A stretch of 64,000 nt of DNA from Pelodera strongyloides (lineage: Eukaryota; Nematoda; Chromadorea; Rhabditida; Rhabditidae): assembly GCA_036852015.1 (NCBI GenBank), contig JAANDG010000040.1, positions 248,001 to 312,000 on the forward strand, in the 5' to 3' direction. The notes beneath the pieces were generated by a model. The model was not told the DNA's origin, ran no database searches, and saw only the letters and a program-made list of their open reading frames with translations. This document shows positions 1 through 64,000 of the stretch, piece by piece. The position numbers and the translations under genes are program-made. How positions within the stretch are numbered: the stretch's first letter is position 1; every line of letters starts with the position of its first letter.

Positions 1-137
1 TACAAAGCGAAAGGCCAAAGTCAAGGTTTTAATATTGTTATCGGAGTCCGGGAGTGCAGTGCAGAAGAGAGAAGAGTTGAAGAGTACGAACAATTCAAAA
101 TAATGTTCAATAGAAAAAAGAAGTAATGAAAACATAC

Positions 138-7360
<7,223 letters not shown>

Positions 7361-7369
7361 TTCTAAACG
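7361..7369 (-). promoter_or_regulatory. Probable trans-splice acceptor of TBCD
   Basis: On the minus strand CGTTTAG is followed by AA and then the TBCD start ATG. No upstream exon is evident, so a spliced-leader acceptor is the simplest reading. Inferred from layout only. Confidence 0.55.
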
Positions 7370-8020
7370 AACGAATTATAAAGTTCGAACTGAATATAAA
7401 AAAATAGAGGTAATTGGTTTACGTCAAATATTAATAAATTAATTCACACGTCGTATGTCACAATACTTTTGAAACTATCCACAACTATACACTGGGCCAA
7501 GGAAACAATTACAGTGAAACTGGTAATATTGCTATATTACTGTGACATATAACAACAAGTGTGAAACGAAGCATAGATAACAATTGGCACAAGACCAATC
7601 CATACAATGACACATAAATACAGTCAAACGAACATACATTTTATTCCACAGAGAAACTAAAACATACACACCGAACAAATGAAAGTACACCGAATGGAGA
7701 GATAAGAATACTCAAACAAAACCAGTCAACTTTAAATTTAAAACACACAAAATAACAAAATTGCTTTAAATACGAAGGCTACACATAATAAACACCAATT
7801 AAAAACTTCAAAAATATCAAACTAGTTTAAAATTAAAAGTACTTGGTCTAATCGTCTAATAAGCTCTCAACATAAAGACAACTTCATGTTTGAATAAATT
7901 AGCAAGTTGATGCATAAAACAAGTACGCTAAAATAAATTACTGATGAACAAACCGAACCAATGGTAATATAAAGATTCATTTCAAATTGAGATCGAGGGA
8001 TATTAATATACATATTCAAA
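7370..8020. other. UBA2-TBCD spacer
   Basis: About 650 AT-rich bases separate the UBA2 stop from the TBCD start, both on the minus strand. It should hold the UBA2 3' UTR and cleavage site. No canonical AATAAA was found close to the stop. I see no other gene in it. The spacing is wider than a tight nematode operon (about 100 bases), so co-transcription is possible but unsupported. Confidence 0.6.
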
Positions 8021-11000
8021 CTATTCCGATGCACTGACCACAGTGGACTGGACTTCGTCAATGCGCGCTCTCTTCACAGCTTCTTCCACCTGGAAAAGAC
8101 AAATTAATTTTGCATAATTAAAACTTTAAATTGTTATAATCTAATAAAGAAACGCAACTGAACGCATACGACATGATAAAATAGGTATCGTATACATTTC
8201 CACGTACGCCTAATATATAAACAGTAAACAGTATACACTTATACACTCATAAAAATAACATTACTGAATAACAACGCCAACTGTAATCCTTTTTATCATA
8301 CGACATACGGCACTGTTTTGCTCGTTCTCGTGCACAGTGCATACTTAACTAGAATTGCCTAAAACCCAGACTAGCTTAGAATAACGTAAGAAATGAAATA
8401 AAGGAAAAGGCAAACATGCAACTACTCAAATAACTTCTTTTTAAAGCGAAATACCGGCCGGTTTTTGAAACGCATCGTGGACAACTGAATTCTTACGTAT
8501 TTATGCTAATTTGCTCGTATTTAGCTAGATTTTCTATTTTAATTTACGTTCATGTGCATAAGCTCATAAGCATGCTGGTGTACTCGATGTGTTTCAAAAA
8601 ACGACCGGTATTTCGCTTTAATACGAATAACTCACATCTGTCTCCTGGTTACCATCACCCAATGGGGCCATGCTCTTTCTCTTTCGAGAAGGTTCTTCAA
8701 TTTCCGCGACAGTGTCACTGACTTGTTCCATCTAAACAAACAATAGCAAATGTCACAAATAAATTCAACCGAAAACAAAAAAGTCCCACGATTTTTCGCA
8801 ATGTTTCCCAAAATCTACAAGAGGTGGTCAGGAAAATGTTTCGTTACTGATCACTACCGAAACCACGAGCGATTTGATACGTGAATAAAAAATAATGTAT
8901 TCAAACTTCCATGGTATTGCAATTGCAGTTTTATCAATGAGCCATTCAATTGCTGTGCAACTCACAAATTGACAAATAAATAAATAATCGCATAAACTCA
9001 CATCTTCCAATTGTCCGGTGCTCTTTCTCTTGAGAGTCGGTGCCTCAGCAACTGCCTTAGCCGGAGCCGATGGTCCCTTATCTTGGTCAACCTAAACAAA
9101 ATACAAAAAAAAATCATTATACATCTAAGGTACGGTACCGTACCGGTGACTTTTCAGTATTCACATCGCGCCTTCTCGAAGATTACAATGTTAGGAAAGT
9201 ATTTTGTTTTAGACTACACAGCTACAGCAGAACAACCTAAAAAACATACATACGTAGGTACCCCATACCCCAAAACAGAGCCACAACTTTTATCTAAATC
9301 TAACCAAGCCTTAGCTTAAACCCCCAAAACAGAGCCCCAACTTCTAAAGCTAACCAAACCTTACCTTAAACTCATCCGGCTTCAAATTATGATCTGACAT
9401 AACACAGAGCATAAAGTTGAGGTCTTGTGAGAAATCGTCACATTCCAACAGACAACCATCAGACACCTGGAGACTGGACAGCGTTTTGCCCTCCAGTTCT
9501 AAACAAACAAAATTTGCATATATAAAAAAAAATTGCATATACAATACAAATCAACAAACCGATCGATATGCCTAGATGTCTATTGAGTAAAAATAAGACA
9601 AGGCAATACTCAATAAAATCACACAGTACAGCAAACAACAAGATAATAATAAGAAAATAACATAAATAATACTAATAAATACAAATAACCAACGAGTCGT
9701 CTCTCCCTCTTCACTGCTCACAATTATATTCCCTCCCACCGTAACGTCAGGGTTCTGCATACACATGTGACCCTTGAGAACCTGTAAAGGAATAAGATGC
9801 AAGAATGCTTTAGTATTTAGTATTAACATATTTTTAATTTTTAGCAAATCCTAACCGTTAGCAAACAAAAAAAAATGATTGGAGACTCTCTAAAAACCAA
9901 ATGTTTTTCAACATTATTATATCACGAATGTTTACCAAAGTGAGGTATTAATTTAGATTCCGAAACAACCGCAAAATGGAAGCAGAATCAGAGATCAAAT
10001 CAATCGTATCAATTAGGTTATACAGATAACGCTTGATATCAGGTAGAACAAAAGAAAATAAGCAATCACAAAATTGACAAAATAGTAAATCGTCAAGCAA
10101 ATTATTTAAAAAAAAACTTACCACATCGACCAACTGTTTGACAGTCATTTCCTTGGTGTTCACCCTGATGAACAATTCTCTCTTTTCGGAACACACACAA
10201 CACTTCGGGTTAGGCTTCTCTGGGTCCTGGTCCACCTATAAAATATTGTTTTAAATAAATATATCCGACCTTTAATATTACACAATGTTTTATCATTCGT
10301 TACGTTACCACCTCACCAGAACATAGATTAGCGACTTAACGATCGTCTAGAAGAGCCGATGTGCACCGAATACGGAATTAGGAAAGATAAATTGAATATT
10401 GAATAGTGCGTAGCGCATAACCGAGCAGCTTTGGTATTAAATGTGAGTGAGAGTAATAGTCTGAGCAATAATAAATGAATAATAAAACGAACACGCGCCT
10501 AGTCCTACATTACGCAATATGTGGCCAAAATTTACAAATACTAATAGCACGTAACAATGTGTTTTAAAAAATAAATAAACCCAAATAAACCTTACCAAAA
10601 CTTTTCCACGAGTGTTGGGTTTTCGCCGCACAAAAACAGTGCGAACTTTCTCCCTCTGCCCGCGGAGAACCTAGAAGAGAACACATTTTTTGTCTTAAAG
10701 CGAAATAACGGCTGGTTTCTGATTTTTGAAACACATCAAGAACACCAGCATTAATATGTCTCTCATACAAATGAACATAAATTAGAATTGGAATGAACTG
10801 TCCACGATGGGCGATGGGCTTCAAGAACCGGCTGGCATTTTTCTTTAAATGGAAAGAAAGTACAAGTTGGTGACGATTAAATCGGTAGTTACTTTCCATT
10901 AACGTGCCCACTAAACCATAGTTAAATCGATTGAAAACAACACACATAATAAAATCGTAATAAACAAAAAATTTGATCAGAATGGAATAACACAACTAAG

Positions 11001-11470
11001 AATGGAATAACACAACTCTACATTGATATACAACAATTACATATTCAACGTTAACGTTACCTTGAGTGCTTCAATCACTACCATTCCGGCTACCATTGCA
11101 TTTGTGGTCGCAATCGCAGGGATGATATTACCAGCCATGGCTGAAATTATTCAAAATTGATTAACAAATAAAATACAAAATGTAGACTCTAACAAACATA
11201 TTATCAGATATATGCGAACGTCACTGGGATAAGCAAGGCATGATTAATAATTGTATTGGACTTCATTGAACATTTTCGGCAAATTAAGGAATTACACAAA
11301 TCGAAGGAAAGTAGGAGATACAAACAAGTGGAACAAGATAAACCAGAAGCTAAACTCACATTTGATTTCAAAGCAACTCTTTCCGGGAATTCCAAAAATA
11401 CGAGCTCGGATATTGGCACAGGCAGCCACGAAGCGCATTGCCTCTTCGTCATCCTTTACAAATAAAAAAA

Positions 11471-11503
<33 letters not shown>

Positions 11504-14500
11504 CTACAACGACAATTATGAAGAGAACACCTACAGCTAAAAAACACCTACATCAACTACAGCTAAAAAAATCCCAGGATCAATGATATCAGAATCGGAT
11601 TACTAAACAAAACACATAGTCGTGTCAAAATGCTTTCTGAGAAACATGTCGAATTAGAATCAAAAATTCATATCAAACCAAAATAATCAACGAGTCTCTT
11701 TACCTTATCCCACGACAAAAACTGCCCCTCTGGCAATTCCTCCTTGCGTTTCTTCAAAGCCTGCACACAGTCAGCAAATACACGGGCGCACGCTCCGATA
11801 GACCACTCCTAAAAGAAATGACATGTAGAACGTTAGATTGTGTAAATAATAAAGCCGATTAACTCACACGACGTTCGCCCATTTGGGGTACCTGTACGGT
11901 GCTAAAAACGATTCGCACATCACACACGAAGACTACTAATCAAATGAAGAATGCTAATTACAAAGTCATGGGTAAAAAGAAAGAAAAAGAAAAGGACAAC
12001 AAAAAGTAAAAAAAATGTGTTCACAGTCCAAACGCACAATACTGACACCAAACGAAGTGAACTATTCACATACAATGTCGAGAATACTAATCATAATCAA
12101 ACGTTATAAAAGAAGGACATACACTATTAACATCCGATGCATCATCCGTTTGTTGAGTATTTCCCTCATCAAAATTGTTCCACAAAAGAGGAGTCGGCTT
12201 TCTTCGCTCTTTCCACAAATCGTGCATTTTCAGCAGATATTCAATGTCATCGTGGAATAGCTGGAATTTACACATAAAAAATAAGGCTATTATACGGGCA
12301 CATGAAAATATCTTTAGCTTCTTTTAGCTATACTACAATCGAAAGGCTAGAATTAGAAGGATGCACAAAAACCTGAGCTCCCTACGCATATAGTTTAATC
12401 GAAGGAACGTGTGATAAACATAAAGGTGGTTAAAGCGAAATACCGGTCAGTTTTTGAAACGCATCGAGTACACCAACATTCTTATGCGTCATATGAGCAT
12501 AATTTAGCTGAATTTAGCATAAAAAAATAGACCCCACTTCGCATAAATGCATAAGAATGCAGTTATCCACGATGCGTTTCAAATACCTACGTTCTTCACC
12601 GCGCCGGGTACCGCGAGTCACGCCCCTTCCCGCGTCGCTACCCGCGCGTCACGCCCATTTACGCGCCTCCACCCGCGAGGACCACGCCCACAAGCTTCGC
12701 AACCGCTCCCGCAAGAGAAAAGATGTATACTAGATCATAGTTCATATAATACTAGTAAATCCTTATTTGTATACTAAAAAAACGGAAAATTTTGCGGTTT
12801 TGTGAATTGATTTGTTTACCGTGCTATTTCCTTATATTTATTGTTGTTTTCCTGTGTTAATGTCTTTGTTTATTTTCTGGTTATCCCTTTATTGAATTCC
12901 TTCCAGTATTGACGACTTGTTGACTCTGCAAGCGGGAAAGATGTGTGTAAACCAGTTTGCTCGACCGATGGGAGAAGATTCCGCTTCCGGATGATAACTA
13001 TACAAGGTAGATTATTTTGCGTGTTATTTGTCAATCCAATTCGTTTTGTTTTTGGGAGTTGAAAGTAGTTTTTGATGTAGCGAGAGGTATTCACGACGTC
13101 GAGGTGTTTCTTTGTTGAGTGTTGCTTTTTTATACATAACTGTTCTGTATATCGCCTACATTTCAGATGACTTCCCTGGCACGGCGGTGATCCTCTGACG
13201 GAAAAAGGAGCGGAGCACGAAGAGATCTAACTGTTATCTGATTACAGTTCCTACCGGATAATTATATAATGCTGTTTTACTGTGCTGTTTCATTTTTTAT
13301 TGTATTGCTGATGTTGTTTTTACTATTGAATAAACTTTTTTTTGCTACTTTCTCGTTTATTGTGGTTTATTTTAGTAATTGGTTACTGTAATTGTGAAGG
13401 TACTGTATTTGTAGCGCTGCTTGTAGTATAAAACTGTATTCTATATTTTGGATGACTACCGTAGTTGCTACACTATGTGGCGTATGGCCACTCGCAACGC
13501 GTCCGCTGTCGCAGCTAACCGCGCCGGGTACCGCGTGGCCACCCGCGACGGGGGTCTCCGCGAAGCCGCGCAGGGCGGGTAGCCACGCGGTACCCGGCGC
13601 GGTGAGGGTTCAGAGACCGGCCGGTATTTCGCTTTAAACACGACATATCGATGTTGATGCTAGGTTAGAACAAAAGTACGAAAGGCAACATTATATAGTC
13701 AAATAAATCTCACCTTGTTGAAAAGCAACTCGGGATTGTATCCATTCTCCTCAGCCCAAGTTCGAGTGTTCGAAATAGCCACACCGTTCTTTTCGTTGTT
13801 GTTACCGTTAGAGCCGTTAGTAAGAGTTCCCTGAATGTTTTAGTTATTTATCTATGTCCGTAAGGTTTCTATGACCAACACCAATACAATTCCGTTTCCT
13901 CATTGCCAAAGAATGATAGTCAGCCTAGCACACATTATCCTATATTGTTTTTCATGTCGCTTTTAAAGGAAACAACGGTGATGTATTCTCTCGGAGTATG
14001 GGAGCATAGTAAAGATAGAAAATTGAACGTATATTCCACCAAAAAGTTTTTAAACATGGCATATTTCCCTCATTTTCAACAATAAAAAAAAGTTCAAGTA
14101 ACATACATTTTCTTCCTTTGCCTCCTTATCGCCTGAACCATTTTCCTTCGAATCATCAGAAGCCGGTCCATTTGCCTCTTCGTTATGCAGTTCTGGATCG
14201 TTTATATCCGGAGACACGTCATCATCGATGGCCAGTTCACCAAACAGCTGACTAAATATGGCAGAAATGCAGAAATTACACCACGTGTCAGATATATAGC
14301 ACAAGAAAGGATGAGAAGAAGACATTCGTTTTCCAAGTTTTGTAGACACCGTAATCCAAAGAGAAAGAAACTAAGCGAACACATTGTGGGTGCCGGTAGC
14401 GTAAAGTTTTAAACGCATTGGTCCGGACTGCCGAAGATGTGCTGGGTTCCACCTCCGCTCGAACAAACCCCCATCAAATGTGTAGTTTAGTTGCCGCATA

Positions 14501-14570
14501 ACAGCACTTCACATTCTTCACAATCAACACGATAAAACAACGCATACGATAGTAATTATGACATGACTAA

Positions 14571-14621
<51 letters not shown>

Positions 14622-16544
14622 CATACTTGAAAACATGTTTGCTCCACACGGTGCAGTGAATATGCTCGCTGGGAGTATTTCGAATTGTACAACCGGGGAA
14701 CGTTTTCTGCACGGGTTTCTCAGTGCATTCGTAGCACTCAGATTGGCCGCGGAGGATAACTGACACCTAAAACACACTATGCAAATTGTTGCAAGTATTC
14801 CTTCTTTGATTATTTTTCCTCATAACTTGTACATTCATTGCAGAATATCTATGTTTTGTAAATTTCCTTATTGTCATTTTTTTTCGTACACTAACGATAT
14901 ATCTCTTGCTCTTATTAGCTTTTTATCCGTAATATATCGATTTGAACCAAAGAGCAAATGCAAAACAAGTCGCCATAAATAAATAGACAATATAATCTCT
15001 AAGAATAATATCGGGATGCCGAACAAACGATAGAAGTTTAAATAAACAATATAATAAAAAACTACCTGTCCCAAATAACCAGCAGAACCCGACTCAATCA
15101 GTGGAACCTCGGCAGACAAACAGATACGGTTCACATGGTTACGAGCGCCTAAATACACTTATTTAGTTAAAGCGAAATGCTAGCCTCTTTGGAAAATTTG
15201 CATATGATAAGCAAAATGTATCCTACGCTAATTTTGTACGATTGCCGTGGACGATCGTACAAAATTAGCATAGGATACATAGGATTTACTTATCGTATGC
15301 AAATTTTCCAAAGGGGCCGTCAATTCGCTTTAATAACCGAACGTTAACAAGGCTAATAATAGTAAAAAATAAAATTCTTAACGACCTACGACCGTCCTGT
15401 AACATCAAAATGTGAGTGGCTCAAAAGTAAATAGTGAAAAGAACGAGTGGATTCAAACAAACAAACAAACAAACAAACACGACGAGTTATATACTACTTT
15501 CTTTTCATCATTTCATTGTGATGCACAACCTGTGGTGTTATTTAATAAATAATAATAATAACAAATTGAACAAAAGAGGTAAATGGACCCACTTCTATTA
15601 TCCAGCGCATTCATAACGAGATCGAACTGCTTGAAAAAGGTCATTCCGAAATTCTCTCCGCTAAAATATGCATTGTTACTGTGGAAGGTGTACCAGTGTT
15701 TGAATGATAATGACGGCACAGGTTTATGCCCATGAAAATACAGCACATAGTACAATATTTTTCGGAAACTTACTTAAAAATCGAGTCATGGTCGAAGGTT
15801 ATATTAACATCGGGAAGCAGTTTTCCTACCGCAGCTGTGGCTACCTGAAAGCGTAAGATATTAATCATAAGCACGTAGGATGCACGGAGGATGATAGTAT
15901 TAAAGTTTATGGGAAACATTGGTAAAAGAACCAAACTCTCAAAGTCATATCAAAATACATGTTGCATCCCTTTCTGGAAGTTATTATTAAAATGGTTAAT
16001 TCGGTGTCGCATGTGTGTGTTTAAGTGATCAGTCGTGGAGTGTACATAAACAACATCCCTTCAAGCGCCGAATTCTAAGGACAAAATCACAAAAAATGAC
16101 ACAAAATATTAGAAAGACAGCCAGCAATGAAGATTAACATAACGTACCTCAGCCTTACTCTTGCCCACATGTTCTCTTCTGAACAGAAATTGACGGTTTA
16201 AGTTGGAGACATCGATCGTATCCAGGTCAATCTAAAATGAGAATAAAAATGAATAGGAGCAAATGAGCATAAGGAGGGGCGGATACGGCAGATGGCACAG
16301 TTGGCAGCATACCGACTCTCAATCCCGAGGTCGTAGCTTCCATCTCGGTTACAATTAAGGGGTCGGTAAGCATGCAACATCCGGATCGCGAAAAATAATA
16401 AAAGAAGGTGGAACTCACCACATGAATGTTTTTGAATCCAGTGAGAACAACATTTTTCAGAAGTTCGCAGCCTATCCCTCCGGCGCCCACAATCAGGATT
16501 TTCTTATCTTTCAGTAGTTCAGTCAACTTGTTCCTGTAGCCCAT
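8021..16544 (-). CDS. UBA2: SUMO-activating enzyme subunit 2 (UBA2/SAE2), 638 aa, complete
   Basis: Catalytic half of the SUMO E1 (with SAE1/AOS1). It adenylates SUMO, holds it as a thioester and passes it to UBC9, mostly in the nucleus. Nineteen exons join in phase: 16419-16544, 16148-16231, 15774-15844, 15593-15660, 15066-15148, 14627-14766, 14107-14251, 13714-13830, 12123-12260, 11704-11808, 11360-11453, 11061-11140, 10596-10670, 10122-10235, 9694-9781, 9365-9498, 9002-9091, 8636-8731, 8021-8089. The nucleotide-binding loop GAGGIG is at residues 20-25, followed by [16 protein letters not shown]. Zinc cysteines are C155/C158 and C454/C457. The catalytic cysteine is C170 in [24 protein letters not shown], the ubiquitin-like domain and a basic C-tail (KRKS, RKRKS, KRAR; nuclear-targeting-like) follow. 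Length matches human UBA2 (640). The donor at 9694 (C|GTTGG) was chosen because the neighbouring GT would create a stop. Confidence 0.98.
8441..8621. mobile_element. MITE of the TTAAAGCGAAAT family in a UBA2 intron
   Basis: The terminal inverted repeats read TTAAAGCGAAATACCGGCCGG and CCGGTATTTCGCTTTAA, followed inward by GTTTTTGAAACGCATCG and CGATGTGTTTCAAAAA. The element starts about 14 bases inside the intron from the exon 8636-8731 donor. Confidence 0.85.
10695..10848. mobile_element. Diverged MITE of the TTAAAGCGAAAT family
   Basis: The left end TTAAAGCGAAATAACGGCTGG and right end CCGGCTGGCATTTTTCTTTAA are a decayed inverted repeat. It lies in a UBA2 intron upstream (in gene direction) of exon 10596-10670. 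Confidence 0.65.
11471..11501. repeat. (ATT)n microsatellite in a UBA2 intron
   Basis: About ten ATT units lie roughly 15 bases upstream of the acceptor of exon 11360-11453 (gene orientation). Confidence 0.95.
12430..13637. mobile_element. MITE interrupted by a larger nested element
   Basis: The outer ends are family-typical (TTAAAGCGAAATACCGGTC at the left, GACCGGCCGGTATTTCGCTTTAA at the right) but 1.2 kb apart instead of about 180 bases. The extra length is the GC-ended insert annotated at 12597-13604. It lies in the UBA2 intron between exons 13714-13830 and 12123-12260. Confidence 0.75.
12597..13604. mobile_element. Nested element with CACCGCGCCGGGTACCGCG inverted ends
   Basis: The 19-base sequence CACCGCGCCGGGTACCGCG starts at 12597, and its exact reverse complement ends at 13604. 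A third direct copy of most of it lies near 13519. The flanks inside are GC-rich, while the core (about 12730-13440) is AT-rich like normal intron. The core contains an exon-like piece: CTTCCAG, an open stretch reading [19 protein letters not shown], then CAAGGTAGAT, followed near 13165 by another TTTCAG. This could be a captured gene fragment. No transposase was found. Confidence 0.6.
14572..14619. repeat. (TAA)n microsatellite in a UBA2 intron
   Basis: About sixteen TAA units begin a few bases past the splice donor of exon 14627-14766 on the minus strand. Confidence 0.95.
15167..15333. mobile_element. Near-perfect fold-back element, TTAAAGCGAAATGCTAG type
   Basis: The whole segment folds on itself. 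TTAAAGCGAAATGCTAGCC, CTTTGGAAAATTTGCATA and ATCCTACGCTAATTTTGTACG in the left half pair with the right half around the centre ATTGCCGTGGACGAT. A second copy is at 49638-49807. It ends 18 bases upstream of the acceptor of UBA2 exon 15066-15148. Confidence 0.9.
15454..15479. repeat. (CAAA)n microsatellite
   Basis: Six tandem CAAA units in a UBA2 intron. Confidence 0.9.
16285..16345 (+). repeat. tRNA-like fragment
   Basis: A-box-like TGGCACAGTTGGCAG and B-box-like GGTCGTAGCTTCC are spaced about 35 bases apart, within the first UBA2 intron. It lacks a full cloverleaf. Confidence 0.4.
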
Positions 16545-16560
16545 CTCAGCTCCCTGAAAC
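16545..16560 (-). promoter_or_regulatory. Probable trans-splice acceptor of UBA2
   Basis: GTTTCAG on the minus strand is followed by nine bases (GGAGCTGAG) and the UBA2 ATG. It matches the 3' splice-site consensus of the internal introns, and no upstream coding exon is visible. Confidence 0.5.
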
Positions 16561-16597
16561 AGTATATGTAATGTAATGGATAACTTATAAAAATCAG

Positions 16598-16655
16598 CGC
16601 ATGCCAGGAGCGAACCGGCAAAAGTGCTGGAGGATCCGGCCACTGTTGCACACCA
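16598..16655 (-). repeat. tRNA-like fragment upstream of UBA2
   Basis: Minus-strand TGTGCAACAGTGGCCGG (A-box-like) and CCGGTTCGCTCC (B-box-like). It lies just 5' of the UBA2 acceptor site and could supply an internal Pol III promoter, but no complete tRNA fold is present. Confidence 0.45.
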
Positions 16656-18214
16656 ATACAGATTGACCTGATGGTGTGATATGTGAAAAACGAAAGAACA
16701 AAAGACAAAATAGAAATGGGAAAGCAATATTTATATATTTATGGGAAAGCAGCAATATTAATACGACATATAAAGCAAGCACATCAAATTTCGCAATGAT
16801 CACAGTTGGTAGGGCACGGCATTAGGGAGGCGGAGCTCTCACAAACCGCGCGTTCGTTCCTAATTTGTTTACGCATGGCTTTGCATGTAGGCTCCTCCCA
16901 CAATATAGGAATGACATAAATTATACTGTATTAAAATGGGCACATATTAAATTATATTGAACTCTTTATTCATCACACGTAAATAAATGCATATATTAAA
17001 CCCTATTAAGTTCTTTATTCGTTAAATAAAGTGAAAAATATGACTGAAATGTCGAAAGTGAGGGGGCACTATTTCTCAATACATGGTGTTATGTTGTTTC
17101 ACTTATAATTTAATCCTTTTTTGAGGTTTTGAGGACAGTTATTTTATTCATTATACTGCGGATTATGGATATTAGTTGCATTCCCTTTTATTAGTAGACA
17201 ATACCATCGATGATGTGTGTATCACAACAAGTGACAAGTATATTTATTTGTACAGTAGATTTGATCTTTTTTAGAGCCACTCACCGTGCATCTTGTAGTC
17301 CGATGCATGCGGAAAATTCATTTTTTTAAAGGTTTTTTTCACTTTGGTTATATACAGAGTACAGCCTATGATATAGGTGCAGCCACCTTTATCGTCATCT
17401 TCCACCATTTCCCATTATGACGAGTCAGTGTTTCTTTCTTTCAACAAGTACTGAGCCTCCAACCACAATAGGAATCCATGTGTTTCCCAGTCTCATCGCG
17501 GAATTGTAGCATGACATTTCCACTGAGCTTGCAGCGGCTGAAAGAAGGTATCGCAGTCTGATGTATTCGTTCCATGAGCATGAGTGGACGCCAGAGACTC
17601 ATTGGCAGAATATGAAGTAAAGGCTGCAGCCTCACATTTTCTACTGATATTGTTTTGTGAATAACTTCCACACATTGAATATTATTTTTGCGGTTTCGCT
17701 GTCATGATTGATTGTGTGATTGTATAATTTTTTTCACAAAAAAATGCGGATACTTTCTAAACGAAGGGGAGGGGGGGGGCGACAACACTCCGTTAGGCGA
17801 CAAAACTGAAATCGGTGTTCATGGGTAGATGCCTCATCATCTTGGCAGCAGTCTACCAGACATCGGCAACAATTGAAGAAACTATAGTATAGTTTTTTTT
17901 TTCAGAAAATGTTTAAAGGGAATATGTACCCACTTTTTGAAGTTAAGCTGTACTAATAGGATGTATGTGTCTCATGCAGAAAACAACAATAATTTTTTTC
18001 AACGATTTTCCACTAGGACGAGACAAAAATTAATTTCAACACCTGCTTTTTCTCATAGTAAACGCGTTTTTAGAGTTAATCCCATATATTCCTTATCTCT
18101 AAGAGTTGTCACGTAAATTACGCGCCAGTCAACTTTGTGCACGTACATTTGATGCACATGCAAATTCGTCTTTACAAGGCGCGCAAAATATATTCGGAGT
18201 GCTTTCATTTTTTC
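16656..18214. other. Gene-poor spacer
   Basis: AT-rich spacer with no recognisable gene. One open stretch on the minus strand around 17441-17671 looks slightly protein-like, but it has no clear splice sites or recognisable domain. A G-run lies at about 17767-17777. Confidence 0.4.
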
Positions 18215-18399
18215 TTTAAAGCGAAATACCAGCCGGTTTTTGAAACGCACCTCAAATATTAGCATTCTTATGCAGTTATGCTAAAAGGGGTCTATTGGGG
18301 TCTGTTTTTTATTCAAATTTATGATCATTTGCATATGAAGCATAGGAAAGCAGGGAGTAGTCCATGCGTTTCAAAAACCGGCCGGTATTTCGCTTTAAA
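18215..18399. mobile_element. MITE of the TTTAAAGCGAAAT family
   Basis: The ends TTTAAAGCGAAATACCAGCCGG and CCGGCCGGTATTTCGCTTTAAA are inverted repeats, with inner GTTTTTGAAACGCA and TGCGTTTCAAAAAC. It has the typical length of about 185 bases. Confidence 0.88.
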
Positions 18400-18469
18400 A
18401 ATAAGTTCTTCTGCCCACCAAATTTGAAACGTACTACCTCGTTTCTATAGGAGGTAGTATTTGTACTAC

Positions 18470-18730
18470 GTTCCTGGGTGCGCAGCGCCCCTTCTGCCAG
18501 CCGCGCAAATTGGAGTGCACGCGTAGCCAGCCGCGCAGTTTCCAGTGCGGGCGTAGTCAACCGCGTACCGCGCAGAGGGGGGCGCACCCAGTCGCGTAGT
18601 ATGCAAACTACGCGGCTGGGTGCGCGGTGCCTCGGGGAGCTCAACCGCGCAGCGCACCCCCAGCCAACCGCGCAGGGGGCCCCCGGCCAGCCGCGTAGGG
18701 GGGCAAAAAGAAGGGGCGTTCGCGGTTGAA
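18470..18730. repeat. GC-rich degenerate minisatellite
   Basis: Loosely repeated blocks such as CCAGCCGCGCA, CAACCGCGCAG and GGGTGCGC fill about 260 bases in AT-rich surroundings. The vocabulary (CCGCGCAGGGGG) resembles the much larger G-rich block at 52.3-53.5 kb. Open frames across it on both strands are low-complexity artefacts. Confidence 0.6.
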
Positions 18731-19066
18731 GACAAGAGTAGTGGCCTAGGCATTATTTGTAAGAAAAGGCAGTACAGTATTGTACGGAGTGCAGAGTGAA
18801 GTACCTTTGCAAAAAAGTACGTGGAAAGGGAAGAGCAATCTCGAACCTGTGCTGATGAAACGTAATGTCGCTTTTGGAAGGGCAAGCCGGTGCACAAGTG
18901 TGTCACTGGTGCACCGAATGGAACAAACATAAACTGTGCTTGTGCAGACATCTCGAACCATTTAAGGGGTATGGTGGACTCACATTGGCACCACTGCGAC
19001 CACAGGCTGGCCACTGTGCGAATGGCGCACACCTATTGCTCCTCACCCCTGAACCCCCGAAAAGCT

Positions 19067-19123
19067 CACCCCTAACGAATAGCGTCACCCCTAACGAATA
19101 GCGTCACCCCTAACGAATAGCGT
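19067..19123. repeat. 19-bp minisatellite, three units
   Basis: Three exact units of CACCCCTAACGAATAGCGT. Confidence 0.95.
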
Positions 19124-19317
19124 CATATTTGTAGACAACCTCGTTACAATGTACTATATTGACTACATACATATGTGAATAACATTGAATGTTATCTTCT
19201 AACAATCGGTGGGGCACCTAGATAAAATATTACAAATTGAGCAGGAGGTATTACTTAGGTTGAGGGAGCACGTTTTTCAGAACATCCATCCACGGTAAAT
19301 ATTTATGTAAACGTGCT

Positions 19318-19385
19318 TTATTTATTATTTATTAAATAACACCGAGATGTGCATCAAATAATATGATGAAGAGAAAGCAATGTGC
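19318..19385. repeat. Dispersed repeat, TTATTAAATAACACCGAG type
   Basis: The segment containing AAATAACACCGAGATGTGC and ATGATGAAGAGAAAGCAATG recurs at 40563-40632 and, more diverged, at 39935-39995. It is probably the tail of a mobile element. Confidence 0.7.
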
Positions 19386-19883
19386 TTGTAACCAAGTAAG
19401 AAACCATTGGTTTTGGTACTGTAACTGTAGTCGAGTAGCAACCAGGTATAAGGAAAATGGAAAGGTCTGAAATGTATACTTGTTGGCCTGTTTTAAATAT
19501 TTTTTCAAATATTTCCATAAATCTCTTATTGTATGGCCAACATTGTATTGTTGCCTCAATTCCTCAATATTAGCCACACCCTTTTAATTGGAAGGAATAA
19601 ATGACAAAATCAACAGTTTTTTGTTGTTGGTAAAACAAGCCGTCATCCTTAGGTAAAAGGAAAAAATTGAGCTGATAGTTTTCATGAGCCTCCTCTTTTG
19701 AAAAGTTCAATGTACATGATAGCTTTTCTTGCAAGTGACATACAATTCAAGCGGAACAAGTGCTTGAATTTGCTTATCACAAACTGTTTTGCTCTTATAA
19801 ATCACAAATCAATCTGCTTTGGGAAATTTGAGGTCAAATATTGAAGATTTTGCAAAATCGAAATTTCAACCATTCTCGGAAAC

Positions 19884-20208
19884 CACGGCGTACCATTTTT
19901 CGGAAAAAATACTGAAAATTTCTATATGGTTTCTTTGGTGAACTTGTTCGAAATTGTTTGCTGCAGGGCGCTTAGAAATCTCAGCCCGAACAGTTAAGTT
20001 TGAAGTGAGTTATGAATTTTTATGTAAGTGTTAATATTGGCAAAAGTCAAGTTTGACTAAACGGCGTACCATTTTTCTGAAAAACTACTGAAAATTTCTA
20101 TATGGTTTCTTTGGCGAACTTGTTCGAAATTGTTTGCTGCAGGGCGCTTAGAAATCTCAGCCCGAACCGTTAAGTATGAAATGAGTTATGAAGATTTATG
20201 TGAAGCCA
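19884..20208. repeat. Two-copy direct repeat, period about 177 bp
   Basis: A block running from CGGCGTACCATTTTTC through ATTTCTATATGGTTTCTTTG and GTTTGCTGCAGGGCGCTTAG to GAGTTATGAA occurs twice in tandem with about 95% identity by eye. Confidence 0.85.
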
Positions 20209-20900
20209 GAATTTTCGAAACCGAATTCTTACAAAATCGTCATTTGTATTGTCGCGTACTAATTTCTAGTGCCGTGCTCAACACGAGCCTACCAAGTGTG
20301 TGATGCGATGCGATTTTGGGCGAAATTTTTGGAAATATGCAAAAAAACCGGATCCGGGCCGGAATGGGCGGAACAAAAAACAGCGCGTTCGTTGCAGGTT
20401 CAATACCGCACAATTTCCGCGACATCAATTGGGTACGGTGGATTCTGAAATCAATCCCAACTGTGAATTTTATCGTGGAAAAGAGTCCTTGAATGATAAG
20501 TTTGGGTTTCATCTTGTTTTAAATCTACGAAAAGAGGCCAATAATTGGGTGCCCTTCCGGCACACAATTTACACTTTTTTTCACAACCTAAGGTACTGCT
20601 TCAACATAACTTGTGTCTAATATCTGTAATGTACTATACTTCACTACATCAGATGTGTTAATAATCGTAGGAAATACAACAAATAGTACCATATAAAGAA
20701 AATATTTTTTATTTGTATAATATAGTGTTTGTATGAGAAGAGAGTAAATGGAGAGAAGATAAAGATATGATGCATATCGGGGTTGGTTGCCATAGCCAAA
20801 GTCCAGTCGTCTATTCCTTTTCGAAGTTCACCATCGTTAGAGTGTAATCCAAGCAACACGACATCTGAAATCAATCAATAACCACCAACTCACAAACCAA
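20209..20900. other. Spacer with an exon-like segment
   Basis: On the minus strand, GATTTCAG near 20872 precedes an open stretch reading VVLLGLHSNDGELRKGIDDW and onward. It is followed by AT-rich sequence without an obvious donor. It resembles an exon but matches no family I know, and its phase does not join the exon-like piece at 21490-21573. Confidence 0.25.
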
Positions 20901-20901
20901 C

Positions 20902-21030
20902 TTAAAGCGAAATAACATCCGGTTTTAGAAGCGCATTTTCGGTATCTGTACCTATACCTGTACAACCTATGTATGTGTGCAAAGGGGCCCATTGAGCTCA
21001 TTTTTTTATTCTAATATTGGTTATTTGCAT
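20902..21030. mobile_element. Decayed MITE, one recognisable end
   Basis: TTAAAGCGAAATAACATCCGG followed by AAGCGCATTTTC matches the left end of the 24272-24450 element. I cannot find a right end. Confidence 0.45.
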
Positions 21031-21232
21031 AACAGCTATTTAACACGACAGTCAAACAATTCAGAAAAATTATTGATAACAAAACCTTAGAGCAAAGTTG
21101 GAGTTCTCAGCCTCCTGGGAAGGGGTAGTACGGGAGAGAGGTTCCTTAGTTCGAGTTCCTTTGTTTGTGCGATTGTTTGTGCGTTCATCGTCCTAGGAAT
21201 CGAAAGCGCATCAGCTGACGTCACATGGTATT

Positions 21233-21346
21233 CCTCAGGCCATATTCACCACTCATTTTTCTCTGCGCCTCTCACATTAGAATGCTATTTTCTGTCCCCA
21301 GGGACTATTTCCCCGAGGGAATTGGAGTGGTGAATATGGCCTCAGG
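21233..21346. mobile_element. Fold-back element with CCTCAGGCCATATTCACCAC ends
   Basis: CCTCAGGCCATATTCACCAC at the left and its exact reverse complement at the right enclose a loop related to the element at 6354-6483. Confidence 0.85.
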
Positions 21347-21650
21347 AGACATGAGCGTTAATAACATTACAATACTTTACCTTTAGTTAATATATGAATA
21401 ATTAACTATTTTTCTTGTTAATATATGAATAATTAGCTTTTTTTATTACGTAATAATTTAATTACGCAATATACAAAGCAATTAACAAACCTTGCTGAGC
21501 TAGAAAGAAGGGCTTCCAATACGATGCGGGCACTGTTGCAATTGCGTCCGAATTCCATAAGGAGAAGTTTCATAACTGTAAAAGACAACCAGCAGAAAGG
21601 AAACTATTCTAATTCAAAAATTGGGTAACCTAGAATCTACCAACACCCAA

Positions 21651-22800
21651 TGTCGCGCTAGGCAGGAAACTGGCGCGAGACGAGCACACACTACACTCGA
21701 AGTGTGGAACTCGTATTCGGCAGGCGCCCCGCTCCAGCCATCTTCCCCTACCTATCTAAACTAAATATTTTAACTAGAGTGCCACGCTGCTTCATGACTA
21801 ATAATAAAAATATATGTGATACCCCATGCGCGCTAGGCAGGAAACTGGCGCGGGACGAGCACACACTACACTCGAAGTGTGGAACTCGTATTCGGCAGGC
21901 GCCCCGCTCCAGCCATCTTCCCCTACCTATCTAAACTAAACTAAACTAAATATTTTAACTAGAGTGCCACGCTGCTTCATGATTAATGATAAAAATATAT
22001 GTGGTACCCCATGCGCGCTAGGCAGGAAACTGGCGCGAGACGAGCACACACTACACTCGAAGTGTGGAACTCGTATTCGGCATGCGCCCCGCTCCAGCCA
22101 TCTTCCCCTACCTATCTAAACTAAACTAAATATTTTAACTAGAGTGCCACGCTGCTTCATGATTAATGATAAAAATATATGTGGTACCCCATGCGCGCTA
22201 GGCAGGAAACTGGCGCGAGACGAGCACACACTACACTCGAAGTGTGGAACTCGTATTCGGCAGGCGCCCCGCTCCAGCCATCTTCCCCTACCTATCTAAA
22301 CTAAACTAAATATTTTAACTAGAGTGCCACGCTGCTTCATGATTAATAATAAAAATATATGTGGTACCCCATGCGCGCTAGGCAGGAAACTGGCGCGAGA
22401 CGAGCACACACTACACTCGAAGTGTGGAACTCGTATTCGGCAGGCGCCCCGCTCCAGCCATCTTCCCCTACCTATCTAAACTAAACTAAACTAAATATTT
22501 TAACTAGAGTGCCACGCTGCTTCATGACTAATAATAAAAATATATGTGATACCCCCCGCGTAGAATAAGTCACGATATCACACTCAATTACGTAACAAAA
22601 ATGAAGTGAATAAAATTCCCACATTAGACCAGCACCCCATGTCCATGTCGCGCTTAGGCAGGAAACTGGCGCGGGACGAGCACACACTACACTCGAAGTG
22701 TAGAACTCGTATTCGGCAGGCGCCCCGCTCCAGCCATCTTCCCCTACCTATCTAAACTAAACTAAACTAAATCTTATATGTTGTGCCACGCTGCATCATA
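21651..22800. repeat. Satellite-like tandem array, unit about 180 bp
   Basis: Six units begin at GGCAGGAAACTGGCGCG (21661, 21836, 22021, 22201, 22381, 22657). Spacings are 175-185, with the last stretched by an insertion. Each carries the hairpin ACACTCGAAGTGT, CAGCCATCTTCCCCTACC and a variable number of CTAAA steps. Units two to five are almost identical. No coding potential is seen. Confidence 0.93.
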
Positions 22801-23204
22801 CTCATACTCAATTATGAACAAAGACAGAAATGAATAAAATTCCAACATAAAGCACCCTAAGTATTGGGAAGATAGGGCGGTCGAGTGGATTCTAAAGAAA
22901 AAATTTTGAGAAAATTTAATTTATTTCGAGACGTCTAAAGTGTGCCTTTATTTGCCACACACATAAAGAGATATGAACGGAATAAGAGCTACCGTGTACC
23001 TAGACCTTAGCCCAAATGGAAACGTGCGCTTCCAAACCCTTTGACGAACCTTGGCTCACCCCTAGCTCGCGCGCCTATTGGCCTACATTGGCACACCATG
23101 GACGCACCCCTAGCTCGCGCGCCTATGTCGCTGTATTAATTCTCGCGCCCTCTATTCTCCCTAATAGTAAACATATTGCTTGAAAACGAGAAAAAAACTC
23201 TCAC

Positions 23205-24557
23205 CAGGTGGTTGTAGAGATATACAGTTCGGAGCTTTGACGCCATGCGTTGCGGACGTTGTCGTTGCATTGCCGTAGTAGTTCTTTTGGCTCTTTTATA
23301 ACAATTACCTGGAAAACATCTCATTATATTCACAGATTAAAAGGAAGCGCAATGAAAATCCGACATAAAAGAGAACGCCTACTGTAGATATCTAAACATA
23401 GAGGTTCAATCAATAAATTGATATTGATGTCCATGACAAAAGGAATATATAATATAATAGTGAATAAAATGTACTATTTAATGGTAAAACTAGTATAAAA
23501 CCAGGCAATTCAATGGTGCAGAAGCCTAGTTCTGCACAAAAAGAGTAGTCATTACCAAGAACCATTACTTATTGTTAGGAGTTAGAACAGTGTGCAGAAA
23601 ACAGCAAAAAGCATATGAAACTAGTAGGTGAAAGAAAGACAAAGCATCCCAAGGAGTACCTTGGGGTACTGTATGTGGGGTAACAAGGGGCATGGGGTAT
23701 GGGTATATGGGCGTATGGGGTATGAGGTTATCATGGGGATGGTATGGGGTAGGAGACTATCATGGACTAAAGGGATCGATGACATGATGGGTCGCAGTGG
23801 GAGGAGTCTTAGTTTTGGGCGCACATCTGCTTATTGCCGCAGGCTACCTAGAGAGAGGGAGAGAGGGAGAGAGAGAGAGAGGGAGGGAGGGAGGGGGGGA
23901 GAGGGAGAGGAAGAGAAAGTAAGAGAGAGGGAGAGAGATGGAGAGAGAGAAGGTGATAGAGGTAGTGAGGAAACTTGGGCGGAGTGTCGGAGCACTTGGG
24001 GTGCGCCTCTATGCATAGGCACACCCGTTTGTGTAGGCCGCGTATGGGCCAGATGCTGGAGGCGCACAGGCCAACCTTTCGAACTTTCGAGTTAGAGAGG
24101 CATAAACCTTGCCAGGTCATATTCATATTGAAATAAAGGTTCTTTACAACACTCAATTATGCGCCGTTATATAGAAAAAAAATATGAGAAAACGAGCATG
24201 CACCACATGTTACCACATTCTGCGTGACGACACGCTTGCCACACTCTCATTCGTACATAATATTATCAAGTTTTAAAGCGAAATAACATCCGGTCTTTGA
24301 AATGCATCTAAGTGGGGTCGAATTGGGGCCGAATTCTAATAATGCTAATTTGCATGCAATGCATGGGAATGCCTTTAATTGAAATGCATTTAAAAAACCG
24401 GCCGGTATTTCATTGAAATGCGTTAAAAAAAACCTGCCGTTATTTCGCTTGAAGCACCATATATTTATACCACGAGGAACTGGTAAGAAACCAACGTAGA
24501 GACGGGTTAATACATACCAAAGGGATCGATTAACCATTGTTGTTGAAGAAGCATCAT
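23205..24557 (-). CDS. Possible two-exon start of an unrecognised gene
   Basis: ATG at 24557 opens MMLLQQQWLIDPFG (exon 24518-24557), ending at G|GTATGT. It joins in phase to exon 23205-23308 (TTTTCCAG acceptor, CTG|GTGAGA donor), reading NCYKRAKRTTTAMQRQRP and on to YLYNHL. The splice signals are good and phase fits, but I recognise no domain. The next candidate exons to the left (21490-21573, 20760-20870) do not join in frame. It could be a real rapidly evolving gene, a pseudogene or chance. It overlaps a purine tract in its intron. Confidence 0.25.
23850..23970. repeat. GA/GGGA purine tract
   Basis: About 120 bases of nearly pure purine (GAGAGGGAGAG) on the plus strand. The G-rich TATGGGGTATGGG stretch at 23660-23760 lies next to it. 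It explains the Arg/Glu- and Ser/Leu-rich open frames here. Confidence 0.9.
24272..24450. mobile_element. MITE of the TTTAAAGCGAAAT family
   Basis: The left end TTTAAAGCGAAATAACATCCGG pairs with CCTGCCGTTATTTCGCTT at the right. A second, inner copy of the right end (CCGGCCGGTATTTCATTG) suggests a small internal duplication. Confidence 0.75.
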
Positions 24558-24697
24558 GCTTGTGAATAAACGCTTATTGGTAGACGACGCTCATTTAGAA
24601 TTTATGATGCGCGAGATTCTCACCGGACCTAGTTCGCTCAAGAGTGAGCCGTACACGGGCGATCATTCTCCGAGGTAAATTCAAATACTAAAGTAAA

Positions 24698-24745
24698 GGT
24701 GAGATCTTCACTTCAAGTATGTATTTATACTGCTTGAGATCTCAC
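24698..24745. repeat. Short inverted repeat around AGATCT
   Basis: TGAGATCTTCACTTCAAG and its near complement CTTGAGATCTCA flank TATGTATTTATACTG and form a hairpin about 1 kb upstream of the SNX3 start. Confidence 0.5.
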
Positions 24746-25059
24746 TCAATTAGTGTGTACCCAATCAATTAATAGTAAAAGAATCAGAATGATAAAAGGA
24801 GAAAGGTTCGAAACCGTGTGATTTTGTTTTATGTCCACAAAGTTTTCTACGTTTCAGGTGTTTGAGATAAGTAGGCCAACTTTTCGAAGCTCAAAAATAA
24901 GCGCAGTTGTATCTTATCACAACTTCGGAATATGCGCTTCAGACGTTCCATATAAATATGCCCATTTTTCGTGAGTACTTCGAAGAACCGCCTACATAGT
25001 AGTGGAAAGTCGCCTCAGGCGGCGATAGCCGTCTGGTACGAAATAACCATGAAAGATAC

Positions 25060-25221
25060 TTAAAGCGATTTTTTTGAAAAACATCGTGGACAACTGAATT
25101 CTTACGTATTGATGCTAATTTGGTCGTATTTAGCTCGATTTTTTATTCTAATGTTGTTCGTTTGCATAAGAATGTGGGTGTTCTCGATGTGTTTCAAAAA
25201 CCGGCCGGTATTTCGCTTTAA
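25060..25221. mobile_element. MITE of the TTAAAGCGAAAT family upstream of SNX3
   Basis: The right end CCGGCCGGTATTTCGCTTTAA is intact. The left end TTAAAGCGATTTTTTTGAAAAACATCG has lost its CCGG block. It ends about 500 bases before the SNX3 start. Confidence 0.8.
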
Positions 25222-25720
25222 GGCTCGTTGGGAAAGATCGTTTTTTTTCGGCAAAATTGCTAGAAAAATGCCATAATTTTCGTCATTTGTACTCCCGTGT
25301 AGTCGTGCTCCCTCTATCTCTGTGCTCTCTCGGGCAGGGCGAACAAAATTAGAATCCCTAATTTTGCTGCAAATTCTGTTGCAAGTGTAATCTCAAAACG
25401 ATTTTTCCGCTCGTGCGTTCCAAACTACGGTAATATTATATTTTGATGACGTCACAGCGTACAGATCTGCATCGTTTTCAAAGCATTCCTTTGATGTTAT
25501 ATTGTTGTTTTTCGTAGTATTTTCTGTCTGAATAGCGTTTCCGATTGCTCCTTGTTCAACTCTGCCTTTGTCTAGAACACGAGCGCTCTGTACGGAGCAA
25601 GAAACTGCTATTTGAGAGTGCAAAACAACTTCAGCATCCATCGTCCGTGCTTTCCAGTACATATAGCATCTTTCTACCTTTATCACGAGGCCTTTTTGGG
25701 CTTAATTTTTCATTTTTGTA

Positions 25721-25728
25721 CTTTTAGT
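25721..25728 (+). promoter_or_regulatory. Probable trans-splice acceptor of SNX3
   Basis: CTTTTAG then T then the SNX3 ATG. A single base lies between the acceptor and the start codon, and no upstream exon is apparent. Confidence 0.55.
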
Positions 25729-27434
25729 ATGACCAGCACAGCCACACAAAGACTTGTGCCAAAGCGCCAGACATTAGACGAAGCCTATGCGCCACCAGCT
25801 AACTTCCTTGAGATAGAAGTTGTCAATCCTATCACACATGGAGTGGGAAAGATGCGTTATACGGATTACGAAATCAGGATGAGGGTAAGCTCCATTTTTA
25901 TGGTGGCGGGCACCCTCCAACCAACGATAGTACCATCCTTTTAGAAGATATTAACAACTGACTATGCAACCATGAAATCACTAAAGTATCCAATAAAAAT
26001 AAGTCTTTCATTACTTCGATGTGACACTAAGCTACTGACTGCATGTCTCGCAACAAATGTTCTATGATTTTGAAAAATTTCATTGGACACCTTGGTCCCC
26101 CGTTCCGTACAAATTGGTCCCACGATATGCGACCTCGTTTGATTTATGAACATTTCCAGACGAATTTGCCCGTTTTCAAGATGAAGGAGTCCAGCGTACG
26201 AAGGCGATATTCTGATTTTGAATGGCTGAGGGGAGAATTGGAACGCGATAGCAAGGTTTATTTGCTTTTATTTATTTACATTCTATATCACACCTCATAC
26301 CGAATAATTGTTGTCATTATATATGTCCTCTTTTATTTTTACTGGTTAACGTTTTTTTCTTTCTAAGTAACGTGATGTGACGAAACACTAGCTTAAAAAA
26401 TATATAACTTGTAGACTTGTATGACTCATCGAGTCGAGCTGGTTTTCGTTTTTCATTTCCACTCACATATAATCCATACACTAAAGTTTTAGTTGGGCCA
26501 CTGACGGATCACGATTTTCATATGACGGAAATTTTAATCAGTAAATAATCATAAGTAGGCAAAACTAAAGCGTTTCAGATTATTGGGAAGCTATGCTATA
26601 TAGCGATAAAGTGAGTATTTGGCAATAGAAAACATCATTACCCTGTGTTTCAAGTGGGATAGCGAAAATGTTATGTGCCCGTGTTTGATGATTTATTGAT
26701 TATGATTATCTATTATCGATTACTCACTCGATTATTCTTTTGTTCAGATTGTCGTCCCGCCTCTTCCTGGAAAATCGCTTAAACGTCAACTTCCATTCAG
26801 AAATGATGACGGAATCTTTGAGGAGGAATTTATCGAGAACCGCAGAAAGGCATTGGAACAATTTGTGAATAAGTTAGTTTTGAATTCTTTATTTTTGAAC
26901 ACTAGTACAGGGGCTGTTGTGCTGTTTTGTTCAGCAAATGTGCAAATTGACACTAGAGCAGTGCATCATTTCGCTGCGTAAATCTGTAATTTGTAGAGGG
27001 TGAGAGGGGGTTCAAACGTAATTTATTGGTAGTACATTACTTAAATATATAAAGCTGCAAAAGTCCCCGGAGGTGGTTGATGCGTAAGTCTAAGCATTGT
27101 TATGCCTAGCGCAAGTTCTACACTTTCTGTGGACGTGCATTCGCATTTAGCGTAAATGGAAGAGTTGCGCAACTGCTCATTATTAGCTTTAATCGGACAT
27201 TAGAGAAATAGCCTTTCAGTGTTCCTAATGTGTAGTTTATGCAACATCGTTACTTTGTTTCCTGTGCAAGTGCAAGAACAGGTCGCCTAATATATTCTGA
27301 TGTGTGTAATGAAATAACTTTTTTTCAGAGTGGCTGGACATCCGTTGGCTCAAAACGAGAGGTCTTTGCACATATTCCTTCAAGATCAGACGATCGACAA
27401 AAATTATATCCCTGGGAAAATCAGAACTGCATAG
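25729..27434 (+). CDS. SNX3: Sorting nexin 3, 160 aa, complete
   Basis: SNX3 is a PX-domain protein of early endosomes. It binds PtdIns3P and works with retromer to recycle cargo such as Wntless and the transferrin receptor. Four exons join in phase: 25729-25884, 26160-26255, 26748-26872, 27329-27434. The PX domain covers about residues 25-150. [15 protein letters not shown] carries the phosphoinositide-binding RRYSDF motif, VPPLPGK is the membrane loop, and [16 protein letters not shown] and the end KIRTA follow. Length and order match human SNX3 (162 aa; ends KIRHA). The N-terminal [12 protein letters not shown] block is also conserved. A MITE lies 36 bases after the stop and may be part of the 3' UTR. 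Confidence 0.98.
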
Positions 27435-27469
27435 GTGCGTGTATCCATTTTTTTGACTTGACGTGGCAT

Positions 27470-27661
27470 TTTAAAGCGGTATGACACACGGTTTATGAAA
27501 CGTATGTTGGACAGCTGTATTTCCATGAAATCTATACAAATTGTCGACTTTCTTTGTGGTCTATTATATCTTCTCATGCATGCGTTTGCATGTAATACAT
27601 GGGAATGTAGTTGTCCAACTTAGGTACTTAGGTTTCACAAACAGCGTCACATACCGCTTTA
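27470..27661. mobile_element. MITE, TTTAAAGCGGTATG subtype
   Basis: TTTAAAGCGGTATGACACACGG at the left pairs with GCGTCACATACCGCTTTA at the right. Inner GTTGGACAGCTG and AGTTGTCCAAC pair too. The end differs from the main family (GCGGTATG instead of GCGAAATA). A one-armed relative starts at 51858. Confidence 0.8.
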
Positions 27662-27682
27662 CTACTTCTTTTGTCCAATCTT

Positions 27683-27748
27683 TCTCATATTTGTTCAGAT
27701 ATATATCTCATATTTGTTCAGATATATATCTCATATTTGTTCAGATAC
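27683..27748. repeat. 23-bp tandem repeat, three units
   Basis: Three units of TCTCATATTTGTTCAGATATA type, immediately after the MITE. Confidence 0.9.
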
Positions 27749-30700
27749 ATCTTCTCTTATAGTTTGTTGGTTTGATTTTGGAATTGTGTGCCGATGCTAT
27801 TTTTTATTGAAATTACAATAACACAATCAAAATAGTCTCGAAGAAAATCCCCCTATTCTACCTACTTAGTGACGTTCGTTGTGAATTTCATAATGTTTGA
27901 ATATCTTATAATAATCATTACACGTTTACACCCCTGGTTTTTGACTATGTGATAATTCATTGTATTGGTAGATCCGTATCTGTAATATAGGCTTAATGTG
28001 TGCTAAATATTTATGAATTTATGTATAGTTTTTTGTCGACGCAATGATGTATAAACCTACCCCCGATGAAGTTTCCTCAAAGAATTATTCATTAAGTTTT
28101 GCATTAATATTTGCACTTTCTCATGTTTGTGTAAAATTAATTTCTCGACTAAATTTTTAGTTGTCGAAATCCTACCTATCACCTTGAAATACTGAACATA
28201 GTTTATTCTTTTTTTAGTCTAGTGCCCTATTATATAACCTACGAGTTTTTTTTATTATTCGAGTCATTGTGTTTTACTCTCTCTTTGAGTTTAATTTAGT
28301 TTGCATGATAAGTAATATATTTATTGAGCTCAGATTACTATTTTTATCGAAGTTTCTTGTGGTAGCGATGGGATATACCTTTGCATGTTTTCCTACATAT
28401 GTTTTATTTCACATTTTACCATTTTAGTTTGAAATAAATCTTTGAATACAGTCTTTATTTTTTTATGTGCTGTCTTTTTTAATCGTTCGATCTTTTCTAG
28501 TTGACAAAAAGGAGCAAAAAGTTTTAATAGGGTAGTTTTCGAGCTAGTTGAATTACAACAACGAGATGTTATGTTGTATGGGATAGGGTGATATCATCAC
28601 TAGTGACCTTGTGATAGGAAACTACCGGTTTTTTGTCGTCTTTCTGACATAAGTCCGATTTTTGGTTGAAATTATAGTTGTAAACTTAGTAATACGTATG
28701 ATGTAGTTTTGACCTGTGATTTTAGAGTTTCGGTATATCATGTGGTATAAAGAGTTCTTAGGTTCTTACTGTACACCAATGTATTTTCGATGGGAGGATT
28801 TTACAAGATTTCCGATGTGTGCTTTTTCTAGTGCTATTTTTTCTCATAGATTTTTAAAGTGTTCCTAAGCATTTCATCATGAACTGCAATGTGTACGTGC
28901 CTATTGGGAATTTGAAATCTTTATTTTCTTGCGTTTGCTTTGCTTTGGTCTCAAAGAGGCACCGCCCCCTATAGTTTCTAGTCTGTTTGTAGTAATTGTA
29001 AGGGGAAGCACCTGCTGGATTGTGTATAAAATAGGCTGAGTTTCAGATTTTAATGCGTCATAACACTCTCGCGCGGTTATTTGCATACAATACATGAGAA
29101 TTCAGCGTCTATTACGTTTTAAAACAACCACCGGTTACGGCTTTAAACGGCTGACCCTTTACCGGCTCAAATGCTATATTCTTTCCTTTTCAGCTAAAAT
29201 GTAAAATATTAAATGTTCTACTTACTGTTAACTTATTCTAAAGTTGAGAGAATATGTGCATGATTTAATATAAAGTTCTCTTCTTACATTTAGAATTTAG
29301 ATTCTTTAATAGTTCGCTCTACCACTGCCCTCTTTATCTAATCTCTATTTGTTATCAACTTTTCTATTGAACCACCCACCCATAAGTCTCATTATTCTTT
29401 TTTGCGGTGTTATAACTTCTAAGTGCCCGTGTTATCTGCTGTACTGCCAATGAGTGCGTATACTGCATTCACTGAACTTTTTGTTTTATGGTACATCGTT
29501 AAACTAAGTCATAACCGTAAAATAACGTTGAGGGTAAGTAAGTTGTAAAGTGTGAAGTGGCGTAAATCACTTACGGTGGCAATGTGGTTGACGCCCTGGA
29601 ACTCTGGAACCTTTGCGCATTTAGGTATTATTAAGCACTGTATACCAGTCACAATTCCAATGATAGTTAATCTATCAATTAATCAATTAATTGATCTGTT
29701 ATGTTTTTTGTAAATAAAAAATTGATTTATCGCGAGCCCATAAGACAACTATCTATGATATGATGCAATACACCGTAGTTCCATAGTAAGAACGTAAGAA
29801 TTAGATTCAGCTTCTCGCATGCCTTACTTATTACACTTTCACCAAAACCCAATGTTTTATGAATGAGACAATTTTATATGCGGGTACTGTCTATTAATTT
29901 GTTATTATTCAAGGAAGTTGTACAGTTATAAATAAGCTGTTTAGATTAATAACTATTTGTTTCATTAATTTTTATCACATTTTTTAGACCTCCTATGTCC
30001 TATGTATGTTGTTATCAGTTAATGTGAACCATAAACATAATCATTTTAGTTCCGCATTGACTGCCCTTTTTTCAACATTTCTTTTTGACTCTTCACGTGG
30101 CTTGTGTGTGTCGTTGAATATATATAAAGATTTACACTCTACTGTAATACAGTAAAGCGGGCTACCCGTCCACCGTACACACAATAAGCACCATACGGTG
30201 ATAATTATGTCCCACATATACTGAATGTCTTTGGTACCCATTACTTTACATGTGAAGTATATTTGGTACTAGACCTATATTCTTGACCGTGACCAAAAAT
30301 GTCTTCAAATAAACAAAAACACAAGCGATATAACGCGTGGGTTGCATAATGTTAAAGAGCAATCTCATTTATGGGCCAACTACTGGTTTATGTGCTCTTA
30401 TGTTCCTTGTTTCACTATGCAGTTTTCCAGTTCAAGCTTCTCTGCCCACGTGCACTACCGCTTTAAAAACACAAAGACCAATGTTGATCGTTCTCTGATC
30501 ACTATCTAACTCCTCTCTTACACTACGCGCCTGCACTTTGCACCATACGTTCTTTTGGTTTTTATATTTGCCTTCCGCCTTATCTGAAAAAAAATCATTG
30601 GACTACACACCACGTTTTGAGCAGATATACTTCGTTCTAACGCTGACAATGACATCATATTGATTTATGTGTTCTTTTTTTTATATTGTAATTAGCTAAT

Positions 30701-32213
30701 TGCATTTTTCAACTTAAAAATTCGAAATGTGTTTTTGAAGGCTTACGTAGCAATTTAGCCCATTCCACAAATAAAAAAAATTATATATTATTCTTCCGCC
30801 ATGATAATTAAAAATAATTACCCTTCCCTTATATGCATACGAGGACAAAATGAATAACTGCTGTGCCATTACCATCGTCAAGAGCGGCGTATACATTTTT
30901 TTGTGGTTTTGTGAATCGGTTACCGTTTTAGATGCGTCATCGACAAATTATTGGTGATCGGCATTCACACATATATTAGTGTCTGCATCGATTTCTTATA
31001 CCCTACATCTAGCCTAGCTCTGTTATATTGGCAGTTATATCTCTCTCCCTCTCTCTATCACTCTCTCTCTCTCCCTCTCTCTCTCTCTCTAGTTTAGTTT
31101 TCTCTCTCCCTCTCTCCCTCTCCAGCTTTGGTGTTTCATGAATTGTTTATATCAGTTCTGATTGATAGCTCGGCTCGCCGTGTTAGCACTTTCCCACGCA
31201 GCAGCTAGTTCTTTCAAGGGACGGGGTAGCCGATTTGAATGTGAAAAAAAAGAAAATTGTTTAGAATATATCTAAGGATTACATGCGTATTTTAACTAGA
31301 AATGTGTGTCACTGACATGGATATAAGTTATGCAGTAAGGAGGTCACGGCGATTCCCTTCCTATTGAAATAAAATGCAAAAAAACGTTTTCGCGGAGAAT
31401 TGAGCCTCCTTTGAGATTGAAATAGGAACGCCAACACTTTCGCCTTTGAAAGTATTTGCGTTGGATTCAGCTATTTGATACATCGCCATCGCCGCGGGCA
31501 CGCCACAGGGGTGCCCTCTAGAGTGCGCGTCGAGGGCGCCAAGGGAGCGCGCACACCAGATTGCGCAGTTATGGCGTATATCCCCCCCCCCTCTCTCTTT
31601 CCCTCTCTCTCTATGATCAATCATCAGATCTAATATATGACCTCTAGTGTCATGCAAACCAATAGACATCACCATTGTAGTTTGTAGGCTAATTCGATGA
31701 TATAATCATCATGCTGAAAATTGAGCAGAGTCCTATAGTGTTATATCATTGTCATGATCTTCTTTTTATTTTGTCTAACCCTGAGCAAGTCAACCGTATC
31801 TAATGTGTATAAGATGGGTTTCATGATTTGAACTTAGGGAGTGTATCTGCCTATCGCTGTATTTTCTTCATTCTATGTGCGGGCGTCACATTGAATCGAG
31901 TCTTAGATTATTGAAGTAAAATTATTTATGTCAATTAATCATGTCAGTGTAAAATTATCTTCAAATGTAATATGTTGATTGATATAGATATAGAGAGTAT
32001 ATCACCGTTGTTAAAGTTTTTGAAGTTCGCGCCTTCTTTCGCTTAGGTTATGGCTGATGTGTAAGTTCTGCAATTAAATTATTATTTATGCTAATTTGAA
32101 GCCTAAAATTCTTATTATACGTCGTGCCCCAGTTTATTAGTTCATACATGAGTGCGTTCTGGGCACTGCCGCATTTATTTGTAATTAAAATTGTAAATTT
32201 TTTGCATTTTAAC
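27749..32213. other. AT-rich spacer between SNX3 and cysteine synthase
   Basis: About 4.4 kb without a recognisable gene on either strand. It holds a CT-rich tract (31040-31123) and a short GC-rich island (about 31480-31570) next to a C-run. Near 29085-29150 is a remnant resembling a MITE arm (TTGCATACAATACATG, ACCGGTTACGGCTTTAAA). At 32050 a four-codon frame, ATGGCTGATGTGTAA, follows a TTAG. It could be a 5' exon of the downstream gene but does not join in phase. Confidence 0.5.
31040..31123. repeat. CT-rich simple repeat
   Basis: Mostly CTCTCTCC units on the plus strand. Confidence 0.9.
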
Positions 32214-32228
32214 ATTTCAGTGGTAAAA
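32214..32228 (+). promoter_or_regulatory. Probable trans-splice acceptor of the cysteine synthase gene
   Basis: ACATTTCAG, eight bases, then the ATG at 32229. Confidence 0.45.
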
Positions 32229-35200
32229 ATGACCTTGGTCACCAAGCCTTCAGCACCAAAAATGGTGAACGATGCGACTGAATTGGTGGGAAACACCCCA
32301 TTGGTACGTCTGAACAAGATCAGCAAGGATCTACCAGCTAATATTGGTTAGTTACTTTCATTTTCAATTTTTGGATGTGCATCCACATTTTAACCGAATG
32401 TAGAATTTGTTCCAGAACAGAGTCGGTATTTTAACTGAACTTTTCCATCTCGGAATCCCATCTCGGAATTGTCTCGGTCTCCGCCTTTACGTGCTATTTC
32501 TTTACTGTACGACTATTCCGAGATGGAAAATTTCAGTTAAAATACCGACTCAGTTAGCTTATACTTTCATGCGCACTGTAACTACATGTCTTGTATGAGT
32601 ATGAGACCAAACATAGATTGTACGTACTCACATATACAGAGTAAAAATATCGTAATATCGTTATGTATCGTATCGACATAGTTTGCCTGTTAACTAAATC
32701 ACTATTTTGTATAGAGTAGAAATCCTACGTAGATATTCTTTCAGCCGCTAAAGTGGAGTACTTCAACCCGACATGCTCAGTGAAGGATAGGGCTGGGTTG
32801 AATATGATCACACAAGCAGAAAAGAGAGGTGAGTTATGTAAACGAGTGGTTTAAGTCTCATACTAAATAGTCAAATAGTACCAAGGTTAATTAATGTGAG
32901 GAGTACTAGTACTGTAGATTGAACCGGCAGTAATAAAGTGCAATATTATAAAGAACGCCCTTCACTCTTGTACAAGAGTGGCGAATGCCATGATTGTTTG
33001 TTTGTTTGTTTGTTTGTTTGTGAAGGTGTACGTTACCGTTCTTACCTTGGACGACAAATCGCAAAGGTTACGTGCAACGTTGTGTTTCAACGTCGTGCAA
33101 CGATGTGATAAAGATAAAGTCCTAGATATAGTCACAGAACCGGTATTGAAATGGTCTCGTGGTTCGACAAACTTGAAAAAAAGATCAATAAATCAATAGT
33201 TCAGGTATCTTGATCCCTGGCAAATCAGTATTGATCGAATGCACTTCGGGAAATACTGGGATTAGCATGGCGCAGGTGGCGGCAGTCAGAGGATACAAGG
33301 TAAAGTTATTGATTTTTATTATCGATTATTTATTATTGACATTAAACCTCTGTTCACTACCGCGGGTGGGTATTGAACCCGCAACGTTCATGGTGCGCAA
33401 CGGCGCTAGCCACTAGACTACCGATTGACTTTATGAGATCATTTTTGTTTTAATCCGTTATTTTAGACGGTTCTCATCATGCCCGAGACAGCCAGTTTGG
33501 AAAGGGTAGGCTGAATTATACATTTTAGTTCAGTTTTTTATTTTCTTTAAATACCAATTAGAATCATTTTAGGCACCATTTTACCTACCATTTTAGCTAT
33601 AATTTAGCATATACCATTTTATACCTTTTTCCGTTGCAGCGTGCCATGATGCGTGCGTTTGGCGCTGATTTGATACTTTTGGACAAATCTCTCGGAGTTA
33701 CCGACGGAATTGAGAGAGCGTATGCACTAGCAGCACAGATACCCAACGCAGTGGTGCTCAACCAGGTGAGTACTATTTACTACAGATCTTACTGTAAACC
33801 ATATAGGTGGGCCGTACCCGTAGTATATTAGAACATAATCATGTTAGCACTGTAACCGTACAATGTATGCCGTACTGTAGACTCTGATCATACTGCATAT
33901 TAGAAGTGTATATAGTAGGTCGTAGTGTGTAGGAGTTCTGGTTCATACGGTAAATAGAATTGAACATACAATCATACTCATACCGTAGCCTAGACCATGT
34001 GTATTAGAAAGGCTCAACCCTCTTTTATAAATGTCATGGGTTGAGACTACCAATATGGCTTGCGCTCTTTCTGAGTCTAATGAACATTTAAACATTTAAA
34101 CACTTATTTATGCATTACGCCTGCAGCTCATGTATCTGTCTGTGTGAAAGTTGGTGGCATTCTGACAACCTACTGTATCGTGATTCCTAGCTCTAAATTA
34201 ATCTTATTATAAGTAATTTATATTTTAGTTCATTAACGAAGACAATCCTCTGATGCACTACTGTACCACTGGACCAGAAATCTGGCAGCAGACTGAGGGC
34301 AAGGTGAGTGTTCTCTGATCAAGTCAATCAATAAATCAATAATTAGTGTGAATGACGCCATTCCTTGCTCTCACTGGTTATATGTCTGAAAATCCATAAG
34401 AAACTACAAATGGTCATCGTCCAGAGATGTGTCTATGGAAAATTCACAGCTATGGGCTCTGATTATTGATTGGATTTGTTTATTCCATTGATTTTTTTTT
34501 ATTCTTCGTAGCAGTGGGGTTTTTCCTTTTGCAGGTTGCTGCCGTGGTGTTTGGAATCGGAACGGGCGGAACTATGACCGGAGCCGGACGCTTTTTGAAG
34601 GTGATTAGTTGATTTAATTTGATAGATAATTTGTTTGACTTTGTTCTCTTTGGCCGAGAACTAAGCATGATATGTTAGCTGATGCCTTTGCGTTTTAGGC
34701 TTTGCTTTATGTCTTTCTCTCACAATTAAGTATATCGTTTCAACTAGTTTACGTTTAGGAACAAAACAGCGCCATAAAGGTGTATTCGGCCGAACCGTTC
34801 GAATCGTCGGTGATCAACGGACTCCCGAAGGGAAAACATACCATTCAGGGTGGGTACAGTTCGTACCTGCGTTCGCATTTCGAGCGTAACATGAATTCCC
34901 ACAAACAAACCGACACACTTTTGTTTATTTATATGTACATTATTTTTAAGTGTATGTAATATAATTTTTCCAGGAATCGGTGCCGGTCTTGTGCCGGACG
35001 TGTACGATCAATCGATAGTTGAAAAGTGTCTGCGGGTCAAGTCCGAGGATGCCACAGCTATGGCCCTAAGGCTGGCCCGCGAGGAGGGTCTTATGGTGGG
35101 ACTCAGCAGTGGGGCCAATGTATGCGCCGCAGTTCAGGTGTGTTTCGAAACAAGTGAGAAAGGTCGCAGGTTCGGTTCCGCCAACTGTTGGCAGTTTTGC

Positions 35201-35716
35201 TGCAGATGGTGTGACGCCGTACGGTAGCTGTGTGAATTTCTACGAAAATTAGCATATTCTAAATTCAGTTGGCTTCTCTTCCCGAATTCAAGGACAAGTT
35301 GATTGTGACATCATTTGCAGATTTTGGAGAGAGATATTTGTGAGTTCATTTTTGTTTGAAAATATTTAAAGATAATATTTCGTCTATGTTGGATAAGGTG
35401 CATTTTCATTGTACTGAACATGGGTGTCGTTATGGTAGTTCACAATTGGTACCAATAGTTTTGTGGTTTAGGTATAGTCGGCCAAGCTATACTATACAAT
35501 AAGCTAACTCGAAAATTTATTGAGTGTTTGTAGATGTAGGTATAGATTAATACGTACTACGGTAATCGGTTAACTAAGTAATTAGCAAATTATCATTTCT
35601 GTTTCAGGAGTACCATTTTGTATAAGAATATTTTGGATGAAGTTTCCGTGCAAGGACCGACGTCATTTGAACAAGATCTAGCACTTTTGACGGAGAAATT
35701 TGGGGCAAAATGCTAA
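32229..35716 (+). CDS. Cysteine synthase-like (O-acetylserine sulfhydrylase family), 345 aa
   Basis: PLP-dependent beta-replacement enzyme of the CysK/CBS fold, related to nematode CYSL proteins that make cysteine or cyanoalanine or respond to H2S. Eleven exons join in phase: 32229-32346, 32745-32828, 33205-33299, 33467-33505, 33640-33765, 34229-34303, 34535-34600, 34759-34849, 34974-35137, 35269-35339, 35608-35716. The N-terminal motif is [11 protein letters not shown]. The PLP lysine is K53 in CSVKDRAG, the substrate loop is TSGNTGIS (81-88), the phosphate cup is [10 protein letters not shown] (186-195), and [10 protein letters not shown] follows. The FGERYLST C-terminal signature is typical of cysteine synthases. 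No heme-binding or CBS-pair domains are present, so it is not a full CBS. The choice between O-acetylserine sulfhydrylase, cyanoalanine synthase and a sensory role cannot be made from sequence. The Pro usually before TSGNTG is Cys here (C80). Confidence 0.96.
32420..32551. mobile_element. Fold-back element in intron 1 of the cysteine synthase gene
   Basis: GAGTCGGTATTTTAACTGAA and TTCCATCTCGGAAT on the left are mirrored by ATTCCGAGATGGAA and CAGTTAAAATACCGACTC on the right, with an unpaired loop of about 60 bases. Confidence 0.85.
32997..33020. repeat. (TTTG)n microsatellite
   Basis: About six TTTG units in intron 2 of the cysteine synthase gene. Confidence 0.9.
33356..33428 (-). repeat. tRNA-like fragment in a cysteine synthase intron
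   Basis: On the minus strand, TAGTCTAGTGGCTAGCG (A-box-like) and GCGGGTTCAATACCC (B-box and T-arm) are tRNA-spaced. The acceptor-stem ends do not pair well, so it is probably a SINE head or tRNA pseudogene. Confidence 0.5.
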
Positions 35717-36751
35717 TTTTAAATTTTTAGAAAATTTGTTTTTAAATATATGCCAAGTAATTATGTGATTGTCAGAATAGAAAGTGAACTTGTTGATTTT
35801 TATTTTGTAAAGTTTATGCAGAGTAATTCATTATTATATTTAATGAGAACGTAGTCTAAAAATTACGCACACAAAATGATCTTTTTATATGGAAATTGTT
35901 GAAACCGTTTCACTCGGCCAGTTATTGTCTCAATTAATATTAATCGTAAGTATTTATTAATTCGAACTAATAAAGTTAGTGTTTTGTAAAGCATCTCCAC
36001 ACTTGAACGATAGTCACCATATATCAATGTGAAAATGAGCTTCCCAGGGGCCATGTTTTTGTTTACAAATATTTTGTATGCACCTTGTCATTGTGTTTTA
36101 AATAAATATATTTATTAAATACTCGTACGAATCAGTGTTGGAAATTATTTATATTTGTTATTGGTCACATTGATAACTTCTTACAAGGAAAAATTGAACT
36201 GGGGAGATATGCTACAAGACGGAATCACGATATTTAGATCTATCTAGGTATCATACTGTAAAATAGCAGCCGTGTCCTGGCGAACTTGTGTGTGCCGCTT
36301 TATCCCCGCGCACGCTTTGGATGCGCGGCAGAGTCATCGCGCACGAGTTCTACATACACAGCGGTAAGGCGTCAGGGCCACAAAAGATAAGTACCGTAAG
36401 GGGATAGATAGCCTGCGTGATGGGCGTTAGTATGGTGTACACACGCTTGCGCAGTACTCCCATGCGTTCATTGCCAGATTTGATTGACCTACTGAATAAA
36501 CACCAGCCCGCACAGTCTAGTGCGCGCTAAAAATAAAAGTGCTTACATCCTTTTTACTATTATTTTCCATTACGTAATTTGAGCATAAAGGGCGTGAAAA
36601 ATTACGTTTGTTCGTTAAAAACCTCTTCCATTTTATCGTATAGCATATGTCATTCCAGCATTAATTCTTTCTGTTTGTAATTACAGTACACGCGAAGTCA
36701 ATAAATAATTTTCCAATAAATAAATAAATATAATTTCTATAATCTTACAGA

Positions 36752-36806
36752 ATGCTTTCACATCGTAAAAAACATCACACAAAAGAGGAGACCGATGGAA
36801 CAGAAG
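36752..36806 (+). CDS. Possible alternative first exon of the protease gene
   Basis: TCTTACAG, A, then ATG opens an 18-codon basic peptide (MLSHRKKHHTKEETDGTE) ending at G|GTAAGC. Its phase fits the protease exon at 41139 (G plus CT gives Ala), adding a charged cytosolic N-terminus to a 443-residue product. The 4.3 kb gap and the independent ATG right after the 41138 acceptor make this optional. Confidence 0.4.
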
Positions 36807-39800
36807 GTAAGCTCTGTAGTAAATTAAATAGCAGATTTTCTTTGAATTGTACTCATTAGAAAGATTAATTGTAATTTAAAATGATGAGTATGGAAAGCAA
36901 TATAATCTGAAAAAGGAAAAAGAATTGCTAAAAAGAACTTTAGAAACAGGTAAGTGATATCTACTGAAAATGTGTGTGAATAACTAGCAGGCCAGCATTT
37001 ATCATTTAGTATGCGTTTTGCGATACTTCATATCTTACGTATTAACTATAATTAACATACATACGCAGAAAGAAAATGCTTGCTATGCACTCTCAAAATC
37101 AATATTTTTGTTTGCGGAAGCGTTTGCGCGGCGCAAACAAAAACCATACGTGGTCGTATTGGGGTGCGGACTGATGTTGACTAGCATAATTTGTCTAAAT
37201 GGAAACCTTTTAAGTTGTATGGCACGTGGTTTATGACACGCATTGCTGGAAATTTCCCGCCGGCACAGAGCGGAACAAATTCTGCATACAAAGTGGGAAC
37301 ACACTCATTCAACATTTGCATCATATCATGGTGTCAGCAAACGTATTATATTCGCTATGCGACATCGCAAAGAAAATAACTCCCTACTGTAGTCTAAAGA
37401 TGTCCACTGCTTTCCTTAAAAAAAGATGAACGGCGTTAAGGACATTAAGCGAAGCCATTAAGCCATTAGGATACAACAATAGAACGGAGCAATAAAGTGG
37501 TGATTAATGGTCGAATGACGTATTTTGAAATTGACCCCTCTTTAGTGAACAGTTGTCACGGGGTGGATTGATCAAAGTGGCCAACCTCGTGGAGTATTGG
37601 CCTTTTTCTGTTCTATGACCCTAAGTCTTAACGTGTTCGGTCCTTAAGACTAATTAACCTGAAACATTAAGGTGCCCCTAATTACCCTACCGAGTTCGGA
37701 ACGAGGTAATTAAGCCGTTAAGACCAAGTTACGCCTCTGAGCACTTTCTTTTTTCAATGTGTTTGCGTTCGGTATTGAACAAATAACTTTAAATACATGC
37801 TTATATAATCAGCCCCGTCCAGCCTTTTAACTTTTTACTATTATTGTTAACACCTGTTTTCAATACGCTAGTATAACATTATCATACATATTATTCTTTC
37901 TATAAAAGGAAACAAATAGAGGGTGTATTTTTCTTGTAGCTCTTTTTCTATCACTTTTCCAAAAAAGTATCCATTACTCTTTTGCTAAGGGAATACCCCT
38001 TGATAGGATAAATCAACAGTCCGCAACCGCACCCGGCCCGTTTTCCGTTTGCGCTAGTGATTTTCTTCCCAGCGTTCTCAGCCCTCCCGCGCGCACCTTT
38101 GAGAGTGTTAAAATGTGCTAGCCTTTTGGTGCATCCCATTTCGCATATAGACTTTGGTCTTCTTATAAATCTTTAGATTCTGTTATTTATGAAAATAGGT
38201 AAAATACATTATAAATTTTCACTCAATAATTATGAAAAAAAATTTATTGGTTGTTTATTTGGCTGTTTGAGACTCATTTTTATAGCTAATCAAAGGTTTC
38301 AAATTTTCAACATTGTGACTTTATTTTGAAATGTTTGTAAATAAACCTTCGCACCGCATACTAGTTTTTAACCTTACCACCTTACCTATCACTTACGACC
38401 CTTACGGTACGGCGTATCTTAAGTTCTCTTGTTAATTTAATCATTTAATGATTTAATACTTACTGCTAATATAATTACAATTGTTCCGATAATTTGATCC
38501 ATACTACTGTACTAATTGGGTCTAATTGCAAATCCAATCTTTGTTTACTCTCAATTATCTAAACAGACCGTGAGTCGTATATAGCGAGCGTTCTCTCGCT
38601 TCTAATGACCCAATCCATCTCCATATATCTAAAACAAACATGGCCCAGTTAGAGCCCCTGTAAGGTCACAGATAGTCAGCTATTATTGATTAGCTATCCG
38701 TCATCGATCGGGTTATTAATTTTTGTAAAAGTACGTTTTGATTGAAATATTGTTTCTTGATAATTACTATTCGTTTTTATATTCTGTCCATATATAGTAG
38801 TATTATGGCCGTAGGGCCTAGGCGGGGGAAACTTATGCCTTAAACTAATTCATAAGATCCACATATCCATATTTGAAAATACTCATTTTTAAGTATTTTG
38901 GAGAAATATGTATTATGTTGCTTGTTCCTCAAACTCAAAGAGTCCTCGAGGGCATATTGGGGGGAAGATTTTATCGTTATGTGAAAGTTTCATAAAAAAA
39001 CCTGTCCGCGGCTTTACGTTACGGCAACTTTTGCTACTTCCGACGAGAATTTCATTTGTGTGTCTGCGAAAGTTAAAGTTAAAATTTATGAAATTTTATG
39101 TATTATTGTGTTTGTACGTGTTTGCTTTCTATAACGTTGCATAATTGTTGTTCATGCTACGTTGGCTTATGGTGCCCAACATTTTTTCTTATATTCCGAA
39201 ATCCTTTGCCAACGGTGGAAGTAGACATGACATGGTATATGATTTGATTGGAATTTCTTTGACTTTTAGTTGAACCCTGTAATTGTGTACACCAATGTTT
39301 ATTTATTATACTGACTGATCCCGTGATTTCTTAATTTCAATAATGCTAATTACCGTATACCTGGGTCCCTCCTCTATATTATTCTCAATTACCGCAATTC
39401 CGCGTCATAATCTGCCTAATTTCCCCGTAATTGTTTGTGTTTATCTCTTGCTGCCTTCCTGTGGCTGTCAGTTCACTTCTTAGTAAACATCCACGCAGAG
39501 CACGCGTCCGGAACTGGTCCGGCCGTCTCTGGCCCGCTTCTTCCGCTAGCCCGCTACCGCGTCCGTCCGCCAGCCCGCCCCCATTTTATTTTGCAAAAGC
39601 ACCGCATTACGCACACGGCACACGTGCTATTAATCCTTTCAAATGTGCTCGACGCGTTTATATTTTGTCCAAACAATACTAATGCGTTCGACCATATGTT
39701 GAGTAGAGGGCGGATTTTTTCAAATTATTTTTTTTGGCCAAACTGCAAAGTTTATTAGAGAAATCCTGATGGGTTGATGTTAGCTCAACTTTTTCATGTT

Positions 39801-39934
39801 CACAATATCCATATCATTTTATGTACAAAAGTAGCTAGTTCACAATAAATCAATGTAGGCTCGGAAACTGTGTGGATATCCCGTTTTTTTTTTTTGCAAT
39901 TATCCTTCATAATTACTAATCAAATGAGCAATTT

Positions 39935-39995
39935 ACTTATTTATTAAATAACACCAGTGGGGTGTGCATCACAATGAAATGATGAAAAGAGAGTA
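39935..39995. repeat. Dispersed repeat, diverged AAATAACACC copy
   Basis: TTTATTAAATAACACCAGTG and ATGATGAAAAGAGAG match the copies at 19318 and 40563. Confidence 0.55.
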
Positions 39996-40562
39996 GTATA
40001 TGTATAACTTGTCATGTTGTCATTGATTAGGTCCTTGGCTCGTGTGCTTACCTTACTATGTATGTAGCAATTACTCTTTTTTTATTAAATTATTATTTTT
40101 AAGTTCAACTCTTCAATACTTTTCATTGTCACTAATAAATGGACGAATAAAAAGAAACATAAAAAAATTGATGCCTATATTTGGTGATAGGGGAAGCAAG
40201 TAACATTGGCCAAAGAGCAAATTCTAATTTGGTGCCCGTTTCGAGAGTAGACAAGGAATTCAGTGTTACAAAAGATGCACTTTCCCATTGTGCGTAGATA
40301 TGTATGTATGTAAATATGAAAACCGGAACGGTACCACTTTCCTTATTAGCTTGTCATGAGTCATAATACAGTGACAGAGCTATACATGTTGGGCAAGTCA
40401 TACCAAACTAGTAGACGGGTGTTCTTGGGGTTTGCCTATGTTCCGGTGTAGGCCGTAGGTAGAATGCTGGCCCAGAGTTTCAGTATGGATTATGGTAGCT
40501 GTTCTGTGTAACTTTACACTGTTGATAGCCATGCGTTTATTTAAATCATGGATTTCCTTGCA

Positions 40563-40632
40563 TATTTATTTATTTATTTATTAAATAACACCGAGGTGTG
40601 CATCAAATAATATGATGAAGAGAAAGCAATGT
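40563..40632. repeat. Dispersed repeat, TTATTAAATAACACCGAG type
   Basis: Closely matches 19318-19385 over about 60 bases, including GTGCATCAAATAATATGATG. Confidence 0.75.
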
Positions 40633-41130
40633 AGATATAACGAAATCAGTTGTACTGTAGTCGATTAGCAATCGACTACAGTACAGATATTACAGATATT
40701 AGTACGACTACAGATATTTACGTAAACCACACGTACGTAGCTAGCTCCAATCAATGTTTGTTTGTTTATATTGACGTTGAAGCTGCACCCACTAATAGCG
40801 CATACGTTATCTATTCTCAGTGCTCGTGTGCATAATATGTATATGTATCTAAAGAATTTTTTCCGTTTACCTAGACGTTTACACGTGGGAACTCTCTATT
40901 TTAGCTTTAGCTCATATTCGACAATTTTATAATTTCACCGTTCCTTTACCTGTACCTTAACTTATTATTCTGTAACTTCCCGGGTTAATCTACAGTAACA
41001 CTTGGGACCCTTGTTAGTAGGAACTGTTGTGAAGCACCTTCGTCTTACGGAATCCTTTTGATTAAATATGTTTCGATGTATGTGTCAGTAAACTATTTAC
41101 AACTCTTATTAACCTTCATCTATTGTAATT

Positions 41131-41140
41131 ATCTTCAGCT
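41131..41140 (+). promoter_or_regulatory. 3' splice site just before the protease ATG (cis or trans)
   Basis: ATCTTCAG, CT, then ATG. It either accepts a spliced leader or joins the exon at 36752-36806. Confidence 0.5.
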
Positions 41141-44100
41141 ATGTTAAAAACAACGCGGGACCGGCGGGATGACGGTTCTTCATGTATATCCAAACTCTGT
41201 CTTACAATAGTTATTGTGGCGTTGTCATTGATAGGTGAGTAACATAATATTGTCTGTAAGCGAAGACAGCGCCGCGCGCGGCATGTTTGCCAGTCTTTCG
41301 CGAAGTGCTACTTTCAAATATTATCCATGAACCCTCCTATTTCTAACGAAAAAAGTGCAAAGCTAGGCTGTAAAGATGGAATTGGTTGCCGAAAAATGTA
41401 ACATTATCAGTATTTTGTAATTACATAATTAAAATTTCAGGAATTGCCATCGTTGTTTCGGCCGTTCTGATATATATGAACTCGCAAAGGGTACAAGAAG
41501 AAATTAGAGAGAGTAATGATTATCTCAGGAAATTGGTACAAGAAGTTAATGATAATCAAACGTCGACATGGAAGGTGAGTAATAATCAGCTAATTAGAGA
41601 TTCGAAAGTAACTGATTCTTAGCCAACCTCGTTGGAATCTGTTAAAACTTACGTGAATTGTCTAGTGTAGGACTTGACTCTGAGATATCTGATGTGTTTT
41701 CTTTCCTCGTTCTATTTTTTAATATTTTATACAAAGAGCTTAGTTAGTTACACTTTCTCTATTGACTTACATATGTTTTTCGGTCCAATCATGGGATGTA
41801 ACATAACATTTACTACGGACATATAAAAATCTAAGCACCCCCCTATAATCGAAATCTGCACAAAACGTAACGTAACGTAACGGGCGGTACATAGAAAAAT
41901 GCATCTCCGATGTCTCTGATTCATGGCTACGAAATTAGAGCTCAATGAGATAAGCAAACGCGACCACTGAGCAAAAATTCCACAGCGACTCCGCAGCGAG
42001 CTATAAGCGATTAAAGTGAGTTAGAGAACGACTAAAGATCACTGTGACTTCGAAGACGCAGAGTAAGCGGCCAATATCGATCCGTCAATAGGAAAAGGAA
42101 GTCTAAGTTCCGTTTACTTTTAATATTTGGCAAAGTGCCAAAAAAATGAAAATTGCTGATACCGTGGTGTGCACTTCCCTTTCGGGACCCATGAACAATA
42201 TGATATCAAATTCCGAAAAAACTCCACTCGCGCGGTCCATATATGGAAATGTTTCTGGTGATGACGTCATCAAAAACGAAAATCATCGGAATCGATCCGT
42301 TCAAAGTGCTAACATATTCAGTATGAAGAGATAGGTTCAGAAGTGAGATTCATCTTCTCGCTTCAGCAATGATTCAGAATCTATGACGTCAAAAATAAGT
42401 CGACGTGCCAACTTCATCGTAGCACCAAAGTAATGATGCAAATGAAGTTCAATGGTGATGATAGACGCGCATTTGACTTAGACGGGCAACATGCCTTCTG
42501 CTTCAGAATCTATGACGTCAAAAATAAGTCGACGTGCCTAACTTCATCGTAGCGCCAAAGTAATGATGCAAATGAAGTTCAATGCTGATGATAGACGCGC
42601 ATTTGACTTAGACGGGCAACATGCCTTCTGCTTCAGAATCTATGACGTCAAAAATAAGTCGACGTGCAAAGTTCATCGTAGCGCCAAAGTAATGATGCAA
42701 ATGAAGTTCAATGCTGATGATAGACGCGCATTTGACTTAGACGGGCAACATGCCTTCTGCTTCAGAATCTATGACGTCAAAAATAAGTCGACGTGCCAAC
42801 TTCATCGTAGCACCAAAGTAATGATGCAAATGAAGTTCAATGCTGATGATAGACGTGCATTTGACTTAGACGGGCAACATGCCTTCTGCTTCAGAATCTA
42901 TGACGTCAAAAATAAGTCGACGTGCCAACTTCATCGTAGCGCCAAAGTAATGATGCAAATGAAGTTCAATGCTGATGATAGACGCGCATTTGACTTAGAC
43001 GGGCAACATGTCTTCTGCTTCAGAATCTATGACGTCAAAAATAAGTCGACGTGCCAACTTCATCGTAGCGCCAAAGTAATGATGCAAATGAAGTTCAATG
43101 CTGATGATAGACGCGCATTTGACTTAGACGGGCAACATGCCTTCTGCTTCAGAATCTATGACGTCAAAAATAAGTCGACGTGCAAACTTCATCGTAGCGC
43201 CAAAGTAATGATGCAAATGAAGTTCAATGCCGATGATAGACGCGCATTTGACTTAGACGGGCAACATGCCTTCTGCTTCAGAATCTATGACGTCAAAAAT
43301 AAGTCGACGTGCAAACTTCACCGTAGCGACATAGTAATGCTGCAAATCAACTTCAATGATGATGTCAGGCGCGCAATCGACTTAGACGGGCAATACCGCT
43401 TCTGCTTCAGAATCTATGACGTCAAAAATAAGTCGACGTGCAAACTTCGCCGTAGTGATATAGTAATGCTTAAACTAAACTTCAATGATGATCTCAGACG
43501 GGCGTTTGACTCAGAAGGGCAACATGTCTTCTGCTTCAGAAGCTATGACGTCAAAAATAAGTCGACGTGCAAACTTCACCGTATTGATATAGTAATGCTG
43601 CAAATCAACTTCAATGATGATGTCAGACGGCATTCGACTTCAGACGGGCAATACCGTTTCTGCTTCAGAATCTATGACGTCAAAATAAGTCGACGTGCAA
43701 ACTTCATCCGTAGTGATCAGTAATGCTTCAAACTAACTTCAATGATGATCTCAGACGGGCGTTTGACTCAGAAGGGCACATGTCTTCTGCTTCAGAAGCT
43801 ATGACGTCAAAAATAAGTCGACGTGCAAACTTCACCGTATTGATATAGTAATGCTGCAAATCAACTTCAATGATGAATGTCAGACGCGCATTTGACTTCA
43901 GACGGGCAATACCGTTTCTTCTGCTTCAGAATCTATGACGTCAAAAATAAGTCGACGTGCAAACTTCACAGTAGTGACATAGCGATGCTGCAAATCAACT
44001 TCAATGATGATATCAGACGCGCATTCGACTCAGACGGGCAATACCGTTTCTGCTTCAGAATCTATGACATCAAAAATAAGTCGACGTGCAAACTTCACCG

Positions 44101-47100
44101 TAGTGATATATTTATGATGTAAATCAACTTCAATGATGATGTCAGACGCGCATTTGACTTAGACGGGCAACATGTCTTCTGCTTCAGAATCTATGACGTC
44201 AAAAATAAGTCGACGTGCAAACTTCACCGTTATATAGTAATGCTGCAAATCAACTTCAATGATGATGTCAGACGCGCATTTGACTTAGACGGGCAACATG
44301 TCTTCTGCTTCAGAAGCTATGACGTCAAAAATAAGTCGACGTGCAAACTTCACCGTAGCGACATAAATGCTGCAAATCAACTTCAATGATGATGTCAGAT
44401 GCGCATTCGACTCAGACGGGCAATACCGTTTCTGCTTCAGAATCTATGACGTCAAAAATAAGTCGACTTGCAAACTTCACCGTAGTGTAATTAATGCTGC
44501 AAATCAAATTCAAAGCGCGTTTGATTAGACGGCAACAGTCTTCTGCTTCAGATCTATGACGTCAAAAACAAGTCGACGTGCAAACTTCACCGTAGCGACA
44601 TAGTAATGCTTCAAATAAGTTCAATGATGATGTCATGCGCGCATTCGACTTAGACGGGCAATACCGTTTCTGCTTCAGAAGCTATGACCAAAAAAGTGGA
44701 CGTGCAAACTTCACCGTAGACATAAATGCTGCAATCAACTTCAATGATGATGTCAGACGCGCATTCGACTAAGACGGGCAATACCGTTTCCGCTTCAGAA
44801 GCTATGACGCCAAAAATAAGTAGACGTGCAAACTTCACCGTAGTGATATATTAATGATGTAAATCAACTTCAACGATGATGTCAAACGCGCATTTAACGC
44901 AGAAAAAAAGGAAAATAGTACATAAAATATAAGGTTTGCGCGAACGCTCAAGTAAAACGTAAAACGCTAGAGCGAGGCGCGCGCGCTATGACGTCAAAAA
45001 TAAGTCGACGTGCAAACTTCACCGTAGCGACATAAATGCTGCAAATCAACTTCAATGATGATGTCAGACGCGCATTCGACTAAGACGGGCAATACCGTTT
45101 CTGCTTCAGAAGCTATGACGCCAAAAATAAGTAGACGTGCAAACTTCACCGTAGTGATATATTAATGATGTAAATCAACTTCAACGATGATGTCAGAAGC
45201 GCATTTAACGCAGAAAAAAAGGGAAATAGTACATAAAATATAAGGTTTGCGCGAACGCTCAAGTAAAACGTAAAACGCTAGAGCGAGGCGCGCGCGCAGC
45301 GCGCGCCGAGCTCTAGTCTAAGCACCCCCTATAAAAAAAGATTGCCATTCGCGTCACGTAACGGTAACGCTCCAAAAGTGCATCGCAAATCGAAAAAGTA
45401 ATCCTATGAAAAATTAGAGCTCAATGAGATAAGCAAACGCGAACATTGTGTCGAGTGTCCCCGGCGATCCCAAAGCGAGATATAAGCAAAAGTCGCGTGT
45501 TAGAGAACGACTAAATAGCACTGCGACTGCTAAGACGCAGAGTAGACGGCCAGTATCGATCGCACTATTGCGCAATAAAACCAGGCCAGCCTAACCTCAA
45601 ACTTGGGTAATTAAACCGCAGCTGGCAAAGAACAGGGAGAAATTGTCCGCATAAATAGAAATGATGCGGCGGATCAATTTGATACGCAAAGCGATCGTTC
45701 TTTGACATTGAAGGTACTATGATCGTCAAAATTAAGTCGAAATTTAAAATTCACCGTAGATCAAGTCTAATGATGTAAATCAACTTCAATTATGATGTGA
45801 GACGCGCATTTGACTTAGACGGGCAACATGTCTTCTGCTTCAGAATCAATGACGTCAAAAATAAGTCGACGTGCAAACTTCACCGTAGTGACATAGTAAT
45901 GCTGCAAATCAACTTCAATGATGATGCCAGACGCGCATTCGACTCAGACGGGCAATACCGTTTCTGCTTCAGAATCTATGACGTCAAAAATAAGTCGACG
46001 TGCAAACTTCACCGTAGCGACATAGTAAGGCTGCAAATCAACTTGAATGATGATGCCATACGCGCATTCGACTCAGACGGGCAATACAGTTTCTGCTTCA
46101 GAATCGATGACGTCAAAAATAAGTCGACGTGCAAACTTCACCGTAGCGACATAGTAATGCTGCAAATCAACTTCAATGATGATGTCAGACGCGCATTTGA
46201 CTTAGGCGGGCAACATGTCTTCTGCTTCAGAATCTATGACGTCAAAAATAAGTCGACGTGCAAACTTCACCGTAGCGACATAGTAATGCTGCAAATCAAC
46301 TTCAATGATGATGTCAGACGCGCATTTGACTTAGACGGGCAACAATGTTCCCTTCTGCTTCAGAATCTATGACGTTCAAAAATAAGTCGACGTGCAAACT
46401 TCACCGTAGCGACATAGTAATGCTGCAAATCAACTCAACTTCAATGATGTTGTCAGACGCGCATTCGACTCAGACGGGCAATACCGTTTCTGCTTCAGAA
46501 TCTATGACGTCAAAAATAAGTCGACGTGCAAACTTCACCGTAGCGACATAGTAATGCTGCAAATCAACTTCAACGATGATGTCAGACGCGCATTTGACTT
46601 AGACGGGCAACATGCCTTCTGCTTCAGAATCTATGACGTCAAAAATAAGTCGACGTGCAAACTTCACCGTAGCGACATAGTAATGCTGCAAATCAACTTC
46701 AATGATGATGTCAGACGCGGATTTGACTCAGACGGGCAACATGTCTTCTGTTTCAGGATCTATGACGTCAAAAATAAGTCGACGTGCAAACTTCACCGTA
46801 GCGACATAGTAATGCTGCAAATCAACTTCAATGATGATGTCAGGAGCGCAATCGACTTAGACGGGCAATACCGCTTCTGCTTCAGAATCTATGATGTCAA
46901 AAATAAGTCGACGTGCAAACTTCGCCGTAGTGATATAGTAATGCTTAAACTAAACTTCAATGATGATCTCAGACGGGCATTTGACTCAGAAGGGCAACAT
47001 GTCTTCTGCTTCAGAAGCTATGACGTCAAAAATAAGTCGACGTGCAAACTTCACCGTATTGATATAGTAATGCTGCAAATCAACTTCAATGATGATGTCA

Positions 47101-50100
47101 GACGGGCATTCGACTCAGACGGGCAATACCGTTTCTGCTTCAGAATCTATGACGTCAAAAATAAGTCGACGTGCAAACTTCACAGTAGTGACATAGCGAT
47201 GCTGCAAATCAACTTCAATGATGATATCAGACGCGCATTCGACTCAGACGGGCAATACCGTTTCTGCTTCAGAATCTATGACATCAAAAATAAGTCGACG
47301 TGCAAACTTCACCGTAGTGATATATTTATGATGTAAATCAACTTCAATGATGATGTCAGACGCGCATTTGACTTAGACGGGCAACATGTCTTCTGCTTCA
47401 GAATCTATGACGTCAAAAATAAGTCGACGTGCAAACTTCACCGTAGTGATATAGTAATGCTGCAAATCAACTTCAATGATGATATCAGACGCGCATTTGA
47501 CTTAGACGGGCAACATGTCTTCTGGTTCAGAAGCTATGACGTCAAAAATAAGTCGACGTGCAAACTTCGCCGTAGCGACATAAATGCTGCAAATCAACTT
47601 CAATGATGATGTCAGACGCGCATTCGACTCAGACGGGCAATACCGTTTCTGCTTCAGAATCTATGACGTCAAAAATAAGTCGACGTGCAAACTTCACCGT
47701 AGTGATATATTAATGCTGCAAATCAACTTCAATGATGATGTCAGACGCGCATTTGACTTAGACGGGCAACATGTCTTCTGCTTCAGAATCTATGACGTCA
47801 AAAATAAGTCGACGTGCAAACTTCACCGTAGCGACATAGTAATGCTTAAAATAAACTTCAATGATGATGTCAGGCGCGCATTTGACTTAGGCGGGCAACA
47901 TGTCTTCTGCTTCAGAATCTATGACGTCAAAAATAAGTCGACGTGCAAACTTCGCCGTAGTGATATAGTAATGCTTCAACTAAACTTCAATGATGATGTC
48001 AGGCGCGCATTCGACTTAGACGGGCAATACCGTTTCTGCTTCAGAATCTATGACGTCAAAAATAAGTCGACGTGCAAACTTCGCCGTAGTGATATAGTAA
48101 TGCTTCAACTAAACTTCAATGATGATGTCAGACGGGCATTTGACTTAGACGGGCAGCATGTCTTCTGCTTCAGAATTTATGACGTCAAAAATAAGTCGAC
48201 GTGCAAACTTCACCGTATTGATATAGTAATGCTGCAAATCAACTTCAATGATGATGTCAGACGGGCATTTGACTCAGACGGGCAACATGTCTTCTGCTTC
48301 ACAATCTATGCCGTCAAAAAATAAGTCGACGTGCAAATTTCACCGTAGCGACATAGTAATGCTTCAAATAAACTTCAATGATGATGTCAGGCGCGGAGTT
48401 GACTTAGACGGGCAAAATGCCTTCTGCTGCAGAATCTATGACGTCAAAAATAAGTCGACGTGCAAATTTCACTGTTGCGACATAGTATTGCTTCAAGTAA
48501 ACTTCAATGATGATGTCAGGCGCGCATTTAACGCAGAAAAAAAGGAAAATAGCACATAAAATATACTTGCGCGAACGCTCAAGTAAAACGTAAAACGCTA
48601 GAGCGAGGCGCGCGCGCAGCGCGCGCCGAGCTCTAGTCTAACCTTAAACTAATAAAAATAATTTAGGCCAAATACAATAAATTCGGCTCAAAAGCGCATG
48701 ACTACGGTATGAAGTCAAAGAGGAATGAAACGGCAGTGACGGAATACTTCAAACTTCTCGAGAAATACTTTGAATCGGAACTGATGAAGGATCATATAAA
48801 GTGGGTTTTTTATTGTCTTCTAACTTATTAGAAAGTACCCGATCAAATATCAGCTGGCGGCAGTCCTTTAGTGGTGCGCGGATGTGCGCCAATTGTTTGC
48901 AAATCAATGTGGTGCAACTGCGCTATGCATGTTAAAAAGTTTAAAAGAAATCTTTATTCATAAACCAGTAACGCGTAAAGAAGTATAAAGAGAAAGGACA
49001 CACAAGCTGGTCCCAAACCAAAGTAGCTACGTGTGTCTTATTGTTAGTTCATAAGTGAGTGCAGAACGGATATCAGACTACTTCAGGCAATTGCAAGACT
49101 TCCCTGACAAAGAACTGCCCGAATCATTCGACGCTCGACAGAAATGGCCCCATTGTCCTTCAATACAAAATGTGCCTAATCAGGGTGGATGCGGTTCTTG
49201 CTATGTAAGTTTAAAATCCAATTTACTTACGTACCCACGTCACTTAGGTTCTCTTTGCATAACTATGTATTGTTCTTGGAGGTGCACGTGCAGTGTTTTT
49301 ATGGACAGGTACTCCTGATACATAACACGATGTTCATATATACATAGGTTCATCGCTTCCACCTTGTACGAGCAGAGTAGATAACGAGTTCCATATCACA
49401 CATTAATTAGCATATAACATTCAGGCAGTTGCCGCAATGGGCGTGGCTTCGGACCGTGCGTGTATCCAATCGAATGGCACTTATAAGAGTCTTTTCTCAG
49501 AGGAAGACGTGCTCGGATGTTGTTCAGTTTGTGGAAATTGCCTTGGCGGAGATCCACTCAAAGCACTCACTTATTGGGTTCAGGAGGGACTAGTCACCGG
49601 TTGGGAATATCGATTTAGTCAATCAATTATCAGTTATTAAAGCGAAATGCTAGCCTCTTTCGAAAATTTGCATATGATAAGCAAATCATATGTATCCTAT
49701 GCTAATTCTGCACGATTGCCGTGAACGATCGTACAAAATTAGCATAGGATACATAGGATTTACTTATCGTATGCAAATTTTCCAAAGGGGCTAGCATTTC
49801 GCTTTAAGACGAGTAGGAACCGAACCTGCCCCCTAGATTTAATGCTCACCGCATTAACAACCACTGCGCCACCATAAATAGGCACCAGGTTTAGCTCCGA
49901 GCTGGCATCGCACAGGATCTGTTGTGATCTAAACAGCCAAGCGTGTGACGTAGGTGGTTCTGAGTTGAAAGCTTGTCAGTGGATTGAAAATTTTTGATTA
50001 TTCACGGTTTTAAATTCATTTCTTTTCAGGTGGTCGTGACGGTTGTCGTCCGTATAGTTTTGACATCTCGTGTGGAGTGCCTTGTTCTCCAGCCGTTTTC

Positions 50101-51610
50101 CCTGAAAATGAGAAGAAAAGGACATGTATCAGAAGGTAATAGAGAATAGTATAATAATAGTACCAGGATAGTAGCATAATATAAACAGATTAGAGTGAAA
50201 ATAGCTTCGTTGCTGCGATGTCGCCATTGCAGGATCGTCACCCTCCCTCTTGTGGGAGCGCCTCGCCACTTGCTTTGCGCGATCACTGCGCGACGTTATG
50301 CATTGTAGTTCATAAATTTATTCCATTTAGGTGCCAGAACATCTACTACCAAAACCGATACGACGACGATAAGAACTTTGGTACGTTTTTTTTTAATTCC
50401 ATTCCCAGACCAGCCTAACTTACTTCAGGAACTTATTATATTACGCATACTCAAAGCTTTTCAGAACGAATCACACTTGGACTCGGAGCACGCTAAAGCA
50501 TATACATATTTATTAATTACTATTCCAGCCTCCGTCGCCTATTCAATGTACCCTCGTTCGATGACTCTTTCTGCTGACGGAAAGAAGAGGGAGAAAGTGC
50601 CGACCATTATTGGACATCTGAATACAACTGCTACAGAACCACTCACACTTGAACAGGTCGACATCATTTAGTTTCATAGCTCAGTGGAGCAAAGCCGCCA
50701 GATGAACAACCAAAGTTCGTTCGTACACGGTCAGGCCAGCATTAGGTTTCATTTCGTTCGCTTCCTTCGGGCACGGGATAGCGATAGGGTACTTTAATAA
50801 GAAGGCCTGACCCACCCTGGGTAAGAGTCGAACGGCCGAGATGCAATACCTGCACTGTTCTAGAGACAGCGCCTTAGACCACTATTTCACCTATCCGATT
50901 AAAACATATCCATTTAGATCCGAACTGTGATCAAAAAAGAGTTGTTATTGTTTGGGCCAACTACAATGGCATTCCCAGTTCCCGAAGAATTTCTGCATTA
51001 TGCTTCAGGTACGCCTTGATTCAACAAACTTATGCTACATTCGGCAGTTTCACATTTCAGTACAATGATGGTCAAGCGCTCCTCTGATATGCGAGAAAAT
51101 ATGCACAATTCTATATGGCACGTCTTTGGCAGGTTTTGGATGGCACACGACAAGGTCGCCAAAAGTGTGCCAAATGTGCGCCAACTGAAATTGAATATTT
51201 TAGGTGTATTCCGGCCATTAGAAACGGATCGGAAATTCAATGACCGTATTGTCTACTGGCACGTTGTCAGGTTAATTGGATGGGGACAAGAGACATCTGG
51301 GGATCATTATTGGTTGGCGGTGAACAGTTTTGGACGGCACTGGGGAGATAATGGTAGGAGTTATTGATTTTTTTCTAACTGAATCAATAATTGATCTATC
51401 ATACTTTGAAATTATCATCCTTGACATTCCTAGAGCAATTTATCAGGGTTGAGTCAGCTCGAATATAACATAGGTGTTGATGATAATGATGACTGCATTC
51501 AAGCTTTAACCTTTTGTCGCTTTAAAATCTGGTTATCTTCAGGAGTCTTCAAAATCAACGTCGACTCAATGGAGAAATTCGGACTAGAATACGAAGCCGC
51601 CCTTATTTAA
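41141..51610 (+). CDS. Membrane-anchored cathepsin B-like cysteine protease, 424 aa
   Basis: Papain-family (C1A) protease with an N-terminal anchor. Eleven exons join in phase: 41141-41234, 41441-41574, 48667-48800, 49060-49204, 49425-49599, 50030-50135, 50331-50380, 50529-50656, 50918-51008, 51204-51353, 51543-51610. Basic residues (KTTRDRR) precede a hydrophobic segment at about 19-43, so a type II topology with the enzyme lumenal or extracellular is inferred. TSTWKAKYNKF at the start of the propeptide and [17 protein letters not shown] at the mature N-terminus are cathepsin B-like. Catalytic residues are present: Q162, C168 (GCGSC), H372 ([10 protein letters not shown]), N393 (NSF). Tyr replaces the usual Trp after C168, Phe replaces the Trp of NSW, and the His-His of the cathepsin B occluding loop is missing ([14 protein letters not shown]). 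The acceptor at 49059 (GTGAG) is weak but is the only one keeping frame. Intron 2 is 7.1 kb and holds two Helitron-like elements. Confidence 0.94.
42363..44905 (+). repeat. 129-bp minisatellite array in copy 1 (about 20 units)
   Basis: The unit contains TATGACGTCAAAAATAAG, GTCGACGTGC, TTCATCGTAGC or TTCACCGTAGC, and GACGGGCAA. The first seven or so units (to about 43320) are one subtype (AATGATGCAAATGAAG); the rest are another (AATGCTGCAAATCAAC). One frame reads 43 residues per unit ([34 protein letters not shown]). It is open from 42563 to 43723, then broken by small indels. Each unit carries the palindromes TGACGTCA and GTCGAC. Confidence 0.95.
44906..45200 (+). repeat. Internal partial copy of the element tail followed by repeat units
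   Basis: A tail (GCGCGAACGCTCAAGTAAAACG, CTAGAGCGAGGCGCGCGCG) stops inside the hairpin at about 44987, and the array resumes at once with TATGACGTCAAAAATAAG. The true tail follows near 45200-45316. This marks a recombination or replication slip within the element. Confidence 0.7.
45278..45316 (+). other. 3'-terminal palindrome of Helitron-like copy 1
   Basis: CTAGAGC and GCTCTAG bracket GGCGCGCGC-GCA-GCGCGCGCC, giving a nearly complete 39-base palindrome whose last four bases, CTAG, are the element end. Confidence 0.85.
45784..48540 (+). repeat. 129-bp minisatellite array in copy 2 (about 21 units)
   Basis: Same unit as copy 1, second subtype throughout. The 43-residue frame is open over 45797-46372, 46554-47336 and 47584-48324. 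A run of distinctive variants ([20 protein letters not shown], then SYDV, then HRIDIV) occurs in the same order at about 43450-43620 and 46930-47100, showing that the two arrays share a higher-order block. Confidence 0.95.
48598..48636 (+). other. 3'-terminal palindrome of Helitron-like copy 2
   Basis: Identical in layout to that of copy 1: CTAGAGC ... GCTCTAG around a GC stem-loop, ending CTAG. Confidence 0.85.
49638..49807. mobile_element. Near-perfect fold-back element in a protease intron
   Basis: Second copy of the 15167-15333 element (TTAAAGCGAAATGCTAGCC ends, centre ATTGCCGTGAACGAT). It begins 38 bases after the donor of exon 49425-49599. Confidence 0.92.
49809..49876 (-). repeat. tRNA-like fragment
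   Basis: Minus-strand TGGCGCAGTGGTT (A-box-like) and GCAGGTTCGGTTCC (B-box-like). It directly abuts the fold-back element in the same intron. Confidence 0.5.
50812..50897 (-). repeat. tRNA-Leu/Ser-like fragment
   Basis: Minus-strand GTGGTCTAAGGCGC (A-box-like of type II tRNAs) and CCGTTCGACTCTTACCC (T arm) span about 85 bases with a long variable region. It ends 20 bases before the acceptor of exon 50918-51008. Acceptor-stem pairing is poor. Confidence 0.5.
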
Positions 51611-52265
51611 AAAGAATAAGTACAATGTACAACTGTTATTTATTTGATGTACAACTCTGTTCGTTGCAACTACCGAATCTCAAAGGCCTAGGTTCTCAAC
51701 ACTTTTCTGTAAAACAGAAAATATTACTAATTTTAAGGAAATATCATCAATATCTTTGTAGTCTCTATAAGTACGAGAAAGATATCTTCTTTCTTTCTTT
51801 CTATTTATGGCTTCTACATTAGGGTCTATCTTTTAAAAGATAACTTATGTGTCTTTTTTTAAAGCGGTATGATACTTTGTTTCAAAATCAGCATAGTGGA
51901 GAAGCATATACCTAATACATTATCCTATTGCATAATTGTTATTTGTATTATAAGTTAGACAACAATGAGACGTTCTGACCATACGAATGAAGAAACACAA
52001 AGTTCTTTCTATTCATATGCTAGGTAGCGTCTTCGCTAGTCACACCAGATCCTGCTTTCTTTTCCTCATTGCTCATGAAGTAGCTGGTAACTTACTGTAA
52101 TGTGTCTTAAAAATATTATTTATTGTTCAATTGTGTGAACGGAATCAATCTAATGAATATTGTTGCCTTATTTTTTTTCCTGAAGCACATTCCAAAGAAA
52201 AATACATTTTACAAGAACACAAACGGGGAAATGGTTGTGGCAGGAAGTCTTGCAGGTGTAAGAAA
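51611..52265. other. Protease 3' flank
   Basis: AT-rich. A one-armed MITE of the AAAGCGGTATGA subtype starts near 51858. No gene is seen. Confidence 0.5.
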
Positions 52266-53535
52266 CAAGCTGTGGTGACCGACCGCGCAAGGGGGCAACG
52301 CGCAATGGGAGGGGGACGAGCCGCGACGAACTGCACCTTGCAGGGGGGGGGACGCGCACGGGGGTGGCGAGCGACGCAAGGGGATGGAGGGACGCGTAAG
52401 GGGGGAGGCAGCGCCGCGCAGGGGGTTAGCGAGCCGCAGGAGGGGGAGGAGCTTCCGCGCAGGGGTTAGCGTGCGCGCGGGTGGGGGGGGGGGGGGGGGG
52501 GGGACGCGCTTGGGGGAGAGCCGCGCGCAATTAGGGAGCACCCCGCGCCAATGGGGAGCAGCGCCGCGCATGGGGGGGGGGGGGGGGGCAGCGCCGCGCG
52601 GGTGGAGCGGGCGAGGAAGTGACCGCGCGCGCAGGGGGACACGCGCGCAGGGGGGGAGCGAGCCGCGCGGGGGAGGGGAGAGCGAGTGAGCCCAGCCGCG
52701 CGAGGAGGGGGAGTGAGCGCGAATGGGGGGGATGGGGCAGGGGCGCAGGGGCGGGGGGAGAGCAGCTCGCGGGGAGCGCGACGTGCAGGGGGGGAGCGAG
52801 CCGCGCAGGGAGAGCAAGGCGGGGAGGGAGAAGAGCCGCGCAGGGAGCGGCGGTGCAACGGGGGAGCAGCGTCGCGCAACGAGGGCGAGGGGGGGAGGGC
52901 CGCTGAGCGAGCCGCAGGACGCGGTTGGAGCCGGGGGAGGGATGGGACGCGCAACGGGGGGCAGGGTGCGCGGGGGGTGAGCGACCGCGCGGGGAGGGAG
53001 AGCGAGCACCGCGCAGGGGAGCGAGCCGCGCAGGTAGCCGCGCAGGGAGGACTCGGGGGCAGGGGGGGGAGCAGCGCGGGGGAAGGGAGCGCAGGGAGGG
53101 AAGCGAAGCGGGGCAGGGGAGCAGGGGTAGGGAGCGGGGGAGCAAGCCGCGGGGGGGGGGGAAAAGCCGCTGGGGGGGAGCAAGCCGCGCGGGGAAGGGA
53201 TCACCGCGCGGGGGGGGCAAGCCGCGCGGGGAGGGGAGCAGCCGCGCGGGGAAGGAGAGCACCGCGCGGGGAAGGAGAGCGAGCCGCGCGGGGAAGGAGA
53301 GCAAGCCGCGCGGGGAAGGAAGCAAGCCGCGCGGGGAAGGGGAGCAAGCCGCGCGGGGAAGGAGAGCAAGCCGCGCGGGGAAGGAGAGCAAGCCGCGCGG
53401 GGAAGGAGAGCGAGCAGGGGGGAGATCCGCGCGCAGGGGGAGCAGCCGCGCAGGGGAGTGTCGCGCAAAGCGGGGGGGGGGAGCCGCGCAGGAGAGCGAG
53501 CCGCGCGGGGAGAAGCGCGCTAAAAGGGACATGAC
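52266..53535. repeat. 1.27 kb G-rich low-complexity block
   Basis: The plus strand is strongly G over C, with many runs of 4 to 22 G (the longest at about 52479-52501) mixed with CCGCGCG motifs. At 53210-53410 it becomes regular, with units of about 20 bases (AGCAAGCCGCGCGGGGAAGG). Long open frames on both strands (up to 419 codons) are by-products of the base composition. G-quadruplex formation on the plus strand is likely. Confidence 0.9.
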
Positions 53536-53600
53536 AAACATATAAGGACGGACAAACACCAAAGAGTGTAGCTTTTATTGGGGAGACAGCGATATCAACA

Positions 53601-53879
53601 ATGGGAGTACAAAGTCTCACAGACTTTGCAGTTAGAAACGTGTTCCGCCAAGAAACAAGTTCTTGGGGATTCATTCGGTATGCTCTGCGTACTTCGTTTC
53701 CGATAAATGTAATCCCAGCACAGATGAACTCCATGCTGAGACTACAACGTACGCGCAAGCAATCGACACAAGAAATGGATATCACGAGGGAAGCCAATAG
53801 GGAAAGCGAGAAAAAACTATCAACGCTAGAGCGAAATCTCAACGGAACTACAAAACCGCGCAAACCAAAAGTGAACTAA
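53601..53879 (+). CDS. Small unrecognised open frame, 92 aa
   Basis: ATG to stop, of normal-complexity composition with a basic, Thr/Arg-rich C-terminal half. It follows the G-rich block. No domain, splice signals or homologue is recognised. The opposite strand is also open, so coding status is doubtful. Confidence 0.2.
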   Translation: MGVQSLTDFAVRNVFRQETSSWGFIRYALRTSFPINVIPAQMNSMLRLQRTRKQSTQEMDITREANRESEKKLSTLERNLNGTTKPRKPKVN

Positions 53880-56800
53880 CAAAGAATGAAACCAAAGAAA
53901 CTATGCTTACGGAGTGATGAGACTACGAGAAAGCAGAGAGACTGACGAAATCTAACGAAATGTGTCCACATATGTGCACTAGAAAAATACGCGGAATTAC
54001 CGAAATTGGCACATAAAAAACCCTGGGTCAAATCTTAACAATAAGGTATAAGGTTCTTATCAACTCAACAGGATCATGCTACACTACAAAGGTTGCAACA
54101 AATAAAATAGCGAGAACAACGTAAATGTGTTTCGTATGTCTACCTTAGACGAATGGGAATAAGGGATACAAAATATTCCTAATATGTGATATTTTCAATT
54201 TCAGAGAAGTGGTTATCAAAGGTTCTAAGTGGAAAACAGACCTTCAACATTTGGTTAATCAGGTGCAAGCAATCGATATTTGCTAGCACCTATTACAAGG
54301 AACACAAAAGTGACAAATGTTGAAGCCCTGTCTGCCCTGCCATCGCTACATGATGTTTACTCAAGGATATGTGCTTCTAAAAGTCCTGAAGTGGATGCCG
54401 CGTGAATTAACGGCGTGAAGTGACTTCGTAGACGGACGCACTCGAAAAGAGGTTGACTGAAGTTGACTCCAGGTACAGACACACGAAAGGTCCAACCACA
54501 AGGAAGAACCTGAAAGAAAAGGATAAGTTAGCGATAAGCTTTCCATGACAAACAAACACCAAAGGACAAACAAAACATACCGCCCACAACTATAGTGTTA
54601 TATGAGAGTTGAGTGTTTAACAGAAAGAAAGGAAAACAAACCTCAACGGGCGATCGAATCCATTCAGGTTGATAGAAACATCAAGGGTGATTTGAGGCTT
54701 GAGAGAGGGCGACAGAGAGGAGATCGCTCAGGGATACCGTCAGTTACGTCATAAGGTCAGCGGACTGGACAAACTAAAACAAAACAGTTAATAAACCGAT
54801 TATTGATCCATCAAACCCAGATCCAGTAACAAAACTGAGTGTTAGGAAAGAAAACAGGTTGTAGCAGTAACGATTCCACTATTCCGGAATAAAGAAGAAA
54901 GTAAGAAAACATACCATAAATGGTGACCAATCCATAATCGATTAGTAGAACGTAGAACTATCATGGGAGTGGAGACAGGGGCCACAGAGAGAAGATTCAG
55001 GGCAGGGAGCAGGGACCGCGATTTGACCATCAACAGAGACGGACACAACAACCTAAAAACATAAAAAATAAATGAATCGGTAATCGAAATATCCCATCCC
55101 CACACTACTGAAACCAAGCGTCTCGGAGCGATGGCATGGCCAGCTTTTCGAGTGCGTAAGCACAGAGACCCGCAACAATAACGAAGGAAAGAAACAAAAG
55201 TAAGGAAAGGAAACATACCTCATCAAAACACATATCCCGTTCTGTTTCGAGTGGGGGTAACCACCGAACCGACGAGAGGCGAACCGGCGGAGAAGGGGGA
55301 AGAGAGGTGACAGAGATACGTCGATTCGACCACACGCAGTCGTCGATGGTCGAAGTCGCACTCCTCCACGTCAATCCGCACGCGCCCCAGAAACAGGCTC
55401 GAACTAAAGAATGATAAATTAAGATTAAACTTTTGCAGATACACCGATCACTTGCACCTACACACAGTGGTTAGTGGTGACATGATAACCTTAAACACAG
55501 CAAGCTTATGCGTTGAGTGCACCATAACTTCCACAAACGAAGTAAGACAACGTACCTCAAAAGACAATTCCCATTCGAGTGACAGGAAGCAGCAGCATGC
55601 GAGACAGCGAGAAGCCAAAGTGGATGGAGAGCGGGAAGAGAAATGGCAGGAAGACAAGTCGACTGAGCGACACCACCACAAACAGGCCGTCCAAGTCGCA
55701 CTCCTCGAAGTCCCGATCAATAGGAGCTCCAGAAACAGTTGCGGACCTGAAAGAAAAAAAACATTACGTTTGAACCACGTGCACATACGTTCGCGGTATA
55801 CCCCCACCAAGTGTAGAAGAAGACTTAAACATTAACAAGAAGCAAAAAGGGCTAGGCGCTATCGCGCCTAACCCCAAAAACTGAATGATAGATAAAGGGA
55901 TTAAGATACCTTTCCAAAGAATACTGGCTTGCGTGTATTGGTACGAGTAACGAGTAGACAACAATAGATGAAGGTGTGGGGATCAGGCTCCAATTCAGCA
56001 GCTCCACATGCAACGACCAAGACCGATCTAAAACACAAGAATTGATGAACAGATAATAGAGACATTACATAATACTGATCAAACACAGATTCAGTGATTC
56101 GCTCATCAGACAGCAGCGACCTCAATCAAAAAAGTTGCAGGAAGAGAAATAAAGTATGGAAAACATACCTCAAAAGGCAACTCCAATCCATTTTGAGTGA
56201 CGAGGAAAGGGCAGAACATCAAGGGAGAGGCGCAACGACAAATGGAATAGCTCAATCACTCAAGGTCGACGAAGAAGCAGTCGGCAGTCGATAGTCATCA
56301 CAGAGACAGCGTTGGACCTAAATCAGGAATCAAGTTCAAATTTTAGCAACATACTCATGTATGTGTATCGGGGTGTCGGCAATGGAAGTCCCGAAAATAG
56401 AACAAAAAGTGAATGATAGATAAAGGAAGCAAACGTACCAGTGTGAAACTGCTTCGCGTGTAGTAGCACTCTGTGACAAGACACAAGTAGAGACCATAGA
56501 ACAAGAGAGGGAGACAGGGATAACTCCACACGATGGAGAATTCCAGCTGAAATACAATGATTAAGAAACCATGCCATACCATACCACGTTTGTCACGTCA
56601 CAATTCGTAATTACATAAAATAGACACATAATACACAAGATAATGCTATGAGATTAGCGAAAAGGAAGACTAAAGCCTACCAAAAACAGCAGTCATCGCG
56701 TGAAGTCAGGCCGTTGACCACATAAGGAGAGCGTACGTCGGATCGAACTTGAGGGGCCATCATGAACAAATGGCGGTGAAATCCGGACTTCACTCTGAAA

Positions 56801-57224
56801 TTAGGCGGTTATGAATCATGCTAAAACTGGACAATATCCGAGCACAATTAGGGAACATCAGGAGAGCTAAGTAAAATGTCTCCCATTCCTAAAGCTCAAA
56901 AAAGGCTTCTCATTTTAATTCAAAATCTGAAGGAAAAGTACCTGAATGAGAATCGCAGCGTCCAGCTGACCCATTGACGAAACGGTCCAAATGAGAAAGG
57001 CGAGATCCATTAACACACAAAACAATCACCAGAAGAAACACAGAAAAGCTCAAACTAATAAACTGCTAATTGACAAGCTAACGAAACTAGAAAACAAAAA
57101 ACTGCACGAATCTAATGAAGAAAATGATTCTGCTATCACTGAACTATAGCTTAAACTTAAACTTAAACGCAAACTCATCGTAAAGCTTAATGGAACTACT
57201 AAAGACCTAACTACTAAAAAAAGG

Positions 57225-57510
57225 TTGTCCTCGAAGGATCTTTTCGAATAATACTTGTTCTCGTACAGAGGTTTTCTCTTTTCCTCTATGGCTGCTTACG
57301 TTTTTTGAGAGTGGCGAACTTTCAGATAAAAGGGATCTACTCTTTTTCAAAAAGCAGTAATCTTCAATCAATCCCTCAAATTATCTGTTCCTCATCTACG
57401 TCCCTTTCTCTTTTTTTTTTTAAATTATCTAAAAGTTCACCAATCACCCTCTTCTTCTTGAGGATGACACAGCCTTTACTTTTTTTAATTAATGGGCTCT
57501 AGGATTCCAG
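57225..57510 (-). repeat. Duplicated 3' segment, copy A
   Basis: Runs from GGATCTTTTCGAATAATAC through GAACTTTCAGAT and CGTCCCTTTCTC to GAGGATGACACAGCCT. It corresponds in order to 59095-59390 at moderate identity. Each copy lies just beyond the last exon-like segment of the minus-strand locus. Confidence 0.7.
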
Positions 57511-58887
57511 GTCCGTCGTCAGCCCGCCGCAAGCAAAGGAGGGCGGCACATATATGAAGGGCAATTGACGAGCAGCGTGTCTTCGGCGCGATGAGTTTCA
57601 GCCAACGAACCTATATATTAAATATAAGATTGAGCAACTTTAGCTTTAGCCCAAAGTCCAAAGTCCAAATAAGTGGAGGCACGAAGCACACACACGAATA
57701 TTGCACTCCTCCGCAGCGTAAGAAAAACGAAAAAAAAAATGAGGAAAAAAAGTACCTGGCTTGAACTTGGTAACTCTGTCGACTTGTGGGATGGCAGTGG
57801 TTGAAAGGAATGAAGACACGAAGACAGCCACATGCAGTCGTTCTCACAGGCCTGGACGTCGTAGTAGTTGTAGTAGGTGAGAGCGGGGAGTCGACAACAC
57901 CGAATTGATTCAGTTACGGTGGACATCTAAACCAAGAAAATTAAAATAAAGCCTTATTTAAATGTTGCAACAATTCCTAACTACCAGAACAAGCACGGAT
58001 CGAGAAACTGGTCCGCAACAATCAATGAGCATCCATTGCGTTGTTTATGACACGAAAGTAGTAACAAAATAAACAAAACAACATTTACCTCAAAATCCAC
58101 AGAGCGTTGGCGAGGCAACAGGCGTCAAGCTGGCCAGGAGCTCGGATGATTCTTGCTGGAGAGGTCAAGAGGAATGCGGACCGTACCCGGTAGCCGGTAG
58201 AGCGGCGGTCCATGAGGCAGGAGTGGGCCTCTAGCACGGTGAAGTAGACAGTTCCTCTTGTCGGGCGAGGTCGAAACCTAAAGTCATGAAATAAGAATTT
58301 GCTACACCAAGGAATAAATACTGTTTCGAGTGTCAATGAGGTGAGTTATCGACAGGAACAGACAACGTATGTCAGTAATGCAGGAAACAATGTTTCACCC
58401 AAATATGGAAACGAGTGATCTCCGGTTATGGTCAAAACAATCCAGCTATGGTTGGTGCGCCCATTTTATACACACCGAAAGGTACCGATTTTAACACACG
58501 TAAGAAACGAACTCAAAAACATACCTTCGAATTGACAATAGCAGCAAGGAGGCCCGGCAACCAGGAGAAATAGAGTGTGCAGAGGACTCTCTAGTCAGGT
58601 GGATAGATGGCTGGCAATCATTAGAGACAGACGAGCAGATATCCGGAATTCGGATTCCTGGTCTTCGATTACGGCTTTTATTCTGAAGTAAGTCGAATGT
58701 TATAAATCACCCACAACAGTCCACCGCCCATCCAGCCTAATGCGATAACCGCACGATAGTCTCGACAATTCAAATTCAACGTAAATTTAAAAGGAGAAGC
58801 AAAATAAGTACCTGTATACGAATCCGACGCGTGACGATGAGGCTCATATAGAGAGGCGCATCCAATCCAGACCGAGAGATAGATACG

Positions 58888-58936
58888 AGAAAAGAGAGAG
58901 AGAGAGAGAGAGAATAAATAAGATAGAGAGAGAGAA
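58888..58936. repeat. (GA)n microsatellite
   Basis: GA-rich run interrupted by AATAAATAAGAT. Confidence 0.9.
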
Positions 58937-59094
58937 CAAGAATAGGCAAATTACAACATAATATTCATGGCAATGTTAGACATAGCCATGCTACTAAAAC
59001 ACAGAGACATTGCCTTAAACACTAGGAAATAAGAAGAACATCTTACAGTGCAAATATCAAGGTATCTTAAAAAATAAGGAAATTTGTCCATATG

Positions 59095-59390
59095 GATCTT
59101 TTGCAATCACAATCTTTGATTTTTGTAGAGCGTTTATTTATTTATTTTTTTCGCTCTATAGCTGTTTACATTTTTTCACAAATAGTGAACTTTCAGATTT
59201 AGGTATGTAGACATGTTTAACTATCTCATAGTCAAAAGGCAATCAAGCTACAAATTCAAACTCCACCGTTCAAATTCCAAATTCTCATGTTCACTGTCAT
59301 AATTCACGTCTCTTTCTCAAATCAAAACCTCTGAAAGTTCACTGTCAGCCCTTCTTTCTGAGCTGACACAGCCTCATTTTTTTTTATATC
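59095..59390 (-). repeat. Duplicated 3' segment, copy B
   Basis: GGATCTTTTGCAATC, GTGAACTTTCAGAT, CACGTCTCTTTCTC and GAGCTGACACAGCCTC align with copy A about 1.9 kb away, implying that a block of the locus was tandemly duplicated. Confidence 0.7.
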
Positions 59391-62300
59391 CTAAATCCTG
59401 ACAGACTGCCGCGAGCGTACGAGGCGGTAGGAGCGCGCCATTGGCTATGGACATGATGAAACCAGAAAGCAGTGTCCTTCGGGTACGCATCGAACCTAAA
59501 AATTGAAAAATAAACGTCAAACCCACCGTATTCAAGAAAAATATGAAGTAAAGAAGTGCGAAGCGCAGAGGGTACTTCCTGTTTAAAACACTTTCAAAAA
59601 ATAACCCACTTACATTTGTGGCTATATGGAGAGGAATAGAGACGACAAGATCGCTTGAGATCACTGCGCCCGTTTACCACACGTCGATCAATGGATGGGA
59701 GATCCAACAGCTTACACATGTGACATGGCGAATTCTAAAATAATGAAATAAATTACATATTCCACGTCAATAGTAGTCAAATAAGCCACAAAAGGAGACC
59801 GGTGAAACACGGATAAATCTGACAGACTGCGGAGAGAACAACAAAATAAAGTTTACCTCACTAGCAGGTGCTTGTAGTTCCGATGAGAGGGGTTGAAGGC
59901 CGGAAGAAGAGAAGAGGGGGTGCCGTTTTGGCAGAGACGAAATACCAACCAGGAGAATGGATGAATATTTCCATCCATGGATGATAACCTAAAAATAAGG
60001 GAATAAAAGTTTGTCAAGTACATTCTGAGGTCAAGAAGTGGGGAAAATTTTCGCGTACCCTTCCACCAAATTTGGACATTCTTATGTCCCTATAGAGGTC
60101 AACCCTTCCATCATTTTTGCACTTTTCTGCGAATTTTCCTATAATTTGCTAGAAAAGAGGCGTGGTTTAGACACCCCTCCACCAAATTTTACCCATTTTT
60201 ACCACGAATTTTTGGCGCACCAATTCCGGACAACCGAAAACAATTTTCGACATTAAACTCGACGACGGTCAAGCAACTATGTAGGCGAACGTTTAACCAA
60301 CAGGACAATCCACGCATCATAGATAAGCATAATCCACAAACCAGCAAAAAAGATGAACGAAAATAAGTACTTGTGGTCCTGAATTGGTCGCAAATAGGGA
60401 CCCGGATAACTTCCGGTCCTACATCCGATCCAAAACTCGATCCTCACAACGAAAAGGTGAGACTCATTGAGCCCCACCCACATCGGTGCCTTGTCGTAAG
60501 GCGTTTGAAGAACTTAAAAATGAAAAGTAAGTTTAAATTTAACAACATTTGAAAAGTTTCGACAATGGAAGCATAGAAAAGTATGGAACTGTATTCAAGT
60601 TACACAGTGCCAGTTGAACCATCGCATCCAGAAATCACATTAAAAAATATAAAGGAAAGAACTTACCACATTAAAAGTGAGCCGTAAGAGTCAGTCGATC
60701 CAGCCACGAAAACGAGAACACGGCCGGCATAAAGAATAGAAGCCTCGGTCGCGCATTGAAAGTGGCCGTTCAAGCAGTGGCCGGCAAGCTAGAACTAAAC
60801 AGAAAAACATAAGAAATAGACAACAAGACAACATAATTCTTCAGCGAAATACGAAGGAAGCATTGAGAAGTAATAAAGCAGTACACAGCAAATGAACAAT
60901 AACAACAAACAAACCTTATAAAGCATAGCCAGTTTGACTGACGAATCCCCAAGCGAAAAGGCAGAAAGAGGGCGAGAGGTCCCGAGCAGAGGGGAAGGAG
61001 TCGCTCGCTCAGTGATCTAAACATGAAACATTACAGTCATAAAGCAAAAAAGCAACAAAGCTCGAACAGAAGCATGTAACAAACATAAAACAAACTTAAC
61101 GAAGCTGTACTAAAATAAGAAACTATAAAAAAAAATTTGGTGATGAATTACCGTAACCCAAAAATTTTCATATCACGGAACCGCCCGTCTTGATCAGGGA
61201 ACGGAGCGAATTTCAATTTTCAAAAGAATTTCAAAAATAGCGAGAAGTTCAAACAAATCACCACAAAAGAATAAAATGATAGAACTATTTTAGTTTCAAT
61301 TCAAGAGTTAAAAAGGCGGTCGGTTGTAGGTGAAAAATTTAAAACAGCTGATTGGCCACCTGCTATTTTACTAGAGAGTACGTTGAAACGAAGAGAGTAC
61401 AAAGAGCCGGAGAGTGAGACGCAGTTTACTGTAGAAATGCACTTTTCATATTGGTCACATTTGCACTGGTAATACACTTTCGCGGCGCGCAGTCAAAGTT
61501 TAGCATTGTAGCAATAAGTTACTAGAAGAAATAATAAGGAAATAGAAACAAATTAGAACAAAACCAGAAAGTGCAGAACTTCAAAAAAAAATTGAAAAAA
61601 CCATCGTGAAAAATGCGATGTGCATGCGGAAGGGCTGCAAGCGCGCCAGTTGGGTCGGACCTGGGCCAGACTTGGGTCAGTTTGGCTGGCATGCGTTCAC
61701 TGCTGCTGCCTACTGTACTGCTACAATATTTGTACTGCTAAAGGGTCGGCACTGCAAATTTCAGTCATATTTAGCGTCGGCGGTGGGGTCGAAGGCCATA
61801 ATTTGGGCGCGCATTGGGTCGGAGATTCACAGAGTACTAACCGCCTTCTCAAATTCTCAATGCTGTATTTTGGCGACGTTTGTCTTATGAGTTGCAAAAA
61901 GGACAAGCGTTTCACAATAGTCGAGTTGAATGTCTCTAGTGTAATTCAGAGTAAAACAACGTGAAATTCTACGCCACGCACAGAAAGAGGGGCGGCCACA
62001 ATATGTAAGCATCACCTATTGGGTGAGCGGAGGTAGCGCGAGAGGTGCGCGAGAGAAACAAGACCATATATAAAGGACCGAGGATGAGAAGATGTAAATT
62101 ACACAAAATAGAAGAAAAAAAGAACTCATATAAAGCTTACTTGTTATTGCGTGATGATGGATAACGAACGTGTTGGCGTGGAGTTTTCCTCTCGTTACGG
62201 TTACAACTGATTCTGGTGTCAAACTAAAAAACAAACAATAATATTTTCACTCCTCACTCCAGTTATATTCCGCATACATTAGTAAGAGAGAATACTTTAT

Positions 62301-62774
62301 TTATTGTACTGTGGCACTAAGTGATGCATATTTACCTTAGTGCGCGTGTGCGCCTTACCAGCTACCGTAAAAATCTGGAGTAGTAACGTTCGACTTTAGA
62401 CTGCATATTTAATTTATAGGGAAGAACAACAAATTAAAGACATTGAACCAACATACCATGTCATCCTCCCTTTTTGGAAGAAATTGGAATCCTGTTCAAC
62501 GATATTAGATGAAAACTAGGGAAAACACTGATGGTGCGAGGCGAAAAAATCAAGTGCGCCTAAATCTCGCCGCGCACCTCGCCCAGTATTCGCCACACTA
62601 TGGCCAGTTTCTCGCGACTGCGCTGAGCATTCTTTTGCCAAAATTTAGCGAAGATAGTGTTTCGCCGCCGCGTATCCTTTCATCTGGTTCTGCACCAATT
62701 TGTTTCATACAATCGCTCCCTGTCCGCATCAGCGTTTCGCCGCGCACCAGTCCGGCTTTGTCAGTGATACAATA

Positions 62775-62845
62775 AGCTGAGAGAGCAACAAAGTGAGATA
62801 AAGTATGGGGAATGCAACCCGGGTTCGATTCCCGAACGGTGCTAC
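62775..62845 (+). repeat. tRNA-like fragment
   Basis: AGCTGAGAGAGCAAC (D-arm-like) and CGGGTTCGATTCCCG (T arm with four pairs and a canonical loop) are tRNA-spaced. The anticodon arm is not convincing. Confidence 0.4.
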
Positions 62846-62865
62846 AAAGTTCAAAATGTTTGTGT

Positions 62866-62920
62866 TAAAAGTGTCCCCGCACTTTTGAGTGTTTATAAAA
62901 GTGTCCCCGCACTTTTGAGT
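62866..62920. repeat. Twice-repeated palindrome AAAAGTGTCCCCGCACTTTT
   Basis: The 20-base imperfect palindrome and the following GAGT occur twice, separated by about ten bases. Each can form a 7-bp stem with a TCCCCG loop. Confidence 0.85.
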
Positions 62921-64000
62921 CTGATGTTTATAAACAATGTTCTTGTTAATCACGAGTTAGCCCGTAACTCGTATTAATCTATTGAGTGTGTATGTGTCGG
63001 TATTGTGTTGTTGTAGATGTTTTTAAATACAACACATGTACGAGAATAGTTTATGTCGATATAGGTGGACCCTGCTGTTAGTCGACATGGGGGCACACTG
63101 AGGCTTCAATATAAACACGTTTCTTTCTCCGTTGTAAATGTGGGCGGCACGCACACGTAACTGCCGTCATAGAGACAAACTAGAATGGCCCTCACGCATG
63201 AATAGATGTTGAAAAGAGGGAGAGAACCAAACTAGAATGCCTTATACGTAACTAAATAAAGACATAAGTGTTGTGAGAACACAGCACTTACATTTTCCCC
63301 CTTTTAACAACATATATCAATCTAAAATTGCGACGGAGACATAAAACCTGATTTCTTCACCTGGATTTAAAATATCTTAATTTTTTATTTGACCGCTAAA
63401 AAAAAAAACTTAAAGTTGTCTCCAAATATTTAAGACCAATGAGTGAGCGTAATTATGTGTAAGATTATAGCTACAATATCTTATTATATTAAAAAAAAAT
63501 TAACAAGAAGGAGCGAAAGATATTTCTAAAATAAGTTCTAGGGAAAAAAAGAGCATAGAATTTTTTTTTTAAGTAAAGTTTTTGAGCATGAATGGACATG
63601 ATTGAACACAAGGTGCATGAATGAACACAAATGGCCTTCGACGCATGTCACAAGTTTCCAGTTGAATGGAATTGTCGCTTGTTACATGTTTCCAGCAAAT
63701 TGCTTTTGTCGCATGGCACAGATTTCCAGTTGAGTGGGTGGATTCGTGAAAAGGAAAATGTGTAATGTTCTCGCAAAAGAGAAAATTTTTTGTTCTCGGA
63801 AAAGAGAAAAATTTTTATGTTCTTGTGGCCAAAAGGGAAAAGGAAAATACACGAACAACTGCTCTCGTTGCAATGCAAGCCAAACAAACTACCGTATATA
63901 TATAACAACGTATCCAAAGAACATTAGGAATCATTGAGAAAACTAAATGACTAACTTCACGGTTCGCTCCTTTGCCATTGACGACAAAGAAGGCGCGGTC

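Follow-up and report, generated by a model that had tools for sequence, protein, structure and literature searches.

Abutting minisatellite-packed Helitrons near a protease gene of Pelodera strongyloides and their likely Rep/helicase partner

The window analysed here, 64,000 nucleotides of Pelodera strongyloides contig JAANDG010000040.1, contains two adjoining blocks composed mostly of a 129-bp tandem repeat, and the question that the locus raises is what these blocks are, what could have moved them and how they came to lie end to end. The 5' ends (TCTAAGCACC) and 3' ends (GAGCTCTAG) were located both by direct reading and by script, and place the second block head to tail behind the first with a gap of 0 bases (Table 1). 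The arrangement proposed by the sequence-only reading, two elements with TC...CTAG ends, a left-hand A, a right-hand T and about 41 repeat units, was confirmed by direct reading, by script and by TRF, the TRF counts over both elements (16.6, 2.8 and 21.7) giving about 41 units of 129 bp. Element 1 also carries a second, broken 3' tail at 44904-44986, which was absent from that reading. The copy at 44985-45296 is 86.6% identical to the tail of element 2, below its identity to the stretch that precedes it.

Table 1. Coordinates of the elements, their parts and the neighbouring exons in the window
Feature	Position	Strand	Remarks
Element 1, non-autonomous Helitron	41830..45316	+	3487 bp, TCTAAGCACC...GAGCTCTAG
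Element 2, non-autonomous Helitron	45317..48636	+	3320 bp, same ends as element 1, joined directly to it
Host base A, left flank	41829	.	Read directly
Host base T, right flank	48637	.	Read directly
Main 129-bp tandem array, element 1	42373..44898	+	20 unit matches including partial ones
129-bp tandem array, element 2	45717..48532	+	22 unit matches including partial ones
Terminal hairpin, element 1	45278..45316	+	7-bp outer stem including CTAG, GA/GA loop, 9-bp stem, GCA loop
Terminal hairpin, element 2	48598..48636	+	Last 41 bp of element 2 identical to those of two Rep-bearing elements
Broken internal copy of the 3' tail, element 1 (tip scar)	44904..44986	+	Ends at the hairpin tip and passes into the 129-bp unit
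Re-copied last two units and tail, element 1	44985..45296	+	96.2% identity to the preceding stretch over 312 bp
Cathepsin B-like protease exons, downstream	49065..51355	+	Peptidase_C1 matches in frames 49055-49210 and 49407-49640 and at 51251-51355

The 9-bp stem with a GCA loop, nine bases before each 3' end, was found as claimed, and the hairpin proved to be longer than first described, since beyond a GA/GA internal loop the terminus is itself paired over a further 7 bp (CTAGAGC/GCTCTAG). The terminal fold is stable relative to shuffled sequence (z -3.5, with an equally good fold in 1 of 200 shuffles), the stem was shortened on both sides to 7 bp, with the same loop, in 10 of the 30 fetched variants, and the position matches that of the canonical Helitron hairpin, about 10 nt upstream of the 3' end. 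A 129-base stretch of the array (46226-46354, which contains a variant 3' part) folded no better than shuffles as single-stranded DNA (z 0.47), and a search of the window for RNA families returned 0 at the gathering score.

Copies of the termini were sought across the genome. The 3' 15-mer has 216 exact copies whereas the reversed control has 0, so that the 3' terminus is not a product of chance; the family is multicopy, exact ends recur elsewhere, and the boundaries do not shift between copies. Together with the 5' TC, the CTAG end conforms to the canonical Helitron termini (5' TC and 3' CTRR). The suggested insertion between A and T held near-strictly on the right, where T follows the exact terminus in 195 of the 216 copies and is the right base at 7/7 external ends, but only partly on the left, where the 13 readable external ends (C91, C494 and C658 included; C1056, with an altered start, left out) showed A in 7, G in 3 and T in 3. 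The T|T insertion expected of Helentron/HINE elements was therefore not the rule, left T being confined to those 3 of 13. Empty sites, called for by the same reading, were found for a sister array of two elements (C579), whose flanks were matched across the join in 30 of the 41 rows of the empty-site search; the sequence GAGGA|TAAGC was intact in 5/5 sites fetched, with the flanks joining exactly at A|T and no target duplication. C97 has its own empty site in cis, within its left flank, so that the clean empty sites typical of canonical Helitrons are documented for one array (5/5) and once in cis. The flanks of the window site itself matched only the window among the 40 of 150 candidates that were scored. 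Recent spread is indicated by 3.1-kb elements in C146 and C369/C196 that share 99.9% identity.

Helitron_like_N was found at three loci, all of which carry the family 3' terminus and the HUH, Y2 and Walker A motifs. Two of them are elements of 14.2 and 12.5 kb, themselves lying within head-to-tail arrays, and a dN/dS of 0.15 over 2240 codons between two copies indicates purifying selection. Pfam matches were obtained in frames of C237 and C250, with a PIF1 helicase match at E 8.8e-56, so that a partner Rep with HUH, two tyrosines and a PIF1-type helicase accompanies the family as in canonical Helitrons; no endonuclease family was among the Pfam matches of the 19 C237/C250 partner frames, 10 of which have 100 residues or fewer. 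A diverged 129-bp array is present in the immediate upstream neighbour of the autonomous element in C237. The expectation of an autonomous partner with identical ends was upheld for the 3' end, common to all three Rep loci and identical over 41 bp between element 2 and two partners, but not for the 5' end, where only TCTA is common; the case for cross-mobilisation thus rests on the 3' end. Given the multicopy exact ends, the A|T empty sites without duplication and the Rep loci with a common 3' terminus, the stretch represents a true Helitron family with a likely autonomous partner, in line with the non-autonomous assignment first proposed. We conclude with considerable confidence that two non-autonomous Helitrons lie head to tail at this locus, that 129-bp repeats make up most of each body and that a Rep/helicase Helitron with a common 3' terminus, present in the same genome, likely moved them in trans.

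The repeat might instead be a coding region of 43-residue units, carried or expressed by the element, since the 129-bp unit is open in one frame, giving frames of 393, 197, 308 and 246 residues, and two repeat frames score above the Pfam cut-off for Gemini_AL3 (33.7 and 40.4 bits against 24.1). However, the distinct changes among 478 near-full units (216 non-synonymous, 65 synonymous and 6 stop) follow the neutral expectation for the same changes (219.6, 57.5 and 9.9, respectively), a pattern that speaks against conserved coding; indels in the units are mostly of 1 bp, the search for protein relatives scored 7995 candidates without any at E 0.001 or better, and no PDB relative was found. The Gemini_AL3 match is short and was judged to be inflated by repetition. 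A coding array is accordingly regarded as highly improbable and the special status once ascribed to the in-frame unit is not supported, its substitutions appearing neutral and no protein relative having been found; the array is likely to be passive cargo rather than a protein-coding repeat.

The placement of both elements within one protease intron fared less clearly. Peptidase_C1 exons do lie downstream, the array ending about 430 bp before the first exon with a match (49065), and upstream an exon-like frame ends at 41574 with a GTGAGT donor at 41575. However, Pfam gave no significant match for that upstream frame and its phase does not fit the acceptor of the 49065 exon, for which reasons a location inside a single protease intron is plausible and at best likely.

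Direct CTAG|TC junctions occur in non-autonomous and autonomous arrays alike. In the mechanism that we favour, Rep would nick at TC and displace a single strand, the terminal hairpin marking the end of the element; copying past CTAG, or repeated copying of a circle with joined ends, could then insert two or more units together. For Helraiser, the excerpted text of PMC4778049 describes circles in which CTAG is joined precisely to TC. Directly after the 3' 15-mer, 30 of the 216 copies have TCKARR, a pattern that agrees with the 5' ends of the non-autonomous elements, and 16 have TCTACT, the autonomous 5' end. Serial insertion, by which a new Helitron would be likely to land at the T right behind an existing CTAG and abut it without read-through or concatemer, is a serious possibility that we hold to be somewhat short of probable: external insertions use G|T besides A|T (left G in 3/13), which makes CTAG|T a legal target, and insertion of a Helitron immediately next to a second one has been reported from bats (PMC4778049, excerpt). 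Adjoining elements in arrays often come from different subfamilies, which favours serial insertion and weighs against our preferred mechanism, as simple concatemer formation does not predict it. Near-identical neighbours (C196_1/C196_2, 99.90%; C369_1/C369_2, 99.87%) are, by contrast, expected if one unit was copied twice, and the several junctions of the autonomous arrays all have one orientation. Composite mobilisation of the B,B,A array common to C369 and C196 was set aside as a candidate, because the right flank is common to both and one locus may have been assembled twice.

The hairpin tip is a recurrent breakpoint, with 25 breaks at 21 distinct junctions, of which 16 re-enter a tandem unit, 3 enter an element 5' end and 6 run into sequence not identified. 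We judge it very unlikely that the tandem elements and the half-hairpin scars are artefacts which GC-rich palindromes and near-identical repeats introduced into the assembly. Palindromes are difficult to sequence, and in C369 and C196 about 2 kb of right flank agree at 99.6% while the left flanks are unrelated, so that some arrays may be misassembled; yet the duplicate at the scar in the window shows divergence (96.2% identity over 312 bp), three of the scar junctions occur more than once, in two cases on different contigs, the window-type unit is entered by scars at seven different points, and one complete array of two elements lies precisely at A|T, a site found empty elsewhere. On the mechanism preferred above, strands broken at the hairpin tip would rejoin within the minisatellite or to the 5' end of another element, lengthening the repeat body and leaving half-hairpin scars such as that at 44966-44986. 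The tip breaks suggest how the minisatellite grows.

Minisatellite-bearing and tandem Helitrons are already known kinds, and comparisons were drawn with excerpts of the relevant papers. Helitrons of C. elegans likewise hold satellite arrays that spread with them, although the repeats of the Caenorhabditis Helitron-linked families are of 11-40 bp (PMC4595182), whereas the elements described here form chains and consist for the most part of copies of a single 129-bp unit. The oyster non-autonomous Helentrons Cg_HINE share conserved flanks, a central satellite-like array, many copies and the lack of target duplication, but are of the Helentron type with oligo-T targets, mostly 5 monomers or fewer and no partner identified (PMC7492417), in contrast to the TC...CTAG ends, the arrays that often exceed 10 units in an element and the Rep partner with a common 3' end found here. 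DINE-1/HINE elements are also non-autonomous and rolling-circle, with a 3' palindrome, tandem repeats in some and an autonomous partner in the genome, but prefer TT and have subterminal inverted repeats (PMC4067079), while the left base here is A, G or T. Helraiser/Helibat have the same TC...CTAG ends and 3' hairpin, as well as the circles cited above, and tandem Helitron arrays are reported in bats and plants; neither a minisatellite body nor a macrodomain gene nor a hairpin-tip scar is mentioned in the excerpts (PMC4778049, PMC5876387).

A macrodomain gene is predicted upstream of Rep in two autonomous copies, and no paper naming macrodomain and Helitron together was found among the open papers searched. 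A more far-reaching reading, which we consider doubtful, is that this Helitron lineage has its own macrodomain gene and that the hairpin tip is a real point of cleavage and rejoining, from which cut strands would re-enter the internal repeat or join a TC end; the terminator itself would then build the minisatellite, and the macrodomain protein would strip host ADP-ribose marks from the nicked intermediate. ADP-ribose signalling responds to nicked DNA, and DNA mobility would be connected with that signalling if a rolling-circle transposon carried a macrodomain. The origin of satellite arrays in Helitrons is discussed as capture or as growth from the element's own sequence (PMC7492417, excerpt). 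Autonomous and non-autonomous members both occur in this one genome, together with recent near-identical copies, empty sites and half-hairpin scars that tie the growth of the repeat to the terminal hairpin, so that the idea of growth from within can be tested.

The two head-to-tail elements of the window share a start, TCTAAGCACC, and an end, GAGCTCTAG, with 0 bases between them, and about 41 units of 129 bp in all occupy most of both bodies. The host genome is probably nematode, since nematode proteins lead the named hits to one of its sorting-nexin exons (120 of 231 hits listed). In a genome search covering 159.9 Mb in 1171 contigs, at least 41 matches were obtained with the first 271 bp (40 of 135 candidates scored) and at least 47 with the last 201 bp (40 of 223 scored), and element ends fell on identical bases across the fetched loci. 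The 3' 15-mer occurred 216 times genome-wide, against 0 for its reversed control, so that the termini recur elsewhere, as expected of the family that the sequence-only reading had inferred. Its proposal of insertion between A and T was borne out on the right side, where T adjoined the 15-mer in 195 of 216 cases and followed 7/7 external ends, but only partly on the left, where the 13 external ends counted (omitting contig C1056, with an altered start) were preceded by A (7), G (3) or T (3). Empty sites were also found. The two-element array of contig C579 sits within a dispersed repeat, and when its flanks were joined, at least 30 of 41 matching rows spanned the join (40 of 150 candidates scored), 28 of those 30 covering nearly all of both flanks; in all five fetched, the flanks meet exactly at A|T, with no loss and no duplication. 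The single element of contig C97 has a copy of its own empty site within its own left flank.

The non-autonomous 5'-end pattern TCKARR directly followed the 3' 15-mer in 30 of 216 cases (chance expectation given T, about 1 in 128, estimated with equal base use) and an autonomous 5' end did so in 16. Extracts of published work describe Helitrons arrayed in tandem, for plants, bats and silkworm (PMC5876387; PMC4067079), precise CTAG|TC circle junctions for Helraiser (PMC4778049), and satellites within Helitrons of Caenorhabditis (PMC4595182) and Helentrons of oyster and fly (PMC7492417; PMC4067079). Contigs C369 (L013/L014/L042) and C196 (L015/L016) have a B,B,A element array and right flank in common (99.6% over about 2 kb) and unrelated left flanks; an allele, a duplication or a misassembly are the alternatives.

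Coordinates of features in the window and at other loci of the genome
Feature	Location	Remarks
Head-to-tail element pair	window 41830-48636	lengths 3487 and 3320 bp
Frame matching Peptidase_C1 domain start	window 49055-49210	
Peptidase_C1 matches	window 49425-49625 and 51251-51355	
180-bp tandem repeat	window 21645-22555	five copies, 95% matches
GC-rich degenerate minisatellite	window 52342-53415	units of about 20-22 bp; close to the protease exons, on their downstream side
Predicted macrodomain gene	L038:3140-4355	C237 autonomous Helitron, upstream of Rep; five exons; also in C53 copy
Dense scar cluster	C90:170047-177407 (minus)	nine first arms in 7.4 kb, six tip-broken

The array likely lies within a protease intron. 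Peptidase_C1 matches are found downstream of it. The upstream frame ends in a GTGAGT donor at 41575, but gave no significant Pfam match and is incompatible in phase with the acceptor at 49065, so the intron named in the sequence-only reading is not settled.

A coding role for the repeat was rejected: distinct changes over 478 near-full units (216 non-synonymous, 65 synonymous, 6 stop) were close to those expected (219.6, 57.5 and 9.9), and a protein search returned nothing at E 0.001 (7995 candidates scored). Second codon positions were the most often changed, and indels were mainly of 1 bp. The best-conserved 11 bases of the unit are ATGACGTCAAA (tied with the next register); TGACGTCA we take to be a CRE-type motif.

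A likely autonomous Rep/helicase partner, which the sequence-only reading had advised looking for, was found at three loci, all with the family's 3' end. A profile search of the genome gave six Helitron_like_N matches on contigs C237, C53 and C250; the window's last 41 bp are unaltered in the first two, and C250 has the family's hairpin and end. The C237 and C53 elements (14.2 and 12.5 kb) are each directly preceded by CTAG and directly followed by the TCTACT of another unit, and C53 holds six autonomous-type junctions in a stretch of about 32 kb, C237 five in about 37 kb. All three Rep loci have HUH, Y2 and Walker A motifs. Short gaps splitting the coding blocks were read as introns, and most stop codons, which occur within four of the six matches, would be intron sequence. 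Between C237 and C53, dS was 0.68 and dN 0.102 (ratio 0.15; 2240 codons in 33 blocks, macrodomain blocks included); between C237 and C250 (pS 0.778, pN 0.244; 1545 codons) synonymous sites were saturated, and no ratio is therefore given. The element immediately upstream of the C237 autonomous element carries a diverged 129-bp array with 74-78% identity to the window unit in the longer matches, which ties the minisatellite to autonomous arrays. Close to the 5' end, autonomous elements carry tandem repeats of a different, 124-bp unit (L038:1556-2248; L039), in which the window unit had no match.

The predicted macrodomain exons of C237 show AG at four acceptor sites and GT at five donor sites. 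Joined, they form a frame of 258 residues that meets no stop, and its 3' end is therefore not settled. This frame matched Pfam Macro (E 1.4e-17; 64.1 bits, cut-off 22) as well as PDB macrodomains of the MacroD type (E 7.3e-13), single exons falling under the Pfam cut-off. The C53 copy has matching exons at the corresponding place (43-61% identity), and none were found at C250; blocks 3116-4347 gave pS 0.44-0.87 and pN 0.12-0.29. A cluster of more distant matches on contig C111 (35-47%) is a possible host source. Among the open PMC papers searched, none named Helitron together with macrodomain, written as one word or two.

The 3' end folds into stems of 7 and 9 bp capped by a loop of GCA or GAA, the CTAG end itself being paired (z -2.9 to -4.1 against shuffles, four ends folded). 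Genome-wide, 226 first arms were found, 147 with exact loop and second arm. Among the first 100 places listed, the exact second half was absent at 37, counted by eye. Thirty of these were fetched: 16 break at the tip, the tail continuing into other sequence, and 14 retain some second arm or end by pattern; in ten of these 14 both arms are trimmed to leave a 7-bp stem, GGCGCGC-GCA-GCGCGCC, and at L048, L053 and L057 the ends are altered. The other seven comprised five tip breaks and two with the end retained, giving 21 tip breaks among the 100 places. As the first-arm pattern requires the whole arm, 28 long loci and the window were scanned without this requirement, yielding 85 tails, 64 full and 21 truncated. 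Six truncated tails (16-bp matches) were judged spurious, nine end at positions 78-80 of 99, which is the boundary between first arm and loop, and six end at 51, 58, 58, 60, 69 and 90.

The pooled tip breaks number 25, and their junctions are of 21 distinct kinds. Sixteen breaks continue within a tandem unit: eight enter the window unit (seven entry points), three the autonomous-type 129-bp unit (one point) and five a 124-bp unit. Three continue at an element 5' end, two exactly at TC and one at base 3, and for six the continuing sequence was not identified. A search of both strands gave a best match in the same orientation for all 21 breaks with any match, two of these matches being weak and distant from the junction. 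Element 1, the first of the window pair, holds an event of this kind, its last two units and tail being re-copied (96.2% identity over 312 bp, versus 86.6% to element 2). New 3' ends via truncation or read-through are described for Helraiser in an extract (PMC4778049); hairpin-tip junctions were not found by title or abstract opening among the matches listed. We suggest that Rep, or a hairpin nuclease of the host, may cut the hairpin tip while the intermediate is single-stranded, and that the free end would then be joined either to a TC end or at a point within the repeat.
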